From: Clostridia bacterium
GTDB taxonomy: Bacteria > Bacillota > Clostridia > Oscillospirales > Acutalibacteraceae
Assembly: GCA_017433225.1 (NCBI GenBank)
Contig: JAFRHS010000029.1
Coordinates: forward strand, 1 to 64,000
Direction of reading: 5' to 3'
Length of the DNA: 64,000 bases
In this document: piece by piece, positions 1-64,000 of the stretch
Layout of the letters: each line of letters opens with the position of its first letter
Position numbering within the stretch: the first letter of the stretch is position 1
The notes under the pieces: model-generated
What the model was told of the DNA's origin: nothing
What the model saw: only the letters and a program-made list of their open reading frames with translations
The model's database searches: none
Translations under genes and position numbers: made by a program

Positions 1-98
1 GACCAGTTCTGCTGAAGGCGTTCGTTGCGAACGACAGCGCCCATTGTTTTGAGATAGTCTTTCATTTCGGCAGATAGTGGATTTGTGCAGTTTGCCAT
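1..98 (-). CDS. XRE-type helix-turn-helix regulator, N-terminal fragment
   Basis: Reading leftward from an ATG at 98, the first 32 codons are open to the window edge, so only the N-terminus is visible. A strong ribosome binding site (AGGAGG, 105-110) precedes the start. The residues MKDYLKTMGAVVRNERLQQN followed by WS match the start of an XRE/Cro helix-turn-helix domain, where a G-x-x-hydrophobic-R-x-x-R stretch leads into a W-S-(Q) turn. I infer a DNA-binding repressor. It has its own promoter inside a large inverted repeat (151-208), which suggests autoregulation. The C-terminal part and any effector domain lie outside the window. Confidence 0.6.
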   Translation of the reverse strand, partial: MANCTNPLSAEMKDYLKTMGAVVRNERLQQNW

Positions 99-444
99 AG
101 TTTTCCTCCTGAGGTTCTTTGCGCGGAGAAACCTGCTCGAGCAGGATAATCTTTACAATATCAAATATAGCACATGTTTACAGAATGTCAACATTTGAAA
201 TTGTAAAGGTTACGACAATAATCTATGATATTTCAAAGAATATCAACTGGAACCATCGACTGTTTGCTGTCCCGTTAAATCCAGTTGTTATGCACAATTA
301 TGGAGTATAAAGTTTGGGCGATTCGTTAAAAACAATCGCACTTTTCACAAATCTGCAAAAGTTCCGCCAGGCCTATTGCGAGAAGAAGTAACCTTGTGAG
401 ACAATTAACGTAACAGTTTGTTCACAAAAGAGGGAGGCTTCTTC
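99..444. other. Divergent intergenic region between the XRE gene and rhs
   Basis: This AT-rich region of about 350 bases holds the XRE promoter and dyad (151-208) on its left. On its right is the ribosome binding site of the rhs gene (GGGAGG, 432-437). I could not find a convincing promoter for rhs: the best candidate, TTGCGA near 377 with a poor -10, is weak. The rest shows no gene or other structure that I can support. Confidence 0.5.
151..208 (-). promoter_or_regulatory. Promoter of the XRE gene embedded in a 16-bp-arm inverted repeat
   Basis: On the minus strand, TTGACA (191-186) and TATATT (169-164) are separated by 16 bases. The arms CTTTACAATATCAAAT (151-166) and ATTTGAAATTGTAAAG (193-208) are inverted copies matching at 15 of 16 positions. 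The -10 box overlaps the left arm and the -35 box sits in the loop, so a dimer bound at the dyad would cover the promoter. An autorepressor site is the natural reading, but this is inference. Confidence 0.65.
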
Positions 445-3400
445 ATGGCAACTTATCAACTCGAGAATGCCCATAAAACAAAACTCTGGATGAAAGTGGT
501 GGCTGTCCTGCTGGCAGCTGTAATGGTCATTGGTGCTCTTGTGGAGCTCCTTTGCCAGACTTCCATGGTGAAAAACCGCCTGGAAGTTTCTGCCATGATG
601 TCCGGCTACACAAGGGACATTGTTGATACCTCCAAAGCAGCATCCATCGACAAAGAGACGATGGCGGAAGATGACAAGATCCTTGCGGTCAAGAACCGTG
701 ACGGCAGCAATACAGCGTACATCTTCTCTGAGCCCATCTACTATGAGGACGCCGATGGGCAGATACGAACCAAAGACATCTCCATACAGAAAGTCAAAGA
801 CAAGACTTTGTCTGAACTCGGCTATGACTTCGAGAACGGACAAAACGACATCCGAATCCATTTCTCAAAAGATCCAGCTGTCGGTACGAAAGTATCAAGT
901 GACAGCTGGGCTTATTCTTTGTCTCCTGCCGGAAAGCAGGTTTCGAGGAACCTGGCAGAAAGCCTTGGCGAGAAAGTCCGGCTTTCCAACATGGACGAAC
1001 AGTTCGATGCCTTTCAGTACAAAGACCTCTATGGCTCCGGTTCTGCACTGAACTTTTACCCGGAACTCAATGGCCTGAAGGACGAGATCATCCTGTCTGC
1101 TACACCAGCTTCGCCTGTATTTGAGTTTACGCTTACTACAACAGGAGCTACCGCAGACCTCAACAAAGACGGCACCATCTCCATCATCGACAAGAAGACC
1201 AAAGAAGCCGTCCAGACCATGAACGCACCTTTCGCTTACGACTCAGACTATCTGGGCGATGATCCTGCAGACACCAAACACTATTCCCCTGCAACCTTTA
1301 CTCTGTCTTCTCCCGAAAAGAATGACGGGGCCTATACCTATACGCTTCGCGTCGTTCTGAATGAAGAATGGCTCTCTGCGAAATCGACGAAGTATCCGAT
1401 CACCATCGACCCTTCGTCATCGACCATCACCAACTACTTTGACACTGCAGTCTATTCGAGCAAGGCATCCAACAATTACGGTACGTCTACTACCGCCTGC
1501 TTTGGGCGTTCCTCGACCTATGGCTATGGCCGTGTCCTCGTGTTCTTTGTGCTGCCCAGCACCATCACCTCCGGCTGCACCATCAACTCCGCTTATTACT
1601 GGTTCCGGGAAACTACCGGACGGACGACCAACACCTATCTGACACCTTACATGGTCGGGTCTACCTGGAATGAAACGACCGCGACCTGGAACAACAAACC
1701 TTCTTATTATGACTTCTCCGCTCAGCCGACCAAGTGTATCAATGGAGCATCGACCGACAATCCAAACAGCAGTCACTGGTACAAGTTCGACATCCAGACA
1801 GCGGTCAATGCCTGGGCTCAGGGCTGGGGTCAGAACCTTGGCCTTTGCTTCGTCTCCAACGAAGAGACCGACGGCAATTACAACTGGCGTGCCTTTGCCA
1901 CCAGAGACTATACGACCTCCAGTTACAGACCGTATGCCGTCGTGAATTATTCCGATGACACGACACCTCCCACGGCAACCGGTGTCTCCGGGAATGCCAC
2001 TTACTGGACCAACCAGAATGTCACATTGTCCGTCGATGGAGCACAGGACTCCGGCTCGGGCCTTGCCAGTGAAGCATATTCGTTCAGCACCGATGCCAAC
2101 ACGAACTACTGGCAGGCATCGAACACGAAGACTTTTGAAGAGAATTGTACGGTATATATCAAGGTAAGAGACAACGACGGCAACATTCTGGACCTCGGGT
2201 CTGAGACTATCCAGTATATCGACAAGGTCAAGCCGTCTTCGCCGGACATCACGGGCATCCCGACGTCCTGGACGAACCAGCCGTACACGCTCCACGCGCA
2301 CTCGACCGATGACGCTTCAGGCATGTGGGCCTACAGCTTCTCGAACATCGAGTTCCCGGGCGAGTGGACCTTCGGCGAAGACAAGCAGATGTCCGAAGGC
2401 GGCGTCTTCTACGTCTATGCCATCGACAACGCGGGCAATGTATCGCCTCCCACAGCGATCAACGTTTCCATGTTCGATAACGTGGCTCCGACCATCAACA
2501 GTATCGATGTTTCCGAAAGCACGTTGGAAGACAAAGTGAACTACACTGTCGATGCCACCGATGACAACTCCGGCATTGCTTCCTACAGCTTCGACAGCGG
2601 AACGAACTGGCAGCAAAACAACTATGCCGACGTGGACGCGGACTCCACCACCAATCAGGTGAAGGTCAAAGACAACGCCGGAAACATCGGAACGGAAACC
2701 GTCTCCTCCGGTGTCCCGCAGTTCTACATGGACGGCCAGTTGGTCGGCCTCGTGAACACGACGAGTAACACGGATGAGATCCAATACAAAGTCGGCGCGG
2801 AAGGCACCTGGGAAGAGTACACCGGACCCTTTACGGTTCCTGCCTTTGAAACCACGACGGTTTATGCCAGACTGGGCGATGAAGGGGTCGTCATCCACAA
2901 AGACATCCCATCGGTTTCGAAGTACTATGGTTCCTACAGCGAGAGCAACACAGACTTCTCCCTGTCTTACCGGAACGTGAATTTCGACTTCACAAGAAGC
3001 TATGACTCGGCGGACCACGCCTGGTTCTTCGGGACGGACTCGAAGGTCAGGAAGCAGAACAGCAGTATCTACAAAGTGACCCTGCCGGATGCCACGGAAC
3101 TGACCTTTGTGAAGGAGAGCGCCAACCTTTACAAGAACGAACTGAATGGCTATACGCTCACCATCAACCGGGACAACAATAACGCGATCACGAGTTATCA
3201 GGTGGCGATCGACGACACCTCGTACTTCTATGGTTCGAATAAGAAACTGTCCCGCATCACATCGAAGTATGGCGACCAGATCACCTTTGAGTGGAGCAAC
3301 ACGGGCGTCGACATCTACGATGGCGCGACGAATGCAAGACACTACGCGGTTGCCATCAATAGTGACGGAAACGTGACCTCTGTCACCGACCCTGCGAACA

Positions 3401-6400
3401 ACACCATTTCTTATACCTATGACAATAATGGAAACTTGACGCAGGTCGTGGACCAGGCCGGGGTGACCATCGGGTCTTACAGCTATATTGAAACGTCCAC
3501 CGGTTCCGGTGTCTACACCATGACCAAGTCTCTGGACAAGAACATCCAGTACAACAATGCAGGTCGTGTGACAAAAGAACTTTGGGACTCCGGGTTCTAC
3601 ACGAACTATACCTACGATGACGCGAACATCACGGTCTCGACCTACAGTTCCGACACGAACACGACCGAAACTACCTATAACGATGCATTCCTTGTGACTT
3701 CGGCAACGGATGAGAATGGAGAGACCACGGAATACACCTATAATGACCAGTATCAGGTATCTTCCGAGACTGTCGGGAATAAGACAACTACTTATACCTA
3801 CGATGCAGCAGGGAACCTGACCAAAACCGTCGATGACGACAATCAGCAGACCGTTTACACTTACAACGGTTCCAAACAGCTTGTCCGGGAGACCTCACCG
3901 GACGGGACGACCTATTACGTCTACTATGGAGCCAACGAAATCGGCGGAGCAGAGGGAGACCTTAAGCTGACCGCGACGCTCAAGAAGAGTTACACAGGGA
4001 CTGCTCCGGAAAGCTATGACGCGAGCCTTTCCTGCTTCGAGACCGTCACTTACACCTACGATAATGGCCTGGTCACGCAAACGGTGGACTCTCTGAATAG
4101 CGAGACCACCTCTTATGTCTACGACCAGTATGGAAACACCACCCGAACTTCGGTGGCAAAGACTGTTACAGACCCTGTCACGAGCCAGACCTCTTCGTCT
4201 CTCACCGTTACAGACAACACCTTCGACTTATTCAATAGAACGCTCTCGACAAGTACCGCCACCAACAGCACGAACACGGAAACCACCAACACCGTCTACG
4301 ACGCAGCCGGCAGGACCCTGAAGTCCGATGTCAAGGGCGATGTGACACGTACCCGCTATGACACTCTTGGCAGAGTCATCCAGGAGATCGGCCCGGAAGA
4401 TTATGACGCAACGAAAGACGGGCTTCCAAGCGCAAACACTTACAGCGACAGCACTGCCGGCACCACCTATGTCTATGCCTCCAACAACACGCTGAGTTCG
4501 GAGACAAACCGGCTCGGAAAGACGACGAACTATTATTACAATGATAGAGGGTGTAAGACCAGAGAAGAATTCGACATCTACAAGTTCTATTACAGAGACC
4601 ACGGGGAACTGACGCAGGTCCAGGTGAACGGGGTCCAGAAGGTCCTTTACGGGTATGAGAATGCCACGAACCTTCTGCAGACCGTGACCTATGCCAATGA
4701 CGATGTCATCAACTATTATTATGACTCCAATAAGAACCTGATCTCGGAGAAACGAAATAACAATAATGCAGCTTATGTCACGTACAGTTATAATGAAGAC
4801 AATGAGCTGACGCAGAAGATCAACTATGACACCGGCTTAAAGTACATTTATGGTGACAATGATAGTGTGACCGTAAAGAAACTGAGTGATGACACCACCA
4901 TCCAGACGTACACCCAGTCCTCCAACGAAGACCAGGTGGACAGTGAGGACGCTGTGGTCACCACCATCAACGAAAGCCATTTTGGGACCAGTTACTCGAG
5001 CCAGGTTGCGAAGTACGGCACAACTTTCACCTCTGGAAACAATTCAGTTATCTACAGCTTCACGAACAACAGCAGCAATAACGTTGCCACAGAAGCGGTA
5101 AGTTACAACAACTCACAGGCATTCTCGACGGCATACAGCTATGACTCGAAAGAGAACATCACAAGCAAGGCCATCACCCTGGCAGACAATACCACTTTCA
5201 ATGTGGTCAATACTTATGACTCCAAGAACCGGATCACGAGTACCGGCTATGGCTCCGCCCAGCAGTCTTACACTTACGACCAGTACGGACAGCTGACCCA
5301 GACTGTGGACACGGCCAATGGGTTCACCGAAAACTACAGCTACGATCAGAGAGGAAATATCCTCACGAAGACCAAAGTCTACGATGACACGAGCGTTCCT
5401 TCGGAGTCTACAACGTTCGCCTATGGAAACTCTGCCTGGCCGGATGAACTGACCAGTGTTAACGGCACAAGCCTGACCTATGACGCAAACGGCAATGTCC
5501 TGACCTATGGGAACATGGAGTTCGAGTGGACGAATGGACGGGTACTCAGTGAGATCACCGTGAACCCGACGGACCCGAACGACACGGCGGACGTTTACAG
5601 TTACACCTATGACGAAAGCGGTATCCGGTCCAGCAAAACCGTCAACGGAGTCACCACCTACTTCACAACAAAAGATGGCGTCATCCTGTCGCAGACCGAC
5701 GGGACGAACACCATGTATTTCCAGTATGACAATTCCGGCAACCCCACTGGTTTCATTTATAACGGGACCCAGTACTTCTACCTGACCAACCAGATGGGCG
5801 ATGTCATCGGCATTGCCGACAACACCGGTTCCCTCTTCGCCACTTACTCCTACGGCGCCTGGGGCGAAGTCCTGTCTGTTACTCCAGCAACAGAAAACAA
5901 CGAAACCCAACTTGCCATCGCCAATGCCAACCCCTTACGGTATAGAGGATACTACTTCGATCAGGAGACAGAGTATTACTACTTGCAGAGTAGGTACTAT
6001 AATCCCGCAAGCATGAGATTTATCAGCCCAGATAATATGGGACAATCTAAATTGATAAAAATACATGATAAGTACCTAAATCTTTATGTGTATTGTAGTA
6101 ACAGTCCATCAAATGATAAAGATATTACCGGAAGCCGCTCACAGAAGGAATGGCAAAAGGTTGCTGCTTCACTCGGGATGCACAAAAGAAATGACGGTTT
6201 TTATGTCTATGCCGGACTTAAATACTTATCACGTTGGTACTGTATTTATATAGGAGAGATTGCAGTTTTAGCATGGGGTGCCCGTTATACATACTTGGGT
6301 ATGACTGCATATAGAATGGGCGTTGAAATTTGGGCCCATGCAGCTGTACATTTTCTTGGCGTAATGATGCGACTCTCTGGCAATTCAAAATTGTTCAACT

Positions 6401-6564
6401 ATTCAAATAGAATTTTCAAGCACACATATCGAATAGATGTAAACAAAGGGGAACGACTGTTACCAGCAATGTATGGCCTTTGGGCAGCTTTCCCATTGGT
6501 TGTCAGAGCCGCATATTCTTCAAAGCTTGCCTCTGCAAAGCAGTATCGGAGGTATTTGAGATGA
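445..6564 (+). CDS. Full-length Rhs/YD-repeat polymorphic toxin-like protein
   Basis: A giant surface or secreted protein of 2,039 residues, counted from ATG 445, which has a GGGAGG site upstream; an earlier in-frame start at 418 lacks one. Order of parts: one hydrophobic N-terminal segment (about residues 15-36, signal or anchor); a DNRLRE-like region with jellyroll-type sequence (about 320-500); Ig-like repeats beginning after D-D-T-T-P-P (about 500-810); an Rhs shell with many YD repeats (about 820-1,850) ending in the core box RYRGYYFDQETEYYYLQSRY; then a tip of about 185 residues. The tip is AT-rich, unlike the rest, and has hydrophobic stretches. In Rhs/WapA proteins the shell encloses a variable C-terminal toxin. 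The toxin activity here is not recognised. The stop overlaps the following lipoprotein start (ATGA), as expected for a toxin-immunity pair. Confidence 0.85.
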   Translation: MATYQLENAHKTKLWMKVVAVLLAAVMVIGALVELLCQTSMVKNRLEVSAMMSGYTRDIVDTSKAASIDKETMAEDDKILAVKNRDGSNTAYIFSEPIYYEDADGQIRTKDISIQKVKDKTLSELGYDFENGQNDIRIHFSKDPAVGTKVSSDSWAYSLSPAGKQVSRNLAESLGEKVRLSNMDEQFDAFQYKDLYGSGSALNFYPELNGLKDEIILSATPASPVFEFTLTTTGATADLNKDGTISIIDKKTKEAVQTMNAPFAYDSDYLGDDPADTKHYSPATFTLSSPEKNDGAYTYTLRVVLNEEWLSAKSTKYPITIDPSSSTITNYFDTAVYSSKASNNYGTSTTACFGRSSTYGYGRVLVFFVLPSTITSGCTINSAYYWFRETTGRTTNTYLTPYMVGSTWNETTATWNNKPSYYDFSAQPTKCINGASTDNPNSSHWYKFDIQTAVNAWAQGWGQNLGLCFVSNEETDGNYNWRAFATRDYTTSSYRPYAVVNYSDDTTPPTATGVSGNATYWTNQNVTLSVDGAQDSGSGLASEAYSFSTDANTNYWQASNTKTFEENCTVYIKVRDNDGNILDLGSETIQYIDKVKPSSPDITGIPTSWTNQPYTLHAHSTDDASGMWAYSFSNIEFPGEWTFGEDKQMSEGGVFYVYAIDNAGNVSPPTAINVSMFDNVAPTINSIDVSESTLEDKVNYTVDATDDNSGIASYSFDSGTNWQQNNYADVDADSTTNQVKVKDNAGNIGTETVSSGVPQFYMDGQLVGLVNTTSNTDEIQYKVGAEGTWEEYTGPFTVPAFETTTVYARLGDEGVVIHKDIPSVSKYYGSYSESNTDFSLSYRNVNFDFTRSYDSADHAWFFGTDSKVRKQNSSIYKVTLPDATELTFVKESANLYKNELNGYTLTINRDNNNAITSYQVAIDDTSYFYGSNKKLSRITSKYGDQITFEWSNTGVDIYDGATNARHYAVAINSDGNVTSVTDPANNTISYTYDNNGNLTQVVDQAGVTIGSYSYIETSTGSGVYTMTKSLDKNIQYNNAGRVTKELWDSGFYTNYTYDDANITVSTYSSDTNTTETTYNDAFLVTSATDENGETTEYTYNDQYQVSSETVGNKTTTYTYDAAGNLTKTVDDDNQQTVYTYNGSKQLVRETSPDGTTYYVYYGANEIGGAEGDLKLTATLKKSYTGTAPESYDASLSCFETVTYTYDNGLVTQTVDSLNSETTSYVYDQYGNTTRTSVAKTVTDPVTSQTSSSLTVTDNTFDLFNRTLSTSTATNSTNTETTNTVYDAAGRTLKSDVKGDVTRTRYDTLGRVIQEIGPEDYDATKDGLPSANTYSDSTAGTTYVYASNNTLSSETNRLGKTTNYYYNDRGCKTREEFDIYKFYYRDHGELTQVQVNGVQKVLYGYENATNLLQTVTYANDDVINYYYDSNKNLISEKRNNNNAAYVTYSYNEDNELTQKINYDTGLKYIYGDNDSVTVKKLSDDTTIQTYTQSSNEDQVDSEDAVVTTINESHFGTSYSSQVAKYGTTFTSGNNSVIYSFTNNSSNNVATEAVSYNNSQAFSTAYSYDSKENITSKAITLADNTTFNVVNTYDSKNRITSTGYGSAQQSYTYDQYGQLTQTVDTANGFTENYSYDQRGNILTKTKVYDDTSVPSESTTFAYGNSAWPDELTSVNGTSLTYDANGNVLTYGNMEFEWTNGRVLSEITVNPTDPNDTADVYSYTYDESGIRSSKTVNGVTTYFTTKDGVILSQTDGTNTMYFQYDNSGNPTGFIYNGTQYFYLTNQMGDVIGIADNTGSLFATYSYGAWGEVLSVTPATENNETQLAIANANPLRYRGYYFDQETEYYYLQSRYYNPASMRFISPDNMGQSKLIKIHDKYLNLYVYCSNSPSNDKDITGSRSQKEWQKVAASLGMHKRNDGFYVYAGLKYLSRWYCIYIGEIAVLAWGARYTYLGMTAYRMGVEIWAHAAVHFLGVMMRLSGNSKLFNYSNRIFKHTYRIDVNKGERLLPAMYGLWAAFPLVVRAAYSSKLASAKQYRRYLR

Positions 6565-7271
6565 AACAGTTCAGAGAAAATGTAGGATCTTTCTTAATAA
6601 TTTTCATAATAGTATGCTTTATCACAGGATGTAATACCAATGAATATCTTGACTCATCTTTTTGCTATTTTTATAACGACGCGGAATATGTTTTAGAGGA
6701 TCCATTTGGTGGACATATCAATTCACAGTGGCAGTTTCCTGAATTGAATATGAATGATACCTCTAGAGTGAAAATTTATTTTGGTCCTGAAAACGATATC
6801 GAAAAGAAACCAAACCATTATGTAAAGAAATTCAATAACAAAAAGCTTAATATGTTATTAATAGAATGGGGCGACCTTCTCTGCAAGAAAGGATATCTCT
6901 TAAACTACCATGATGTAGAAAACATAGAAAGTATTTATGTTGTCCAGCGAAAAAAAAATTACGATGTGGATTTTTGGGATTCTAATGTTAAATGCGTAGA
7001 TAATTATCAAGATGTAAATGATGTTTTTAAGGAATTAAAGGAAGCATCTGAGTCTGGTGAGTGGTATAGAAACAGTAGCCCTGAGTTAGAAAGTAGATAT
7101 GAATTGGGTGAAATACACATCGGTCTAAAATTTTATGATGTTGTCGCTATCTATGATATGGGCTACATCAATATGACAGAGAGCGGAAGGTGGGGGTTGT
7201 ACCTCTATGACACACAGCCATATGAACTATATCTTTTAAGTGATGCAACGGTTCAATGTCTATTGCAATAA
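6561..7271 (+). CDS. Lipoprotein overlapping the rhs tip, putative immunity protein
   Basis: The gene encodes 236 residues and starts at ATG 6561, overlapping the rhs stop by four bases, with GGAGG at 6549-6553 inside the rhs end. The N-terminus has a basic start, a hydrophobic stretch (SFLIIFIIVCFITGC) and a lipobox T-G-C, so it should be a membrane-attached lipoprotein. The remainder is polar, acidic and rich in Asp, Tyr and Asn, and I recognise no family. Base composition is AT-rich like the neighbouring toxin tip and unlike the GC-rich rhs shell. Position and coupling suggest an immunity protein for the Rhs tip; sequence alone does not prove it. Confidence 0.65.
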   Translation: MKQFRENVGSFLIIFIIVCFITGCNTNEYLDSSFCYFYNDAEYVLEDPFGGHINSQWQFPELNMNDTSRVKIYFGPENDIEKKPNHYVKKFNNKKLNMLLIEWGDLLCKKGYLLNYHDVENIESIYVVQRKKNYDVDFWDSNVKCVDNYQDVNDVFKELKEASESGEWYRNSSPELESRYELGEIHIGLKFYDVVAIYDMGYINMTESGRWGLYLYDTQPYELYLLSDATVQCLLQ

Positions 7272-7363
7272 TAAATCGCGAATCGGAATATCAGCCTCAT
7301 AACAAACCACTTCGCAAGAAGAAACTGCGTTTTTTATAGGAACTTTGGCACTATACAAGAAAA

Positions 7364-9199
7364 GTGTCGGGTTACAACGAAGACAACGAACTGACCCAGG
7401 AAATAAACTATGACACAGGGTTAAAGTACATTTATGGCAGCAATGATAGTGTGACTGTAAAGAAACTGAGTGATGACACCACAGTCCAAACTTACACCCA
7501 GTCCTCCAACGAAGACCAGCTGGACAATGAGGACGCTGTGGTCACCACCATCAATGAGAGCCATTTCGGAACGAGTTATTCGAGCCAGGTCACGAACCGC
7601 TCGACTACCTTCACGGCAGGCTCGAATTCGGTGAACTACAGCTTCACGAACAACGCGAGCAATAATGTTGCCACAGAAGCGGTAAGCTATAACAACACGC
7701 AGGCGTTCTCAACAGCATACAGCTATGACTCGAAAGAGAACATCACGAGCAAGGCGATCACTCTGGCCGACAATACGACCATAAATGTAGTCAATACCTA
7801 CGACTCCAAGAACCGGATCACGAGTACCGGCTTAGGGACCGCACAGCAGACCTACACTTACGACCAGTATGGCCAGTTGATACAGACCGTGGACACCGCG
7901 AATGGATTTACCGAAACTTACAGCTACGACCAGCGAGGGAACATTCTCTCGAAGACCAAAGTTTACGATGATACATCTCTTCCTGCTGAAACTACGAACT
8001 TCAGCTATGGCAACTCCGCCTGGCAAGATGAGCTGACCAGCGTCAACGGTACAAGTCTGACCTATGATGCCAACGGAAATGTCCTAACCTATGGGAACAC
8101 GGAGTTCGAGTGGACGAATGGACGGGTGCTCAGTGAGATCACCGTGAACCCAACCGACCCGAACGGAACAGCGGATGTCTACAGTTATACCTATGATGAG
8201 TCCGGTATTCGGTCCAGCAAAACCGTCAACGGAGTCACCACCTACTTCACAACAAAAGATGGTGTCATCCTGTCTCAGACCGACGGGACAAACACCATGT
8301 ATTTCCAGTATGATAACTCCGGCAACCCAACCGGCTTCCTTTACAACGGGACTCAGTATTTCTACCTGACGAATCAGATGGGTGACGTCATCGGAATCAC
8401 CGACTCCGCCGGGTCTCTCCTTGCCACATACACATACGGCGCCTGGGGCGAAGTCCTGGCAACAACCCCGGCAACAGCCGGCAGTACTACACAACTCGCT
8501 ATCGCCACCACCAACCCACTGCGGTACAGAGGGTACTACCTGGATCAGGAGACTGGGTATTATTATCTGCAGAGCAGGTACTATGATGCCTCTCAGGGAA
8601 GGTTTATAAATGAGGATCAGTTAGAACTGGCGAGTGTAGCGAAACAAGAAACTGCTGGAGAGAATCTTTTTGCATATTGTTATAACGATGCAGTTAATGG
8701 AAAAGACCCCAACGGAACGTTTAGAATGAAACGCTCAACGGCAATGTACTTAATAGATGCTGCGCTAACAATGGCACTTCCAGGGTTAAATGCAAAGATG
8801 GATGTGGAAGCACGAATTGTAAGAGGCTTGCTAAATGTGGTGTTAAGACTAAAACGACTAAAACGATTGACATCAGTTGCTTCAAAAACTTGGTCATTGA
8901 TCAATCGACTCCAGCACGGTACCATACCGAAGTACAAAGCGCTATTTTCGCGTTTTTTCACAACAATTAGGAAAGTTGTATGGAGAACTACGGGTTATCT
9001 AATGTCTACGTTATTCAAAAGTGCACTTAATCGGCTGACAAATACATTGTTGAATTTCTTCACAAAAAGTAGATGGGCACAACATATTGCGCTATTAACC
9101 TCGTTACTAACCTTGGCGGGATGGACAGCCTTGTTCTTAGACTATTTTTCTGATTGGTCATTAAATGGATGGATTGTGTTTTCAAAGGTGAAGAAATGA
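7364..9199 (+). pseudogene. 5'-truncated rhs tip cassette, second tip
   Basis: From about 7370 the reading frame copies the last third of the rhs shell (matching from about 4790 in the full gene) through the core box at about 8520-8580. It then switches to a different C-terminal tip of about 205 residues. A GTG at 7364 opens the frame, but there is no convincing ribosome binding site, secretion signal or N-terminal shell, so it probably is not made as a functional toxin by itself. The tip is basic, with many Leu, Arg and Lys, and ends in a hydrophobic segment (about 9080-9150). It resembles the third tip. Displaced, promoterless tips of this kind are known from Rhs and CDI loci and can recombine into the full gene. 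Confidence 0.8.
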
Positions 9200-9855
9200 A
9201 GCTGATCATACATACTATAAAGCAGATACAATTGATTGTTAACGGAGAAGTTGTTGAGCCAATATCAAGTGGTGACAAAATATTAATATATGAATTTCCT
9301 GTTCGTGAGGGCGACGAAAATGTAATGGATATTATTCATTATGAAACATCTAGAGAATTATCTTTATTCTACAAGCCCTTTTCGTACAATGCGTTAATTC
9401 ATAGTTTGTTCGAGGGATTTGATCATTATTATTACAATGAAACGATTTCCTTTATTCCAGAAAACACTTCTTTGCTGGAATATCAAGTTGAAGAAATTTC
9501 GGCGCAGACAGGGCTTATTTCATATAGCAGCTGCAAATTGGCGCAGGTGAGGAATAAGAAAATTCGGGTTACAAATACAACAGGGAAGTATTATCCGTCG
9601 TGCTTGTCTTCGAAACTGTTTTTGATGGTGCCGCTAATAAAATGGGTGATAGGGTTTTTTATATTGTTTTGGTTTGATATTGAATGGGGCAGTGAAATAT
9701 TACATCATTCTGCGGAGGCGGAAGTATATACAAATCTTCTTAGTCCACTTCATTTATATATAACAATACCAATATTAACTATATTTACAGTGATTTTGTT
9801 TGTGATGGATTTGCATAGTCTTCGGAGAATTCGATCGCTTCAAAGAACGGAGTGA
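9196..9855 (+). CDS. Membrane protein after the second rhs tip, putative immunity protein
   Basis: The gene encodes 219 residues. Its ATG at 9196 overlaps the preceding stop (ATGA). The first 145 residues are soluble-looking. Two hydrophobic segments follow: residues about 150-170, containing the run LIKWVIGFFILFWF, and about 190-212, containing YITIPILTIFTVILFVM. A short basic tail follows. No family is recognised. It is AT-rich like the tip it follows. Membrane immunity proteins commonly protect against membrane-acting toxins, and the tip upstream has a hydrophobic end, so the pairing is plausible but inferred. Its stop overlaps the opening GTG of the third cassette. Confidence 0.6.
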   Translation: MKLIIHTIKQIQLIVNGEVVEPISSGDKILIYEFPVREGDENVMDIIHYETSRELSLFYKPFSYNALIHSLFEGFDHYYYNETISFIPENTSLLEYQVEEISAQTGLISYSSCKLAQVRNKKIRVTNTTGKYYPSCLSSKLFLMVPLIKWVIGFFILFWFDIEWGSEILHHSAEAEVYTNLLSPLHLYITIPILTIFTVILFVMDLHSLRRIRSLQRTE

Positions 9856-10886
9856 CCACCTACTTCACAACAAAAGATGGTGTCATCCTGTCTCAGACCG
9901 ACGGGACGAACACCATGTATTTCCAGTATGACAACTCCGGCAACCCGACTGGTTTCCTCTATAACGGAACTCAGTATTTCTACCTGACCAACCAGATGGG
10001 TGATGTCATTGGCATTGCCGACAACGCAGGTTCCCTCGTTGCAACCTACACTTATGGAGCATGGGGCGAAGTCCTTGCGGTGACTCCAGCCACCACCGGC
10101 AATGCTACCCAGCTTGCCATCGCCAATGCGAACCCACTGCGTTATAGAGGGTATTATCTCGATCAGGAGACGGGGTATTATTATCTGCAGAGCAGGTATT
10201 ATAGTTCAAATCTTTGCAGGTTTTTAAATGCCGATATGCTTGAATTTGCAAGTTTTGAAAAAGAGGCCGCAGGCGGAACTGACATTTTTGTTTATTGTAG
10301 TAATTGCCCTACTAACCATAAAGATCCAACCGGGTCCATAAAAAGGACTATTTCTAGATGGACGGCAGAAACATTGATTGAGACATTCATGTATGTTGTT
10401 GCTCCGTGGATTGCATCTCAATTGAGTGTCGCAAATAGAGTGGCAAAAACAGCTTTATATGTTTCCAGACGCTTACTTCCAAAGAACATTCGAAATATTG
10501 CAAAAAGCACTAAAATGATACGCAAATATGCAACTACAATTAAAAAAGCATATTCCCAATACAACACATTTATAAATAAATTGGTAAAAGGCTTCGTTCC
10601 ACGAGTTCTTGGAATGGGATCTAAATTGCTAACAGGAATTCGAAAAATCATATGGCGAGCAACCGGTGTTACTATCAAAGCCTTAACAACATATAGTCTG
10701 AAAAGAGCAACGGATCAAGCAATAAACACTTTAAAATCAGCAAGAAATCTATCGATTAAGAAGGTTGGCACTTTTTTCTATCTAATAGGTTTTGCTGCTG
10801 AGTTCTTGTCAGTTTCTGGCTTTATTGCAATATGGCTTGATGTGGCAACGGATGGTAGATTGAATAACACGATTAAGTTATGGTGA
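9852..10886 (+). pseudogene. 5'-truncated rhs tip cassette, third tip
   Basis: The frame begins inside the sequence that reads NGVTTYFTTKDGV in the full gene (about 5644). It keeps only some 120 shell residues through the core box (about 10,135-10,200), then carries a tip of about 225 residues. The tip has a D-P-T-G linker, many Lys and Arg, and a hydrophobic C-terminal stretch (about 10,775-10,835). Segments such as IRKIIWRATG parallel IRKVVWRTTG in the second tip, so the two tips look homologous. There is no signal, N-terminal shell or proper ribosome binding site; the GTG at 9852 overlaps the previous gene's stop. I read it as a silent donor cassette. Confidence 0.8.
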
Positions 10887-11809
10887 AAACAATGATTGCT
10901 TGTTTTGAATGGCCCATGCTATGGGTGTTTCCTTTGTGCCTGCTGATTCTATCTTTTTTGTTCGCTTTGGCATCGATAATTGGTTTTCGAAAAAAAGTAT
11001 TCAGTATGCTTGGGCTTATTATCATTGCGTCGGCATCGGTTTTATGTTTGGCTGTAGGTATCCGCTATTGTGTTATTGCGAATTCACCAAAATTAACGAC
11101 CGAAAAAGTTACATATCAAGGAGAGAGTATTGAGCGACTCTCATTTTCAAAAAAATATCTGTTTGTTAGTGAAAACGGCGAAAAAATGCTACTCCGATTT
11201 CCCTATTTTGTAAGTCAAAAGACTATTATGAAGGAGGAGCTATTGCCCGAAAACCAATACTCAATAACGTATGAATGCAACGAGGATATTATTGTTGTTG
11301 TCAAAAAAGAAAACGCTTCAGCTAGTTCATCCACTGAAAAAATAATAACGAATACATATGCAGAAAAAGATTCTCAGTATTCAACCTTGAGTTCCATTCT
11401 AAACGATTCGATCTTTCCTTTTTCTCTTGCAGGCATAGCATTAATTGCAATGATACTATTTGGAATTAATGCAGACACGAAAAGAGAGCGGGCTCTCATC
11501 CTTTTGTTGGGACTTCTTATTATCATGTTCTCTACGTCTCGAGGAATCCATTATATCAAGATTGTAAATCATCCTGTAATCGTCGAAACCAAAACATATC
11601 TGGTAGCGGTTAATGAAGAACTTGCATCTGATTGGATTGAAATGGATTTTGTGGACGAGGCTGGAAATAGATTGGAATTTTCGCCAAAGAGAAATACAAT
11701 TGAATCTTATCTGGGAGTGGAAGAACTGGAATATGGTGATTACTGGCTGGTTTATGAAGCTCAAAGCAACAAACTGTTAGATATTAAAAAAATCAGTGAA
11801 CTCTCTTGA
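10880..11809 (+). CDS. Multi-pass membrane protein after the third rhs tip, putative immunity protein
   Basis: The gene encodes 309 residues and starts at ATG 10,880, overlapping the third tip by seven bases. The sequence shows two hydrophobic segments near the N-terminus (residues about 8-33 and 38-60), an extracytoplasmic-looking stretch of about 110 residues, then two more segments (about 178-195 and 205-222), followed by a second soluble part. The two halves have the same layout, each a membrane pair followed by a soluble part, which suggests internal duplication. No known family is recognised. AT-rich composition and coupling to the cassette suggest an immunity role. Confidence 0.6.
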   Translation: MVKTMIACFEWPMLWVFPLCLLILSFLFALASIIGFRKKVFSMLGLIIIASASVLCLAVGIRYCVIANSPKLTTEKVTYQGESIERLSFSKKYLFVSENGEKMLLRFPYFVSQKTIMKEELLPENQYSITYECNEDIIVVVKKENASASSSTEKIITNTYAEKDSQYSTLSSILNDSIFPFSLAGIALIAMILFGINADTKRERALILLLGLLIIMFSTSRGIHYIKIVNHPVIVETKTYLVAVNEELASDWIEMDFVDEAGNRLEFSPKRNTIESYLGVEELEYGDYWLVYEAQSNKLLDIKKISELS

Positions 11810-12159
11810 CTCCACCCGGCTTTGTCGGGTATGTATTCGGGGGGGGATTGAAGAGCGGTAACAATACTCTAAGGGGCTATTATCTTCAAGATCCAGGCCC
11901 AGAAGCTTTTGTTGGCTCCATACATGAAAAATATGTATCAAACAATCATGGAGTTCAGCGAGAAAGCGACCACTACTTTTCGGAAACTTTCCGGGTAGCC
12001 TAATACCCTCTTTTGTAAATCGCCCAGCTCGAAAACCAAAGTTTACGATGATAACTTATTTCCTGCTGAAACTACGAACTTTAGTTATGACAACTCTGGA
12101 GTGCGGTGAAATAGTGACCAGTATTTTTCGAAGTGCTATCTAGGGAACTTAATTCTCTC
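11810..12159 (+). pseudogene. rhs debris after the tip array
   Basis: Two short pieces of rhs sequence survive without a usable frame. Around 11,866-11,905 the translation LRGYYLQDPGPEAF echoes the core box RYRGYYLDQETG. At 12,031-12,100 the DNA closely matches the segment at about 7,950-8,018 (translation KTKVYDD then PAETTNFSY). Their order is reversed relative to an intact rhs gene, so at least two rearrangements are needed. A 65-codon TTG-initiated frame at 11,806 crosses the first piece, but it has no ribosome binding site and is not called as a gene. Confidence 0.6.
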
Positions 12160-12177
12160 TTTTGTAAATCGCCCAAG
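12007..12177 (+). repeat. Imperfect direct repeat flanking the last rhs remnant
   Basis: The word CTCTTTTGTAAATCGCCCA occurs at about 12,009-12,026 and again, with its leading bases kept, at about 12,158-12,175. Upstream of each copy weaker similarity extends some 30 bases (TTTTCGGAA versus TTTTTCGAA). The copies bracket the rhs remnant at 12,031-12,100, so they may mark a duplication or insertion boundary. The second copy also supplies the -35 region of the ppaC promoter. Confidence 0.5.
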
Positions 12178-12188
12178 TAGGGTAGAAT
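12160..12188 (+). promoter_or_regulatory. Putative ppaC promoter
   Basis: TTTTGT at 12,160-12,165 and TAGAAT at 12,183-12,188 are 17 bases apart, about 55 bases before the ppaC start. The -35 match is weak, so this is a tentative call. Confidence 0.4.
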
Positions 12189-12247
12189 AGGGGTGCAAAA
12201 GAAAAGCCCTGTAAAGGCAAACTTCGAGTTAGAAAGTGAGACCCAGT

Positions 12248-13879
12248 ATGGACTCTATTGTAAAAGACCCGGTCTATGTCACCGGACACCAGAACCCCGA
12301 CACCGACTCCATTGTGTCTGCCATCGCCTATGCGGCGCTGCGCAACGCGCTCGGTGACCGGGAATATGTGGCAGCCCGCCTCGGTAACGTGTCCGATGAG
12401 ACCCAGCGCGTGCTCGACAAGTTCGACGCGGAACCGCCGGTACTCATCTCGAACGTCCGCACCCAGGTGCGGGACCTCGTCTTCGACACCCCGCCCGCCA
12501 TGGACCGCAGTGTTACCATCTTCCACGCATGGGAGACCATGAAGCAGGGCGATGGTGCCCCGTCGGTCATCCCGGTCGTGGAGGACGACGGCAGTCTTTA
12601 CGGCATGCTCACCACCGGAGATATTGCCACCCACAGCATGAAAAACGTGGATGCGCCCCATGTGGACAACGTCCCCGTCTACAACCTGCTCTCTGTTCTC
12701 GAGGGGCAGATCGTCAACCAGCCCGCGGGCATTCCCGAGGAACTCTCCGGCGATGTGATCATCGCCGTCCCCACTGCCCATGAAGGCATGCTGTTCAACA
12801 ACCCGAACAGCATCGTCGTCTGTGGCCAGCAGGCGGACATGGTCCGCCATGCGCTGGACATCGGCGTGAAGGCCGTGGTCATCTGCCAGGCAGATGTCTC
12901 GGAAGAATTCCGTAATGACACGTCCGAGACGTTGATCATTACATCGCCGCTGTCGGCCTACCGGACCGCGCGGATGATCAACCTGGCGCTGCCGGTCGAC
13001 CGCATCTGCGCTGCCGAGAACCTCAAGGTCTTCCACCTCGACGACTACCTCGACGACGTGAAGGACGTGCTCCTGAACTCCCGGTACCGCGCGTACCCCA
13101 TCCTCGATGAGAACGACAAGGTCGTCGGGACCATGGGCCGGTACCACATGATCCGCCCGAAGCGCAAACGCGTCGTGCTCGTGGACCACAACGAACTGTC
13201 TCAGACGGTGCCCGGGCTCAGCGAAGCGGAAGTGCTCGGCATCATCGACCACCACCGTCTCGCGGACATCCAGACCACCGGACCCATTTTCTTCCGCAAC
13301 GAAGTGCTGGGCTCCACCGCTACCATCATCTCCGGCATGTACCAGGAGAAGGGCATCATGCCGTCCAAGAAGATCGCGGGACTCCTGTGTTCTGCCATCA
13401 TTTCTGACACGGTCATGTTCAAATCGCCCACCTGTACACCGCATGACAAGGTCATCGCGGAGCGCATGGCCCGCATTGCCGAGGTCACGCTCGAGGAAGT
13501 GGGGAACACGGTCTTTGCCGGCGCGGACCTCAGCAAGCCGGTCGACGAGCTGATCTTCACCGACTTCAAGGAGTTCCTCATCGCGGACCACAAGCTCGGC
13601 ATCGGGCAGGTCACGTGCCTCAACTCGGACGAGCTCCTGAGCCGTCAGGATGAGATGCTCGCGGCGATGAAGGCGCGCAAAGAGGACCGCGGTTACGACT
13701 ACATCCTCATCATGCTGACCGACGTCCTGAAAGAGGGCACCGAGCTTCTCTACATCGGCGACGACCAGACCATTACGAACGCCTACGGCCAGCCGGCGGC
13801 GAACAACGCCGTCTTCCTGCCGCACGTCATGAGCCGCAAGAAACAGATCGTCCCCCGGCTGTCCGAGCTGTGGGGCTAA
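12248..13879 (+). CDS. ppaC: Family II manganese-dependent inorganic pyrophosphatase with CBS insert
   Basis: Hydrolyses pyrophosphate to phosphate in the cytosol. It has 543 residues from ATG 12,248; a GTG four codons earlier is less likely because the purine-rich site GAAAGTGAG lies closer to it. The first DHH-family motif is GHQNPDTDSI (about residues 10-20). The DHH signature proper, I-I-D-H-H-R, is near residue 332, and the C-terminal DHHA2 part follows. About 240 residues between them hold two CBS segments around a DRTGG-like region. That architecture marks the nucleotide-regulated CBS-PPases of Clostridia, which are about 545 residues long against roughly 310 for simple PpaC. Adenine nucleotide control is known for the family. 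The radical SAM gene follows 15 bases downstream and is probably co-transcribed. Confidence 0.93.
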   Translation: MDSIVKDPVYVTGHQNPDTDSIVSAIAYAALRNALGDREYVAARLGNVSDETQRVLDKFDAEPPVLISNVRTQVRDLVFDTPPAMDRSVTIFHAWETMKQGDGAPSVIPVVEDDGSLYGMLTTGDIATHSMKNVDAPHVDNVPVYNLLSVLEGQIVNQPAGIPEELSGDVIIAVPTAHEGMLFNNPNSIVVCGQQADMVRHALDIGVKAVVICQADVSEEFRNDTSETLIITSPLSAYRTARMINLALPVDRICAAENLKVFHLDDYLDDVKDVLLNSRYRAYPILDENDKVVGTMGRYHMIRPKRKRVVLVDHNELSQTVPGLSEAEVLGIIDHHRLADIQTTGPIFFRNEVLGSTATIISGMYQEKGIMPSKKIAGLLCSAIISDTVMFKSPTCTPHDKVIAERMARIAEVTLEEVGNTVFAGADLSKPVDELIFTDFKEFLIADHKLGIGQVTCLNSDELLSRQDEMLAAMKARKEDRGYDYILIMLTDVLKEGTELLYIGDDQTITNAYGQPAANNAVFLPHVMSRKKQIVPRLSELWG

Positions 13880-13894
13880 GAAGGAAGTGACCGT

Positions 13895-14737
13895 ATGCCG
13901 GCAACCTGTAACGTCTGTTTTCGACATTGTGAGCTCAGCGGGAACCAGCTCGGTTTCTGCCGGGCGCGAAAGTGCCTGGACCGCCGGGTCGTGAGCGACG
14001 CGTACGGCAAAGTGACCGCGTTGCAGCTGGACCCGATCGAAAAGAAACCGCTGGCACGGTTCCGGCCCGGGAGCATGATCCTCTCGGTCGGCAGCTACGG
14101 GTGCAACCTGCGCTGCCCGTTCTGCCAGAACCATGAGATCGCCCAGGCGGGGGACGACGACATCGGGTCGCAGTTCTACTCCCCGGACCAGCTCGTCGCA
14201 CTGGCGGAGAAACTGCAGCCGAAGGGGAACATCGGCATCGCGTTCACCTACAACGAGCCCCTCATCAACTACGAGTTCGTGCGGGACACGTTCAAAGCCT
14301 GCAAGCAGAAGGGTCTAAAGACGGTCCTCGTCAGCAACGGCACCGCGGAGCCGGAAATCCTCCAACAGGTCCTGCCCCTGACGGACGCCGTGAACTTTGA
14401 CCTCAAAGCGTTTCGCAAAGAGACCTACCGCGATGTACTGAAGGGAGACCTCGAAACCGTCCAGTATGCCATCATGATGGCCGCAGACCGCTGCCATCTG
14501 GAACTCACGAACCTCGTCGTCCCCGGCATGAACGATGATGAAGAGGAGTTCCGGGAGATGGTACAGTGGATCGCCGCCCTGCAAAACGGGTGGGGCAACC
14601 GCATCCCGCTCCACGTCACCCGGTTCTTCCCATGCTGGAAATACACGGACCACCCGGCCACGGACCCGGCGCTGGTCTACCGCTTCGCGGACATTGCCCG
14701 CGAGTACCTTCAATATGTATATGTCGGCAACTGCTGA
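13895..14737 (+). CDS. AmrS-like radical SAM protein (AmmeMemoRadiSam type)
   Basis: 280 residues, ATG 13,895 with GAAGGAAG upstream. The N-terminus has a cysteine cluster (C-N-V-C-x2-H-C) as in AmrS-like proteins. The radical SAM motif C-N-L-R-C-P-F-C is near residue 75 (C-x3-C-x2-C, three iron-sulfur ligands). Downstream are the family stretches F-T-Y-N-E-P and V-S-N-G-T. Proteins of this type are often annotated as pyruvate formate-lyase activating-enzyme homologues, but they belong to the AmmeMemoRadiSam group, whose substrate is uncertain. The usual partner genes (Memo and AMMECR1) are not next to it. At 280 residues it is somewhat shorter than typical AmrS (about 330). A bidirectional terminator ends the transcript. 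Confidence 0.8.
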   Translation: MPATCNVCFRHCELSGNQLGFCRARKCLDRRVVSDAYGKVTALQLDPIEKKPLARFRPGSMILSVGSYGCNLRCPFCQNHEIAQAGDDDIGSQFYSPDQLVALAEKLQPKGNIGIAFTYNEPLINYEFVRDTFKACKQKGLKTVLVSNGTAEPEILQQVLPLTDAVNFDLKAFRKETYRDVLKGDLETVQYAIMMAADRCHLELTNLVVPGMNDDEEEFREMVQWIAALQNGWGNRIPLHVTRFFPCWKYTDHPATDPALVYRFADIAREYLQYVYVGNC

Positions 14738-14741
14738 TAAG

Positions 14742-14775
14742 AAAAAGACCTGAGCGAAAACGCTCAGGTCTTTTT
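14742..14775. terminator. Bidirectional intrinsic terminator
   Basis: Stem AAAAAGACCTGAGCG, loop AAAA, then the exact complement ending in TTTTT. It lies between convergent genes and can serve both. Confidence 0.9.
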
Positions 14776-14811
14776 GGTTTCCTGTTGAGTTGTGTGTTTC
14801 AGTATGGTAGG

Positions 14812-15471
14812 TTACAGGGTCGCGTTGACGAATTCAACCGCGATGCCGTAGTGGTCGAAGACCTTGACGAGGTCGATGACCTGCTGTTTTCTGGCTTCTT
14901 CTTCGGCCTTTTTCTTGGCTTCTTCCTTGGCTTTGGCTTCGGCCTTCCGGATCTCTTCATCCTTGTTCTTGTAGGTGGGCCAGTAAGAGCTTCTTGCGAC
15001 GGAGCCGCGCTGAGAGGAGCGGCTGCCCTTGTTGGAAGGACGCTCGAAGTCATAGCAGAAGCGGTAGCCGGCATTGTAAGCGCCGTCAGCGGTGTTGGAG
15101 ACGCTCTTGAGGCTGTTCAGGACACCGGAGTAGGCGCCGCGCAGCTCGTGCATGAGGAAGGCGACCTGGCCTTCGACGGAGTTGCTGGAGTAGCCGTTGC
15201 TGCTGCAGAAGCTGAACAGGTTGGAACGGCGGCCGCCGGTCCACTGGCAGAGACCGTAGGCACCGGAGGTGCTGCCGGCCGAGGGGTTGAAGTTCGACTC
15301 TTTTTCAATGTTGGCCATGACGCCGCAGGCTGCAGCAGAGGAGAGGCCGTTCTTGACGAGTGCGGTATAAACTTTGTCTTTGTTGCTGGTGGCTGCGAAG
15401 GACGGGATCATGCAGAGGACCATCGTCGCGAGCACCAGGGCCATACTAAACAGGATCTTCAGTTTACGCAT
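14812..15471 (-). CDS. Secreted phage-tail-lysozyme-like protein
   Basis: 219 residues starting at the ATG at 15,471, which has GGAAAGGAG upstream; the longer TTG frame is not needed. A signal peptide (MRKLKILFSMALVLATMVLC to an A-A site) precedes the catalytic-looking domain. The region VYTALVKNGLSSAAACGVMA through E-K-E-S-N-F-N-P-S and G-A-Y-G-L-C-Q-W matches phage tail lysozyme and related transglycosylase-fold domains, with the Glu in E-S-N-F-N-P as the likely catalytic residue. A charged coiled-coil-like stretch of Lys, Glu and Ala (about residues 165-195) follows. I infer a peptidoglycan-cleaving exoenzyme. It is monocistronic. Confidence 0.75.
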   Translation of the reverse strand: MRKLKILFSMALVLATMVLCMIPSFAATSNKDKVYTALVKNGLSSAAACGVMANIEKESNFNPSAGSTSGAYGLCQWTGGRRSNLFSFCSSNGYSSNSVEGQVAFLMHELRGAYSGVLNSLKSVSNTADGAYNAGYRFCYDFERPSNKGSRSSQRGSVARSSYWPTYKNKDEEIRKAEAKAKEEAKKKAEEEARKQQVIDLVKVFDHYGIAVEFVNATL

Positions 15472-15843
15472 ATACTTATGCTCCTTTCCAAAGGTGATCG
15501 CCAATAGTGTTTATCAAGTGTTTCGCGCCCATATTTTGTGTTTTCTCTTTGGCGCGGGGAAACCGTTTGTGCTTTTTGCATAAATACGGCGGTTTCCTTT
15601 TGTGCAAATCACCATTTGATGGGGCGTAGTTTACCATCGTTCTCCGAAAGGGTCAATGTGAAATGTGCAAGAGTATTTGTTTGGAAATTTGTTCGGTTTT
15701 TGACGGGTTGCAATAGAATCTGACACTTTTTTGACGACTGTTTGAAACTATTTAAGCCAAAAGATGACATTTTTTGTCATTTTTATTTTCCAAATTAGAA
15801 TATAAACGGCCCTTTTTGGGCCGGAAAATTACAAAATGTAAGC
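15472..15843. other. AT-rich intergenic stretch, no gene seen
   Basis: The region between the lysozyme-like gene start and the AI-2E gene terminator is about 370 bases and clearly richer in A and T than its flanks. It holds the lysozyme gene's ribosome binding site. A 5-bp hairpin near 15,767 (TGACA/TGTCA) is followed by T-rich sequence. I could not assign a firm promoter, and no frame with a ribosome binding site was found. Confidence 0.5.
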
Positions 15844-15845
15844 AA

Positions 15846-15872
15846 AAAACCCGCTCCGAAGAGCGGGTTTTC
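15846..15872 (-). terminator. Terminator of the AI-2E transporter gene
   Basis: Stem AAAACCCGCTC, loop TTCG, complement GAGCGGGTTTT with further T residues on the minus strand, 28 bases after the stop. Confidence 0.9.
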
Positions 15873-15899
15873 AAGTATTACGAGATATTATATTCCAAT

Positions 15900-17246
15900 C
15901 TATTCTTCCGGTGTATCGCGTCCGTCTTCGATGGTGTCGGCGATCGAGTCTTTTGCTTCGTCGGCTGCGGCTGCGGCACGGGACTTGCGTTCTTTCAGTT
16001 TCTGCAGTTTCTCGGTGTTCACTTTGATTGGTTCGCCGCGGGCTGCTTTGGCCGGACGGATGGCCCATTTCTCGGGCGGCACCTGACGCTCGGCAAGGCG
16101 CTTATACACGAACTCGCGGAACAGGGCATAGAGGACGGAGCACAGGGGCACGAAGATGAGCATGCCGGCAACGCCCAGCAGCTCGCCACCGACGGTGATG
16201 GCGAAGAGGACCCAGATACCCGGCAGGCCGACGGAGGAACCGACGACGTGCGGGTAGATAAGCTTGCCTTCGATCTGCTGCAGCACGAGGAACATGGCCA
16301 TGAAGATGAGGGCCAGTTTCGGGCTCACCGTGAGGATGAGCAGGGTGGAGATACCGCCGCCGAGGAAGGCACCGAAGATGGGGATGAGGGCGGTGATGGC
16401 GATGAGCACCGCGCACAGCATGGCGTACGGCATGCGGAAAATGGTCATGGTCACGAAGAACATGAGGCCGAGGATACAGGCTTCGAGGACCTGACCGCGG
16501 ATGAAGTTCGAGAAGGTCTTGTAGGACAGGCTGCAGACCTTGAGGATCTTTTCATTGACATGGTCCGGGAACAGCGCATAGAGGACTTTCTTGCCCTGGA
16601 CCGCCAGCGCTTCCTTGCGGAAGAGCACATAGACGGAGAAGGCAAAGCCGATGAAGAAGGTGGCTACGCCGGACACGACGCCCGAAACGACACCCATACC
16701 GGAGTTGAGCAGCTGGCTGCCGGACTTCTGGATCCACTCCATGGCCTTGGACATGAGGGACTTGTAACTGACGTCCGCCTGCGCGATGAGGCTCTCGGTC
16801 TGGGGAACTTTATTGATGATCCACGCCTGGATGTCGGAGAGACTGCCCAGGTTCTGGATGTTCGCCGCGACACTCTTCGCGGTGTCGACGATCTGCGGGA
16901 TGATGATGAACATGGCGCCCGCGATGATGGCGAGGATGAAGAGAAGGGTGATGAACCAGGCCAGGATGCGTTTGCCCTTGAACGGTTTCTTCCCGAGGAA
17001 CTTGTTTTCGACCTGGACCATGGGCACGTTCACGACGAACGCGAGGCTCGCGCCGAAGACGAAGGGGAAGATGATGTCCCAGAGTTTCTTGAGACCGGCG
17101 AACACGACGCCGATCTTCTGGAAAAAGACCAGCATGATGATGATGGCCAGGGCGATGAGGAGGATCTTCTTGATGTTCTCCCTTGTCAGCCACTCGACCC
17201 GCTCTTCCACAATGGTGGTCTCAGTGGTTTTCTTGTCGTCACTCAT
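15900..17246 (-). CDS. AI-2E family (PerM/UPF0118) membrane transporter
   Basis: 448 residues. The ATG at 17,246 is preceded by GGAAAGGAG. It shows the usual layout of the family: two N-terminal membrane segments (about residues 27-45 and 58-77), a pair near 95-120, a large soluble stretch (about 120-210), then clustered hydrophobic segments to about residue 385 and a charged tail. The run IALIPIFGAFLGGGISTLLI resembles the conserved family signature. Members export small molecules or ions; autoinducer-2 export and sodium-proton exchange have been reported for some, so the substrate is open. Gene and terminator form a single-gene unit with its own promoter. Confidence 0.87.
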   Translation of the reverse strand: MSDDKKTTETTIVEERVEWLTRENIKKILLIALAIIIMLVFFQKIGVVFAGLKKLWDIIFPFVFGASLAFVVNVPMVQVENKFLGKKPFKGKRILAWFITLLFILAIIAGAMFIIIPQIVDTAKSVAANIQNLGSLSDIQAWIINKVPQTESLIAQADVSYKSLMSKAMEWIQKSGSQLLNSGMGVVSGVVSGVATFFIGFAFSVYVLFRKEALAVQGKKVLYALFPDHVNEKILKVCSLSYKTFSNFIRGQVLEACILGLMFFVTMTIFRMPYAMLCAVLIAITALIPIFGAFLGGGISTLLILTVSPKLALIFMAMFLVLQQIEGKLIYPHVVGSSVGLPGIWVLFAITVGGELLGVAGMLIFVPLCSVLYALFREFVYKRLAERQVPPEKWAIRPAKAARGEPIKVNTEKLQKLKERKSRAAAAADEAKDSIADTIEDGRDTPEE

Positions 17247-17293
17247 AATGAGAGCTCCTTTCCGGAGGTGGGTTCCCCGAAGGGGTCGAGTTT

Positions 17294-17321
17294 ATTATAT
17301 ACCTTTTATAATAAAAGGCAA
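17294..17321 (-). promoter_or_regulatory. Promoter of the AI-2E transporter gene
   Basis: TTGCCT (17,321-17,316), 16 bases, TATAAT (17,299-17,294) on the minus strand. A short CCCC/GGGG hairpin near 17,273 lies in the 5' leader. Confidence 0.7.
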
Positions 17322-17337
17322 AGGATGACACGAGAAA

Positions 17338-17365
17338 ACCCCGCCCGGCAGAACCGGAGCGGGGT
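17338..17365 (-). terminator. Terminator of the tocopherol-cyclase-like gene
   Basis: Stem ACCCCGC/GCGGGGT with an inner CCGG/CCGG pair, followed on the minus strand by TTTTC. It lies about 60 bases after the gene's stop. Confidence 0.8.
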
Positions 17366-17423
17366 CTTCCCGTATTGGAGTTGTTTCGAAAGAAGAAACT
17401 TGTTTTTGCGCCAAAGGGAGAGC

Positions 17424-18569
17424 TTAGTAGTCGTACTCTCCGTATTCACAGCCGATGTTCGTTGCGTGAACGTCATCGACCAGTTTCTTGAAGAACCAGA
17501 ACCTTCTACGGTACAGTTTTAAATCGCCATAGCCGTTGCCGCCGTTCCACAGAGTGCCGAACCGTTTCTCGCCGTCCGGGGACTCGTAGTTGACGAGCAG
17601 CATGTCTTCCTTCTTGCAGTGGAGCTCGGTGATCAGGATGCCCTTCTTCGTGCTCTGTTTGACGTGCCAGTGGACTTCCTCGTCGTCCTCGTCAAAGGAG
17701 AATTTGGTGGTCGAGAGTTCCCAGAACTTCGAGAAGTTGAACTCGTACTCTTCGCCTTCATAGTAGAAGCAGCCGAGGAGCTGTCTCGGGAGCGGGATGT
17801 GGTAGACGACCGGGCGGCCGCCGCCGATCTCGAAGACGGAGTTCTCGAGCTTCTTGCCGGTGATGTTGGAGGTCAGGCAGTTCGAGGACAGCCAGACCCA
17901 CGGTGTCGTGAAGTCACGGCCCCAGTTCTTGTCTTCATAGCCGTAGCAGGTCTCGGGTTCGACTTTGTAGCTCTTGCCGTTGGCCTTGATCCAGCCCTTG
18001 TACCCGCACTTGATGCCGTTGCCGTGCCAGTACATGTCATAGGCTTTGGTGGCGAGGAAGAAGGGCGATGTACCCCAACCGACGTTCCAGGCGATCTCCG
18101 GGATGATCTCGAGGTCCCACTCGAGGTCGCCGCCGTCGCACATCCACTCGGGGTGGGCTTTTGCGTCTGCGGGGTCGATATGGATAGAGCCCTTCATGTG
18201 GTGCTCATCGCAGTAGCAGTCGTCTGCCTGGACAAAGAAGGGAGCTTTCTTCGTGATCTTGACGTCCTTCCAGCCGAAGAACCGGTGGAGCTGCATTTTG
18301 TCGGGCGCGCCCCACATGCCGGCCTTGACCATGAGGTAGGACGGTTTTTTGCCTTTTTTCTTGTTCTCCGGCAGCTGGCCGAAGACGGGTTCCTTGCCGC
18401 CGCGTTTCGGGCTGCAGGTGAAGTATTCGAAGAAGAACGGCTTCTCTTTGCCGGTCTCCTCGTCAATCGCGGTCAGCGAATGCCACCACCAGTCATAGCC
18501 CTGTTTGGCGAACTCACCGGTGAGCATCCATCTGTTTTTGGTTTCGCTGTACTTGTTGAAATGTCCCAT
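17424..18569 (-). CDS. Tocopherol cyclase/AttH-like lipocalin-fold protein
   Basis: 381 residues from the ATG at 18,569; a TTG eight codons earlier sits within the ribosome binding region and is less likely. The protein is rich in Trp, Tyr, Phe and Gly and has no signal peptide. The stretch CYGYEDKNWGRDF followed by W-V-W-L (about residues 209-226) matches the tocopherol cyclase/CrtC-type hydroxyneurosporene synthase superfamily, in which a double lipocalin barrel binds a prenylated or terpenoid substrate. Bacteria of this kind do not make tocopherol, so the true substrate is unknown. It is flanked by unrelated genes and has its own promoter and terminator. Confidence 0.7.
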   Translation of the reverse strand: MGHFNKYSETKNRWMLTGEFAKQGYDWWWHSLTAIDEETGKEKPFFFEYFTCSPKRGGKEPVFGQLPENKKKGKKPSYLMVKAGMWGAPDKMQLHRFFGWKDVKITKKAPFFVQADDCYCDEHHMKGSIHIDPADAKAHPEWMCDGGDLEWDLEIIPEIAWNVGWGTSPFFLATKAYDMYWHGNGIKCGYKGWIKANGKSYKVEPETCYGYEDKNWGRDFTTPWVWLSSNCLTSNITGKKLENSVFEIGGGRPVVYHIPLPRQLLGCFYYEGEEYEFNFSKFWELSTTKFSFDEDDEEVHWHVKQSTKKGILITELHCKKEDMLLVNYESPDGEKRFGTLWNGGNGYGDLKLYRRRFWFFKKLVDDVHATNIGCEYGEYDY

Positions 18570-18703
18570 AGTATTTGCACAACCTCTCTCCAATGACTGC
18601 GCTCAGTCTCAGCGCAAAATGAATATGACACTTTTGTGCGTGCGTCCACTTTTACTCGACATTTTTTCCATTTTGCCCACGTTCACTTCAATTTTACCTG
18701 TTT

Positions 18704-18732
18704 GATAAAAAGAATGGAACGTGCAAAGTCAA
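18704..18732 (-). promoter_or_regulatory. Putative promoter of the tocopherol-cyclase-like gene
   Basis: TTGACT (18,732-18,727), 17 bases, TTTATC (18,709-18,704) on the minus strand, about 135 bases before the start. Confidence 0.5.
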
Positions 18733-18836
18733 CAAAAAGTAGGCATAATCCTTGTGCGAAATGACAGGACTTGCTTTTCGAAAGTCAGACTTTCTCTTTT
18801 GGCGATGCGCCGACCACTGCTTTGTGACCGAAGTGG

Positions 18837-18866
18837 TTGAGCGAAAACGCCCGGTTGTGGTAGACT
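18837..18866 (+). promoter_or_regulatory. Putative promoter of the LCP gene
   Basis: TTGAGC (18,837-18,842), 18 bases, TAGACT (18,861-18,866), 27 bases before the LCP start codon. Confidence 0.55.
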
Positions 18867-18892
18867 TATTGGCGGAAAAGGAGAGATGGACT

Positions 18893-19921
18893 ATGAAACC
18901 CACGCTTTGGAAACGCTTGTTTGCGGCGCTCCTCGCCGTCTGCCTGATGGCGGCGACGACGGCGACCGGCGCCTTCGCTCTCGGGACCCGTACGAAGGGT
19001 CTGACGCGGATCGCCGAAGACACTGCCGCGACAGCCGGTTTTGACCTTTCCGCCTACGCGGAAAAACTGACCGACCTTCTCGACGTGCCGCTGACCGGCG
19101 ACGTGGCCGCGGATGTCGGGTCGCTCCTCACGAACGCGCAGCTTTACAACGTGCTCCTCGTGGGCGTGGACTCCCGGAAGAACGACTACGCCGGCCGGTC
19201 CGACGCCATGGTCGTCCTGACCGTGAACCCGCAGTCGCAGAAGGTCGTCATGACGTCGCTTCTGCGCGACAGCTACGTGGACATCCCGGGTCATGGACAG
19301 GAACGGCTGAACGAGGCGTACAACTTCGGCGGCACGTCGCTGCTCAAAAAGACGATCCGCCAGAACTACGGCATTCGGATCGACGCCTTCATGGTCGTGA
19401 ACTTCGGCGACCTCATCGAGTTCATCAACGACATCGGCGGCGTGGAGATGACCGTCACCAAAAAGGAAGTCCCGGTCATCAACAAGTACACGTCGGACCA
19501 GAACAAGGAGATCTACGGACGCAAGGACAACCCGGATGCGCTGCCGGTAAAGGGCGGCACCTACCGGTTCAACGGCATGCAGGCGCTGGCCTATGCCCGG
19601 GTCCGGTACGTCGGCCTCGACTTCGGCCGCACCGAGCGCCAGCGCAAGGTGCTGACCGCTTCGGTGAAGCAGCTCCTGTCGCTGCCGGTGGACAAACAGG
19701 TCCAGGTCGTCGCGAAGTACATGCTCCGCGTGAAGACCGACCTCACCGTGCCGGAACTCCTGTTCCTCATCCTCGTCTTCGCGACGATGGACCAGTACGA
19801 GACCTCCAGCATCGCGCTGCCGGTCGAGGGTACATACCAATATAAACGTGTGAACGGCAAGGAAGTCATCGCGGTCGACCTGCCGGCGAACCGCGCGGCC
19901 TGGGAGGCGGCGGTCAACTGA
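18893..19921 (+). CDS. LytR-CpsA-Psr (LCP) family cell-wall ligase
   Basis: 342 residues, ATG 18,893 with AAGGAG spaced about eight bases. A signal or anchor segment (about residues 8-30) leads into the LCP domain. Diagnostic pieces are VLLVGVDSR, the arginine-rich S-L-L-R-D-S-Y-V-D-I-P strand, the R-L-N-E-A-Y-N-F-G-G helix and D-I-G-G-V-E-M, which contribute the pyrophosphate and lipid-phosphate binding residues. Family members transfer wall teichoic acid-like or capsule polymers from lipid carriers to peptidoglycan outside the cell. Length is typical. The gene stands alone between its own promoter and that of the next gene. Confidence 0.9.
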   Translation: MKPTLWKRLFAALLAVCLMAATTATGAFALGTRTKGLTRIAEDTAATAGFDLSAYAEKLTDLLDVPLTGDVAADVGSLLTNAQLYNVLLVGVDSRKNDYAGRSDAMVVLTVNPQSQKVVMTSLLRDSYVDIPGHGQERLNEAYNFGGTSLLKKTIRQNYGIRIDAFMVVNFGDLIEFINDIGGVEMTVTKKEVPVINKYTSDQNKEIYGRKDNPDALPVKGGTYRFNGMQALAYARVRYVGLDFGRTERQRKVLTASVKQLLSLPVDKQVQVVAKYMLRVKTDLTVPELLFLILVFATMDQYETSSIALPVEGTYQYKRVNGKEVIAVDLPANRAAWEAAVN

Positions 19922-19922
19922 C

Positions 19923-19951
19923 TCGACCTGCCTTGCTTCCCGTGCTATAAT
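19923..19951 (+). promoter_or_regulatory. Promoter of the dCMP deaminase gene
   Basis: TCGACC (19,923-19,928), 17 bases, a perfect TATAAT (19,946-19,951). The transcript leader carries TAAATCGCCCC just upstream of the ribosome binding site AGAAAGGA. Confidence 0.65.
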
Positions 19952-20008
19952 TTCTCTGGAAACTAACGAACGGGGTCGGTAAATCGCCCCACAGAAAGGA
20001 ACACTGAA

Positions 20009-20506
20009 ATGCCGAAGAGAGAGGACTACATTTCCTGGGACGAATACTTCATGGGCATTGCGCTCCTGTCTGCCATGCGGTCGAAGGACCCGAACACGCA
20101 GGTGGGCGCGTGCATCGTGAACCAGAACAATAAGATCATGTCGGTCGGTTACAACGGCCTGCCCATCGGCTGCGACGACGACGAGTTCCCCTGGGCCCGC
20201 ACCGGCTCGCCGCTCGACACGAAGTACCCCTTCGTCTGCCACGCGGAACTCAACGCCATCCTGAACCACGCCGGCGGGAACCTTGCCGGGTGCAAGATCT
20301 ACGTGGCACTGTTCCCCTGCAACGAGTGCGCGAAGGCGATCATCCAGAGCGGCATCAAGGAGGTCGTCTACCTCTCCGACAAGTACGCGGACACCGACAT
20401 GAACATCGCCTCGAAGCGCATGTTCGAAGCCGCCGGCGTCAAGATGACCAAGATGACCCCGACGCACGAAGAACTGGCCCTCGACTTCCGTGAGGAAGAT
20501 GTCTGA
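20009..20506 (+). CDS. Deoxycytidylate (dCMP) deaminase
   Basis: Deaminates dCMP to dUMP for thymidylate synthesis in the cytosol. 165 residues from ATG 20,009. Zinc-site motifs are C-H-A-E-L-N-A-I (His-Ala-Glu, about residue 71) and P-C-N-E-C (two Cys ligands, about residue 99). The N-terminal substrate part K-D-P-N-T-Q-V-G-A is typical of the ComEB/Dcd1 group. The length is normal. A YfbR-like deoxynucleotidase, which removes phosphate from deoxynucleoside monophosphates, is encoded elsewhere in the window. The following membrane-protein gene is 33 bases downstream and may share the transcript. Confidence 0.92.
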
Positions 20507-20539
20507 GGAGCGCATTGCATTCTCGAGAGGAGACTTGAC

Positions 20540-21055
20540 ATGAACAAGCTGGAAACCTTCGCGAAAAGTGACGCCGGAAAACTGGCGCTGTACGCGAGCG
20601 GCGCGCTGACCATCCTGATGGAGTGCTATGAGACCTTCGTGCTGACGCCGAAGATCCAGAAAGCGGCCGGCGGCCGCACCATCTTCGACACGGCCTTCAT
20701 GAACACGCCCGAGCAGATGCAGGAGTTCCTCGACAACCTGACCGACGAAGGCAGGGACCTCTTCCGAAACACCTACCTCACGTCTGACAACATCTACCCG
20801 GTCGTCTACACGACATTCTTCACTCTGTTCCTGGCGCATTTCACGGAAAAGACGGACTGGCGGGCCTGCCTGCCCGTCGCGCTGATGGTCTTCGACTACT
20901 TCGAGAACTACGGTTCCGCGAAGATGCTCGACACCGGCAGGGCCGAACCGGCCTTCGCCCGCTTCGCCAACACCATGACGAAAGCCAAGATGCTGTCCAT
21001 GGTCGCGACCATCAACCTGTCGCTCCTCGCCTGGTGGCAGTCCCGCAAAGACTGA
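20540..21055 (+). CDS. Unknown four-helix membrane protein
   Basis: 171 residues, ATG 20,540 with GAGAGGAG upstream. Hydrophobic stretches are visible at about residues 15-35, 95-108, 112-125 and 150-166, joined by charged loops with Glu, Asp and Lys. The C-terminus reads W-W-Q-S-R-K-D. No known family is recognised. The last 23 bases of the gene plus one more recur as a direct repeat at 21,691-21,714, in a frame that again ends W-Q-S-R-K-D-stop, which is unusual (see findings). Probably co-transcribed with dCMP deaminase. Confidence 0.6.
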   Translation: MNKLETFAKSDAGKLALYASGALTILMECYETFVLTPKIQKAAGGRTIFDTAFMNTPEQMQEFLDNLTDEGRDLFRNTYLTSDNIYPVVYTTFFTLFLAHFTEKTDWRACLPVALMVFDYFENYGSAKMLDTGRAEPAFARFANTMTKAKMLSMVATINLSLLAWWQSRKD

Positions 21056-21077
21056 GTACCAACTTAATTTGATTTCT

Positions 21078-21107
21078 TAAGACCTGCCTTCTTGAGGGCA
21101 GGTCTTA
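21078..21107 (+). terminator. Hairpin after the membrane-protein gene
   Basis: Stem TAAGACCTGCC/GGCAGGTCTTA with an eight-base loop, followed by TTTATT. The T tract is short, so termination may be partial. Confidence 0.7.
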
Positions 21108-21150
21108 TTTATTGAACGCACAAAGACAGAAAAATGTGCACTTCCCATGA

Positions 21151-21413
21151 TTTACCGCCTGCTTTCTCTGAAACGGCAAAACAGGCGGTAATTTCTGAAG
21201 GTCTAGTTCTCGAATGGCCTTCAATTTACCGCCTATTATACCTGAAACGGCAAAACAGGCGGTAATTCTTGAAGGTTCGCTTCTCAAAGGGTCCAAATTT
21301 TACCGCCTTTTTTCTCCAAAACGGCAAAACAGGCGGTAATTCTTGAAGATTTGCTTCTGGAAGGGCCCCCATTTTACCGCCTATTTTCTCTCAAACGGCA
21401 AAACAGGCGGTAA
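21151..21413. repeat. Array of four 41-bp hairpins at exact 74-bp period
   Basis: Units lie at 21,151-21,191, 21,225-21,265, 21,299-21,339 and 21,373-21,413. Each has arms TTTACCGCC and GGCGGTAA and a shared right half AAACGGCAAAACAGGCGGTA. The three 33-base spacers are also related to one another (TTCTTGAAG...CTTCT...AAGGG), so this is a tandem duplication with hairpins, not a CRISPR array. The period is close to seven helical turns. No coding frame is apparent and the function is unknown. Confidence 0.9.
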
Positions 21414-21690
21414 ATGACGCCGGGGCTCGTCGGAGGTTCATGGAGTCGGGGCAAAAGAGCCCCTTGGTCCAGAACCTGCGGCGCCTCCTCGCACCGGCTG
21501 AACACTTCTCCTTGCAGGCCGAAGGGCATACCCGCCCTTTGGCCTGTTGTTTGCCCCATGCCGCGGGGCGGAGGTGCAGTCACAGGGCATTGCCACGCGG
21601 ACGTGGCGCACGGGTGCGCCCTTGACAGCGCCGAAGAGCCGTGGCACCAGAATACGCGGACAGCTCTGCTGGAACGCGGATATCACCGCG
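21414..21690. other. GC-rich cluster of short hairpins, candidate structured RNA or element
   Basis: Within 277 bases there are at least six compact inverted repeats. They are GGGGC/GCCCC (21,448-21,463), AAGGGC/GCCCTT (21,522-21,539), GCCCC/GGGGC (21,553-21,569), GCCACG/CGTGGC (21,592-21,607), the overlapping alternative GGCGCA/TGCGCC (21,605-21,620) and CGCGG/CCGCG (21,675-21,690). Open frames cross the region on both strands, but none has a ribosome binding site or a recognisable product. A structured noncoding element is the best description. Confidence 0.45.
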
Positions 21691-21714
21691 GGTGGCAGTC
21701 CCGCAAAGACTGAG
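21691..21714 (+). repeat. 24-bp direct repeat of the preceding gene's 3' end
   Basis: Identical to 21,033-21,056, the last codons and stop of the membrane-protein gene (GGTGGCAGTCCCGC... ACTGAG). The two copies bracket 634 bases of noncoding sequence, including the hairpin array. This resembles an attachment-type duplication at a gene's 3' end, though no integrase is nearby. Confidence 0.8.
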
Positions 21715-21738
21715 CGCCCGACAAACAGATTAATACGA

Positions 21739-21768
21739 AAAAGGACCTCTCCGAAGAGAGGTCCTTTT
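21739..21768 (-). terminator. Terminator of the sucrose PTS operon
   Basis: Stem AAAAGGACCTCTC, loop of four, complement GAGAGGTCCTTTT, with further T residues on the minus strand, 23 bases after the ptsI stop. Confidence 0.9.
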
Positions 21769-21790
21769 ATTATATTGTATAGCGTTTCGC

Positions 21791-23458
21791 TTAGTCGGCG
21801 AATTCGCCTTCGAGTGCGTCGAGGGTGCAGGAGCCCGCGATGGACTTGCGGATCTCGGCGCGCAGCGGCAGGACGGAGGCCGGGGAGACCGACAGTTCGT
21901 CGATGCCGATGGCAAGGAAGGTCGGGAGGAGTTCGGTGTCTGCGCCGAGTTCGCCGCAGATGCCGATCCAGATGCCTTCTGCATGAGCCGCGTCAGCAGC
22001 CTGCTTCAGTGCGCGAAGGACGGCCGGATGATGCGGGTCGAAGAACTTGCCGAGGTCGTTGGCCTGACGGTCGCACGCCAGCGTGTACTGGGTGAGGTCG
22101 TTCGTGCCGACGGAGAAGAAGTCGACTTCTTTCGCGAGGTCTCTCGCCATGAAGACAGACGCGGGGGTCTCGATCATGATGCCGAGCTCGGTGTCCGCAT
22201 TGTAGGGGATGCCTTCTTCGTCGAGTTCTTTCATGACAGCCTGGCAGGCTCTCTTACATTCTTTGACTTCCCAGACGGATGTGATCATCGGGAACATGAT
22301 GGCGACTTTACCGTAAGCGGATGCTCGGTAAAGAGCGCGGAGCTGGGTCCGGAACACTTCGGGTCTGTTGAGGCAGATCCGGATGGCGCGGACGCCGAGG
22401 GCCGGGTTCTCTTCGGGTTTCATCTCGAAGTAGTCGACCTGCTTGTCGGCACCGATGTCAAGGGTCCGGATGATGACGCGCTTGCCTTCCATGGCTTCCG
22501 CCACGGCTTTGTAGGCTTCGAACTGGGCGTCTTCGGTTGGATAATCGTCCGTGGCGAGATACAGGAACTCGGAACGGAAGAGGCCGATGCCCTGGCCGTC
22601 GTTGGCCTTGACGGCAGCAACGTCTTCGGGAGAACCGATGTTGCAGTACAGCTTGATCTTCTTGCCGTCGAGCGTGACGTCTTCCTGGCCGATCATGGTC
22701 TGCATGAGCTCTTTGAGTTCCGCCTGCTTCTTGGCCTTCATCTCGAGGCCTTTCAGGGTGATCTCGTCGGGGTCGAGGATGATCTCGCCGGTCTCGGCGT
22801 CGATCCAGCCTTCACGGCCGTTCAACTCTTCCGTCAGCGCATCGCCCAGGCCACAGATAGCGGGGATGCCCATGGTACGGGCGAGGATGGCGGTGTGGGA
22901 TGTGCCCGAACCGCCCTGGAGCGCGAAGCCCAGGATGAGAGACTTGTCGAGCTGAAGGGTCTCGGACGGCGCGAGGTCGTCTGCGCAGAGGATGACGGGG
23001 ACGTCGGAGTCGATGCCGCCCTCCACGATGCCCATCAGGTTGTTGAGCAGTCTCTGGGTGATGTCTTTGATGTCCGCGGCACGGGCGCTCATGTAAGCGT
23101 CGTCCATGGCGGCGAACATGGCGGCGAAGGTGTCGCCGGCGGTGCGAACGGCGTATTCGGCGTTGCACTGTTCGGACGCAAGGCAGTCGTTGATGCCTTC
23201 GACATAGTCGTCATCGTCGAGGAACATGGCGTGGGTCTCGAAGACGAACGCGGCGTCGTCACCGGCCTCTTCGCGGCACTTTTCCGCGAGGGCAAGCAGC
23301 TGAGCGGCGGATTTCTCCTTCGCTTCGGCGATGCGCGCTTTCTCGGCTTCGATGTCCTTACCGGTCTCTTTCACGATGGTGGTGTCCGGTTTCTGAAGGA
23401 AATAGAGAGGGCCTTCCGCAATGCCTTTGGAAACGCCTTTTCCCTGTAATAAGATCAT
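21791..23458 (-). CDS. ptsI: PTS enzyme I (phosphoenolpyruvate-protein phosphotransferase)
   Basis: Takes phosphate from phosphoenolpyruvate and passes it to HPr. 555 residues, with an excellent site AAAAGGAGG before the ATG at 23,458. The phosphorylated histidine lies in G-G-S-G-T-S-H-T-A-I-L-A (about residue 188). The C-terminal PEP-binding barrel has R-S-E-F-L-Y, the signature near D-F-F-S-V-G-T-N-D-L-T-Q-Y and the active-site Cys in I-C-G-E-L. Length is close to the usual 570. It is the last gene of the sucrose PTS operon, 26 bases after ptsH. That places general PTS proteins under local, LacI-type control. Confidence 0.95.
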   Translation of the reverse strand: MILLQGKGVSKGIAEGPLYFLQKPDTTIVKETGKDIEAEKARIAEAKEKSAAQLLALAEKCREEAGDDAAFVFETHAMFLDDDDYVEGINDCLASEQCNAEYAVRTAGDTFAAMFAAMDDAYMSARAADIKDITQRLLNNLMGIVEGGIDSDVPVILCADDLAPSETLQLDKSLILGFALQGGSGTSHTAILARTMGIPAICGLGDALTEELNGREGWIDAETGEIILDPDEITLKGLEMKAKKQAELKELMQTMIGQEDVTLDGKKIKLYCNIGSPEDVAAVKANDGQGIGLFRSEFLYLATDDYPTEDAQFEAYKAVAEAMEGKRVIIRTLDIGADKQVDYFEMKPEENPALGVRAIRICLNRPEVFRTQLRALYRASAYGKVAIMFPMITSVWEVKECKRACQAVMKELDEEGIPYNADTELGIMIETPASVFMARDLAKEVDFFSVGTNDLTQYTLACDRQANDLGKFFDPHHPAVLRALKQAADAAHAEGIWIGICGELGADTELLPTFLAIGIDELSVSPASVLPLRAEIRKSIAGSCTLDALEGEFAD

Positions 23459-23484
23459 AGGGTTGCCTCCTTTTCTGGGGCGAT

Positions 23485-23745
23485 TTACAGATTCTCTTTC
23501 ATGAATGCTTCAAGAGCAGCAAGAGCCGCGTCTTCGTCGCCGCCTTCGACGCCGATGGTGACTTCGTCACCGGCTTTGACGCCGAGGTTCATGAGCTTCA
23601 TGAGCTGGGTGGCTTTGACGGTCTGGTCGCCCTTGGTGAAGGTGACAGCGGTGTCAGCGAAGGATTTGGCGAGCTGAGCCAGCATGCCGGCGGGACGGGC
23701 GTGGATGCCGATGGGATCGGTGATGGTGTAGCTGAACTGTTTCAT
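23485..23745 (-). CDS. ptsH: PTS phosphocarrier protein HPr without a Ser46 equivalent
   Basis: 86 residues, cytosolic phosphate relay between enzyme I and EIIA. The catalytic histidine is intact in G-I-H15-A-R-P-A-G. In Firmicutes, HPr kinase normally modifies Ser46 in a K-S-I-M-G context. Here the aligned stretch is A-T-Q-L-M-K-L-M-N-L-G, placing Gln (residue 47 in this protein, which has one extra residue) at the Ser46 position, with Lys in place of the usual Gly three residues on. I infer a carrier that is not a target of HPr kinase. It lies 39 bases after the PTS IIBCA gene. Confidence 0.93.
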   Translation of the reverse strand: MKQFSYTITDPIGIHARPAGMLAQLAKSFADTAVTFTKGDQTVKATQLMKLMNLGVKAGDEVTIGVEGGDEDAALAALEAFMKENL

Positions 23746-23784
23746 GATAAATAACCTCCTGAAATGATGGTTCTGTGGTTCGTA

Positions 23785-25731
23785 TTACGCCATGGCGGGA
23801 GCTTCGGCGGGGGCAGCGACAGCGTCGCCTTCCTGCTCGGCTTCCGGATGGATATCGACGGAGTCATAGTCGTCCGCGTTGGTGAGAAGAACGACGACCA
23901 TGTCGGGATGTCCGGCTGCGGCGATCTTTGCGCGGTCGAACTTCATGAGGGGCTGGCCGGCCTTGACTTCGTCGCCGGTCTTGACGAGGCACTCGAAGCC
24001 GTCACCGTTCATTTCGACGGTGTCGACGCCGACGTGGATGAGCAGTTCCATGTCGCCGGCACCGGTGATGCCGATGGCGTGCTTGGAGTCTGCAACAGAA
24101 GAGATGGTGCCGTCATACGGAGCGAAGACGGTCTCGCCGACGGGGTTGATGCCGACGCCGGTGCCGAGGATGCCGGACGCGAAGGTCGGATCGGGGATCT
24201 CGGTGTAGGGGACCGCGTTGCCCTTGACGGGAGCGTTGATGTCGCCCGCTTCACAGGTGATGACGGGAAGCTCGGTCTGAGGAGCCTGAGCGGCCATCTC
24301 GTCGAGCGCTTTCTGCTCTTTCTTGGAGACAGCGTCTTCTTTCCAGACAACGGTGGTCAGGGCGAAGGCAACGCCGGCGGCGATGAGCAGTTCAATGGTG
24401 TAAACCAGCGGATGGTTGATGGTCAGGAAGCCCGGGATACCGGTGACACCGTAAGCGGTGGCGCCGAGGGTATTGCCGGTGAGGGTGCCGTAGATGGATG
24501 CGAAGAACGCACCGACGGCGCCGCCGATCATACCGCAGACGAAGGGTTTCATGAACCGGAAGTTGATACCGAAGATGGCCGGCTCGGTGATGCCGAGGGA
24601 TGCGGAAAGAGAGGCCGGGAAAGCGACCGCGCGGGTCTTTTTCTTATGGGCCTTGACCGCAACGGCAAGACAGGCGCCGAACTGAGCGAAGTTGGCGGCG
24701 GAGGCGATGGGCATCCAGATGTTGAGGCCGGTTTCACCAAGCATACCTGCTTCGATGATGTTGTACATATGGTGGAGACCAAAGACGACGGTGACCGGGT
24801 AGATGGCGCCCATGAGGAATGCGCCGATGCCGTAGCCGACGGTGATGAGCCATTTCGCGAAGGCGAGGATCCAGGTCTCGACGAGAGCGAAGACCGGACC
24901 GATGACCGTGAGGGTGATGAACGCGGTGCAGAGGACCGTGGTCAGCGGCACCACGAACAGGTCAAATGTCTCAGGTACGTGCTTATGCAGCCATTTCTCG
25001 AGCTGGGACATGAGCCATACCGCGATGATGACCGGGATGACGTGGCCCTGATAGCCGTGGGCCGGGATGGAGAAGACCTGCCAGCCAAGGATCTTCAGAT
25101 TGCCGAAGAGGGCCCAGGTATCATAGCCATCCGCGATGTTCCACGCGTTGACGAGGCCGGGGTGGATCATGAGCATACCGATGACGGCGCCCAGGAACAG
25201 GTTTCCGCCGAAGACGCGGGCCGCGGAAATGGCGACGAGCGCGGGCAGGAAGGTGAATGCGGTGTTGGATACGGTGTCCAGGAACTGGAACCAGGCGGAA
25301 TCGTTGAATGCGGGGATGGCTTTGCCGAGGAACTCGACAAGACCCATCATAAGACCGGAAGCAACGATGGCGGGAAGGATGGGGACGAAGACGTCGCCGA
25401 GGGATTTCAGCATCTTCTTCCAGATGGGCATCTTGGAAGCGGCAGCTGCCTTGACATCTTCCTTGGTTGCGGCGGACGCGCCGGTGACCGACAGGAATTC
25501 ATCGTACACTTTGTTGACGGTGCCGGTGCCGATGATGAGCTGAAGCTGTCCGTTGGACTCGAACAGTCCCTGGACGCCTTCTACTTCTTCCAGCTTCTCG
25601 GTCTGGACTTTGTCGTTGTCGGCAATGACCAGGCGAAGCCGGGTGGCACAGTGTGCTGCGGATACTACGTTTTCGCCGCCGCCGATGAGGGCCGCGATCT
25701 CCTCCGCACACTTTCTGTAGTCGAGAGCCAT
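23785..25731 (-). CDS. PTS IIBCA permease, sucrose/beta-glucoside (Glc) family
   Basis: Imports and phosphorylates a sugar at the membrane. 648 residues from the ATG at 25,731, which has AAAGGAG upstream; the longer frame starts inside the operator region. Domain order is IIB (Cys28 in A-H-C-A-T-R-L-R-L), a hydrophobic IIC domain with about ten segments (about residues 105-450), then IIA (about 495-640) with the phosphorylated His in L-L-I-H-V-G-V-D-T-V. The family covers sucrose, trehalose and beta-glucosides. Neighbouring fructokinase and amylosucrase-like genes argue for sucrose, which would arrive as sucrose-6-phosphate. It begins a transcript that continues into ptsH and ptsI. Confidence 0.9.
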   Translation of the reverse strand: MALDYRKCAEEIAALIGGGENVVSAAHCATRLRLVIADNDKVQTEKLEEVEGVQGLFESNGQLQLIIGTGTVNKVYDEFLSVTGASAATKEDVKAAAASKMPIWKKMLKSLGDVFVPILPAIVASGLMMGLVEFLGKAIPAFNDSAWFQFLDTVSNTAFTFLPALVAISAARVFGGNLFLGAVIGMLMIHPGLVNAWNIADGYDTWALFGNLKILGWQVFSIPAHGYQGHVIPVIIAVWLMSQLEKWLHKHVPETFDLFVVPLTTVLCTAFITLTVIGPVFALVETWILAFAKWLITVGYGIGAFLMGAIYPVTVVFGLHHMYNIIEAGMLGETGLNIWMPIASAANFAQFGACLAVAVKAHKKKTRAVAFPASLSASLGITEPAIFGINFRFMKPFVCGMIGGAVGAFFASIYGTLTGNTLGATAYGVTGIPGFLTINHPLVYTIELLIAAGVAFALTTVVWKEDAVSKKEQKALDEMAAQAPQTELPVITCEAGDINAPVKGNAVPYTEIPDPTFASGILGTGVGINPVGETVFAPYDGTISSVADSKHAIGITGAGDMELLIHVGVDTVEMNGDGFECLVKTGDEVKAGQPLMKFDRAKIAAAGHPDMVVVLLTNADDYDSVDIHPEAEQEGDAVAAPAEAPAMA

Positions 25732-25775
25732 AAACACATCTCCTTTACTTCTCTCAAAACTTGAAAACACTGATT

Positions 25776-25793
25776 ATTGAAACCGATTTCAAT
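25776..25793. promoter_or_regulatory. LacI-type operator before the PTS IIBCA gene
   Basis: ATTGAAACCGATTTCAAT has perfect seven-base arms around a CG-centred core, the form bound by LacI-family repressors. It lies 45 bases upstream of the IIBCA start and just downstream of the promoter. Confidence 0.8.
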
Positions 25794-25807
25794 GTTCCCT
25801 ATTACAT

Positions 25808-25840
25808 TATAACTATAAACCTTACAAAGCATGTTTGTAA
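25808..25840 (-). promoter_or_regulatory. Putative promoter of the PTS operon, with an inverted repeat
   Basis: On the minus strand TTTACA, 18 bases and TATAGT, followed immediately by TATAAT, give two possible -10 boxes. An inverted repeat TTACAAA/TTTGTAA (25,822-25,840) spans the -35 area and could be a second regulator site. Confidence 0.5.
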
Positions 25841-25880
25841 AGATTGCACAATACCTAAGGATTTACCCTTTGATTTGGCT

Positions 25881-25928
25881 AAATCGCCCATTGCATTGTG
25901 TACGCCTGCGTGCTTTTGGGGGCGATTT
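25881..25928. repeat. 10-bp inverted repeat TAAATCGCCC/GGGCGATTTA
   Basis: The arms at about 25,881-25,891 and 25,919-25,928 are exact complements around a loop of about 28 bases, between lacI and the PTS promoter. There is no T tract on either side, so it is not a standard terminator. The same word recurs elsewhere in intergenic DNA (see findings). Confidence 0.6.
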
Positions 25929-25955
25929 ATGGGCGAATCCCCATTGAATTCGTTT

Positions 25956-26939
25956 TCAAACCGAACCACGCTCTACGATCCGGTAACCCAGTTTGATCTG
26001 TCTCGTGTACTCCGGGTCCGACCCCTTATCGAGGATGTCGAGGAGGATGGCCGCGGCGTCTCTGCCGCACTGGGTCTGGTACAGTTCCGCGGTCGTCAGC
26101 TGCGGGGAGGAGACCAGGTTCGCCCAGTCGTTGCCGAACGCGACGACAGACACGTCTTCCGGCACCTTTTTGCCGGCTTCCTTCAGCGCCATCATCGCGC
26201 CCTGGCCCATTGAGTCCGTGGCGCAGAAGACGCCGTCGATGTCGGGCCGGTCGGCGAGGAGCTGCTTCATCGCCTCATAGCCGCTCGCCATGTGGAAGTC
26301 CGAGACGACGGTGGGCGGAGCCGGCGTGAAGCCCGCTTCCCAGAGCGCCGCCTTGACACCCTCGATGCGGTTGATGCCGACGGCAGGGTCGGTCTTCGGA
26401 CCGGAAATGCAGCCGATGCGGGTGCGGCCGCGCTTCAATAGCAGGTTCGTGAGGTCTTTCGCTGCACCCCAGTCGTCGTGGTAGACACAGTTGAAGTCCT
26501 TGAAGTGCTGACCGGTGACGACGAGGGGGATGCCGCAGTTTTGGAAGGTGCCGTTGCGCACGTCCGCATCGTTCGCCGCCATGACGATGGCGCCGGCCAT
26601 ATGGTACGCCTGCATCCACTCGAGGTACTGCCCGACCGACTCCGGCGCGTGTTCGAGGCTGCCGAGGACCGTCATGTAGCCGGCCTTCGCGAGCACTTCG
26701 TGGGCGCCCTCGACGACCTGGGAGACGGACTTGGAGTGGATCTTCGGCACGAGGATGCCGACCTGCCGCACCCGGCCGGTCCGAAGGTCGTGGGCGACCT
26801 GGTTCGGGACGTAACCGGTCTCTTTGATGACTTTGTCGATCGCCTCATACTTCGCGGCGCTGAGGGAGCCTCCGTTCAGGTAACGGCTGACCGCCGACGG
26901 GGAGACGCCGGCCAGTTCCGCGATCTCGCGTAATGTCAT
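25956..26939 (-). CDS. LacI-family transcriptional repressor of the sucrose genes
   Basis: 327 residues from the second Met (26,939), because AAGGAG is correctly spaced for it and not for the first Met at 26,945. The N-terminal helix-turn-helix T-L-R-E-I-A-E-L-A-G-V-S-P-S-A-V-S-R-Y-L-N is followed by a periplasmic-binding-protein-like effector domain (about residues 58-327) with G-I-L-V-P-K and F-G-N-D-W-A pieces. It lies between the amylosucrase-like gene (26 bases upstream) and the PTS genes. Two matching operators occur, one at each promoter of the cluster. The effector, possibly sucrose-6-phosphate or fructose, is inferred. Confidence 0.92.
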   Translation of the reverse strand: MTLREIAELAGVSPSAVSRYLNGGSLSAAKYEAIDKVIKETGYVPNQVAHDLRTGRVRQVGILVPKIHSKSVSQVVEGAHEVLAKAGYMTVLGSLEHAPESVGQYLEWMQAYHMAGAIVMAANDADVRNGTFQNCGIPLVVTGQHFKDFNCVYHDDWGAAKDLTNLLLKRGRTRIGCISGPKTDPAVGINRIEGVKAALWEAGFTPAPPTVVSDFHMASGYEAMKQLLADRPDIDGVFCATDSMGQGAMMALKEAGKKVPEDVSVVAFGNDWANLVSSPQLTTAELYQTQCGRDAAAILLDILDKGSDPEYTRQIKLGYRIVERGSV

Positions 26940-26965
26940 GTTCATTCTCCTTCAACAGGGGACTG

Positions 26966-28828
26966 TTAATACGTTTTCAGAAGCCACCGGAAGCCGCAGC
27001 CGCGCAGGGTGATGACGTCGGCTTTCACTTCGTCGCCGGTGAGGAGATCCACATAGGTCTCGCCCTCCGGCAGCCAGGCAGTCTGAGGGTCCTGGTCGAA
27101 GTTGAACAGGGCCAGCAGCTTTTCCTTTCCGTGGAACCGCCCGACCCCGAGGATGTGGTCGTTGTTCGGCTCCAGAGTCCAGACGTCCGCGTCGGCGTCG
27201 AAGACTTCGTGGTCCGCGCGGATGCGCTCAAGGGTCCGCAGTTTCTCGTAGACCCGCCCCTCCGGGGTGTCCGTGTTGTGGCGATTTGCCGCTTTCTCCC
27301 AGTCGAAGTTGCCCCGGTGGAGATAGCGGGAGTCGTCCGCCTTGAGGGGGTCATCATGGTAGGACCAGTCGTTGGTGAGGGCCAGTTCATCGCCCGAGTA
27401 CAGGACCGGGATGCCGCTCTGTGTCAGCAGGAAGGCGTGGAGCGATTCGATGGCGCCCACCACGTGGGCGATCCACTCCTCTTCACCGCTCTCGAGTGCG
27501 GGTTCGAGACCGAGCAGGGAGGCGGTCGTGCCGCAGAGCCGTGCATCGCCCAGTTTCGGGTCGTCGTTGTAGAGCTCGCCTCTCGCGTTGCTGCCGGGCC
27601 AGATGCCGCGGAAGTAGTCGTTGAGGTACTTCTTGTGGGGGACCTCCGTCATGCCGAACTTCCCGAGGAAGTCGAAGTCGAGGCCCCAGCCGATGTCGTC
27701 GTGGCACCGGAGGTAGTTTAAGAAGGTGTACTGGTGCGGCAGTTCGAAGACAGTGTCCAGCTGGTGGCGGAGCAGGTGCACGTCACGGGTGGCGACCGTG
27801 TGCCAGGTGCTGGCCATGGTGGTCACGTTGTAGAGCATCTGGCATTCCGGCTTCTCCACGGTGCCGAAGTAGGGGACCACTTTTGAGGGCTCCATGACGA
27901 CTTCGCCGAGGAGCAGGGTGCCCGGGCAGACGATGTCCGCCGCGAGGTGCATGAGACGCACGAGCTTGTGGACTTCCGGCAGGTTCCGGGAGCGGGTGCC
28001 GAGCTCTTTCCAGATGTAGGGGACCGCGTCGAGACGGATGACGTCCACGCCCCGGTTGCAGAGGAAGAGCATGTTGTCCGTCATGTCGTTCAGGACGATC
28101 GGGTTTTTGTAGTTGAGGTCCCACTGGTACGGATAGAAGGTCGTCATGACCACTTTGCCCAGTTCTTCACACCAGGAGAAGTTGCCGGGCGCGGTCTGCG
28201 GGAAGACCTCCGGGACCGTCTTTTCGTATTCGTTCGGGATGTCCCAGTTGTCGTAGAAGAAGTACCGGGACTGGGCGAGCGGATCTCCGGCGCGGGCGGC
28301 CTTCGCCCAGGCGTGGTCCTCGCTCGTGTGGTTCATGACGAAGTCGAGGCAGAGGGACATGCCGTTCTTCCGGCAGTCGTCGGCCAGGCCTTCGAGGTCT
28401 TTCATGGTGCCGAGTTTCGGGTCGACGGCGCAGAAGTCCGAGACCGCGTAGCCGCCGTCGCTGCGCCCTTCCGGGCTCTCGAGGATCGGCATGAGGTGCA
28501 GGTAGTTGATGCCCGTCTCCCGGAGATAGTCGAGGTGCTTCCGCACACCGGCGAGAGTGCCGTTCCACTCTTTTCCGTCGCGGCCGAAGGCCTGGACGTA
28601 CATGAGCATGCCGAGGAGGTCCCGGCGCTTGTACCAGTCCGGCTCCGCGAGACGCTGTTCGTCGAGCTTCTTGAGCGCGGGTTTCCGATGGTCGAAGTTG
28701 TCCTTCAGCATGGTGAGGAAGTAGTCGTAAGCTTCTTCGTCATCATAGAGCTCCATGTAGAGCCATTTCAGCTCGTCTTCCGCGGCGGCGAGGCGCTCTG
28801 CGAAGATGAGGTCGTTCTTTTTGCTCAC
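26966..28828 (-). CDS. GH13_4 amylosucrase-like sucrose-cleaving enzyme
   Basis: 620 residues, cytosolic (no signal). The sequence follows amylosucrase through most of its length: K-R-R-D-L-L-G-M-L-M-Y-V-Q-A-F, then YLHLMPILESPEGRSDGGYA. The nucleophile Asp267 lies in I-R-L-D-A-V, the acid/base Glu309 in L-G-E-V-V and the third acid Asp377 in C-H-D-D-I-G-W. Amylosucrase splits sucrose, releases fructose and transfers glucose to a glucan; relatives are plain sucrose hydrolases. Here the partner transporter is a PTS, which delivers phosphorylated sucrose, and no GH32 sucrose-6-phosphate hydrolase is present. The enzyme may therefore act on the phosphorylated sugar or on sucrose entering another way. 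It overlaps the fructokinase gene by four bases. Confidence 0.88.
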   Translation of the reverse strand: MSKKNDLIFAERLAAAEDELKWLYMELYDDEEAYDYFLTMLKDNFDHRKPALKKLDEQRLAEPDWYKRRDLLGMLMYVQAFGRDGKEWNGTLAGVRKHLDYLRETGINYLHLMPILESPEGRSDGGYAVSDFCAVDPKLGTMKDLEGLADDCRKNGMSLCLDFVMNHTSEDHAWAKAARAGDPLAQSRYFFYDNWDIPNEYEKTVPEVFPQTAPGNFSWCEELGKVVMTTFYPYQWDLNYKNPIVLNDMTDNMLFLCNRGVDVIRLDAVPYIWKELGTRSRNLPEVHKLVRLMHLAADIVCPGTLLLGEVVMEPSKVVPYFGTVEKPECQMLYNVTTMASTWHTVATRDVHLLRHQLDTVFELPHQYTFLNYLRCHDDIGWGLDFDFLGKFGMTEVPHKKYLNDYFRGIWPGSNARGELYNDDPKLGDARLCGTTASLLGLEPALESGEEEWIAHVVGAIESLHAFLLTQSGIPVLYSGDELALTNDWSYHDDPLKADDSRYLHRGNFDWEKAANRHNTDTPEGRVYEKLRTLERIRADHEVFDADADVWTLEPNNDHILGVGRFHGKEKLLALFNFDQDPQTAWLPEGETYVDLLTGDEVKADVITLRGCGFRWLLKTY

Positions 28829-29805
28829 AGTGCAGCCTCCACTTCTTCGAGCGTCGGCATGGCCGGGATGGCGCCGGGTTTGCTGGTGGTCAGAGACGCG
28901 GCCCGGTTCGCGAAGGTCAGGTCTGCTTCGAGTTCATCGGCTTCGAAATCGTCGAGGCCGTTTTCTCTCTGGCTGAGCTTCGACAGGAACGCGCCGAAGA
29001 AGGTGTCGCCCGCGCCGTTCGTGTCGGCGACGGTGACCTGGAAGCCGGGCACCGTGCCGGTGAGGGCTTCGCCGTCTTCCGGCTGGTACCGGTAGTAGAC
29101 GCCGTCCGGTCCGAGTGTGACGAGGACGAGCCGGATGCCCTGGTCGGTCAGTGCCTCAGCCGCCGCGTCCGGCGCTTCATAGCCGGAGAGCAGGGCAGTC
29201 TCCTCGTCGGAGATCTTCAGGACGTCGACCATGTCGAGCGGGGCGCGCATCCACCGGATGGCGTCCTCTTCGGACATCCACAGCGCGGGTCGGTAGTTCG
29301 GGTCATAGGTGATGATGGCGCCGGCTGCCTTCGCGTCCTTTGCCGCTTCGAGCGTGGCGGTCCGGGCCGGATCGTCCGTCAGGCTGACGCTGCCGAAGTG
29401 CAGGATGGGCGCGTCCGCGATGAGGCCCTCCGGGATGGCGGAGCGCTCGAGGCAGATGTCCGCGCCTGGCCGGCGGTAGAACGTAAAGCTCCGCTCGCCG
29501 TCGGGGTTGACGGTGACGACGGCCAGTGTCGTCGGGATGGTCTCGTGGGCGATGAGCCCCGTCGTGTCGACGCCGTCTTTCTCGAGCGTCTCTCTCAGGC
29601 TGTCGCCAAACGCGTCGGTGCCGATGCAGCCGACGAAGGCGGTCTTCGTCCCGAGCCGAGACGCGGCCACCGCCACGTTGGCCGGGGCACCGCCGGGATT
29701 GGCGGCCAGAGTGCGGACGCCTCTCTCGTCGACACCGGTCTGGGTGAGGTCGATGAGGACTTCACCGACGGTCACGATATCGATGTTTCTCGCAGCATTT
29801 GCCAT
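28825..29805 (-). CDS. PfkB-family fructokinase
   Basis: Phosphorylates fructose to fructose-6-phosphate. 326 residues from the ATG at 29,805; upstream frame extension runs through the GGAG ribosome binding site. The ribokinase-fold motifs are present: N-x-G-G-A-P-A-N-V-A-V-A-A-S-R-L-G near residue 40 and the C-terminal anion hole D-T-N-G-A-G-D-T-F-F-G-A-F with the catalytic Asp (about residue 268). It is the first gene of the amylosucrase-like-lacI transcript and overlaps the next gene. Release of free fructose by the neighbouring enzyme makes this kinase a natural partner. Confidence 0.9.
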   Translation of the reverse strand: MANAARNIDIVTVGEVLIDLTQTGVDERGVRTLAANPGGAPANVAVAASRLGTKTAFVGCIGTDAFGDSLRETLEKDGVDTTGLIAHETIPTTLAVVTVNPDGERSFTFYRRPGADICLERSAIPEGLIADAPILHFGSVSLTDDPARTATLEAAKDAKAAGAIITYDPNYRPALWMSEEDAIRWMRAPLDMVDVLKISDEETALLSGYEAPDAAAEALTDQGIRLVLVTLGPDGVYYRYQPEDGEALTGTVPGFQVTVADTNGAGDTFFGAFLSKLSQRENGLDDFEADELEADLTFANRAASLTTSKPGAIPAMPTLEEVEAAL

Positions 29806-29858
29806 AAAATGATCACTCTCCTGACAGTCCGTTCGGACCGATAACGATTCCACGATTT

Positions 29859-29872
29859 TGCAATCGATTTCA
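29859..29872. promoter_or_regulatory. LacI-type operator before the fructokinase gene
   Basis: TGCAATCGATTTCA resembles the operator at 25,776-25,793 (TGAAACCGATTTCA core). It lies just downstream of the -10 box, where a bound repressor would block transcription. Confidence 0.75.
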
Positions 29873-29882
29873 TCACAATTTC

Positions 29883-29911
29883 AATATAAGAGTTTTACAG
29901 ACAAATCGCAA
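29883..29911 (-). promoter_or_regulatory. Promoter of the fructokinase-amylosucrase-lacI transcript
   Basis: TTGCGA (29,911-29,906), 17 bases, TATATT (29,888-29,883) on the minus strand. Confidence 0.7.
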
Positions 29912-29992
29912 TGAGAAACCCCTCGGCGAAACCCCCAAAAATTCCCGCCGGGCACTGTGCAATGTGACAAACGGGTTTGACGGGACAAAAGA

Positions 29993-30020
29993 AAAACCAG
30001 TTGCGGGTGCAACTGGTTTT
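29993..30020 (-). terminator. Terminator of the PHP operon
   Basis: Stem AAAACCAGTTGC, loop of four, GCAACTGGTTTT plus further T residues on the minus strand. Confidence 0.9.
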
Positions 30021-30038
30021 AGAAAACTTATATACTGG

Positions 30039-30599
30039 TCAGTCGGCGAAATCCATGAGCGCGATCTGCTTTTGGACTTCCTTCGTGACCACTTCGTAGA
30101 TGTAGCGGCCATACCGGACGTACTTTTCTTCGCCCTCGTGGCGGCAGTGTTCGGAGAACGCTCTGCCGATTTCTTCGATGGCGTCGTCGCCGCCTTTGCG
30201 GAGGCACAGGTAATAGAAGGAATAGGCCGGGCTCTCGAGGATCTTCTCATAGACCGGGGAGTTGATCTTGGCGAGGAGCCGGTGGAGTTCCGCGATGGCG
30301 ATGGTGGACAGCTGCGTCGACGGAAGGTACATGTTGAGCGCCGCCTCAGCCGTGAACATGGCGAGGACACCGGCTTTGACCGGCATCTTGCCCTCTTTGA
30401 AGTCGGGGTCGACGTCTTTTTCGCGCCCCGCGTCTTCTTTGACGAGTTCATAGAGGTTCCGGCCCAGCTGGCGGGCTTTTTCGATGTTTCCGTTGTGGCG
30501 GTGGTGATCCAGCGCTTCGATCTGACGAAGGAAGTCTTCGTCGGCATCGGCCTGAGAGCCGCTGAAGATCTTGATGTCGCTGTCTTCTTTGTAGGACAT
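30039..30599 (-). CDS. Unknown conserved-looking cytosolic protein
   Basis: 186 residues, ATG at 30,599 with AAGGAGAACC upstream. Predicted largely helical, without signal or membrane segment. Charged N-terminal third, then an Ala/Leu-rich middle (V-L-A-M-F-T-A-E-A-A-L-N-M-Y-L-P) and a Tyr-rich segment with one Cys (Y-S-F-Y-Y-L-C-L-R-K-G). I do not recognise the family. It lies 13 bases after the PHP phosphoesterase gene, so the two are probably translated from one transcript. A role in nucleotide or RNA turnover together with that enzyme would be a guess. Confidence 0.6.
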   Translation of the reverse strand: MSYKEDSDIKIFSGSQADADEDFLRQIEALDHHRHNGNIEKARQLGRNLYELVKEDAGREKDVDPDFKEGKMPVKAGVLAMFTAEAALNMYLPSTQLSTIAIAELHRLLAKINSPVYEKILESPAYSFYYLCLRKGGDDAIEEIGRAFSEHCRHEGEEKYVRYGRYIYEVVTKEVQKQIALMDFAD

Positions 30600-30612
30600 G
30601 AAATGGTTCTCC

Positions 30613-31515
30613 TTATTCTTCGCCGGCAGCGGCTGCGGCGGCCGCTTTGGCGGCTTCCGCCTCTGCTTTGCGTCGGGCTCTGCGCTGTCTCGCCTGGAAG
30701 GTCTTGAGCGCAGCCAGGTTTTCGTCCGGAGTGCTGTAGGATGCGATGGTGTTCGCCTTTCTGCTGTACAGACCGTGGAAATCGGAACCGCCGGTCATGA
30801 GCAGGTTGTTCTTCTTGGCATAGTCGAAGAACGCCTGGGTCTGCTCCTCGGTGTTTTCGGGAGTCCAGACTTCGATGCCGTCGAGGCCCAATTCGACGAG
30901 TTCGTCGAGGACTTCGAGGATGCCGGACCGGCCGGGGTGCGCGACGATGGCGACGCCGCCCGCTTCGTGGATGGCATCGATGACTTCCTTCGGCTCCGGA
31001 TACTTCGGCTGGACAAGGATGTTGTCTTCACTCTTCGGGTCGAAGAGCTGGTCATGTAAATCGCCATAGAAGTCCGTGGTGTAGCCGCACTCCATGAGGG
31101 CGTGCATGATGTGCTGTTTGTAGATGTTGGTCGAACCGGAGGCGCATTTCAGGACGAGCTCGGAAGAGATGGGGAAGCGCTGCGAGGCCTTGACGACCAT
31201 CAGCTGAGACGCTTTCCGGCGCGCCAGAGAGTTTTTCCGGCAGAGGCCTTCGAGACGGTTCGGGTTCTCCGCGAGGTAGCAGAGGATGGAAATGTTCATG
31301 TCGTGTTCGGGGTCGTAGGACGAGAGTTCGACACCCGGGATGACTTCGACGCCGTGGCGTTTTCCGATGATCTTCCCGCGCACCGTGCCGGCCTGACAGT
31401 CGTGGTCAGTGATGGCAATGGTGTCGATCCCGCTGCGGCTCGCGAGCAGGATGAGGTCTTCAATGCCCAGGGACCCGTCGGACAGGCGGGTGTGGCAATG
31501 TAAATCTGCTGGCAT
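30613..31515 (-). CDS. PHP-domain phosphoesterase (YciV/RNase AM-like)
   Basis: 300 residues from the ATG at 31,515, with GGAGG correctly spaced. The PHP metal motifs are clear: D-L-H-C-H-T-R-L-S-D-G at residues 4-14, I-T-D-H-D (about 36), a Glu in I-P-G-V-E-L (about 63), A-H-P-G-R (about 193) and G-G-S-D-F-H-G near 245. Relatives remove phosphate from 3',5'-nucleoside bisphosphates or trim RNA 5' ends. The last 25 residues are an Ala/Glu/Arg-rich tail. It starts a two-gene operon with its own promoter. Confidence 0.85.
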   Translation of the reverse strand: MPADLHCHTRLSDGSLGIEDLILLASRSGIDTIAITDHDCQAGTVRGKIIGKRHGVEVIPGVELSSYDPEHDMNISILCYLAENPNRLEGLCRKNSLARRKASQLMVVKASQRFPISSELVLKCASGSTNIYKQHIMHALMECGYTTDFYGDLHDQLFDPKSEDNILVQPKYPEPKEVIDAIHEAGGVAIVAHPGRSGILEVLDELVELGLDGIEVWTPENTEEQTQAFFDYAKKNNLLMTGGSDFHGLYSRKANTIASYSTPDENLAALKTFQARQRRARRKAEAEAAKAAAAAAAGEE

Positions 31516-31881
31516 AGTTTCCTCCAATAATGCTTCAAAACGAGAATGGGTCGGGGTTGTTATTGCGGCGTGAGGATGTGCAAAGACGCTGTACAGCGGG
31601 ACTGCCCTACAATAACATTAATATCATTATAATACAGAAGTTTTCGGTTTACAAGAAAACTGCAGAAAAAATATTGATTTCTATTATGCCATGTGATATA
31701 TTAATATATTTGTACCTTGTCAGTATAAGTTTTGCCCAAAGATAAAACATCACGGAAATACTTTTTTGTTACTTTTCACAAATGCCTACTTTTCCGGTTT
31801 CTGAAAACGGTTTCACCTCTCAGCCGTCGCCTCTACCTTTTTGGGCGATTTACCCCGGCTCAAAAAAAATAAAAAAAGTTC
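31516..31881. other. AT-rich divergent intergenic region
   Basis: About 365 bases between the PHP operon and the 5S rRNA gene, containing the PHP promoter (31,626-31,654). The right half ends in an A-rich tract before the 5S promoter, which could act as an UP element. GGGCGATTTA lies at about 31,844. No gene is seen. Confidence 0.6.
31626..31654 (-). promoter_or_regulatory. Promoter of the PHP operon
   Basis: TTGTAA (31,654-31,649), 17 bases, TATAAT (31,631-31,626) on the minus strand. Confidence 0.7.
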
Positions 31882-31910
31882 TTGCAATGTGTAAACCCGT
31901 CTGTTATACT
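31882..31910 (+). promoter_or_regulatory. Strong promoter of the 5S rRNA gene
   Basis: TTGCAA (31,882-31,887), 17 bases, TATACT (31,905-31,910), preceded by an A-rich stretch. It places the start of transcription about 20 bases before the mature 5S. Confidence 0.8.
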
Positions 31911-31937
31911 ATGTAGCGTTCCGCACGGAACACACCA

Positions 31938-32053
31938 GTCGGTGTCTATAGCGATGAGGGTCCACCCGTTCCCATCCCGAACACGGCAGTTAAGCTCATC
32001 AGTGCCGAAAATACTTGGGGGGCAGCCCCCTGGAAAAATAGGGCGACGCCGAC
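31938..32053 (+). rRNA. rrf: 5S ribosomal RNA, solitary copy
   Basis: About 116 bases. The ends GTCGGTGTC and GACGCCGAC pair as helix I. The internal signature CCCATCCCGAACACGG and the loop sequence GCCGAAAATACTTGG are those of bacterial 5S rRNA. No 16S or 23S gene lies within 30 kb either side in this window, so this is a stand-alone copy with its own promoter and terminator. Ends are estimated from helix I to within a few bases. Confidence 0.95.
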
Positions 32054-32056
32054 ATA

Positions 32057-32094
32057 AGAAAAGGTCCACACCAGTAGGTGTGGGCCTTTTCTTG
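32057..32094 (+). terminator. Terminator of the 5S rRNA gene
   Basis: Stem AAAAGGTCCACACC, loop AGTA, complement GGTGTGGGCCTTTT, then CTTGTTT. Confidence 0.9.
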
Positions 32095-32097
32095 TTT

Positions 32098-32276
32098 CAA
32101 CCTCGCCTATCTTCCTTTCGGGGCTGTCCCTTTGGGACGTACGGTCAGAAACATAGTCGCCTCGCTCGCTTGGAGCGCTTCGCGACGCTCCTTGTTTCTT
32201 CCTGTTCGACCGCTTTCCTTTATCGGCTCCGCCGCGGAAAACGGCGAACCCCCCCTGGGAAGATAGGGCGACGTTG
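32098..32276. repeat. Inverted repeat carrying a relic of the 5S rRNA 3' end
   Basis: CAACCTCGCCTATCTTCC (32,098-32,115) is an imperfect inverted copy of 32,258-32,276. The right arm with its left flank (32,251-32,273) matches the last part of the 5S gene at 21 of 23 positions. Between the arms are smaller hairpins such as GTCCC/GGGAC and GGAGCG/CGCTCC. It looks like a palindromic repeat element derived from, or adjacent to, a lost 5S copy. Frames crossing it on either strand are not credible genes. Confidence 0.6.
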
Positions 32277-32328
32277 AAACGGATCTGTGGTACAATACTT
32301 CTAGAGATTTCTAATGGAGGTTCCATAA

Positions 32329-32469
32329 ATGAAAACGGTCAAAAAGGCTACCATTGCAATTATTGTTGTTTCTTCTGTTCTGGGGGCAGGCTTAGCAGGT
32401 TTTGTTCTGGGTGCGTCCATCTGGGCGAACAAACCCCGCGGAGTGCGGATCCCGCTCGACGAGGAGTAA
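32329..32469 (+). CDS. 46-residue single-pass membrane peptide
   Basis: Starts at ATG 32,329 with a clear TGGAGG nine bases upstream and an extended -10 promoter (TGGTACAAT, 32,288-32,296). The product has a basic start (M-K-T-V-K-K), one hydrophobic segment of about 24 residues (about 7-31), then the polar tail N-K-P-R-G-V-R-I-P-L-D-E-E. It is followed by a strong terminator, so it forms a complete, monocistronic small gene. No family is recognised. It could be a small membrane regulator or stress peptide, but nothing in the sequence decides this. Confidence 0.7.
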   Translation: MKTVKKATIAIIVVSSVLGAGLAGFVLGASIWANKPRGVRIPLDEE

Positions 32470-32503
32470 GTCTCCCGTTCCAACAATCGAATCATGAAAA
32501 ACG

Positions 32504-32549
32504 GCCCCCTCGGGTACTGTGAAAACACAGTCTCCGAGGGGGCTTTTTT
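32504..32549 (+). terminator. Terminator of the small membrane-peptide gene
   Basis: Stem GCCCCCTCGG/CCGAGGGGGC with an inner ACTGTG/CACAGT pair, then TTTTTT. Confidence 0.92.
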
Positions 32550-32730
32550 GTTTGTTTTCGTCCGCCGTTCTTCCGGTCGATACGAATGTATATTATCTGC
32601 AATTACGCATTTGACGGGGCCATAACGACCGTTCGCACGTATATCGCGACCGCTCCCAAAATAATCCTTGTGTTGCACTTTTTCCGATGCCAAAGTGGGG
32701 AGAGAAACGGCAGGAAGCGAGGTGGAACAG

Positions 32731-33894
32731 ATGAGCATTCGGGTCGGCATCACAGACGGCAACCGGGAATTCTTTGAACGGTTCCACGCGGCGATGAACG
32801 AACAGTATTCGGAAGAGATCGAAGTCTATCTGTTTCCCACACTGTCCAAAGCGCTGAAAGCGGTGGACCGGTTCCGGGTCAGGGTCGTCCTTCTCGAACC
32901 GGAAGGGCTTTCCTCCTCGGACCTTCCGACGAAAGGGCTGCCCAAGACCGCTTATTTCGCCCGCCTCGCCGATCGGAAACAGGACGAAAAGGACTGGCAG
33001 AACCGGCCGGAACACGCCGGCGAAGACCCTCTGGGAGACATCCCCGTTCTCTGCCGTTTCCGCAGTGTGGCGGAATGGCACGATCTCATTGTCAAGGAGG
33101 CGTCTGCACTTCCCGGCTTTGTAGACAAGGCCGCCGAAAAAGGTGCGCCGGGGGGAGTGAAGCCCGGGAAGAAAACAGACTGCAAAGTCGTGCTGTTCAC
33201 GTCTGCCGCGGGCGGGACCGGGACGTCAACGGCGGCCCGCGCATTCGCGGAATGCTGCCGCCGGCACAACCGGCGGGTCCTGTTCCTGGACCTGCAGACA
33301 TTTCCGAACGCCTCCGTCGACCCGGCAGACGGCCTCTATACACTCGAAGATGTGGTCCTCTCTGTCCGGGGACGCCGGTATGCGCCGGACGCCGTACTGG
33401 AGCGGACGCTCAAGTTCGACGAAGAAGGGCTGGTGACCATTCCGCCGCCCAGGAGCCCGGCTGTCCTGTTCGACCTGACCGGAGAGGAGATCGTTACGGT
33501 CCTCGACCTCATCAAAGAGAGCCATAAATGCACCATCATCGTGCTGGATCTCGGGTTCGATGCCACGGAGCGGATCGTTCTGCCGTTCCTGTCGGCAGAC
33601 TGCGCCGTGCTGGTGAGCAACGGGACACAGATCGCCAACCGGAAAACCGGGCTGCTGCTCGACGTGCTGCCGGACCTGTGTGCCGGGGACACGATCGAAC
33701 TCTACGAAAAGACCTGCCTGATGTACAACCGGTTCCGTCAGGGAACGAGCGAAGTGCTGCAGTCCGAAGTCCCGGTAAAACTGGGCGGCATGGGAGAACT
33801 CGGTGTCACGGACACCGAAGACCTGATCGCGGAACTGGCAGTCGCGCCGTCCATGGAGCGGCTCTACGAACGGCTCACAAAGCAGGGAGGCTGA
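32731..33894 (+). CDS. TadZ/CpaE-like pilus-localising ATPase homologue
   Basis: 387 residues. ATG 32,731 follows GAGGTGG; the longer upstream frame is not needed. An N-terminal receiver-like part (about residues 1-125, beginning I-R-V-G-I-T-D-G-N) is followed by a ParA/MinD-type domain. The P-loop reads S-A-A-G-G-T-G-T-S-T-A (about 158-168) and lacks both conserved lysines of the deviant Walker A motif, a known feature of some TadZ proteins, so ATP turnover is doubtful. It is the first gene of the Tad/Flp pilus operon and probably marks the pole or site of assembly. Gap to tadA is one base. Confidence 0.85.
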   Translation: MSIRVGITDGNREFFERFHAAMNEQYSEEIEVYLFPTLSKALKAVDRFRVRVVLLEPEGLSSSDLPTKGLPKTAYFARLADRKQDEKDWQNRPEHAGEDPLGDIPVLCRFRSVAEWHDLIVKEASALPGFVDKAAEKGAPGGVKPGKKTDCKVVLFTSAAGGTGTSTAARAFAECCRRHNRRVLFLDLQTFPNASVDPADGLYTLEDVVLSVRGRRYAPDAVLERTLKFDEEGLVTIPPPRSPAVLFDLTGEEIVTVLDLIKESHKCTIIVLDLGFDATERIVLPFLSADCAVLVSNGTQIANRKTGLLLDVLPDLCAGDTIELYEKTCLMYNRFRQGTSEVLQSEVPVKLGGMGELGVTDTEDLIAELAVAPSMERLYERLTKQGG

Positions 33895-33895
33895 C

Positions 33896-35197
33896 ATGGA
33901 AGAGACCTTCAGGGAACAGGATGTTCTGCGCCGGGTCCGGCGGGAACTCTATCTGACGGAGGGCCTTTCGGCGATGGACGACGAGTCCCTTCGGACGCTC
34001 ATCCGGAAGATCCTTCTGCGGCAGAACCCGGAACATGACTTTTCCGCAGAGGAACTGAGCCGCTTCGTCGATACGCTGTACGGCAACTTTCGCGGGCTCG
34101 GCATCCTGGAAGAGTACCTGAACGACGACACGGTGTCGGAGATCATGATCAACGCCTGGGACGTTTTGTTTGTGGAACGGAACGGTGTGGTCGAGCGGTC
34201 CCCCCGGACCTTTTCCAGTGAAAAGGAACTGGAGGACATCATCCAGCGGATCGTTGCAGGTGCCGGCCGGGAGGTGAACCGGGCCAACCCCATCGTGGAT
34301 ACCCGGCTCCCCGGCGGAGAACGGGTCAATGTGGTCCTGCCTCCGGCTTCCATCGAGACGCCGGTGGTCACCATCCGGCGGTTCCCGAAAGACCGGATCA
34401 CCATGAGGACCCTCGTCGAATACGGGACCCTCAGCGAAGAGGCGGCGGAGTTCCTCGAGCGGCTGGTGAAGGCGAAATACAACATCTTCATCAGCGGCGG
34501 CACGAGCTCCGGAAAGACTACCTTTTTGAACGCGCTTTCCGATTATATCCCGAAACGAGAGCGCATCATCACCATCGAAGACAGTGCGGAACTGCAGCTG
34601 ACCGGGATCGACAATCTGGTGCGGCTGGAAACACGCAATTCCAATACGGCAGGCAGCGGAGAGATCACCATCCGGGACCTCATCCGGACGTCTCTGCGCA
34701 TGCGGCCGGAACGCATCATCGTCGGCGAAGTCCGGGGAGAAGAGGCACTCGACATGCTCGGTGCCATGAACACCGGCCACGACGGCTCGCTTTCCACCGG
34801 TCACGCCAACTCCTGTGAAGACATGCTCCGCAGGCTTGAGACGATGGTCATGACCGGCAGCTCCGGTCTGCCGCTCCCGGCGGTGCGGAGAAACATCGCG
34901 TCCAGCATCGACCTCATCGTTCACCTCGGCCGCCTTTCGACCCGGCGGAGAGTGGTCCTCGAGATCACGGAAGTCGCGGGGCTCGAGGACGAGGAGATCA
35001 TCCTGAATCGCCTCTATGAACAGAGAGAAGGGGCGCTGGTCCCCACCGGAAACGAACTCATCCATACCTGGAAACAGGAGGTATACGGACATGAAACGAC
35101 CCCGCATCCGCGTACGGTCCGCCTCAGACGGGCAGACCCCGACGGAGAGCTCCCCCTCGAAGAACCGGACCCGAACGATCCCTACTTTTTCTTTTGA
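33896..35197 (+). CDS. TadA/CpaF-type secretion ATPase
   Basis: Drives pilus assembly at the cytoplasmic face. 433 residues from ATG 33,896. An N-terminal domain (about 1-160) leads to the Walker A motif G-G-T-S-S-G-K-T-T (about 201-209), the Asp box I-T-I-E-D, Walker B I-I-V-G-E-V-R-G (about 274-281) and the His box T-G-H-A-N-S. The C-terminus extends about 35 residues beyond the usual end, through a charged Pro/Asp/Glu stretch to Y-F-F-F. That extension is encoded in the 107 bases overlapping tadB. Confidence 0.95.
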
Positions 35198-35927
35198 GAC
35201 CTACTGTGGAAAGACCTACGGGGTACAGGACCTGTCGGTCGGTTTCCTCGGAGGCTTTGCGGGCGGTCTCGCAACAGGGTTCCTGCTCTTTGGACATCCG
35301 GTACCGGAACTGGTGCTCGCCATCCTGTTCGGCTGGTACTTCCGCGGCGCCTGGGTGCGTCACAAGGTGGAAAAGCGGAAACGGGATTTCCTCGACCAGT
35401 TCTGCGACTACCTCGACTCCATCGCCACCTCCCTCGCGGTCGGCCGTAACGGCTACGAGTCGTTCCTGACGGCGGACGACGACATGAAGGAACTCTACGA
35501 AAAGGGCGCGCCCATCCGGTATGCCTCGGGGCGATTGACGGAAGGCCTCAAAAACGGGCGTTCCATCCCGGACCTGCTCCGGGAAATGGCAGAGGAGACG
35601 GACTGCTCGAGCGTGCGGACGTTCGGGGAGATCTACCAGATCTGCAGTACGGCGGGCGGGAACCTGAAGCACATCGTCGGAGACACCCGGAACATGATCA
35701 TCGAGAAGATCGCCATCGAACAGGAGATCCAGACGGTGCTGACCGGACCGAAAAACGAACTGAACATCATGGTCCTCATGCCGCTCGTCATCCTCGCGTC
35801 TCTGCGGGTGCTCGGGGGAGGGATCATTACGGACGACTCGTCCTCCATGCTGGTGAACACGATCGCTCTCGGCATCTTCGGGGGCTCGTACTGGCTGGGC
35901 AGGAAGATCGTCGACATTCGGGTTTGA
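35091..35927 (+). CDS. TadB-type pilus assembly membrane protein
   Basis: Inner-membrane platform protein of the type II secretion F family. 278 residues from ATG 35,091, which has GGAGGTAT upstream. It lies 107 bases inside tadA in another frame. The N-terminal 30 residues are basic and low-complexity. Two membrane segments follow (about residues 44-62 and 66-80), then a cytoplasmic helical domain with S-L-A-V-G-R-N-G-Y-E and G-R-S-I-P-D-L-L, and two C-terminal segments. No later in-frame start has a ribosome binding site, so the long overlap seems real. Confidence 0.85.
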   Translation: MKRPRIRVRSASDGQTPTESSPSKNRTRTIPTFSFETYCGKTYGVQDLSVGFLGGFAGGLATGFLLFGHPVPELVLAILFGWYFRGAWVRHKVEKRKRDFLDQFCDYLDSIATSLAVGRNGYESFLTADDDMKELYEKGAPIRYASGRLTEGLKNGRSIPDLLREMAEETDCSSVRTFGEIYQICSTAGGNLKHIVGDTRNMIIEKIAIEQEIQTVLTGPKNELNIMVLMPLVILASLRVLGGGIITDDSSSMLVNTIALGIFGGSYWLGRKIVDIRV

Positions 35928-35945
35928 ACAGAAAGGAGCGGGCAC

Positions 35946-36800
35946 ATGACTTACTGGCTGCGCGTCGGGCTGATGGTGCTGGCGACCCTGCTGTCGATCT
36001 GTTCGGCCTCTCTTCTGTTCCGCGCCCGCAACGACAAGATCGATGTCACGGGCCTTCCGGTGTTTTTTCTGGAGTCGCTGTTCCCTGCGGGCCGCCGCCT
36101 GCGCAAACGGCTGAAGAGGAAAGACCGGAGTTCCCGGGACCGGTACCGCAAACTCCTCGAACTGTACTCGCCCGGAGAAGCCGAGCGCATCCGGCGGCAG
36201 GCGATGGATGCAGGATATACCTACCTGCTGCTCCTGCTCCCGCTCCTTCTGCTGATGCTGGCGGTCACGGGCGATGTGCTGCTCGGCAGCCTCGAACTGG
36301 TCCTGCTCGCCGGGCTCTGCCTGTACTTCGACTACTGGCTCGACACCACGGTGCGGAAACGGCACGCCGAACTGGAGACCCAGTACCCTTCCATGCTGAC
36401 GGAGATGTCTCTCATGGTGAATGTGGGCATCACCGCCGGGGAAGCATTCGACCGGGTGGCGGTCTCCTCGAACGGGCTTCTGTTTCAGGAGATGCAGCGG
36501 GTGACGGAGAGTGTGAAGAACGGCATGCCGATCGACGAGGCGCTGGACACCCTGAGCACCCGGGCACCGCTCAGAGAGATGAAGAAGTTCGTCTCTCTGT
36601 ACAAACAGAATCTGGTCAAAGGCGGACCGGACTTTCCGCGAACACTTGCGGAAATGGCGGCCAATGCCTGGACCGACCGAAAGAACTCCGCCCGGACCCA
36701 GGGAGAACTGGCGGAGCAGAAACTGTTGCTCCCTACCATGTTCATGTTTGTCGGCATCCTGCTCATCATCATCGTGCCGGCATTCCGCAATCTGTTTTGA
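35946..36800 (+). CDS. TadC-type pilus assembly membrane protein
   Basis: 284 residues, ATG 35,946 preceded by AAAGGAG. It has an N-terminal membrane segment (about 5-24) and two close segments (about 91-108 and 112-128). The type II secretion F cytoplasmic domain follows with S-L-M-V-N-V-G-I-T-A-G-E-A-F and G-M-P-I-D-E-A-L, ending in a final hydrophobic stretch with M-F-V-G-I-L-L-I-I-I-V-P-A-F. It partners TadB in the membrane platform. A 379-codon frame over the same bases is a shadow. Confidence 0.9.
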   Translation: MTYWLRVGLMVLATLLSICSASLLFRARNDKIDVTGLPVFFLESLFPAGRRLRKRLKRKDRSSRDRYRKLLELYSPGEAERIRRQAMDAGYTYLLLLLPLLLLMLAVTGDVLLGSLELVLLAGLCLYFDYWLDTTVRKRHAELETQYPSMLTEMSLMVNVGITAGEAFDRVAVSSNGLLFQEMQRVTESVKNGMPIDEALDTLSTRAPLREMKKFVSLYKQNLVKGGPDFPRTLAEMAANAWTDRKNSARTQGELAEQKLLLPTMFMFVGILLIIIVPAFRNLF

Positions 36801-36829
36801 GACCCGGAGACGGGGAAAGGAGACGTGTT

Positions 36830-37063
36830 ATGAAACTGCTCGTATTTCTATGGAACTGGTGGATCGCCCTGACCGAAAAGGTGCGGCGATTCACGGTGAA
36901 GACCGCGGCGGCGGCAGCGGCCGGCAACACCGGCGAGATCAATATCGTGGCGATGGTGCTCATCATCATCGTCGTCATCGCTCTCGTGGCGATCTTCCGA
37001 AGTGAGATGACCGACATTGTTACGAAGATGTTTGAAAAGATCCGCAGCGGCATGGAACTCTGA
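36830..37063 (+). CDS. Flp1-type pilin
   Basis: 77 residues, ATG 36,830 with AAAGGAGA upstream. Likely pilus subunit. A basic leader with Ala repeat ends at G-N-T-G, followed by E-I-N-I-V-A-M-V-L-I-I-I-V-V-I-A-L-V, which fits prepilin-peptidase cleavage between Gly and Glu and the hydrophobic pilin core. Proteins of this form are the Flp1-like pilins of Clostridia. The mature peptide would be about 44 residues. It sits between TadC and the TadE-like gene in the operon, and a prepilin peptidase is encoded at 41,826-42,347. Confidence 0.85.
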   Translation: MKLLVFLWNWWIALTEKVRRFTVKTAAAAAAGNTGEINIVAMVLIIIVVIALVAIFRSEMTDIVTKMFEKIRSGMEL

Positions 37064-37592
37064 GAAGAGTTCTTCGGAGCGGGACCGGGGCTCCGCCCAG
37101 GTCATCGAGTTTTCTTATGTGTTCCCGATCGTCCTGCTGACGGTGGTGGGACTCATGTACCTTACGTTCCTGCTCTTTTTCCATGTCTATGCATTCCATG
37201 TGACGGAGGATGCGGTCGAAACGGCAACGCGTTACGTGGGCGGAGACCGGCTCTACTGGCAGTTGTCCACCCACAGTCTCGACGCCGAAGTCCTGTCTGA
37301 CTGCGCCGGCGACATGGAGAAAAAGCTGACCGCGATGCAGGTCCTGCCGGGGCTGAAGTTCTCATCCGTCCTCGAAGAGAACGCCGTCGGCAGCCGCATC
37401 GTTGCAGGCGCAACCTGCTCCTTCCGGGGAAAACGGCTGTTTTCCGTCCGGTCGGAGCGGGCGTTGCGCAAACCGACCGAATTCGCGGAAACGGTCGACC
37501 TGGCGGAAGACCTTGCAGAGGACACAGGGCTGAAACAGTTCCTCGAGCAGAGGTTCGGCCGATATATCAAGATGGACAAGGAGTACCTGTGA
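37017..37592 (+). CDS. TadE-like minor pilin
   Basis: Up to 191 residues. The region from residue 25, R-G-S-A-Q-V-I-E-F-S-Y-V-F-P, followed by a hydrophobic run matches the N-terminus of TadE-like pseudopilins, where Gly-Ser and a downstream Glu mark processing. There is no ATG before this motif. The frame opens with TTG at 37,017 or 37,032, inside the flp gene, with only weak Shine-Dalgarno matches, so the start is uncertain and translational coupling is likely. The rest is an extracytoplasmic domain. The stop overlaps the next start (ATGATG). Confidence 0.8.
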   Translation: MLRRCLKRSAAAWNSEKSSSERDRGSAQVIEFSYVFPIVLLTVVGLMYLTFLLFFHVYAFHVTEDAVETATRYVGGDRLYWQLSTHSLDAEVLSDCAGDMEKKLTAMQVLPGLKFSSVLEENAVGSRIVAGATCSFRGKRLFSVRSERALRKPTEFAETVDLAEDLAEDTGLKQFLEQRFGRYIKMDKEYL

Positions 37593-40207
37593 TGAACCAT
37601 CAGACCCTGAGGGGATCCATCTCCCTGTTCCTCGTCCTCATCCTGATGCCGCTGTTCAGCGGCACATATCTTGCCATCGATGCCGGGCGGGCCGCTGCAG
37701 CCCGCTCCCGGCTGGAGAGCGCACTGAACCTGACCGGGAATGCGGCGCTGAACGACTACGACGAAGCGTTGAAAGACTGGTACGGGCTCTTTGCCATGGC
37801 GAAGTCTCAGGAAGCTTATGAAAACGAACTGACTGCTGTGTTTTCCGGCACGATCGATGCCGGAGAGGCAACGGGAGACGGGGCCTTTGACAATTACATC
37901 AACACGGGGACGAAAGAGTTTTCCGTCTCCTTCCCGTCTGAGGCATCGCTGGCCAGGCCGGCAGTGCTCGAACGGACTGTGACCGGGTACATGAAGTACC
38001 GCGGTCCGTACCGGTTTGCCCGGGGCGTGAGTCAGCGGATCGGGGCGTTCCAGCACATCCGCGAGGCCTCGGAAGCCCTGTCGAAAAGTCAGGATTACTA
38101 CGACGACCTCTCCGGCGTCAGCAAACAGCTGACCAAACTGGCGGACGGACTGCCGGCGGGGGCGGAAGGCTTCGACCCCGGCGCACAGGAGTCTGCCGTG
38201 AAGTCCATCCTCGGCGGCCTCGACAAGCTGTCTTCCCAGGTGAAGAAGACCGACCGGTCGGCGGATGCCTGGAAGAATGCCCTTGACCAGATGCCGGAGG
38301 GCGAAGCGAGGTCTCTGCTCGCCGGCGACTATAAAGCGACGGCAGGGGTCCTGAACGAAGAAGGGGTCGCGGCCTTGCGGGACAAACTGAACGCCGACCT
38401 TGCCGCCATCGATGACTACAACGCCGCCAAAAAGAAGGCCGGGGAAGACCGGAAAGCAGCAGAAGAAGCGCTGAAAGCGGCGGAAGAGGCGGCGGCCGCC
38501 GGCGGGGAAGTCCCGCAGGGATTGGTTGACCCGGCGTCCATCAGAGACCCGGAGCCGCCGAACCTTTCCTACCAGGACGACGCGCTCTACGGGTACATCG
38601 CCGGAAGCCGGACGAAAGACAGTTCGGACCCGGAAAAAGACGAGAAGCGTTCGGTGAAGGAGGCTCTGGAAGCGTTCAAGGATGCCGACCGCACGACGCT
38701 GGTATCGGGGGTCCCGGACCGGTATGTCTCCAGTGCCGTGGGCAGCGCAGCGGCGTCGGCGATCGACGCGGTGGGGAGTTCAGCTGCCAATGTCCCTTCG
38801 GACAGCGGCGGGAGCGTCCAGTCTCAGATGAGCGGCCTTCGGACCTTTTTCCGGCATCTGACCGGCAGTACGGACAGTCTTCTGTCTGACAGCTATGTGG
38901 AAGAGTTCCTGACAGAGAGTTTCAGCTGCTATACCAGCGAGGACTCCGCCAAAACGCTGGCGGGCGCCGACCTCAAGGCCGGGCCGCTGTTCAAAGGCGA
39001 GGCAGAGTACCTGCTGTTTGGGCAGGACTACCTCCCGGCGAATGTCCACCTGGCCGCAGATCTCCTGTTTGCCATCCGCGTGCTGTTCAACTCTATCTAT
39101 GCCTTTTCCAACGCGAGGATGCGGGCGGAAGCTCTGTCCGTGGCGACGGCGGTGGCGGCATGGACCGGCGCCGGGGTGGCGGTCGCTCAGAATCTCATTC
39201 TCGGAGCCTGGGCGATGGCGGAATCCGTGAGCGATGTTGCGACGCTTTTGAAAGGCGGGACGGTCCCGCTTTACAAGAACGCCGCCACCTGGACGCTCGG
39301 CCTGTCCGGCATCTCGAACAAACTGCGGGAAGGCGCCGTCTCTCTGGCCAGTCACACCATCGATGACGTCTACGCAAAGATCGAAAAGGCGGCAGACGAC
39401 AAGATCGAAGAGGTGCGCGACATCGCCCTCAGCTACTTCCGGGAGACGACCGAAGGGGCGGTGGAGTCTCTGACGAACCTGATCCTGACCCCGGTGGAGG
39501 CGAAGATCACCACGCTCATCGGCGACAAGTCGAGGGAATCGGTTACCCGGGAGGAAGTCCGGTCGATGCTGGCGTCGGCCGTCGACAGCGCGGACAACGG
39601 TTCCGCCGGATATGCCGCGGCGAAAGCGGCTTTCAACAGCGTTGCGCTGGAGCCTCTGACCGATGTCGTCTCCTCCAATTATAAAAGCCTTCTCAGCCTG
39701 GACGAGTCGATCGCGACCACGGCCGCGAATGCCATTCGCCACGGGATCGAAGACGCGTATTCCACCCTGTTCTCGGAGGTCAAAAAGGCGGTGGACCGGA
39801 AAGTCTCCGGCGTGGAACAGACCATCCACAACGCGTTCAAGGAAGGCGGCGATGAGCTGAAGGCGGACGTGACCGACGCCATCGACGGCTATGCGGAAAC
39901 GCTTTCCGAATACCTCGGCTCCGGCAGCGGCGGCGGGACGACCCTGTCCCGAAACACGGCGCTGTCCTCCTACTCCGGCACGGCCATGTCTTACCGGGAC
40001 TACCTTAAGATCTTTGTGTTCACGGGCCTCGTGAACAACAACGTCAAAAAGGGCATGCTGACCCGCGCCGCAAAACTCATGCAGGCGAACTGTCACCAGA
40101 CAGAGAAGTCGTTCTCCATCGCCAAAGCATACCGAAAGATCGAACTGTCCGGCGCCGCCGGCATCGTGACCCACACCGTGAAAGGACGTGAGACCTATGC
40201 GTACTGA
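37589..40207 (+). CDS. TadG/DUF5702-like large pilus-locus protein
   Basis: 872 residues. The N-terminus L-R-G-S-I-S-L-F-L-V-L-I-L-M-P-L-F followed by A-I-D-A-G-R-A-A-A-A-R-S is the TadG/DUF5702 pattern, a single anchor with a pilin-like Gly-Ser start. Most of the protein is predicted extracytoplasmic, with long Ala, Lys and Glu-rich coiled-coil regions (about residues 155-310 and 590-790). A hydrophobic patch lies near 500-550. Such proteins are thought to connect or anchor the pilus at the envelope. It overlaps its neighbours at both ends, consistent with tight coupling in the operon. Confidence 0.78.
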   Translation: MMNHQTLRGSISLFLVLILMPLFSGTYLAIDAGRAAAARSRLESALNLTGNAALNDYDEALKDWYGLFAMAKSQEAYENELTAVFSGTIDAGEATGDGAFDNYINTGTKEFSVSFPSEASLARPAVLERTVTGYMKYRGPYRFARGVSQRIGAFQHIREASEALSKSQDYYDDLSGVSKQLTKLADGLPAGAEGFDPGAQESAVKSILGGLDKLSSQVKKTDRSADAWKNALDQMPEGEARSLLAGDYKATAGVLNEEGVAALRDKLNADLAAIDDYNAAKKKAGEDRKAAEEALKAAEEAAAAGGEVPQGLVDPASIRDPEPPNLSYQDDALYGYIAGSRTKDSSDPEKDEKRSVKEALEAFKDADRTTLVSGVPDRYVSSAVGSAAASAIDAVGSSAANVPSDSGGSVQSQMSGLRTFFRHLTGSTDSLLSDSYVEEFLTESFSCYTSEDSAKTLAGADLKAGPLFKGEAEYLLFGQDYLPANVHLAADLLFAIRVLFNSIYAFSNARMRAEALSVATAVAAWTGAGVAVAQNLILGAWAMAESVSDVATLLKGGTVPLYKNAATWTLGLSGISNKLREGAVSLASHTIDDVYAKIEKAADDKIEEVRDIALSYFRETTEGAVESLTNLILTPVEAKITTLIGDKSRESVTREEVRSMLASAVDSADNGSAGYAAAKAAFNSVALEPLTDVVSSNYKSLLSLDESIATTAANAIRHGIEDAYSTLFSEVKKAVDRKVSGVEQTIHNAFKEGGDELKADVTDAIDGYAETLSEYLGSGSGGGTTLSRNTALSSYSGTAMSYRDYLKIFVFTGLVNNNVKKGMLTRAAKLMQANCHQTEKSFSIAKAYRKIELSGAAGIVTHTVKGRETYAY

Positions 40208-40796
40208 CCTGCTTCGCCACGGGGCGATCAGTCTGCTCTGCCTCCTGACATCCCTCTGCATCCTGACCTCCTGCGGGTCGAAGGGGAGCGGGGCTGCCGG
40301 CTCGGGGCCGGTGCCATCGAGCGCTTCTGACACTTCGAGCGAGAATGGATCATCCGTCACGTTCGGCGACGCGTCAGCGGCCACCGCACATTTCCCGACC
40401 TTCGAAGTCGCCGTCCCGGCAGATTGGTCTGTCCGGGGAAATGTCGGGAAAGTCTATGAAGGCGACGGCATGTTCCTGCTGGCAGGGCCGCTGGACGACG
40501 CATCGGATACAGCGTCTGTCGAAGCGGCACTGGCAGAGGAGCTGGAGCTGTTTTTCAATACCGAATACTACCGCTCTCAAGTGCGGTTCGAATATGAAAA
40601 AGAATATGAAGACGGGGCGATGCATCGCCTCAGCGGGACCCTTCACAACGACCGGGACGGAGGGACGCACCGCTTTGCGGGATGCTTCCGACCCACTCCC
40701 GGAATGTACTGCTATTACTTCTGGCCGGACTCGTCCCGCGACCGCGACGGCGAGCGTTATATGGAGACTTCCTATGAAAGCATCCGCATCCTCTGA
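40197..40796 (+). CDS. Lipoprotein of the pilus operon
   Basis: 199 residues from ATG 40,197, which has AAAGGA upstream; a GTG three codons earlier is too close to that site. Signal and lipobox L-T-S-C-G end near residue 27, followed by a Ser/Gly/Ala linker and a compact domain of about 140 residues containing V-A-V-P-A-D-W-S-V and a C-terminal Y-M-E-T-S-Y-E-S-I. This resembles small lipoproteins that describe a PsbP-like or DUF-type fold, but I cannot name the family. A role as pilotin or envelope accessory for the Tad pilus is inferred from position only. Confidence 0.7.
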   Translation: MRTDLLRHGAISLLCLLTSLCILTSCGSKGSGAAGSGPVPSSASDTSSENGSSVTFGDASAATAHFPTFEVAVPADWSVRGNVGKVYEGDGMFLLAGPLDDASDTASVEAALAEELELFFNTEYYRSQVRFEYEKEYEDGAMHRLSGTLHNDRDGGTHRFAGCFRPTPGMYCYYFWPDSSRDRDGERYMETSYESIRIL

Positions 40797-41829
40797 CCGC
40801 GGCTCCTACAGCGTGGAAGGCGCCCTTTCGCTGACCGTATTCACGGCTTGCCTCATGGCGCTCATCTCGATCCTGACCGTCATCAAAACGGAGGCGGAAA
40901 TAGGGGACGCGCTCCGCGAGACCGCCATGGAGCTGTCGCAATACTCTTATGTCTGGGGCCGTACCGAGTACCTGAAAGACTACGCTGAAGAGAAACTGCC
41001 GAAACTCGCGGAGCTGATGGGGGATCCCGAAGGGACCTCCGACCTCTCCCTGACCGGTCCCGCCGTGGCCAAACTGCTGACAAAGCAGAATTTTCCGCAG
41101 GACAACGCGGACGAATGGCTGAAAAAAAAGGGTGTGCGGGATGGCTATGAGGGGCTGGATTTCCTCGACACCCAGGTCCTGATGGACGGCAGGACCATCG
41201 AAGTGGCGGTCACTTATGACCTCGACGTGCAGACCTTTGGTCTGTTTCAAAAGACCCTTCACCAGAGGGCGGCCGCTGTCACCTATGGTCTCCTGCCCAC
41301 CGATTCCGCGTTGAAAGAGGCAAGGAAGAAACCGGTCGAGTCCACCATTTGGCAGGAGAACAATTTTGTCCGGGGTCGCTACTTCGCGAACGAAGTGCGC
41401 TCCGGAAAACAGTACGGCGTCCCGGTGAAACCGGGGCAGGGGATCGACTTGTACGACGCCGCGACCGGGACTTATGCGGAGGTGTATTCCATCAACGTGT
41501 TCCTGCCCACCTATGCCACTACGTCCTATGCCCCACGGGTCGATTCAATAGAAAAAGCGCTGTTCGGTTATGCCACAGACCTGCGGAAAGATATTTCCGG
41601 ACTGGGGCAGGAGATCGTGCTGGCGGACGGGTCTTCCGTGAAACCGGTGAAGGCGGAACGGAAGATCCTCATCCTCATCGTTCCGGAAGAGGTGAAGCAG
41701 TACGACGCCATGCAAGGCGCACTGGAGGGCACGGCAAATGCCGTTCGTGAAAAGTTCGGGATCTCTGTAGACCTCCGGTACGAACAGAAAGCGTTAGTCA
41801 AAAACGGGGAGGAGTCTGAGAAAAAATGA
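40774..41829 (+). CDS. Second TadE/F-like protein
   Basis: 351 residues from ATG 40,774; the open frame extends 143 codons upstream as a shadow of the lipoprotein gene. The N-terminus D-R-G-S-Y-S-V-E-G-A-L-S-L-T-V-F has the Gly-Ser plus Glu pattern and hydrophobic stretch of TadE/F pseudopilins. The remaining 300 residues are extracytoplasmic and carry no motif that I recognise. It overlaps the lipoprotein gene by 23 bases and the prepilin peptidase gene by four. Confidence 0.75.
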   Translation: MKASASSDRGSYSVEGALSLTVFTACLMALISILTVIKTEAEIGDALRETAMELSQYSYVWGRTEYLKDYAEEKLPKLAELMGDPEGTSDLSLTGPAVAKLLTKQNFPQDNADEWLKKKGVRDGYEGLDFLDTQVLMDGRTIEVAVTYDLDVQTFGLFQKTLHQRAAAVTYGLLPTDSALKEARKKPVESTIWQENNFVRGRYFANEVRSGKQYGVPVKPGQGIDLYDAATGTYAEVYSINVFLPTYATTSYAPRVDSIEKALFGYATDLRKDISGLGQEIVLADGSSVKPVKAERKILILIVPEEVKQYDAMQGALEGTANAVREKFGISVDLRYEQKALVKNGEESEKK

Positions 41830-42347
41830 TCGAAAAATATTGGGATTCGGGGTCTCTGCTCCTCCTTGTTTTCTGTCTGGTCCCTATCTGCAGAGAAGAT
41901 CTTCGCTCACGGACGATCCCTCAGAAGTGGTGCAACGCCCTTGGGGCAGGAGGGTTTTGCCTTGCTGCCGCGAAGACCCTCGTAACGATCATAACGGTAT
42001 ATCGCGACGCCGGTTCGCCCATTGCCGATGCCGCTGTATATACACCCATTTTCTTTTCTTTGGCAGGAGCCCTTGCCGCGACCGGCTTAGGGCTTCTCTG
42101 CCGGGGTGTGACCAGAGACGGGTTCGGCTGGGGCGACGTCAAGCTGATGGCGGCGCTCGGCGCTTCCATGGGACTGTTCCCGTTCCTGCGGGGCATGGCA
42201 CTGACCGGTCTCTGTTCTCTGGCCGCCGCATTGATCCTGCTACTGGTGAAAAAAGCAAAACCCTCAGACACACTGCCTTTTGCACCGTTTCTGGCGGCTG
42301 GAGCGGTGCTGTCGGAGGTCTTTGAATGGATGATGAAAGCGGGGTGA
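41826..42347 (+). CDS. Type IV prepilin peptidase (A24 family)
   Basis: 173 residues. An aspartyl membrane protease that cleaves the leader of Flp and TadE-like prepilins. The two catalytic aspartates are in C-R-E-D-L-R-S-R-T-I-P (about residue 25) and G-W-G-D-V-K-L-M-A-A-L-G (about residue 101, the GxGD motif). About five membrane segments. It lacks the N-terminal methyltransferase-type domain of long PilD proteins, as is usual for TadV/CpaA. ATGA overlap with the preceding gene. Confidence 0.92.
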   Translation: MIEKYWDSGSLLLLVFCLVPICREDLRSRTIPQKWCNALGAGGFCLAAAKTLVTIITVYRDAGSPIADAAVYTPIFFSLAGALAATGLGLLCRGVTRDGFGWGDVKLMAALGASMGLFPFLRGMALTGLCSLAAALILLLVKKAKPSDTLPFAPFLAAGAVLSEVFEWMMKAG

Positions 42348-42353
42348 GCCGTT

Positions 42354-43751
42354 ATGGCAGAAGAAAAGACGCCCCGTGCCGGAAAGAACGCTGTCCTTGC
42401 CGGGTTGCTGCTCCTGGTGTTCTGCGCCGCCGCCTGGGGACTGCTGTTTTACGGGCATCAGTCCGAAGTCGCCGGTCTGGAAGAACGGAAGCAGGCTGCG
42501 GACGAGAAGTTCCAAAAGCAGATCTACGACGAAGCGCTTGTGGATTACAAGGCCTGTCTGGAAGCATCGCCGAACGACCTTGTCTGCATGGCCCGTGTCG
42601 CGGAGATCTACCACCTCACCGGACAGGACAACAGCTGCATCGCCTGGTGTGAACGGGTCCTGCGGCAGGACCCGGGGGACTTGAAGATCCGGCTTTATGA
42701 GGCGCGGTCCTACGACAACAAAAAGAATGTGCGTTCCGCCATCGCGGTGCTGCAGAAAGCCGGGAAGGCCGACGGTACAGATGCGGAGCGGAAGGAGCGG
42801 GACGAATACCTGCGCGAACTGAAGGGGCGGTATGAACTGACCTACTTCTCTTTTCAAGAGATCTTCCCCTGGTTCCGCCTGCCGGACGGGACATCTGCCG
42901 CAACGGTTGCGGAAGAAGAGACCCTGGCGGTCTGTACCGCTGCCGGGAAAGAACTGCTCTCCGGAGCATGGCGTTTCCTCGGTGCTTCCGCCGATGAAGA
43001 CCTTCTGTTCCCGGTGCGGGAGCAGGACCAGTGGTTCTTTGTGGACGACAACGGAGAGCGGCGACTGGTACCGGACGGGACCTATCTGTCGTTGCACAGT
43101 TTCTCGGAAGGTCTCGCACCGGCGACCCGAAAGCGCGGACCGGAACCGGATGCCCCGGTGGTGGCCGGTTATCTCGATCAGACACTGAAAGAAGTGCGAT
43201 TCGACTTTCAGGAGACCTATCCACTGGCGGGCGGCTACGCCCTTGCGCGGAAAGACGGCACCTATTTCGTGCTGGATACGTCTCTCCAGGAGGTCACCGC
43301 CTGCGAATTCACGGCGGTCAAAGCCGACCCCTACGGGAACGCTCAGAAGTACGGGATGATCCTCGGCCGCCTGCCCGGCGACCCGGAACAGTGGGCGATG
43401 TACGCCCCGAACGGCATCCGCGTCAACGAGTTTTCGGCGGATGACATCCGCTTGCCGGAAGAAGTGAAGGCCCCTCTGGCGTTTTGCAAAGACGGTCTTT
43501 GGGGGTTCGTCACGCTCGACGGCACCGTTCTTCTGGAGCCCCGGTTCGAAGACGCTCTGTCGTTCTCGAAAGGTATGGCAGCCGTCAAAAAGGACGGCAA
43601 ATGGGGGTACATCGACGAGACGGGGGATTTTTTGATCCCGCCGACCTTCGATGAAGCGGGGCCGCTGTCGCCGACCGGTTCCGCCTTTGTCAAAAACCAT
43701 GCGGGATACAGTCTGATGACGCTCAGCCGGTACACCCGTTCAGAAAAGTAA
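42354..43751 (+). CDS. Membrane-anchored TPR and WG-repeat protein
   Basis: 465 residues. One anchor segment (about 13-34) is followed by TPR-like helices (about 45-130, including Y-D-E-A-L-V-D-Y-K-A-C-L) and then WG/KWG-type beta repeats. The clearest are D-G-L-W-G-F-V-T-L-D-G-T-V-L-L-E-P-R-F near residue 381 and D-G-K-W-G-Y-I-D-E-T-G-D-F-L-I-P-P near 413. WG repeats are widespread in surface or membrane proteins, without known activity. The gene is seven bases after the prepilin peptidase stop, so it travels with the pilus operon. Confidence 0.8.
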   Translation: MAEEKTPRAGKNAVLAGLLLLVFCAAAWGLLFYGHQSEVAGLEERKQAADEKFQKQIYDEALVDYKACLEASPNDLVCMARVAEIYHLTGQDNSCIAWCERVLRQDPGDLKIRLYEARSYDNKKNVRSAIAVLQKAGKADGTDAERKERDEYLRELKGRYELTYFSFQEIFPWFRLPDGTSAATVAEEETLAVCTAAGKELLSGAWRFLGASADEDLLFPVREQDQWFFVDDNGERRLVPDGTYLSLHSFSEGLAPATRKRGPEPDAPVVAGYLDQTLKEVRFDFQETYPLAGGYALARKDGTYFVLDTSLQEVTACEFTAVKADPYGNAQKYGMILGRLPGDPEQWAMYAPNGIRVNEFSADDIRLPEEVKAPLAFCKDGLWGFVTLDGTVLLEPRFEDALSFSKGMAAVKKDGKWGYIDETGDFLIPPTFDEAGPLSPTGSAFVKNHAGYSLMTLSRYTRSEK

Positions 43752-43770
43752 TAGAAAGAAGGAATGAACA

Positions 43771-44487
43771 ATGAAGAAGAAAGCGGCAGGCCGGACCATG
43801 GTCTTTGAAGAGGCCGATGTCTTTACCGCACAAAAATATCTGCGCAACCTGGCGACCGGCCGCAGCCCTCTTGACGGAGATGACCTTGCGGAAGACCATC
43901 TGCTCCGCGATCCGGCTCTGGTGAATGCCTTGAACCTCGCCGCCAATCTGCTTGAAGCATGGATGGACAACGGCGGGTTCAACCGGGTGGAACCGGACCG
44001 TACGAGGCCTTTTGAGATCTCCGATGCCGACCGCAGAAAGATCGTCATCTCGGAGGAGGCGGTCGGCATCATGACGATCGCCAACCGTATTTCCAAAGTC
44101 CTTCCCTATGATATGAAGACCGTCCGTTACGGGCAGATCTCCGCCTGGCTCCAGTACATCGGCGCCCTGGAATGGGAAGGGGAGACCGGGAAAAAACGTC
44201 GGGTCAGCACTGCGGTCGGGGAGCAGCTTGGCATCCGAAACGTCAGCCGCCGCGCCGCCGATGGCACCACTTACCGCAAAAACGTCTACGATGCCAACGC
44301 CCAGCGCTTCATCCTCGACAATCTGGAGGGCATCATGAGCTATTCATCGCAGGAGAAAGTCCGGGAGGCAGCGGAAAAGGTGGAGAAGAGCCAGGCCGGA
44401 AAGGACGCGCCGGAAACGGCTGTGTCCTCAGGACCGGCATCGGCGGAACCACCGAAAGCGGACCCCGTTTCACCCGAGGAGGCGTGA
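43771..44487 (+). CDS. Unknown protein at the end of the pilus operon
   Basis: 238 residues, ATG 43,771 with AGAAGGAA upstream. No signal or membrane segment. A first domain of about 100 residues begins F-E-E-A-D-V-F-T-A-Q-K-Y-L. A second, basic stretch Y-G-Q-I-S-A-W-L-Q-Y-I-G-A-L-E-W followed by S-T-A-V-G-E-Q-L-G-I looks like a small nucleic-acid or DUF-type fold. The last 55 residues are a low-complexity Ala, Pro, Glu tail. I do not recognise the family. It is eight bases upstream of the next gene. Confidence 0.6.
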   Translation: MKKKAAGRTMVFEEADVFTAQKYLRNLATGRSPLDGDDLAEDHLLRDPALVNALNLAANLLEAWMDNGGFNRVEPDRTRPFEISDADRRKIVISEEAVGIMTIANRISKVLPYDMKTVRYGQISAWLQYIGALEWEGETGKKRRVSTAVGEQLGIRNVSRRAADGTTYRKNVYDANAQRFILDNLEGIMSYSSQEKVREAAEKVEKSQAGKDAPETAVSSGPASAEPPKADPVSPEEA

Positions 44488-44494
44488 ACCTGCC

Positions 44495-45145
44495 ATGAGA
44501 AACTATAACGAAGAATTCATGAAGTGGCTGGAGCGGGTGAAGGAGATCGACCCGAAGTCACATGAAGACCTCCCGGAAGAGCTCCAGAAAGAGTTCGAAA
44601 AACTGATGTTGCTTGCCAGCATCCCGTTTTGCCACATTTACGGGGAAGACCCGGAGGCGATGAGCGAACTGCTCATGGTATGTCTGACCGAAAAAGAATA
44701 CTACGGTGAAAACGGCGAACCGCTGAAGATCATGATGATCGAAGAAGGGAAGACGTTCACGAGTCCGGTGAACCATCTGGTGGCACAGCCGGTCCTCTAC
44801 GCCGAAGACGACCGCGGCCGCTGTTTTGTCTTCCTGTACTGCGACTGGCGGGGCCCGATCCTCGGCGAAGCCGCGGCGATCTTTGACGCGATCCACGAGG
44901 TGCATCGCCAAAACGGTGTGGCATTTGACGACCTGCCGGATGTCTACTTCATTTACTTGACCGACTACGACCTCACGCGGCAGGGACAGCAGGTCATGCG
45001 GCTCGACACGGGCGACGAAGAAGTGCCGAAACCCCGTTCCCGTCAGGAATGGCTGGAACAGGGCGTCGACCCGGACCAGCCGGAGCCGAATGTAGCCAAG
45101 TGGCACACCATCTTCTTCAACGCCGCGATGGTGGATCGCCCCTGA
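44495..45145 (+). CDS. Unknown cytosolic acidic protein
   Basis: 216 residues, ATG 44,495; GGAGG lies about 13 bases upstream inside the preceding gene's end. Acidic and rich in Glu and Asp, with no signal or membrane segment. The core contains V-F-L-Y-C-D-W-R-G-P-I-L-G-E-A-A-A-I-F and Y-F-I-Y-L-T-D-Y-D-L-T, which look like alternating beta strands of an alpha/beta or PD-(D/E)xK-like fold, though I cannot show the catalytic set. Last gene of the operon; the hairpin at 45,195-45,239 with its T run can terminate it. Confidence 0.6.
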   Translation: MRNYNEEFMKWLERVKEIDPKSHEDLPEELQKEFEKLMLLASIPFCHIYGEDPEAMSELLMVCLTEKEYYGENGEPLKIMMIEEGKTFTSPVNHLVAQPVLYAEDDRGRCFVFLYCDWRGPILGEAAAIFDAIHEVHRQNGVAFDDLPDVYFIYLTDYDLTRQGQQVMRLDTGDEEVPKPRSRQEWLEQGVDPDQPEPNVAKWHTIFFNAAMVDRP

Positions 45146-45198
45146 AACGGAGGTCCACCGCCTCGCCTGCTGAAGATGTCTCGTTAGAAAGGAGAAAA

Positions 45199-45545
45199 TC
45201 ACGCCAAACTCGAAAATAATCAGTTTGGCGTGATTTTTTGTGAGTGCAAGCAGGTGGTTTTCGAAAAAAAGTCACGTCAAATCACATAATTCCAGTTTTA
45301 GCGTGATTATTTTCGAGTATTTATCTCAAATGACTCTTTCTGAGTCCAAAAATGTCACGCTAAAATGAAAAATATGAGATTTAGCGTGAGAATTTGATGA
45401 TTTGCTCTATGATTTGAAGAAAAAAAGTCACGCTAATACGTCAAAATCGTATTTTGGCGTGAAAAAGGACCTCGACGGAGATGCTTGGCTGAAGAAAAGC
45501 GCTAAAAATAACACGCCAAAAAGCAAAAATAGAGGTTTAGCGTGA
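45199..45545. repeat. Array of five 35-bp hairpins, alternating 73/83-bp period
   Basis: Units of exactly 35 bases start at 45,199, 45,272, 45,355, 45,428 and 45,511, so spacers are 38, 48, 38 and 48 bases. Arms are TCACGCCAAA/TTTGGCGTGA or close variants with wobble-compatible changes (TCACGCTAA/TTGGCGTGA, for example). Loops differ. The first unit extends to a perfect 16-bp stem and is followed by six T residues, so it can also terminate the pilus operon. Not a CRISPR array: the conserved part is palindromic and the spacers are partly related. Confidence 0.9.
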
Positions 45546-45604
45546 AAAACAAGAAGAAACCCAGGGGACCGCATTGTTTTTGCAGTCCGAAGGGCGAAAA
45601 ACAG

Positions 45605-45634
45605 AAAAACCTGCAGCCGGAGCTGCAGGTTTTT
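45605..45634. terminator. Bidirectional terminator
   Basis: Stem AAAAACCTGCAGC, loop of four, complement GCTGCAGGTTTTT; serves the minus-strand ArsC-fold gene ending at 45,657. Confidence 0.9.
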
Positions 45635-45656
45635 GTTGTTTGTTGTGGCGGGTCGT

Positions 45657-45998
45657 TCACTCCCAGGTCTTCCAGACGTCCGGCTGGTAGCCGAGTGTCG
45701 CCTGTTTGCCGTTGCGGACGATGGGCTGCTTCAGGACCTGCTGGTTTTCGAGGATCTTCTCGAGCTTCTGGTCGGGGACCAGATATTTGATGAGCGTCAG
45801 GGTCTTCTGGTCCTTGCAGTTCTCGTCGATCATCGCGTCCTGGCCGCCGACCACGCGGGCGACGGACTCGAACTCCCCTTTGGACATGCCTTTCTGGCTG
45901 AGGTCCACGAACTGGAACTTGATGCGCCGCTCCTGAAAATACCGCTGGGCTTTCCGGGTGTCGGCGGACTTCTTCGTGCCGAAGATCTGGATGTTCAT
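45657..45998 (-). CDS. ArsC/Spx-fold protein lacking the active-site Cys
   Basis: 113 residues of the thioredoxin-like ArsC/YffB family, beginning M-N-I-Q-I-F-G-T-K-K-S-A-D-T-R-K-A. In family enzymes the position after G-x-x-N or G-T-K-K is a nucleophilic Cys; here it is Ser. The later pieces K-Q-P-I-V-R-N-G (cis-Pro loop) and L-G-Y are kept. The only Cys is in D-E-N-C-K-D, well away from the active site. I infer a non-reducing member, possibly a regulator or glutathione-independent relic. Its ATG overlaps the stop of the DUF2974 gene by four bases, so the two are co-translated. Confidence 0.8.
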   Translation of the reverse strand: MNIQIFGTKKSADTRKAQRYFQERRIKFQFVDLSQKGMSKGEFESVARVVGGQDAMIDENCKDQKTLTLIKYLVPDQKLEKILENQQVLKQPIVRNGKQATLGYQPDVWKTWE

Positions 45999-47185
45999 GA
46001 GTTCGACCTCCCGTTCCAGGCGGCGATGCCGCGGCGCAGGAGTTTCATGGTCACTTCCTGGAAGTTCTCGGCGTTCCGCAGTTCCTGGATCTCGGCGTCA
46101 TACTTGGACCGGCCGACGTCCCGGAGCGCCAGGACATAGGCGTCGAGGAACGCGCGGAAGACCTTCGTGACGACCTGCCAGTCCTCCCGGGACATGGTCC
46201 GGAGCTGCTGGTAGAGGGGCTGCAGCAGGATGCTGAAGTCCTGCTGGATATCTCTCGGCCGTGACGCATTGGCGGTGACGATCGTGTAAACGCCGTCGAG
46301 GACCAGTTCCCGCTGACGGGGCGTCGTCTCCTCGATCAGGTGTCGGACCGAGTTGTAGAAGATCTCGGAGCCGTCGGACGACTTCTCCGCCCGCTCGAGC
46401 TGCAGCGGTTCCACAGACCAGGTGTAGAGGTCGTGCTGCAGGAGGTTGGAGACGGTGCTCTTGACGACTTCATAGGACTCGGCGTGTTCGAGCATGCGGC
46501 CGACAGTCGAGCCCTCCGGCAGGAATGTGTGCATGCGGTCCGCCATTTCGCTGATGGCGTGGTCCGCGATGAAACTGTTCGAAAAGCCCGGGCCGTCGCA
46601 GCTGAATACGCCGAGGACCAGGTGCCGGTACTGTTTCGGCAGACAGACGGCCGCATAAGCCGCCAGGTTGCCGCCCTTCGAGTGACCGCCCATGTAGAGG
46701 CCTTTGAGGTCGGGGTACATCTTGATGGCGTTCGCGGCATAGGACAGCGCGGCACACTGCGCCGGCACATCGTTCTGGAAGCTCATGTTGAGGTTTTCCT
46801 TCCAGCCGAGGAGCGTGGAGTCTGTCCCGCAGAAGGACAGGAACAGGATGTCTCCGGGCAGGTGGATGGTGACGGCGGCGAACTGCATCTCCAGTTCCGG
46901 ACGGTTGTCTTTGATGTAGTCCGTCACCCGCAGACCGGAGAACCGCCGGCTTTTGGCGATCGCTTCGACGAACGGCATATCGCCTTCGATCTGGAACGGC
47001 TCTCTCGGGAAATGTGTCATCACCCGGCAGAACGACCCCATGGTCTCTTCTCCGGTGTGGTAGACATCATAAAACGGCAGGTTGGAAAAGCGCGACAGGA
47101 CGACATAATCGAGCTCGTTGAGCGGTGCCGCATCGCACAGGGGAAGGTCTCCTCTCCATGCCAGATAATCAAGAATGGTTGCCAT
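45995..47185 (-). CDS. DUF2974/Mbeg1-like alpha/beta-hydrolase
   Basis: 396 residues, no signal peptide. The nucleophile elbow G-G-H-S-K-G-G-N-L-A (about residue 168) fits the GxSxG lipase motif. An early stretch F-L-S-F-C-G-T-D-S-T-L-L-G-W matches the family, and a C-terminal helical region follows. DUF2974 proteins occur widely in Firmicutes as presumed lipases or esterases of unknown substrate. It is transcribed with the ArsC-fold gene and lies 17 bases from the TetR gene stop, so all three may form one operon. Confidence 0.85.
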   Translation of the reverse strand: MATILDYLAWRGDLPLCDAAPLNELDYVVLSRFSNLPFYDVYHTGEETMGSFCRVMTHFPREPFQIEGDMPFVEAIAKSRRFSGLRVTDYIKDNRPELEMQFAAVTIHLPGDILFLSFCGTDSTLLGWKENLNMSFQNDVPAQCAALSYAANAIKMYPDLKGLYMGGHSKGGNLAAYAAVCLPKQYRHLVLGVFSCDGPGFSNSFIADHAISEMADRMHTFLPEGSTVGRMLEHAESYEVVKSTVSNLLQHDLYTWSVEPLQLERAEKSSDGSEIFYNSVRHLIEETTPRQRELVLDGVYTIVTANASRPRDIQQDFSILLQPLYQQLRTMSREDWQVVTKVFRAFLDAYVLALRDVGRSKYDAEIQELRNAENFQEVTMKLLRRGIAAWNGRSNS

Positions 47186-47202
47186 TTGGTCTGTTTACTC
47201 CT

Positions 47203-47772
47203 TTATTCTTCGCTGAAAAACTTCAGCTGTCTGGCCGCGTACCGGCGGATGTCCTCCATGGAGGCCCGCTCGCCGGTCTCGACCCAGGCGGTCATACTTG
47301 CAATGAAGACTGCCGCTCGCATTTCAATAAAAAACAGGAACTCATCGGTCCCGGGGTCCAGGTCCGGAAACAGGACCGGGGCGAATTCCCGGAGGGCTTT
47401 CTTGTGGGCCGTCCGCAGGATGTCGCTCTTGCCGCTGTGGATGATGCCGGCGATGAGGCCCGCGTTCTTCCGAACGCTCTCTTCATACCAGGCGCGGGGG
47501 TTCGGGACGGACAGATCGTGCTTCTGTGCACGGTCGATGAGGTCGACATACCCCTGCAGGATCCGACGGAACGTCTCGTCCGCCGTGTACTGCAGCACAT
47601 CGTCCGGTTCGTCGAAGAGGCGGTAAAACGTGGTTCGGGAGACGCCCGCCTCCGAGCTCAGCAGAGACACCGACAGTTTCTGCGGTTCCCGGCTGAGCAG
47701 GAGCCGTTCCGCCGCGGAAGACAGTTTGGCTGCCGATTTCAGCTCTCTCTGGTCCCTCGCGATGTGGTACAA
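47203..47772 (-). CDS. TetR-family regulator
   Basis: 189 residues, with a TTG start at 47,772 that is supported by GGAGGGGA seven to eight bases upstream. The helix-turn-helix L-S-V-S-L-L-S-S-E-A-G-V-S-R-T-T-F-Y-R-L-F is at about residues 33-53. The helical ligand domain fills the rest. It precedes the DUF2974 and ArsC-fold genes in the same direction and probably regulates them or the divergent gene at 47,960. A TATAAT box lies at about 47,810 on the minus strand with a poor -35. Confidence 0.88.
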   Translation of the reverse strand: MYHIARDQRELKSAAKLSSAAERLLLSREPQKLSVSLLSSEAGVSRTTFYRLFDEPDDVLQYTADETFRRILQGYVDLIDRAQKHDLSVPNPRAWYEESVRKNAGLIAGIIHSGKSDILRTAHKKALREFAPVLFPDLDPGTDEFLFFIEMRAAVFIASMTAWVETGERASMEDIRRYAARQLKFFSEE

Positions 47773-47878
47773 CGCCGTCCCCTCCCTCTTTTATTTCTTG
47801 CTCCCTATTATAGCGCATCTGTTGCGATTTACCACAGTCATTTTGAACACTTTGTCCCATATCGCAAAGACTAGACTA

Positions 47879-47908
47879 TTGTAATTTCCGGGCAAATGCG
47901 TGTATACT
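47879..47908 (+). promoter_or_regulatory. Promoter of the repeat-protein gene at 47,960
   Basis: TTGTAA (47,879-47,884), 18 bases, TATACT (47,903-47,908). Confidence 0.6.
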
Positions 47909-47959
47909 TATATGGCACCTGCACCAAATCACCACTTTAAAGATAGAGGGAATTCACCT

Positions 47960-48559
47960 ATGGCTAAACGCAAGACATCGGAATCGGTCAGAAAGATGAG
48001 ACTCATCATCCTCGGCCTCTCTGTGGCGCTCATTGCGGCCGTCGTTCTCGCCACCTGGTTCACCCTGAGCCGGGAGTCCCAGAACGGCGACATCTCCTGG
48101 AAGGTCGCGTCCACCACGGAGACGTCGAACAAGATCGCCGGCGAACCGGACCAGACCACGACCATGGCGAACGGCGGGTCTGACACCCAGCAGACGACCG
48201 GCGCGGACGGCCTGCCCTACGACAAGGCGGGTTCCGACGCCTATGCCCAGTGGAACGGCAAGTACAACACCGGCGAAGTCATCGTCAAGATGGACGAGAA
48301 GGGCAAATGGTGCGCGTATGTCAGAGACCAGAAGGTCAAAGACTGCACCGGCGTCTATGTCAACGAGTTCGGCTGGTGGTTCATCCGCAACGGCGAAGTG
48401 GACTTCAACTATAACGGCATTGCCGGGAACAACGTCGGCAAATGGTACATCACAGACGGCCAGGTCAACTTTGACTGGAGCGGCGCCTACACTCCGCCCG
48501 GGACCGACCACCACTACGTGGTCGTCGAAGGCGGCGTCGTACGCGAGAGCCAGGGCTGA
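47960..48559 (+). CDS. Membrane-anchored protein with wall-binding-like aromatic repeats
   Basis: 199 residues from ATG 47,960 with GAGGGAA upstream; an earlier in-frame ATG at 47,900 overlaps the promoter. One anchor segment (about residues 16-36) is followed by a Thr/Ser/Gly linker. Three repeats of about 25 residues follow, of the type W-W-F-I-R-N-G-E-V-D-F-N-Y-N-G. The same repeat type forms the C-terminus of the convergent CHAP amidase, so both probably bind the same envelope polymer. No catalytic domain is visible. Confidence 0.75.
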   Translation: MAKRKTSESVRKMRLIILGLSVALIAAVVLATWFTLSRESQNGDISWKVASTTETSNKIAGEPDQTTTMANGGSDTQQTTGADGLPYDKAGSDAYAQWNGKYNTGEVIVKMDEKGKWCAYVRDQKVKDCTGVYVNEFGWWFIRNGEVDFNYNGIAGNNVGKWYITDGQVNFDWSGAYTPPGTDHHYVVVEGGVVRESQG

Positions 48560-48578
48560 ACAACTTCATAAGCAAGAT

Positions 48579-48613
48579 AAAACCGTCTTTCGGATCTCCG
48601 AAAGACGGTTTTT
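48579..48613. terminator. Bidirectional terminator between convergent repeat-protein genes
   Basis: Perfect 16-bp stem AAAACCGTCTTTCGGA/TCCGAAAGACGGTTTT with a two-base loop. Confidence 0.93.
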
Positions 48614-48618
48614 GTTGT

Positions 48619-49620
48619 TTAGAGCAGCGTCGCGGCGCCGTTCTCCACACGGTACGTGTTCCCGTCGAAGACGACCGTGCCGCTCTTCGTGAAGTCGACC
48701 TTGCCGTTCTCGAGGTACCAGCTGCCGTGTTCATTGGCGGCAATGCCGCGGAACCCGAAGTCCACCGCGCCGTTCGTGATCTTCCACCAGCCGTGGACAT
48801 TGTTTTCGACACCGTTGTATGAGAAGTCGACTTTTCCGTCGTTCACATACCACCAGCCGAGTTCGTTCTGGTAGATTCCTTTCACACCGAAGCGGACGTC
48901 TCCGTTCACCACGCGCCACCAGCCCAGTTTGCCGCAGGCGATGCCGGTGTAGTTCGTTGCGACGTCATCGCCCCGGTATGCGTGCCACTGTCTGTCGACG
49001 CGGCCCTGGGCCACATAGACGGCATTCGGGTCCGCCGGTTTCGAATCGTACGTCGGTGCGTTGTCGGACGACACTTTGAGGTCGAGGTAGCCGAGGAAGG
49101 ACTGCCCCTTATAGTTGTTGTGTTCGAGCGCGTTTCTCGTCACTTTGCGAATGGCACAGTAGCCGTGTGCCGCGTCCGACGCCCCGGGGTTGGAACCCTC
49201 CGAGATCGTCAGGGTATCTCCGTTCACCCGCTCGACCACCACCATATGGTTCGAGAAGATGGCGAATCCCTTGGACACGGGTTTGGACGACTTCGTGAAG
49301 CCGTAGGTCTGAGCGACATTGTTGTACCAGTTCTTCGGGCTGTGGAGCCCGAGGTCCATTCCGGTCAGCTCGGAAGCCCGTGCTCCGGCATACCAGGTAC
49401 AGCCGCCCCGCCCATAGGCGTTCGAGGTCCGCTTCGCAAGATTCTGATAAGCAGCGCCGTAAATGTCGATGGTCAGTCCGTCTGTTCCGTTTCCGGCGAT
49501 GCCCGGGTTGTTGCCGGCAAGCGTGTAAACGATGCCGCCCGCAATGCTCAGGAGCAGAAGCGAACCGATCAGCAGGATGGCCGCGACTGTTTTGCGCGAC
49601 CGCGCCAGTATGGAGGTCAT
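48619..49620 (-). CDS. CHAP-domain amidase/endopeptidase with wall-binding repeats
   Basis: 333 residues with a signal or anchor segment (about 10-33). The CHAP domain has its catalytic Cys in G-G-C-T-W-Y-A-G-A-R-A (about residue 74) and His in F-S-N-H-M-V-V-V-E-R (about 125), followed by E-G-S-N-P-G. From about residue 205 there are four to five copies of a repeat of about 25 residues such as L-G-W-W-Y-V-N-D-G-K-V-D-F-S-Y-N-G-V. CHAP enzymes cut peptidoglycan stem peptides outside the cell. AAAGAGG precedes the ATG at 49,620. Confidence 0.9.
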   Translation of the reverse strand: MTSILARSRKTVAAILLIGSLLLLSIAGGIVYTLAGNNPGIAGNGTDGLTIDIYGAAYQNLAKRTSNAYGRGGCTWYAGARASELTGMDLGLHSPKNWYNNVAQTYGFTKSSKPVSKGFAIFSNHMVVVERVNGDTLTISEGSNPGASDAAHGYCAIRKVTRNALEHNNYKGQSFLGYLDLKVSSDNAPTYDSKPADPNAVYVAQGRVDRQWHAYRGDDVATNYTGIACGKLGWWRVVNGDVRFGVKGIYQNELGWWYVNDGKVDFSYNGVENNVHGWWKITNGAVDFGFRGIAANEHGSWYLENGKVDFTKSGTVVFDGNTYRVENGAATLL

Positions 49621-49683
49621 GGAATCCTCTTTTCGTTTGTGTGTATTTCTCCCTGATGCCCCTCAAAAAAGGGGCGTTCGTCT

Positions 49684-49711
49684 ATTATACACAATTGTTA
49701 AGAATGTTCAA
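49684..49711 (-). promoter_or_regulatory. Promoter of the CHAP gene
   Basis: TTGAAC (49,711-49,706), 16 bases, TATAAT (49,689-49,684) on the minus strand. A GCCCC/GGGGC hairpin (about 49,660-49,677) lies in the leader. Confidence 0.7.
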
Positions 49712-49718
49712 GTAAAAA

Positions 49719-49743
49719 GCTGCCTGTCACTATGACAGGCAGC
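49719..49743 (-). terminator. Terminator of the Crp/Fnr gene
   Basis: Stem GCTGCCTGTCA/TGACAGGCAGC, loop of three, then TTTTTAC on the minus strand. Confidence 0.85.
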
Positions 49744-49758
49744 CTGCGTTTCGCATCG

Positions 49759-50439
49759 TTATTCGTTTTTCTCTTTTGCCTTCATCTGCCGCTTGATGCG
49801 GGACAGGGACTGGGGCTGGATGCCGAGGAACGACGCCACATAGTTCTGCGGGACGATGCCCACGATGTCGGCATAATCCTCGAGGAACCAGCGGTATCGC
49901 GATTCACCGCTCATGGTGTTGAGCGCGATCTGGATCTTTACCTGATTATCATACTCTTCGGTCAAAAGACGCAGATAGACGTTCGCGTTTTGGTGGTTCA
50001 TGTGGATCCCCTGCAGAACGACAGACGCGGGGATTTCCAGGATCTCCATGTCGGTGACCGCCTCATAATACAAAGACGTCCTGCCGGTCAGTCTGGCGGT
50101 CCCGAGCAGCGGCCGGCCATACCGGTATCCGAAGCAGAGGACATTGTCCTTGCCCTCGTCATCGAGGACGTAGCCGCGGGCCACTCCGCTGATGAGGTAT
50201 CGGACCGTGGTGACCGGTTCGCCGGAGTGGATAAAAACTTCTCCCTTGTTTCGATAGATAAAGCTTGTGTGTTTCGCAAAGAGTTCGATGACATCTTCTC
50301 CCTGTACGCCGAGTGTATCCCGGTAAAAAGCCTGGATATCCAGCGGCGCTTTTGTCATCCACTCCTTTTTTCTGCGCCGCCTGGCGCGCTCCTGCTCCCG
50401 TCTTGAGCCGACCGGGACAGAAGTGGATTGATAGGACAT
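49759..50439 (-). CDS. Crp/Fnr-family transcriptional regulator
   Basis: 226 residues from the ATG at 50,439, which has GGGGGAA well placed; the longer open frame is not supported. A basic N-terminal stretch R-A-R-R-R-R-K-K is unusual. A cyclic-nucleotide-binding-like beta barrel follows (about 45-150) with Y-L-I-S-G-V-A-R-G-Y. The C-terminal winged helix has I-V-P-Q-N-Y-V-A-S-F-L-G-I-Q-P-Q-S-L-S-R-I-K (about 195-216). There is no cysteine cluster for an iron-sulfur site, so an FNR-type oxygen sensor is unlikely. Targets are unknown. Confidence 0.87.
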   Translation of the reverse strand: MSYQSTSVPVGSRREQERARRRRKKEWMTKAPLDIQAFYRDTLGVQGEDVIELFAKHTSFIYRNKGEVFIHSGEPVTTVRYLISGVARGYVLDDEGKDNVLCFGYRYGRPLLGTARLTGRTSLYYEAVTDMEILEIPASVVLQGIHMNHQNANVYLRLLTEEYDNQVKIQIALNTMSGESRYRWFLEDYADIVGIVPQNYVASFLGIQPQSLSRIKRQMKAKEKNE

Positions 50440-50601
50440 TTGCGTTTCCCCCGAAAAGCATTTTTCATTACAATACATATTTTGCAAAATAACTATCAAA
50501 AAGTCTTTCTCATATGTTAAGGTCTGCAGCCGTTTCACCCAGAATTCTTGAAAAAAACGATACAAACGTCTATTGTTTTCCCTTTTTTCTCAAAAAAGAA
50601 A

Positions 50602-50627
50602 CGAACACCTCCGTTTGGAGGTGTTCG
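50602..50627 (-). terminator. Hairpin after the yfbR-like gene
   Basis: Stem CGAACACCTCC/GGAGGTGTTCG with a four-base loop, followed on the minus strand by TTTCTTTTTTG. Confidence 0.85.
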
Positions 50628-50643
50628 CTATGTTGCAAAAATG

Positions 50644-51219
50644 TTACCGCAACTGGTCGAGGGTCAGCCCGTAGGAGTCGATGAATTCGGAGAGGAAGAT
50701 CTCTGCCGGTTCACACTCGAGGGCGTGGATGGACCGGAGCGTCGACTCGTATGCCTTGTCGAACTCTTTGTTGCCGGCCTTTGCCTCTTCGATGCATTTG
50801 ATGAGCGCGCTGAGCTTGTCGGCCGCCTTCACGATCTGCTTCAGGCCGGCGTCTTCCGGCGACAGCGCCGTCGCATATGCGGGGCGCAGGTCTTCGGGCA
50901 GCATGTCGAGAAGTTTATCCGTGGCGACGGCCTCCACATGCTTGTAGGCTTCGCGGATCTCGTCCGAGTAGTATTTGACCGGAGTCGGCATATCGCCCGT
51001 GAGGATCTCGGATGCGTCGTGGTACAGGGCCGCCACTGCCGCCCGGTCCGCGTCGAGGTCCATGCCGCAGCGGGTGTTCCCGAGCACACAGAGCGCGTGG
51101 GCAAGCACTGCCACTTCATAGGAGTGCTGCATGAGGTTCTCCGACTCGGTGTTGCGCATGAGCGCCCAGCGGTCGATGTACTTCATGCGGGAGATCATCG
51201 CGTAGAATTCGTTGTTCAT
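50644..51219 (-). CDS. YfbR-like HD-domain 5'-deoxynucleotidase
   Basis: Removes phosphate from deoxynucleoside 5'-monophosphates. 191 residues. The HD metal site is spread over Q-H-S-Y-E-V (about residue 32), L-Y-H-D-A-S-E-I-L-T-G-D-M-P-T-P-V-K (about 66-83) and a late Asp in K-A-A-D-K-L (about 132). The start N-N-E-F-Y-A-M-I-S-R-M-K and R-W-A-L-M-R-N-T are family signatures. The length is typical. It follows the terminator of a small membrane-protein gene and so may depend on read-through or on a promoter not found here. Confidence 0.93.
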   Translation of the reverse strand: MNNEFYAMISRMKYIDRWALMRNTESENLMQHSYEVAVLAHALCVLGNTRCGMDLDADRAAVAALYHDASEILTGDMPTPVKYYSDEIREAYKHVEAVATDKLLDMLPEDLRPAYATALSPEDAGLKQIVKAADKLSALIKCIEEAKAGNKEFDKAYESTLRSIHALECEPAEIFLSEFIDSYGLTLDQLR

Positions 51220-51255
51220 ATCGTGGACTGCCTTTCGGGTAAAATAGGGAAAAAA

Positions 51256-51285
51256 GGGACCCGCCTGGAGTCATCAGGTGGGCCC
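51256..51285 (-). terminator. Terminator between the small membrane protein and yfbR-like genes
   Basis: Stem GGGCCCACCTG/CAGGCGGGTCCC with TTTTTT following on the minus strand. Confidence 0.88.
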
Positions 51286-51308
51286 ATTTCAGTTGTTTCG
51301 TACGAGAC

Positions 51309-51503
51309 TTACGCCTGCTCTTTTTTGGATTTCTTGGCAGGTTTCGGGTCGTTCGCCTTGGACATTTTGATGGCAGCTCTGTCATAGGATTTGCTTCTGC
51401 CGGTGTAGTTCAGGATGATGGAGGTGAACGCAAAAACGATACCCATCATCATGATAAGCAGGGCGACGATCATCAGAACGAGAATTACGGTTGCACTAAT
51501 CAT
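51309..51503 (-). CDS. Small membrane protein
   Basis: 64 residues with AGAGGGG upstream of the ATG at 51,503. One long hydrophobic segment (about residues 3-32, containing V-A-L-L-I-M-M-M-G-I-V-F-A-F) is followed by a Lys-rich cytosolic tail ending K-K-S-K-K-E-Q-A. No family is recognised. It has its own promoter and terminator. Confidence 0.7.
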   Translation of the reverse strand: MISATVILVLMIVALLIMMMGIVFAFTSIILNYTGRSKSYDRAAIKMSKANDPKPAKKSKKEQA

Positions 51504-51567
51504 AAAAAACTATCCCCTCTTAGTTTGGAATTCAAAATCGTTCAAAAGTGGTTTTGATTACTTCCGA

Positions 51568-51596
51568 TTTTAGCAAACAATAGTATAAAAAGCAAG
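51568..51596 (-). promoter_or_regulatory. Promoter of the small membrane-protein gene
   Basis: TTGCTT (51,596-51,591), 17 bases, TAAAAT (51,573-51,568) on the minus strand. Confidence 0.6.
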
Positions 51597-51690
51597 CACG
51601 GCGGCCGGTTTTTTTGGAAACAAGCGCTAAATCGCCGCCCCGAAACAGGGCTGCGGACATGAAAAAGTGGAAAAGACGCCTCAAAACGGG

Positions 51691-51696
51691 TATAAT
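51691..51696 (+). promoter_or_regulatory. -10 box of the FHA-SEDS-PBP operon
   Basis: A perfect TATAAT stands 37 bases before the FHA gene start. The expected -35 position (TGGAAA, 51,668-51,673) is a weak match. Confidence 0.5.
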
Positions 51697-51732
51697 AACT
51701 CTGATTTCTTTATAAAAAGAGAGGTGACGTGG

Positions 51733-52545
51733 ATGTCACTGGAACTCATTACGGCGATCGGCCGCTGGCTCCTCCCCGTGCTGGCAGGACTCATCCTGGT
51801 CAGCTGCGGCGGTGTGCTCATCCGGGGCAACCGGAAGACCGGCACCATCGGTTACGTCGTCAACGCCGCGAACGGAGACAGTATGGCTCTGCGGCAATTC
51901 GAGACTTCCATCGGACGAAGCAAACTCTGCGACATCGTCCTCAATTACAATACCGTGTCCCGGTTCCACGCGGTCATCGCAAGACGCGGCGGCAAGTGGA
52001 TCCTCTTCGACACCAACTCCAAGACCGGCACCTATGTCAACAAGGACCGCGTCGTGGAGAAGAAGCTCCTGGAGAACGGCGATACACTCATCTTCGGCAA
52101 CGCCATGTTCAAGTTCTACGAGGAGCTGCCGGAGGTCATCACGCCCAACTATTCGAACGCCTATGCGAAGCCGGAACAGAACGAGAAACAGTTCATGTAC
52201 GATGACCGGCGGAGCCAGGGCGACATCGTCATCCCGCAGATGGTCCGCGAGGCGGGCTGCAACCTCGAAAACTGCATCACCGGTGAAGTCATGGAGATCG
52301 ACGACATGGACGAAGTCCTCATCGGCCGCAGCGAAGAGAGCCACATCCGCATCAACCGGCAGAGCGTGTCGAAGTACCACGCCCTGGTCTCCCGGAACGC
52401 CCATGGCCGCTGGATGATCGAAGACCTCGACTCCGTCGCCGGCACTCTCCTGAACGGCGTCGAAGTCAACGAACCCATGCCGCTCCACGACTCCGACATC
52501 ATCGAAGTCTGCGGCTACACCATCAAATTCAACGACCCGAGATAA
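51733..52545 (+). CDS. Membrane-anchored protein with two FHA domains
   Basis: 270 residues from ATG 51,733 with GAGAGGTGA upstream. One N-terminal membrane segment (about 10-30) is followed by two FHA modules. The first has I-G-R-S-K-L-C-D-I-V-L-N and V-S-R-F-H-A (about 63-85). The second has I-G-R-S-E-E-S-H-I-R-I and V-S-K-Y-H-A-L-V (about 197-218). FHA domains bind phosphothreonine, so this protein probably links a Ser/Thr kinase signal to the SEDS-PBP pair encoded directly downstream. No kinase gene is in the window. Confidence 0.87.
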   Translation: MSLELITAIGRWLLPVLAGLILVSCGGVLIRGNRKTGTIGYVVNAANGDSMALRQFETSIGRSKLCDIVLNYNTVSRFHAVIARRGGKWILFDTNSKTGTYVNKDRVVEKKLLENGDTLIFGNAMFKFYEELPEVITPNYSNAYAKPEQNEKQFMYDDRRSQGDIVIPQMVREAGCNLENCITGEVMEIDDMDEVLIGRSEESHIRINRQSVSKYHALVSRNAHGRWMIEDLDSVAGTLLNGVEVNEPMPLHDSDIIEVCGYTIKFNDPR

Positions 52546-52557
52546 GGAGATGATAGT

Positions 52558-53775
52558 ATGAGCGGTCCACGGTGGATCCCCACCATGCTGCTGATCACCG
52601 CCTTCCAGCTGATCTCCTTCGCTCAGGTCATCTTCGTGGAAGACGGCATCAACTACTTTGCCGCCACCATTCTGGCGATCTACCTCCTCATCGAGTGGGG
52701 CTGGTCGATCACCTCTTCTTTCGTGCTGCGCAAGTCGAGTCCCGCCATTGAGTTCGTCGCGTTCTTCCTGACCGGCATCGGACTCGCGGTGGTCGCGAGC
52801 AAAGGCACCAGTTCCCTCTTCACCCAGTTCCTGGCGGTCGCCCTGGGCTTTGCACTGTACATCGCCCTCCTGTGGATGCTCGCCAACGTCGACCGGGTGG
52901 AGAAGTTCCACATGCCCATGGAGGTCATTGCCATCGGCCTCCTCGCCATCGGCCTCATTTTCGCGTCGAACAAGAACGGCGCGTACAACTGGGTGCAGAT
53001 CGGCGGGTTCTCCTTCCAGCCGTCCGAGATCGTCAAGATCGCCTTCATTTTCGTCGGCGCCGCGACGCTGGAGAAGATCCAGACCACCAAACACATCACC
53101 CGCTACGCCATTTTCGCGGTCATCTGCATCGGACTGCTGTTCCTTATGCGAGACCTCGGTACGGCACTCATATTCTTCTTCACGTTCGTCGTCCTCGGCT
53201 TCATGCGCTCGGGCGATGTACGGACCATCCTCTTCGTCATCCTCGCCGCCGGCATGGCCGCGGTCCTCGTCGTCCTCATCAAGAGGAACTACGTCATGAA
53301 CCGTTTCGCCACCTACCGGCACATCTGGGACACCCCCTACGGCAACGGCATGCAGCAGACCCGCGTGCTGACCTATTCGGTGTCCGGAGGACTCCTCGGC
53401 ATGGGGATCGGCAAGGGCAAGCTGCGGAATGTCTTCGCAGCGGTCGAAGACCTCATCTTCGGCGTCGTCGCCGAGGAGTGGGGCCTCCTCATCGCGTTCA
53501 TCGTGGCCCTTGCCTACATCGTCATCTTTGTCCACAGCGTCCGCAACGCCAAGGGCTCCCGAAGCGCGTTCTACTCCATCGCCTCTGTGGCGGCGGGTTC
53601 TCTGCTGATCTTCCAGGCGGCTCTCAACATCTTCGGCGTCACGGACCTTCTGCCCATGACCGGCGTCACCCTGCCCTTCGTGTCCCGCGGCGGTTCCAGT
53701 ACCATTTCCTGCTGGGGCCTCCTCGCGTTCATCAAGGCGGCGGACAACCGGACCTGGGCCGGACGGAAGTCCTGA
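52558..53775 (+). CDS. SEDS-family peptidoglycan glycosyltransferase (FtsW/RodA type)
   Basis: Polymerises lipid II into glycan strands. 405 residues with about ten to twelve membrane segments. Signature pieces are F-Q-P-S-E-I-V-K-I (about residue 157), a loop before A-E-E-W-G (the conserved Glu region) and P-F-V-S-R-G-G-S-S near residue 380. It lies 12 bases after the FHA gene and 17 before the cognate PBP gene. That order is common in Firmicutes and Actinobacteria and implies a dedicated SEDS-bPBP synthase. Confidence 0.93.
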   Translation: MSGPRWIPTMLLITAFQLISFAQVIFVEDGINYFAATILAIYLLIEWGWSITSSFVLRKSSPAIEFVAFFLTGIGLAVVASKGTSSLFTQFLAVALGFALYIALLWMLANVDRVEKFHMPMEVIAIGLLAIGLIFASNKNGAYNWVQIGGFSFQPSEIVKIAFIFVGAATLEKIQTTKHITRYAIFAVICIGLLFLMRDLGTALIFFFTFVVLGFMRSGDVRTILFVILAAGMAAVLVVLIKRNYVMNRFATYRHIWDTPYGNGMQQTRVLTYSVSGGLLGMGIGKGKLRNVFAAVEDLIFGVVAEEWGLLIAFIVALAYIVIFVHSVRNAKGSRSAFYSIASVAAGSLLIFQAALNIFGVTDLLPMTGVTLPFVSRGGSSTISCWGLLAFIKAADNRTWAGRKS

Positions 53776-53792
53776 GGAGGTGCGTGTAGTCT

Positions 53793-55163
53793 ATGAATCG
53801 GATCTTTAAACGAACCAGATGGATGTACCTGCTCGCCGTCCTGTTCCTCATCGGACTCGGCATCCTCGCCTTCCTGTTCGGAACGAACGCCCGCCAGTGG
53901 GTCATGCAACCTTACAACAAACACATCTACTCTTCGAGCGGCCTCGTGGGCGGCGCCACGCTCTATGACCGCAACGGAGATATCCTGGTCCAGACCGTCA
54001 ACGGAGACCGGGAGTACAACTCGAGCTCGACGGTCCGGAAGGCCACCCTGCACGTCGTCGGCGACGCGGAAGGGTATATCTCGACCGGCGCGCAGACCGC
54101 GTTCGCGTCGCAGCTCACGGGCTACGACCTCGTCAACGGTCTCTACTCTATGAAGGAGAAACCCCACGACCTGACGCTCACCATCGATGCCGGTCTGTCC
54201 GCCACCGCGTACAAGGCGGTCACCGAGAAGGGTTATGAACAGGGCTGTGTCGGCGTCTACAACTACAAGACCGGCGAAGTCCTCGTCGCCATGTCGCTCC
54301 CGACCTTCGACATCGAGCACAAGCCGAACATCGACACGTCGCAAAAGCGCTGGGACGCCGTCTACATGAACCGGTTCTTCAAGGGCCGGTACACCCCGGG
54401 TTCCACGTTCAAGGTCATCACGGCCGCGTCCGCGCTCGAGAACATCGACAACATCATGGACCAGTCCTTCACCTGCAACGGCGCCTATACGGTCGTCCGG
54501 GGCAGCCAGGTCAAGTGCAACGGGGTCCACGGCAGAGTCACGTTCCGTCAGGCGCTGAACCAGTCCTGCAACTCGGCCTTTGCCGCCATCGCGGCCGCTG
54601 AGCTGACCAATGAGCAGCTGACTGCCACCGCCGAAGAGTTCGGATTCAACTCCTCGGTCAACGTCAACGGCATCGAGTGCGCCGACTCCACGTTCTCCCT
54701 CGAGGACGCCTACCCCATCGACCGGGGCTGGACCGGCATCGGCCAGGGCAAGACGATGCTGAACCCCTGCCACGAGATCACCATCATGGGCGCCATCGCG
54801 AACAAGACCGGCGCCACCCCGACCCCGACCCTCATCAAGCGGTCGGTGAACATCGGCACCCTCAACTATGTCTCTTCGGACGTCGCGGCTCAGCTCGACA
54901 ACCTGCTGCGCTCCAACGTCACGAACTACTACTCCGACTCGAAGTTCCCGAACCTTCAGATGTGCGGCAAGACCGGTACCGCCCAGGTCTCCGGTGCCGA
55001 ACCCCACACACTGTTCGTCGGGTACTCCCAGCGGGAGGACCTGCCGCTCGCCATCGTCGTCGTGCTCGAGAAGTCCGGCGGCTACGGTCTCACGAACTGT
55101 ATCCCGATCGCCAACACGATCATGCAGGACGCCCTCGACCGGTACACCGGCAACTCGGACTGA
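53793..55163 (+). CDS. Class B penicillin-binding protein (transpeptidase)
   Basis: 456 residues with one N-terminal anchor (about 10-30). The active-site motifs are S204-T-F-K (in T-P-G-S-T-F-K-V), S258-C-N and K393-T-G (in C-G-K-T-G-T-A-Q-V). It cross-links peptidoglycan outside the membrane. There are no PASTA domains, and at 456 residues it is of the short PbpA type, smaller than FtsI/PBP2b. The GGAGG site sits in the SEDS gene's end. A terminator follows. Confidence 0.93.
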   Translation: MNRIFKRTRWMYLLAVLFLIGLGILAFLFGTNARQWVMQPYNKHIYSSSGLVGGATLYDRNGDILVQTVNGDREYNSSSTVRKATLHVVGDAEGYISTGAQTAFASQLTGYDLVNGLYSMKEKPHDLTLTIDAGLSATAYKAVTEKGYEQGCVGVYNYKTGEVLVAMSLPTFDIEHKPNIDTSQKRWDAVYMNRFFKGRYTPGSTFKVITAASALENIDNIMDQSFTCNGAYTVVRGSQVKCNGVHGRVTFRQALNQSCNSAFAAIAAAELTNEQLTATAEEFGFNSSVNVNGIECADSTFSLEDAYPIDRGWTGIGQGKTMLNPCHEITIMGAIANKTGATPTPTLIKRSVNIGTLNYVSSDVAAQLDNLLRSNVTNYYSDSKFPNLQMCGKTGTAQVSGAEPHTLFVGYSQREDLPLAIVVVLEKSGGYGLTNCIPIANTIMQDALDRYTGNSD

Positions 55164-55196
55164 CCCGGGACGACCGGCACAGAATACAGATACAAC

Positions 55197-55228
55197 AAAG
55201 ACCTCTGACGGTATCGTCAGAGGTCTTT
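55197..55228. terminator. Bidirectional terminator
   Basis: Stem AAAGACCTCTGACG/CGTCAGAGGTCTTT with loop GTAT, between the convergent PBP and cysK genes. Confidence 0.93.
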
Positions 55229-55259
55229 CTGTATGTGCGGAGTTGTGGTTCTCGAGCGG

Positions 55260-56195
55260 TCAGGCTTCGGTAAAGAGAGGCGTCGAATAGTAGCGGTCGC
55301 CGCTGTCGGGAAGGAGTGCGACGATGACTTTGCCGGCGTTCTCCGGCTTCTTTGCCTCTTCGATGGCGGCGGAGAGAGCGGCACCGGAGGAGATGCCGAC
55401 CGAGATGCCCTCGGTCTTCGCGAGCAGTTTGGCGGCGGCGAAAGCCTCTTCGCCGGTGGCGCGGTACACTTCGTCGTAGACGGAGGTGTCGAGGGTGTCG
55501 GGGACGAACCCGGCGCCGATGCCCTGGATCTTATGGGCGCCCGCGCGGCCCTCGGACAGGACCGGGGAGTCGTCCGGCTCGACGGCGATGACCTTGACGG
55601 ACGCCTTCTGCTCCTTCAGGTATTCGCCGGTGCCCGTGACGGTGCCGCCGGTGCCGACGCCGGCAATGAAGACGTCGACCGCGCCGTCGGTGTCTTTGAA
55701 GATCTCCGGACCGGTGGTGGCTTTGTGGATGGCGGGGTTCGCCGGGTTGACGAACTGTCCGGGGATGAAGCCGCCGGGGATCTCCTGCGCCAGTTCATCC
55801 GCTTTCGCAATGGCGCCCTTCATGCCCTTCGCGCCTTCGGTCAGGACGATCTCCGCGCCGTATGCTTTGAGGATGTTGCGGCGCTCCACGCTCATGGTCT
55901 CGGGCATCGTGAAGATGGCCCGGTAGCCCTTGGCAGCCGCGATGGCGGCGAGGCCGATGCCGGTGTTGCCGGAGGTCGGCTCGATGATGACGGAACCCTC
56001 TTTCAGGAGGCCTTTCGCCTCGGCGTCTTCGATCATCGCCTTCGCGATGCGGTCCTTGACGCTTCCGGCCGGGTTGAAATATTCGAGTTTGACGAGCAGG
56101 GTGGCTTTCAGGTCCAGTTCCTTCTCGATGTTGGTCACTTCGACAAGCGGGGTGTTTCCGATGAGTTCGACCGCTCCTTGATAGATGTTTGCCAT
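55260..56195 (-). CDS. cysK: Cysteine synthase A (O-acetylserine sulfhydrylase)
   Basis: Makes cysteine from O-acetylserine and sulfide using PLP. 311 residues. The PLP lysine is in N-P-A-G-S-V-K-D-R-I (about residue 47). The substrate loop P-T-S-G-N-T-G-I-G-L and the phosphate clamp G-V-G-T-G-G-T-V-T-G-T are complete, as is the C-terminal S-S-G-A-A. It lies 60 bases downstream of metY in the same direction and so falls under the metY attenuator, though a separate promoter is possible in the gap. Confidence 0.95.
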   Translation of the reverse strand: MANIYQGAVELIGNTPLVEVTNIEKELDLKATLLVKLEYFNPAGSVKDRIAKAMIEDAEAKGLLKEGSVIIEPTSGNTGIGLAAIAAAKGYRAIFTMPETMSVERRNILKAYGAEIVLTEGAKGMKGAIAKADELAQEIPGGFIPGQFVNPANPAIHKATTGPEIFKDTDGAVDVFIAGVGTGGTVTGTGEYLKEQKASVKVIAVEPDDSPVLSEGRAGAHKIQGIGAGFVPDTLDTSVYDEVYRATGEEAFAAAKLLAKTEGISVGISSGAALSAAIEEAKKPENAGKVIVALLPDSGDRYYSTPLFTEA

Positions 56196-56230
56196 GACAG
56201 TTGCCTTCTTTCTGTATGTTTCAATTAACT

Positions 56231-56259
56231 ATTATAACGCGTTTACCGGTGCTTTTCAG
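56231..56259 (-). promoter_or_regulatory. Possible internal cysK promoter
   Basis: CTGAAA (56,259-56,254), 17 bases, TATAAT (56,236-56,231) on the minus strand, in the metY-cysK gap. Confidence 0.5.
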
Positions 56260-57587
56260 TGTCTTTTGAAAAAGCCCTTTTTGGCCGGTGCCGCTTCTTC
56301 CTTCGGTTGGATGGCCGCGAAGCCCTGTTCGAGGTCCGCGATGATGTCATCGATGTGCTCGGTGCCGATGGAGAGGCGGATGGTGCTCTGATGGATGTCC
56401 TGATCGTTCAGTTCCTCTTCAGTCAGCTGGGAATGGGTCGTGGAGGCCGGGTGGATGACCAGGCTCTTGACGTCGGCGACGTTCGCCAGCAGCGAGAAGA
56501 TAGTCAGGTTGTCGATGAACTTCCAGGCCTCGTCTTTTCCGCCCTTGATGTCAAAGGTGAAGATGGAAGCGCCGCCGTTCGGGAAGTACTTCTCGTAGAG
56601 GGCGTGCTGCGGATGGTCCGGAAGCGAGGGGTGGTTCACCTTCTCGACCAGCGGATGGTTCGCGAGGTACTCGACGACCTTTTTCGTGTTCTCCGCGTGC
56701 CGCTCCAGGCGGAGAGACAGGGTCTCCACGCCCTGGAGGAGCAGGAACGCGTTGAAGGGAGAGATGGCGGCGCCGGTATCCCGCAGGAGGATGGCACGGA
56801 TATACGTGACAAAGGCTGCGGGGCCGACTGCGTCGGCGAATGAGATGCCGTGGTAACTCGGGTTGGCATCGGCGATCTGCGGGAATTTGCCCGCGGATTT
56901 CCAGTCAAATTTGCCGGACTCGACGATGACGCCGCCGAGGGTCGTGCCGTGGCCGCCGAGGAACTTGGTGGCGGAGTGGACGACGATGTCGGCACCGTGT
57001 TCGATGGGCCGGATGAGGTACGGGGTGCCGAAGGTGTTGTCGATGACGAGCGGGATGCTGTGCGAATGGGCCAGCTCCGCGAGCGCCTCGATGTCCGGGA
57101 TGTCGGAGTTCGGGTTGCCGAGGGTCTCGATGAAGATCGCTTTCGTATTGTCTTGGATGGCGGCCTTCACTTCGTCGAGGTCATGGATGTCCACGAATGA
57201 GGTGGTGACCCCGTACTGCGGAAGCGTATGGGCCAGCAGGTTGAAGCTGCCGCCATAGATGGTCTTCTGTGCAACGATGTGTCCGCCGTTCGCGGCCAGG
57301 GCCTCGATGGCGTAGGTGATGGCTGCGGCGCCGGAGGCGACCGCCAGGGCAGCGCTGCCGCCCTCGAGCGCGGCGACGCGCTCTTCGAAGACGCCCTGGG
57401 TGGAGTTCGTCAATCGCCCATAGATGTTGCCGGGATCGGCAAGGCCGAAGCGGTCTGCCGCGTGCTGGCTGTTATGGAAGACATAAGAGGTGGTCTGGTA
57501 GATGGGGACGGCGCGGGCGTCGGTGGCGGGGTCCGCCTGCTCCTGGCCGACGTGGAGCTGCAGGGTCTCGAATTTATAGTTGCTCAT
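56256..57587 (-). CDS. metY: O-acetylhomoserine sulfhydrylase (Cys/Met PLP family)
   Basis: 443 residues from the ATG at 57,587, which has AAAAAGGAG upstream. The open frame extends another 51 codons through the leader region but lacks a start signal there. The PLP lysine is in H-S-A-T-K-F-L-G-G-H-G-T (about residue 214). The start F-E-T-L-Q-L-H-V-G-Q and the R-L-T-N-S-T substrate loop are those of O-acetylhomoserine aminocarboxypropyltransferase, which forms homocysteine, or methionine from methanethiol. The C-terminal 20 residues are a Lys/Ala tail. Expression is set by a cysteine-codon attenuator and a consensus promoter. Confidence 0.93.
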   Translation of the reverse strand: MSNYKFETLQLHVGQEQADPATDARAVPIYQTTSYVFHNSQHAADRFGLADPGNIYGRLTNSTQGVFEERVAALEGGSAALAVASGAAAITYAIEALAANGGHIVAQKTIYGGSFNLLAHTLPQYGVTTSFVDIHDLDEVKAAIQDNTKAIFIETLGNPNSDIPDIEALAELAHSHSIPLVIDNTFGTPYLIRPIEHGADIVVHSATKFLGGHGTTLGGVIVESGKFDWKSAGKFPQIADANPSYHGISFADAVGPAAFVTYIRAILLRDTGAAISPFNAFLLLQGVETLSLRLERHAENTKKVVEYLANHPLVEKVNHPSLPDHPQHALYEKYFPNGGASIFTFDIKGGKDEAWKFIDNLTIFSLLANVADVKSLVIHPASTTHSQLTEEELNDQDIHQSTIRLSIGTEHIDDIIADLEQGFAAIQPKEEAAPAKKGFFKRH

Positions 57588-57631
57588 GATGTTCTCTCCT
57601 TTTTGGAACGCGGTGTTTTGTAAAATGGTAA

Positions 57632-57722
57632 AGAAAAACCGGGGGCTCTCACAGCTCCCGGGCACAGGGTTCAGACTCAGACGCGGCTCGTCCGGCCCTC
57701 GGTCGCACAACATGCCCGGGAG
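57632..57722 (-). promoter_or_regulatory. Attenuator: mutually exclusive antiterminator and terminator
   Basis: RNA is read on the minus strand. Segment CUCCCGGGC (57,722-57,714, within leader codons 18-21) can pair perfectly with GCCCGGGAG (57,663-57,655). The latter is also the 5' arm of the terminator hairpin CCGGGAGCU...AGCCCCCGG (57,661-57,639), which is followed by UUUUUCUUU. Only one of the two structures can form. Translation of the leader through its stop would mask the first segment and let the terminator form. Confidence 0.8.
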
Positions 57723-57775
57723 TTCCGCATTCGACAACACATCGTATTCTGTTTCCAGTTATAAGCACCGAACAT
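57677..57775 (-). CDS. Cysteine-rich leader peptide of the metY-cysK operon
   Basis: A 32-codon frame begins at the ATG at 57,775, nine bases after AAAGGAG, and ends at TGA 57,679-57,677. The product starts M-F-G-A-Y-N-W-K and carries two tandem cysteine pairs, M-C-C-R-M-R at codons 12-17 and R-A-C-C-A at 20-24, all encoded by TGT. The peptide is basic and has no other recognisable role. The frame lies between a consensus promoter and an attenuator. The first Cys pair stands just upstream of the antiterminator arm, so a ribosome waiting there leaves that arm free. I read it as a cysteine-sensing leader. Confidence 0.82.
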   Translation of the reverse strand: MFGAYNWKQNTMCCRMRNSRACCATEGRTSRV

Positions 57776-57806
57776 GATGGCGGCTCCTTTCTGTTTCGTT
57801 GTGTGC

Positions 57807-57835
57807 ATTATATGCCTATTCGCCCACCGTGTCAA
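57807..57835 (-). promoter_or_regulatory. metY: Consensus promoter of metY-cysK
   Basis: TTGACA (57,835-57,830), exactly 17 bases, TATAAT (57,812-57,807) on the minus strand, both perfect. Confidence 0.92.
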
Positions 57836-57839
57836 TAGG
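57815..57839. promoter_or_regulatory. 25-bp dyad over the metY promoter, candidate Rrf2 operator
   Basis: CCTATT-N13-AATAGG covering the spacer and -35 box of the metY promoter. Same arm sequence and spacing as the dyad at 57,867-57,891. Confidence 0.7.
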
Positions 57840-57858
57840 TTTTTAAATAGTTTTTTCC

Positions 57859-57888
57859 TTGCATTGCCTATTTACCCTGTGTTACGAT
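57859..57888 (+). promoter_or_regulatory. Promoter of the Rrf2 gene
   Basis: TTGCAT (57,859-57,864), 18 bases, TACGAT (57,883-57,888). Confidence 0.6.
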
Positions 57889-57891
57889 AGG
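57867..57891. promoter_or_regulatory. 25-bp dyad over the rrf2 promoter, candidate autoregulatory operator
   Basis: CCTATT-N13-GATAGG covering the spacer and -10 box. Its centre lies 52 bp, about five helical turns, from the centre of the other dyad. Confidence 0.7.
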
Positions 57892-57919
57892 TAAAACGAC
57901 GAAACAGGAGGGGAAACCC

Positions 57920-58360
57920 ATGATCTCAACCAAAGGGCGATACGCGTTACGGGTCCTTCTGGACCTCGCGGAACACAAAGACAGCGTAAAGCCGGTCCCG
58001 CTCAAAGATGTGGCGGAGCGGCAGGAGATCTCCAAGAAATATCTTGAGATCATCGTCAAGGAACTCGTGAACGGCGGCTATGTCTCCGGCGTCAGCGGCA
58101 AGGGCGGCGGATACCGCCTCAAATGCGACCCCGAGAAAACGACCGTCGGAGAAGTCCTCGAACGCATGGAGGGCACCCTCGCCCCGGTCGCCTGTCTCAA
58201 CTGCAAGGAGCCGTACGACTGCGCGCGGCGCCCGTTCTGCAAGACCCTTCCCATGTGGAAGGAGTTCGACGCCATGGTCCACGACTTCTTTTACGGAAAA
58301 ACACTCTCGGACCTCGTCGGCACCGACCCCGAAGCCGCCGGCGATTATTATGTGATTTAA
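57920..58360 (+). CDS. Rrf2-family regulator (CymR/IscR type) with four clustered cysteines
   Basis: 146 residues with a strong site CAGGAGGGG. The winged helix M-I-S-T-K-G-R-Y-A-L-R-V-L-L-D-L-A is typical, followed by K-G-G-G-Y-R-L. Between residues about 94 and 110 are four cysteines (C-L-N-C-K-E-P-Y-D-C-A-R-R-P-F-C), more like the iron-sulfur IscR group (three Cys) than CymR of Bacillus, which lacks them. The gene is divergent from metY-cysK, and two matching dyads lie in the shared region. I infer control of sulfur assimilation, possibly sensing Fe-S status or cysteine synthase, as CymR does. Confidence 0.9.
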   Translation: MISTKGRYALRVLLDLAEHKDSVKPVPLKDVAERQEISKKYLEIIVKELVNGGYVSGVSGKGGGYRLKCDPEKTTVGEVLERMEGTLAPVACLNCKEPYDCARRPFCKTLPMWKEFDAMVHDFFYGKTLSDLVGTDPEAAGDYYVI

Positions 58361-58377
58361 ATTGTTATAGGTAAAAG

Positions 58378-58409
58378 AAAAAGGACTCTGTCTTCACAGA
58401 GTCCTTTTT
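58378..58409. terminator. Bidirectional terminator after the Rrf2 gene
   Basis: Stem AAAAAGGACTCTGT, loop CTTC, complement ACAGAGTCCTTTTT. Confidence 0.93.
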
Positions 58410-58431
58410 GTGTTTGTCTTACAGGCGGTGG

Positions 58432-61002
58432 TCAGCAGGTGATCACCAGATGTTCATCGGCTACGTCGTTGTAGACACGGCAGTTTCGGCCGGAGACATC
58501 GTAGACATGGACGACGCCGGAAAGCGCGCCGGCCGGGTCGAACTCCGACACGATATCGTTCGAGGAAGCCAGCTTCTCCGGTGCGTAATGGATCGTCTTC
58601 CGGTCCCGGAAGACCGCGGTATACAGGATCCGCGACTCCACGAGGTCCTGGAAGATGTGGCTCCCGAAGGACAGCTCCGGGTTATACCCGACCTTCGACT
58701 CTTCGGTCTCACAGATGATCTCGAAGGCGCTGATGTCGGAAAACGTCGTCGGCACCCCGAGTTCCGGCGAGGAGGTGCCCACCCGCCCGGGGACGATCAG
58801 CATCATATGCCTGCCCATATCACGGTAGTGCCAGTTGATCTTTCCGATCAGCTTGGCCACCTGATCTTTGTCTTTGTAGGGAAGCTCATAATAGCGGAGA
58901 GGGTCGACCAGAACGATCGTGTCCAGCAGGTTCGACCCGGAGATCCCCATGGACGCGCCCCGGCTCTCGAGAAGGATGTGCTCTTCCGCAATGTCCGACG
59001 GGATCACCGTCCCGGTCTCGCTCTTCAGGACCTGCAGCGGACGGCACTGGAGCAGGTCGATCGAGTATTCTCCATCTTCGGAGATGTTGATGGTGAATTC
59101 GGTGTCGACCGGATAGTTGTATTCTTCCTGGATGCAATGGAGCATCCGTTTCATCTGATCCATCAGAGCCTCGTTTTCCACGAGCCCTTTGCACGAGATG
59201 AACGTGACCGGGCGGAAACGCCCCGTCTCCCGCAGGCGGCTCTCGGCATCGAAATCGTGCTCCAGCAGGATCTTCTGGAGATAGCGCGGAAGGTCCGGTT
59301 CGATCTCCCGGAGGGGGAGACGCTTCAGCGTCCGTTCCGCCATGTCGATGACCTCTGCTTTTCCCTGAGAGAACTTGTGCTTGTCCGCGGAGGATGAGTA
59401 GGAGGTCTTCTCCGGCTGGTCCAGATTGACGATCCGCGGATAGGACCCTTCGGTCCGGTCGACCGCGGAAGTGCCGAGACCCATGACCAGCCGCAGCATG
59501 CCCGCGGCCGGGTCGGTGTCTTTCATGACCCGGTACGGACTGTACGAATAGCCGACCCCGGCGGCGCAGGGCATATAGCGGGAGCCGTAATAGGACCCCG
59601 AGACCCTCTGGATGAGCAGCGCCATCTGTTCATCGCGATTGTCAAGATCGCGCCGTTTCCGGTAGTCGAGCGCGGACAGACTCATCGTGCTGGCATAGAC
59701 GACTTTGATCGCGTGTTCGAATTCGGCAAGACGCGTCTCCAGGCTCCCGCGGTTGGCGCAGAAGACCGACTCGTATTTTCCGGCAAATGCATTTCCGAAC
59801 CCGTCCTCCAGGATGCTGCTGGAGCGGATGATATACGGGTCCTGTCCATAGTACTCGATGATCCGGACGAACTGTTCGCGCATCGCCGCAGAGAAAGCGC
59901 CGTTCATCAGTCCTTCCGCGAACTTTTCCGAGAGAGAAAAATAGCCTTCCGGTGTCCGCTGGCGGATCCGCAGGTCCCACAGGTTGTTGTCGACGATATA
60001 GGTGTAATAGAGGTCCGACCCGACATAGAAGGAGTCATGCGGCTCGAGGACCTCGCTGATGTCCGGTTCCCGGTTCCGGATGATATTCCGGGCGAGAAGC
60101 ATGCCGCAGGCTTTGCCGCCGATCTTTCCGGTGCCGATCATATGGTCCCGGACCGCGAAATAGTCTTCGGGCGCAAAATGCTCGTTGACCATTTTCTGCA
60201 TCTTTTCATCGCGGGTCATCATGACCTCGCAGATCCAGGCGCATTCTTCCGTCACGTCGATGCCGCTTTCATGAAGCATCCGGACACGGTTGAACTCGCG
60301 GTCCCAGGAATCGATGTACTGCTCTTCCGCCGACCGCTGGGCCATGCCGAGCGACTGATAGAACCGGCTCGCCCGGACCCCGTCGAGGATGGGGCGGAAC
60401 GCTCCGGACTCCGGGTCATAGGTGTGCGGGAGGAACATCGTGTCGGACGTCCTCTCCCAAACCTTCTCCGGGCGGACGTAGACGTTTCTGGCGTCCGAGT
60501 AGACATCGAAGAACAGCTGGGTCGTGTCCAGGATCTTGTTGATCGCATGGGTGGAATGCTTTCCCCGGATGATCGGGAAGAACGCCACCGTGTCGAGAAT
60601 GAACAGGAAGGGGCAGGTCACCCGGAAAAAGTTGCCCATCATCAGGTCGGTCGCCCAGGCGGCCTGGAGTTCGGACAGGCAGTCGAACACATAAAACGCG
60701 TCCCTGCCCTCCTGCTCGATGTAGTTGTGGATGGCGACCGTGAACGTTTCGAATTTATGGGTCAGCGGGACTTCGATCGTTTTGACTCCGGGGCAGTCCT
60801 CCAGCAGCGGCTCATGGTTGGCGAACCGGAAATAGATGAGGTTCCTTTTGTCCTCGATCGCCTGCCGGACATAGGGCTCCATGAACAGCCTGAACTGGTC
60901 GAGATCGGAAACACGCCATACGACATTGTCGCCCAGACGGATGTTGTCCAGCGCAAGGTCCATTTCGGGGATGCCGCTTTTGACCCGGTCAAATGCTGCC
61001 AT
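58432..61002 (-). CDS. PEP/pyruvate-binding-domain protein with KaiC-like N-terminus
   Basis: 856 residues from the ATG at 61,002, with GGAAAGGAG upstream. The first 250 residues begin S-G-I-P-E-M-D-L-A-L-D-N-I and run like a RecA/KaiC-type domain, but no Walker A lysine is visible, so that part is probably degenerate. From about residue 300 (G-T-G-K-I-G-G-K-A-C-G-M) the PPDK/PEP-synthase nucleotide-binding domain begins, with R-S-S-S-I-L-E-D-G near 405 and Q-C-R-P-L-Q near 670. The phosphohistidine domain (T-x-G-x-x-S-H) and the PEP barrel are missing. It cannot be a full PEP synthase; a kinase-like or signalling role is likely but unproven. Its leader holds a hairpin followed by T residues. 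Confidence 0.75.
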   Translation of the reverse strand: MAAFDRVKSGIPEMDLALDNIRLGDNVVWRVSDLDQFRLFMEPYVRQAIEDKRNLIYFRFANHEPLLEDCPGVKTIEVPLTHKFETFTVAIHNYIEQEGRDAFYVFDCLSELQAAWATDLMMGNFFRVTCPFLFILDTVAFFPIIRGKHSTHAINKILDTTQLFFDVYSDARNVYVRPEKVWERTSDTMFLPHTYDPESGAFRPILDGVRASRFYQSLGMAQRSAEEQYIDSWDREFNRVRMLHESGIDVTEECAWICEVMMTRDEKMQKMVNEHFAPEDYFAVRDHMIGTGKIGGKACGMLLARNIIRNREPDISEVLEPHDSFYVGSDLYYTYIVDNNLWDLRIRQRTPEGYFSLSEKFAEGLMNGAFSAAMREQFVRIIEYYGQDPYIIRSSSILEDGFGNAFAGKYESVFCANRGSLETRLAEFEHAIKVVYASTMSLSALDYRKRRDLDNRDEQMALLIQRVSGSYYGSRYMPCAAGVGYSYSPYRVMKDTDPAAGMLRLVMGLGTSAVDRTEGSYPRIVNLDQPEKTSYSSSADKHKFSQGKAEVIDMAERTLKRLPLREIEPDLPRYLQKILLEHDFDAESRLRETGRFRPVTFISCKGLVENEALMDQMKRMLHCIQEEYNYPVDTEFTINISEDGEYSIDLLQCRPLQVLKSETGTVIPSDIAEEHILLESRGASMGISGSNLLDTIVLVDPLRYYELPYKDKDQVAKLIGKINWHYRDMGRHMMLIVPGRVGTSSPELGVPTTFSDISAFEIICETEESKVGYNPELSFGSHIFQDLVESRILYTAVFRDRKTIHYAPEKLASSNDIVSEFDPAGALSGVVHVYDVSGRNCRVYNDVADEHLVITC

Positions 61003-61021
61003 CGTCTCGACTCCTTTCCAC

Positions 61022-61058
61022 AAAAAAAGGGCGTTCCATCTCTGTGAGATGAAACGCC
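61022..61058 (-). terminator. Hairpin with T run in the leader of the PEP-domain gene
   Basis: GGCGTTTCATCTC/GAGATGGAACGCC followed by TTTTTTT on the minus strand, only about 10 bases before the ribosome binding site. It may end the upstream epimerase-transporter operon, or attenuate transcripts from the promoter at 61,083-61,111. Confidence 0.75.
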
Positions 61059-61082
61059 GTCGCTTCATTGTTTTACGGGTCT

Positions 61083-61111
61083 ATCTTAGCATCAATCCGG
61101 GCGAAACGCAA
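61083..61111 (-). promoter_or_regulatory. Putative promoter inside the epimerase gene end
   Basis: TTGCGT (61,111-61,106), 17 bases, TAAGAT (61,088-61,083) on the minus strand, upstream of the hairpin and the PEP-domain gene. Confidence 0.5.
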
Positions 61112-61925
61112 GCGTTGCCGTCTTCCGGTCGAGGCTTTTTACCGTGCCGCTCATCTGGAGCGTCCCGTCTTCGAGCGACAGGATGTTCAGTGAGCCGCCG
61201 GGCTCTTTCACGGTGATGTCGACCGGCTTGCCGGTCCGGTCGGCCATGTACGCGCCGATGGCGGTCGTGCCGCTGCCGCACGCGGACTCCCAGCAGAGAG
61301 TGCCGGCGGCGGGGACGTAGACGAGGGGCGTGAGTCTCAGTTTGTGCCGCTCGAAGAACAGGATGCCGATGGCATCTGTCCCGAGGGCTTCACACCAGCT
61401 GCGCGCCAGGGCCTCGGCCCGGGAACGCCCTCTCTCGCCCTCGGGGGCGGGACGCTCCAGGATGACGTGCGCAATGCCGTCGAACCGGACGATGACCGGC
61501 TTACGGCCGTCTCCGGTCACGGAGAACGGGGCATCGTCGATGGAGCGCGGCTTCGGCATGATGACAGAGCCGTAGTAGGCGGTGTCGGTCTCCGCTTTCA
61601 GCGCCACCGTCACGGGACCGGATGCGCCGGAAGAGCGTACCGTGACACCGATGGGATCGCCCTGCTCCGGGGTCTTCCCGCTGCGCATGGCCACCAGTGC
61701 CGCTGCGCTCATGGTCGCGTTGCCGCAGAACTCGCCGCCGGCCATCTGCAGATCGATGTCGCAGCCGGAGTCTGACGGTGCGGAAACGAACCCCACCTGC
61801 TCCACGGACGGCTCTGCTTTCATGAGCGCCGCCGCCACGGAGAGCCGTTCTTCCGCGGGGACCGGAGTCTCCACCAGAAGCGTGATGTTCCCGGTCGGGT
61901 CGAAAAGATGATAGGTTACTTCCAT
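61092..61925 (-). CDS. DapF-superfamily amino-acid epimerase/racemase
   Basis: 277 residues. Cofactor-independent two-base epimerase fold with both active cysteines: G-G-E-F-C-G-N-A-T (about residue 67) and S-A-C-G-S-G-T-T-A-I (about residue 218). True DapF starts differently and has N-D-F at the front; this protein resembles the divergent group that includes histidine racemases such as CntK. Its start overlaps the ATPase gene of a polar amino-acid importer by one base (TAATG), so it may isomerise the imported amino acid. The substrate is not shown by the sequence. Confidence 0.8.
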   Translation of the reverse strand: MEVTYHLFDPTGNITLLVETPVPAEERLSVAAALMKAEPSVEQVGFVSAPSDSGCDIDLQMAGGEFCGNATMSAAALVAMRSGKTPEQGDPIGVTVRSSGASGPVTVALKAETDTAYYGSVIMPKPRSIDDAPFSVTGDGRKPVIVRFDGIAHVILERPAPEGERGRSRAEALARSWCEALGTDAIGILFFERHKLRLTPLVYVPAAGTLCWESACGSGTTAIGAYMADRTGKPVDITVKEPGGSLNILSLEDGTLQMSGTVKSLDRKTATLAFRPD

Positions 61926-62683
61926 TACTGCTGATAATTCTTTAAGAACTGCTTCGTGCGTTCCTGGGTCGGGTTGCCGAACACCTCTTCCGGGTCTCCC
62001 TGCTCGACGATGACGCCGCCGTCCATGAAGATGACGCGGTTGGAGACCGAACGGGCGAAGGGCATCTCGTGGGTGACGACGACCATGGTCATCTTGTCTT
62101 CGGCGAGCTGCCGGATGACCTTCAGGACCTCACCGGTGAGCTCGGGGTCGAGCGCGCTGGTGGGCTCGTCGAAGAAGAGGATGGCAGGGTTCATCGCCAG
62201 GGCACGGGCAATGGCCACGCGCTGCTGCTGTCCGCCGGAGAGCTGACAGGGGTAGGCGTCCGCACGATGGGAGAGATCCATCTTCCGCAGGAGTTCTTCC
62301 GCTTCCGCGAAGACCTCGTCCTTGTCGCGCTTCTGCACGTTGATCGGCGCGTCCGTGATGTTCTTCATGACGGAATAGTGCGGGAACAGGTTGAAGTTCT
62401 GGAAGACCAGGCCGAAGTGCTGCTTCGCCTTGCGCAGTTCTGCCGGGCCGACGTATTCCGCTTTGCCGTCCGCGCCGGTCGTGACCGCCGGGGTGCCGGT
62501 GTAGCTGATCTCACCGGAATCGATGGTCTCGAGGAACGTGGCACAGCGCAGGAGCGTACTTTTGCCCGAACCGGAGGGGCCGATGATGCTGACGACTTCG
62601 CTCGTGTCGACAGCGAGACTGATGTCTTTCAGGACTTCGACATCGCCAAACGATTTTTTGATGTTTTTCATCTCTAAAACCAT
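61925..62683 (-). CDS. Polar amino-acid ABC transporter, ATP-binding protein
   Basis: 252 residues. Walker [10 protein letters not shown] (about 34-42), signature [15 protein letters not shown] (about 144-158), Walker [13 protein letters not shown]. It belongs to the GlnQ/HisP group. An insert of about 14 residues after V-T-T-G-A-D-G between Walker A and the Q-loop is slightly longer than usual. It is 12 bases downstream of the permease gene and overlaps the epimerase gene. Confidence 0.95.
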
Positions 62684-62695
62684 GCTGCCACCTCC

Positions 62696-63343
62696 TTAAC
62701 TGTAGTAGTCCATCGACTTCTCGACGCGTTCCATGACGAATGCCACGACATAGTTCATGACGAAATAGAACACGCCCGCGACGACATATGGTGTGAACGA
62801 GGTCTGGGACGCGGCGATCTGCTTCGCGATGGCGAACATCTCGTTGTACGCGAGCGCGAAGGCGAGGGACGTATCCTTGACCAGGGTGATGATCTCGTTG
62901 GTGACCGAGGGCATGATGGTCTTCATGACCTGCGGCAAGATGATCTTGAAGAAGGTCTGGGTCTTGCTGTAACCCAGGACTTCCGCGGCCTCATACTGGC
63001 CGGCGGAAATGGACTCGATACCGCCGCGGTAGATCTCCGCGAAGTAGGCGGCATAGTTCATGGTGAAACCGATGATGATGGCGGCGAACCGGTAGCCGCG
63101 GATGGACGCGCCGAACAGGTAGTACGGGCCGAAGTACCAGGCGAGGAGCTGAAGCATCAGCGGAGTGCCGCGCATGATGGCAATGTACACCTTCATGATC
63201 CCGGAAATGATCTTGAATCTCGAGCGGCGCAGCAGCGTCACGACCATGCCGAGGGGCATGGAGAAGAGGATCGTGAGGAAGAAGATGGCCAGAGTGCGCA
63301 GCATGCCTTCGCCCATTGAGGAGAGCATGACTTGGCAGGACAT
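62696..63343 (-). CDS. Polar amino-acid ABC transporter, permease
   Basis: 215 residues from the ATG at 63,343, with TTGGAGG well placed; the longer frame is not supported. Five membrane segments. The HisMQ-type signature M-R-G-T-P-L-M-L-Q (about 58-66) and the EAA loop Y-E-A-A-E-V-L-G-Y-S-K-T-Q-T-F-F-K-I-I-L-P-Q (about 122-143) couple to the ATPase. With a single permease gene, the transporter is probably a homodimer in the membrane. Confidence 0.93.
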   Translation of the reverse strand: MSCQVMLSSMGEGMLRTLAIFFLTILFSMPLGMVVTLLRRSRFKIISGIMKVYIAIMRGTPLMLQLLAWYFGPYYLFGASIRGYRFAAIIIGFTMNYAAYFAEIYRGGIESISAGQYEAAEVLGYSKTQTFFKIILPQVMKTIMPSVTNEIITLVKDTSLAFALAYNEMFAIAKQIAASQTSFTPYVVAGVFYFVMNYVVAFVMERVEKSMDYYS

Positions 63344-63362
63344 ATTGTTACCTCCAAAAGGA

Positions 63363-63395
63363 CGGGGCATGGACCTCAAGTCGGTTCATGCCCCG
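63363..63395 (-). other. Intercistronic hairpin in the ABC operon
   Basis: CGGGGCATG/CATGCCCCG with a 15-base loop between the binding-protein and permease genes, without a strong T run. Such hairpins often raise the level of the upstream binding-protein mRNA relative to the permease. Confidence 0.6.
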
Positions 63396-63411
63396 ATCTG
63401 TTACTCACTGT

Positions 63412-64000
63412 TTATTTTGCTTCGTTGGAAATGAGATAGGCACCGGCCGTCATGTCGATGGCGATGGCGTCGATGGCGCCCGCCTTCAGGTCGTTGAACG
63501 CAACGGTGTAGGTCTCATAGGTCTTGAGTTCGCCAAAGGTGTCTGCAAGGTCTTTCTTGGCGTCCTCGAGCATCTCCGCCGCGGAGGTGTCGATCTGGAC
63601 ACCGACGGTCTTGCCGGCGAGGTCGGCGAGCGTGGTGATGCCGGAGTCGGAAGCGACCAGGATGCCCTGGACGTTGTTCGAGTAGGTGCAGCCCCAGGTG
63701 TACTTGTCTTCACGGCCTTCCTTGGTGAAACCGGACCAGATGCAGTCGCAGGAACCGGCGTTCAGTTCCATGTCTTTGGCTTCCCAGTTGAAGGGGACAG
63801 ACTCGTACTTCCAGCCCATGTAGGCACAGACAGCCTGAGCGAGTTCGACGTCGAAGCCGCCGACGGAACCGTCATCCTTGAGGTAGGAGTACGGCGGATA
63901 GTCGAGGTCGAAGCCGTGCTTGAAGGTGAAGTTCGGGTCGCCCGAGCCCTTTGCGGGGATGTCGGCATCGTTGATGTCCTCAGCCTTCAGGCAAAGGTAA
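63412..64000 (-). CDS. Polar amino-acid ABC transporter, substrate-binding protein (partial)
   Basis: At least 195 residues; the N-terminus with its expected lipoprotein signal is beyond the window. The family 3 solute-binding pattern is clear: F-D-L-D-Y-P-P-Y-S-Y, then G-G-F-D-V-E-L-A-Q-A-V-C-A-Y-M-G-W, then G-S-C-D-C-I-W-S-G-F-T (ligand loop), L-A-G-K-T-V-G-V-Q and a C-terminal A-G-A-Y-L-I-S. First visible gene of the importer operon, followed by permease, ATPase and epimerase. The ligand cannot be read from these residues. Confidence 0.92.
   Translation of the reverse strand, partial: YLCLKAEDINDADIPAKGSGDPNFTFKHGFDLDYPPYSYLKDDGSVGGFDVELAQAVCAYMGWKYESVPFNWEAKDMELNAGSCDCIWSGFTKEGREDKYTWGCTYSNNVQGILVASDSGITTLADLAGKTVGVQIDTSAAEMLEDAKKDLADTFGELKTYETYTVAFNDLKAGAIDAIAIDMTAGAYLISNEAK

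Follow-up and report, generated by a model that had tools for sequence, protein, structure and literature searches.

Ribosome-mediated attenuators of the trp/his type combine a leader ORF, regulatory codons, and competing antiterminator and terminator hairpins. In translational attenuators of the ermC type, a stalled ribosome frees a hidden ribosome-binding site (RBS). In Firmicutes, sulfur genes are usually regulated by T-box and S-box RNAs. Judging by the title of a 2020 report by Canestrari, the polycysteine leaders of mycobacteria and other Actinobacteria are reportedly leaderless short ORFs. As far as the available parts of the sources tell, His leader peptides have been reported in Firmicutes (PMC2965389), and the uORFC-8-2 motif before cysS in Rhodobacterales consists of an upstream ORF with two tandem Cys codons and a terminator (PMC8632094). 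Likewise in partial view of the sources, the polycysteine leaders of mycobacteria place Cys codons before cys genes without an intrinsic terminator (PMC1262725), and Cys-codon leaders before cys genes are described in Actinobacteria (PMC13236596).

Here we analysed the region upstream of metY-cysK in a 64,000-nucleotide stretch of DNA (the window) from a Clostridia bacterium. Comparison with relatives and RNA folding suggest that its leader is probably a member of a family of ribosome-mediated attenuators, likely sensing methionine and cysteine supply. It resembles the trp/his-type systems in its leader ORF, regulatory codons, and competing antiterminator and terminator, but has no run of a single codon; instead it carries an invariant CGA-AUG-Y core and what appear to be control codons for two amino acids. 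Tandem Cys codons and a terminator are shared with uORFC-8-2, which belongs to another class and another gene and for which the accessible part of the paper mentions no CGA-AUG core. A second group of relatives, in which the leader seems to pair with the RBS of metY (RBS-type leaders), would be similar in mechanism to ermC-type attenuators, although the signal here would be amino acid supply, whereas that of ermC is a drug. These leaders also resemble the polycysteine leaders, as partially seen in the sources, in having Cys codons and no intrinsic terminator. In contrast to leaderless short ORFs, the Clostridia leaders are led by a Shine-Dalgarno (SD) sequence (AAAGGAG, 57790-57784 in the window), appear to pair with the RBS, and keep one Met codon fixed. 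Unlike T-box and S-box RNAs, the window leader matched no Rfam covariance model; the best hit was a CRISPR repeat model (E 0.32, below its cut-off).

Neither the CGA-AUG core nor leaders of metY or metQ in Clostridia are described in the available parts of the related leader papers that we compared, and the titles and abstract beginnings of the open-access papers covered revealed no such leader before metY or metQ. If our reading is correct, the family constitutes a widespread and apparently undescribed control of Met and Cys genes in Clostridia that needs neither riboswitch nor T-box. It would also be a natural example of a sensor made of one codon pair rather than a codon run. A single sensing core would feed two outputs, and the Cys codons would lie on whichever side suits the output in question. 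The role of the CGA wobble pair in bacterial decoding would become directly testable.

The metY leader in the window

The features of the locus are collected in Table 1. The promoter proposed in the original prediction matches the consensus at 12/12 positions (57835-57807), with ~ 0.3 promoter-like sites expected by chance in shuffles of the 1-kb region, and the proposed ribosome binding site and 32-codon frame with two TGT-TGT pairs are present. The CGA-ATG core (57733-57728) did not figure in that prediction. As had also been claimed, the arm 57722-57714 is perfectly complementary to 57663-57655, which is shared with the 5′ half of the terminator; counting G-U pairs, the helix reaches 12 bp. 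The predicted terminator hairpin (- 14.3 kcal/mol, z - 3.1) is directly followed by TTTTTC. Folding indicated that this terminator with its U run and the antiterminator (- 34.7 kcal/mol, z - 3.05) are mutually exclusive, in line with the earlier proposal. An automated scan reported no terminator at the window leader, presumably because a mismatch interrupts the stem. The fold stability of the whole 201-nt leader was unremarkable (z - 0.55), and the evidence beyond chance therefore rests on relatives. The complementarity between CCGCGTTC and GAATGCGG is possibly a remnant of an RBS-pairing output. Elsewhere, the 64-kb window contains a 5S rRNA gene (31938-32054, plus strand) and no tRNA gene.

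Table 1. Features of the metY-cysK leader region, in window coordinates.
Feature	Position	Strand	Basis
Promoter TTGACA-17 nt-TATAAT	57807..57835	-	12/12 consensus positions
Leader Shine-Dalgarno AAAGGAG	57784..57790	-	Sequence
Leader ORF, 32 codons and stop TGA (start ATG at 57775, stop 57679-57677); encoded peptide MFGAYNWKQNTMCCRMRNSRACCATEGRTSRV	57677..57775	-	Sequence; same-genus orthologs L003, L004
First Cys-Cys pair TGT-TGT, codons 13-14, directly 5′ of the core	57734..57739	-	Sequence; Cys placement statistics
Core CGA-ATG-Y, here CGAATGC: codons 15-16 and first base of codon 17	57727..57733	-	Conservation in relatives
Second Cys-Cys pair TGT-TGT, codons 22-23	57707..57712	-	Kept in L003 and L004
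Predicted antiterminator 5′ arm (arm 2) CTCCCGGGCATG	57711..57722	-	Folding; near-fixed distance to CGA in 19 leaders
Predicted antiterminator 3′ arm = terminator 5′ arm (arm 3)	57655..57666	-	Folding
Predicted intrinsic terminator: stem 57661-57653 / 57647-57639, T run 57638-57634	57634..57661	-	Folding, - 14.3 kcal/mol, z - 3.1
CCGCGTTC immediately 5′ of the metY SD	57606..57613	-	Complementary to GAATGCGG (57732-57725), 8 pairs including one G-U; fold of the entire leader
metY, O-acetylhomoserine/O-acetylserine sulfhydrylase family	56256..57587	-	TIGR01326, 619 bits vs cut-off 495
cysK, cysteine synthase A	55260..56195	-	TIGR01139, 436 bits vs cut-off 351

Conservation of the core in relatives

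We looked for metY orthologs in three sets of genomes (60 relatives, 295 from the order and 292 from the class) and analysed 201 of 204 upstream regions; L251, L255 and L299 were left out, and one leaderless place (L069 = L259) was counted twice. An SD-led upstream ORF with in-frame CGA-ATG was present in 124/201 regions, so the leader frame, whose conservation the original prediction had named as a check, is kept in relatives; three of the 124 (L058, L061, L302) look like chance ORFs. Arg-Met with a different Arg codon occurred in four further regions of the 201, which by eye were not leader-like; one of these, L266, has CGAATG elsewhere too. The other 73/201 had neither a CGA-ATG nor an Arg-Met leader, and in many of those inspected by eye, metY follows an iscU-like gene or has a short 5′ UTR. 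The leader is absent from L002, of the same genus and with a 98% identical metY; there the promoter and the metY RBS stand together, which may reflect a deletion or an assembly error. L024 has a near-miss of the core, CGG-ATG. L033 carries CGA-AGG where L032, of one genus with it, has CGA-ATG; the arms are kept in both, and the difference may be a natural variant or a sequence error.

The choice of Arg codon was examined with order-wide patterns in the 295 genomes. When it was left open (N-F/Y-R-x-G-[MGN]-ATG), 46/50 matches had CGA and the remainder had CGG (2), AGG (1) or AGC (1), against four matches of a reversed-pattern control. The pattern NFR-x-G-CGA continued to ATG in 46/94 matches, with 43 matches in its reversed control; those 46 places are shared with the open-Arg search. 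Among the other Arg codons within the same leaders, CGA accounted for 59/390, and at position - 3 all six Arg codons were found.

The base 3′ of CGAATG was a pyrimidine in 122/124 leaders (T 101, C 21), a count that excludes L123 and L186; the two purines belong to L058 and L061. With a pyrimidine at this place, the + 1 frame has a Cys codon, UGY, overlapping AUG. The second base after CGAATG was never C in 108 leaders, a set that includes L123 and L186, in both of which the search pattern itself prescribed the T after ATG. One region, L284, contains two successive short frames, ~ 280 and ~ 180 nt upstream of metY, both ending in RRMPTS* and each with CGA-ATG.

Two putative outputs

Nineteen leaders, the window's included, share the terminator layout of core, CCCGG/CTCGG arm, and second GC arm, and most have a T run. 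They were chosen by eye, leaving out L033 (CGAAGG) and including the pattern matches L123 and L186. In all 19, a distance of 12-13 nt separates the CCCGG or CTCGG of arm 2 from the C of CGA. Those with a family assignment come from eight families, two of which (f61 and f76) are outside the window's order.

In the larger, RBS-type group, only 50-112 nt separate the core from metY. This gap was found in 166 leaders, 156 of them distinct, and at least 67 of the 156 are among the pattern matches listed. In 154 of the 156, we compared pairing of the leader with its own RBS and with that of other species. The expected number of leader:RBS pairs was 9.42 for own and 4.69 for swapped RBS, and the own RBS paired better in 110/154 leaders (Wilcoxon p 6e-14). 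A swap test on duplex energy agreed (mean z - 0.49, SE 0.10, 27% in the best decile; 156 leaders), and the longest gapless duplex gave a weak signal (mean 6.68 vs 6.02 in shuffles; 176 leaders). Compensating pairs were ATGTGTACC/GGTACACAT (L145, L213), GTGATTA/TAATCAC (L028), and GAATGTGCC/GGTACATTC (L186, also a terminator leader). One core appears to serve two outputs, either a terminator or pairing with the downstream RBS.

Ribosome position and the predicted switch

The ribosome was masked codon by codon, and we computed the probability for which arm pairs with arm 3. The entry edge of the ribosome was set at + 11 from the P-site base, approximately where the stem begins in frameshift sites; + 14 was also run. 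With the edge at + 11, the antiterminator probability in the window leader fell from 1.0 with CGA in the P site to 0.0 with AUG in the P site. The mean of the 19 terminator leaders dropped from 0.64 when CGA occupied the A site to 0.50 one codon further on, with AUG in the A site, and to 0.10 once AUG was in the P site; it stayed at 0.00-0.04 up to codon + 10 and reached 0.42 at + 11. An edge at + 14 moved the switch one codon earlier, to CGA in the A site. The original prediction placed the stalled ribosome at codons 13-14, with its edge at about 57,727. Such a ribosome does leave the arm free; the folds place the switch further on, at either CGA or AUG according to the edge assumed.

In free RNA, folding favoured the antiterminator in 12/19 terminator leaders, so termination would need a well-timed ribosome on about codons + 1 to + 10. 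The terminator was favoured at most ribosome positions in 6/19 (L037, L038, L043, L048, L123, L249). L048 and L062 gave opposite answers depending on the stretch taken, and L003 showed little antiterminator in the ribosome-masked folds. For RBS-type leaders, the predicted freedom of the SD was 0.49 with the ribosome at CGA, 0.46 at codon - 6, and 0.32 in free RNA.

Gene association and spread

Scanning GTDB contigs with a DNA pattern that takes no account of genes returned at least 120 stretches, of which 119 were parsed. Among the matches listed, 89/119 had metY within 2.2 kb. Of the other 30 listed, 17 had a MetQ match within 3.5 kb, six end within 300 nt, and L133, L160, L214 and L230 look like chance matches. 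The MetQ-type neighbours pass the Pfam NlpA model, and the NCBIfam MetQ, MetN and MetI models matched below their cut-offs. The record titles among the matches listed name Oscillospiraceae, Ruminococcaceae, Lachnospiraceae, Christensenella, other Clostridia, and a few organisms from other phyla.

The MetQ-like lipoprotein of L146 (5844-6695, minus strand) has halves that are possibly swapped, with residues 29-166 aligning to Pfam NlpA positions 97-234 in addition to a second matching stretch. Downstream of the leader in L164 (3-1652, minus strand) lies a gene for a 550-residue protein with a family-3 solute-binding domain and a MetQ/NlpA domain. In L178 (671-1789), a Treponema sp. record, the leader precedes a URO-D-type protein, and the ORF after it resembles a solute-binding protein by eye; the leader may have been transferred to this other phylum, or the record may have been misbinned.

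Cys and Met codons

Cys made up 8.0% of 3206 non-motif leader codons vs 1.1% of 3160 codons in window genes, a sevenfold enrichment, and Met outside the core was not enriched (2.4% vs 2.3%). L257 and L261 have leaders packed with both Cys and Met codons. The placement of Cys differed between the output types: in terminator leaders it occupied 24/76 codons at - 4 to - 1 and 5/91 at + 2 to + 6, and in RBS-type leaders 11/356 and 105/247, respectively (Fisher 1.9e-14, not corrected for kinship). In the RBS leaders that are pattern matches, at least 67, Cys was found at 0/268 codons before the core, where upstream codons were fixed by the pattern, and at 89/194 after it. If Cys codons act as stall sites, they must precede the core in terminator leaders and may follow it in RBS leaders, and the observed placement agrees with this prediction of ribosome geometry. 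Those Cys codons that lie 3′ of the core may owe their presence in part to RNA pairing. Codons of the pathway's own amino acids, i.e., enriched Cys and one fixed Met, thus appear to stand at the putative stall site, as in known attenuators.

These data bear directly on the original model of a pure Cys-tRNA attenuator, under which cysteine would be sensed by the Cys pairs and CGA-ATG would be either incidental or an arm spacer. The enrichment of Cys and the output-dependent flip of its placement speak for that model, as does Cys-Cys directly 5′ of the core in seven leaders (L001, L003, L004, L032, L037, L038, L240). However, in 4/19 terminator leaders (L031, L048, L123, L186) the four codons preceding the core include no Cys, and at least 23/89 RBS-type leaders have none in codons - 4 to + 6 while keeping CGA-ATG. 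The Cys codons are not conserved at the stall site in relatives, as they would be in a strictly cysteine-specific attenuator. Strict conservation of the Cys pairs fails as well. The second pair is kept in L003 and L004, of the same genus, and absent in L005 and L031. Moreover, were the codon incidental, it would not be CGA in 46/50 matches, and the MetQ-type transporter genes have the same leader. Sensing of cysteine alone is a reading to which we give a minor chance; what endures of the original model is a leader under coding selection, hairpins that exclude each other in the folds, and a part for the Cys codons.

Coding selection and the encoded peptide

In 63 NFR-type leaders, the entropy at codon positions 1, 2 and 3 was 0.86, 0.58 and 1.58. 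The group was picked by codons - 5 to - 3, and positions - 9 to - 6, - 2 and - 1 are unbiased. Pair differences were 1391 synonymous vs 183 nonsynonymous at Arg - 7, and 1251 vs 123 at Gly - 1. This pattern of substitution indicates that NFR-type leaders are under coding selection. In the 45 non-NFR leaders the three codon positions were alike (1.80, 1.76, 1.91), and hence the entropy test says nothing for that group. An SD and a start codon in the window, together with the synonymous-biased change in 63 relatives, are consistent with the translated leader of a ribosome-mediated attenuator.

Selection on the peptide could also mean that a chain ending in ..NFRxGRM, or RM alone, makes the ribosome stall when a sulfur metabolite is sensed. 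The residues R-x-N-F-R-x-G before RM are indeed conserved as amino acids in the 63 leaders, with many synonymous changes, and TGA directly follows ATG in 33/125 leaders, so that the step under regulation could be release at RM. On the other hand, 45/108 leaders fall outside the NFR group, most of them with unlike residues (LLSLN, TGTD, QLND, MCC), and a signal carried by the peptide gives no reason for the Arg codon to be fixed as CGA. We regard nascent-peptide arrest as unlikely.

Proposed mechanism

In the attenuator that we favour, the signal would be charged Met-tRNA and Cys-tRNA. A ribosome on the Cys codons, on CGA, or with AUG waiting in the A site would leave arm 2 free to pair with arm 3; the terminator could not form, and metY-cysK would be transcribed. 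After methionine has been incorporated and AUG has moved into the P site, the ribosome would cover arm 2 for about ten codons and arm 3 would join the terminator. The stall that leaves arm 2 free in the window leader would, in RBS-type relatives, expose the metY RBS.

The Arg tRNAs of the window genome have anticodons ACG, CCG, CCT and TCT among the 30/37 tRNA loci scanned, and tRNA-Arg(TCG) was not seen among them. CGA is presumably read by tRNA-Arg(ACG) deaminated to inosine-34. In yeast, CGA in the P site, read by an I-A wobble, is associated with slow elongation and with + 1 shifting that varies with the tRNAs for the next codon, according to the accessible part of the report (PMC6301793). 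By analogy with this precedent, we propose a P-site effect of CGA in bacteria: CGA would be fixed for its weak I-A pair, which in the P site would make the reading of AUG slow and sensitive to Met-tRNA, so that one Met codon could suffice. In its fullest form, CGA-AUG-Y would be a codon-pair sensor, in which the wobble on CGA in the P site makes one AUG an extremely sensitive gauge of Met-tRNA, the overlapping + 1-frame UGY is fixed by competition between Met-tRNA and Cys-tRNA, and the seven-base word plugs into a terminator or an RBS hairpin to run sulfur amino acid genes in a large part of Clostridia. We put this fuller version forward tentatively, as a possibility.

A programmed + 1 frameshift making a conserved product was considered and rejected, since the + 1 and - 1 frames past the core are scattered in length and have no common end; competition in the + 1 frame alone, without a product, may occur.

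As the seven bases CGAAUGY are nearly fixed, they might instead be an RNA or DNA site of a binding protein, kept in frame by ancestry. The coding-type variation upstream and the geometry-dependent Cys placement point to translation, which makes such a site very improbable. It is known that 2-thiocytidine 32 (s2C32) on tRNA-Arg restricts the reading of CGA, and CGA could in principle report sulfur through this modification of tRNA-Arg(ICG). C32 is present in the tRNA-Arg(ACG) of the window genome, and the TtcA family model was matched in 59/60 relatives, none above the family cut-off. We rejected this explanation, which has hardly any likelihood left: the TtcA-type matches are almost universal, whether or not the leader is present, and the effect would have the wrong sign, because ample sulfur would cause the stall that is predicted to open the genes. 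Least credible is a relic leader with metY controlled by the divergent Rrf2 regulator alone, since the core is kept across many families and two outputs, even though the Rrf2 gene adjoins and L002 manages without a leader.

The adjoining Rrf2-family gene

The divergent Rrf2-family regulator gene lies at 57920-58360 (Pfam PF02082), and the CymR and IscR models match it below their cut-offs. Beside it, an inverted repeat, CCTATT..AATAGG, spans the - 35 region of the leader promoter (57815-57839). The gene and the repeat likely provide a second control, at the level of transcription, next to the attenuator. Similar inverted repeats were seen by eye in the promoters of several relatives.
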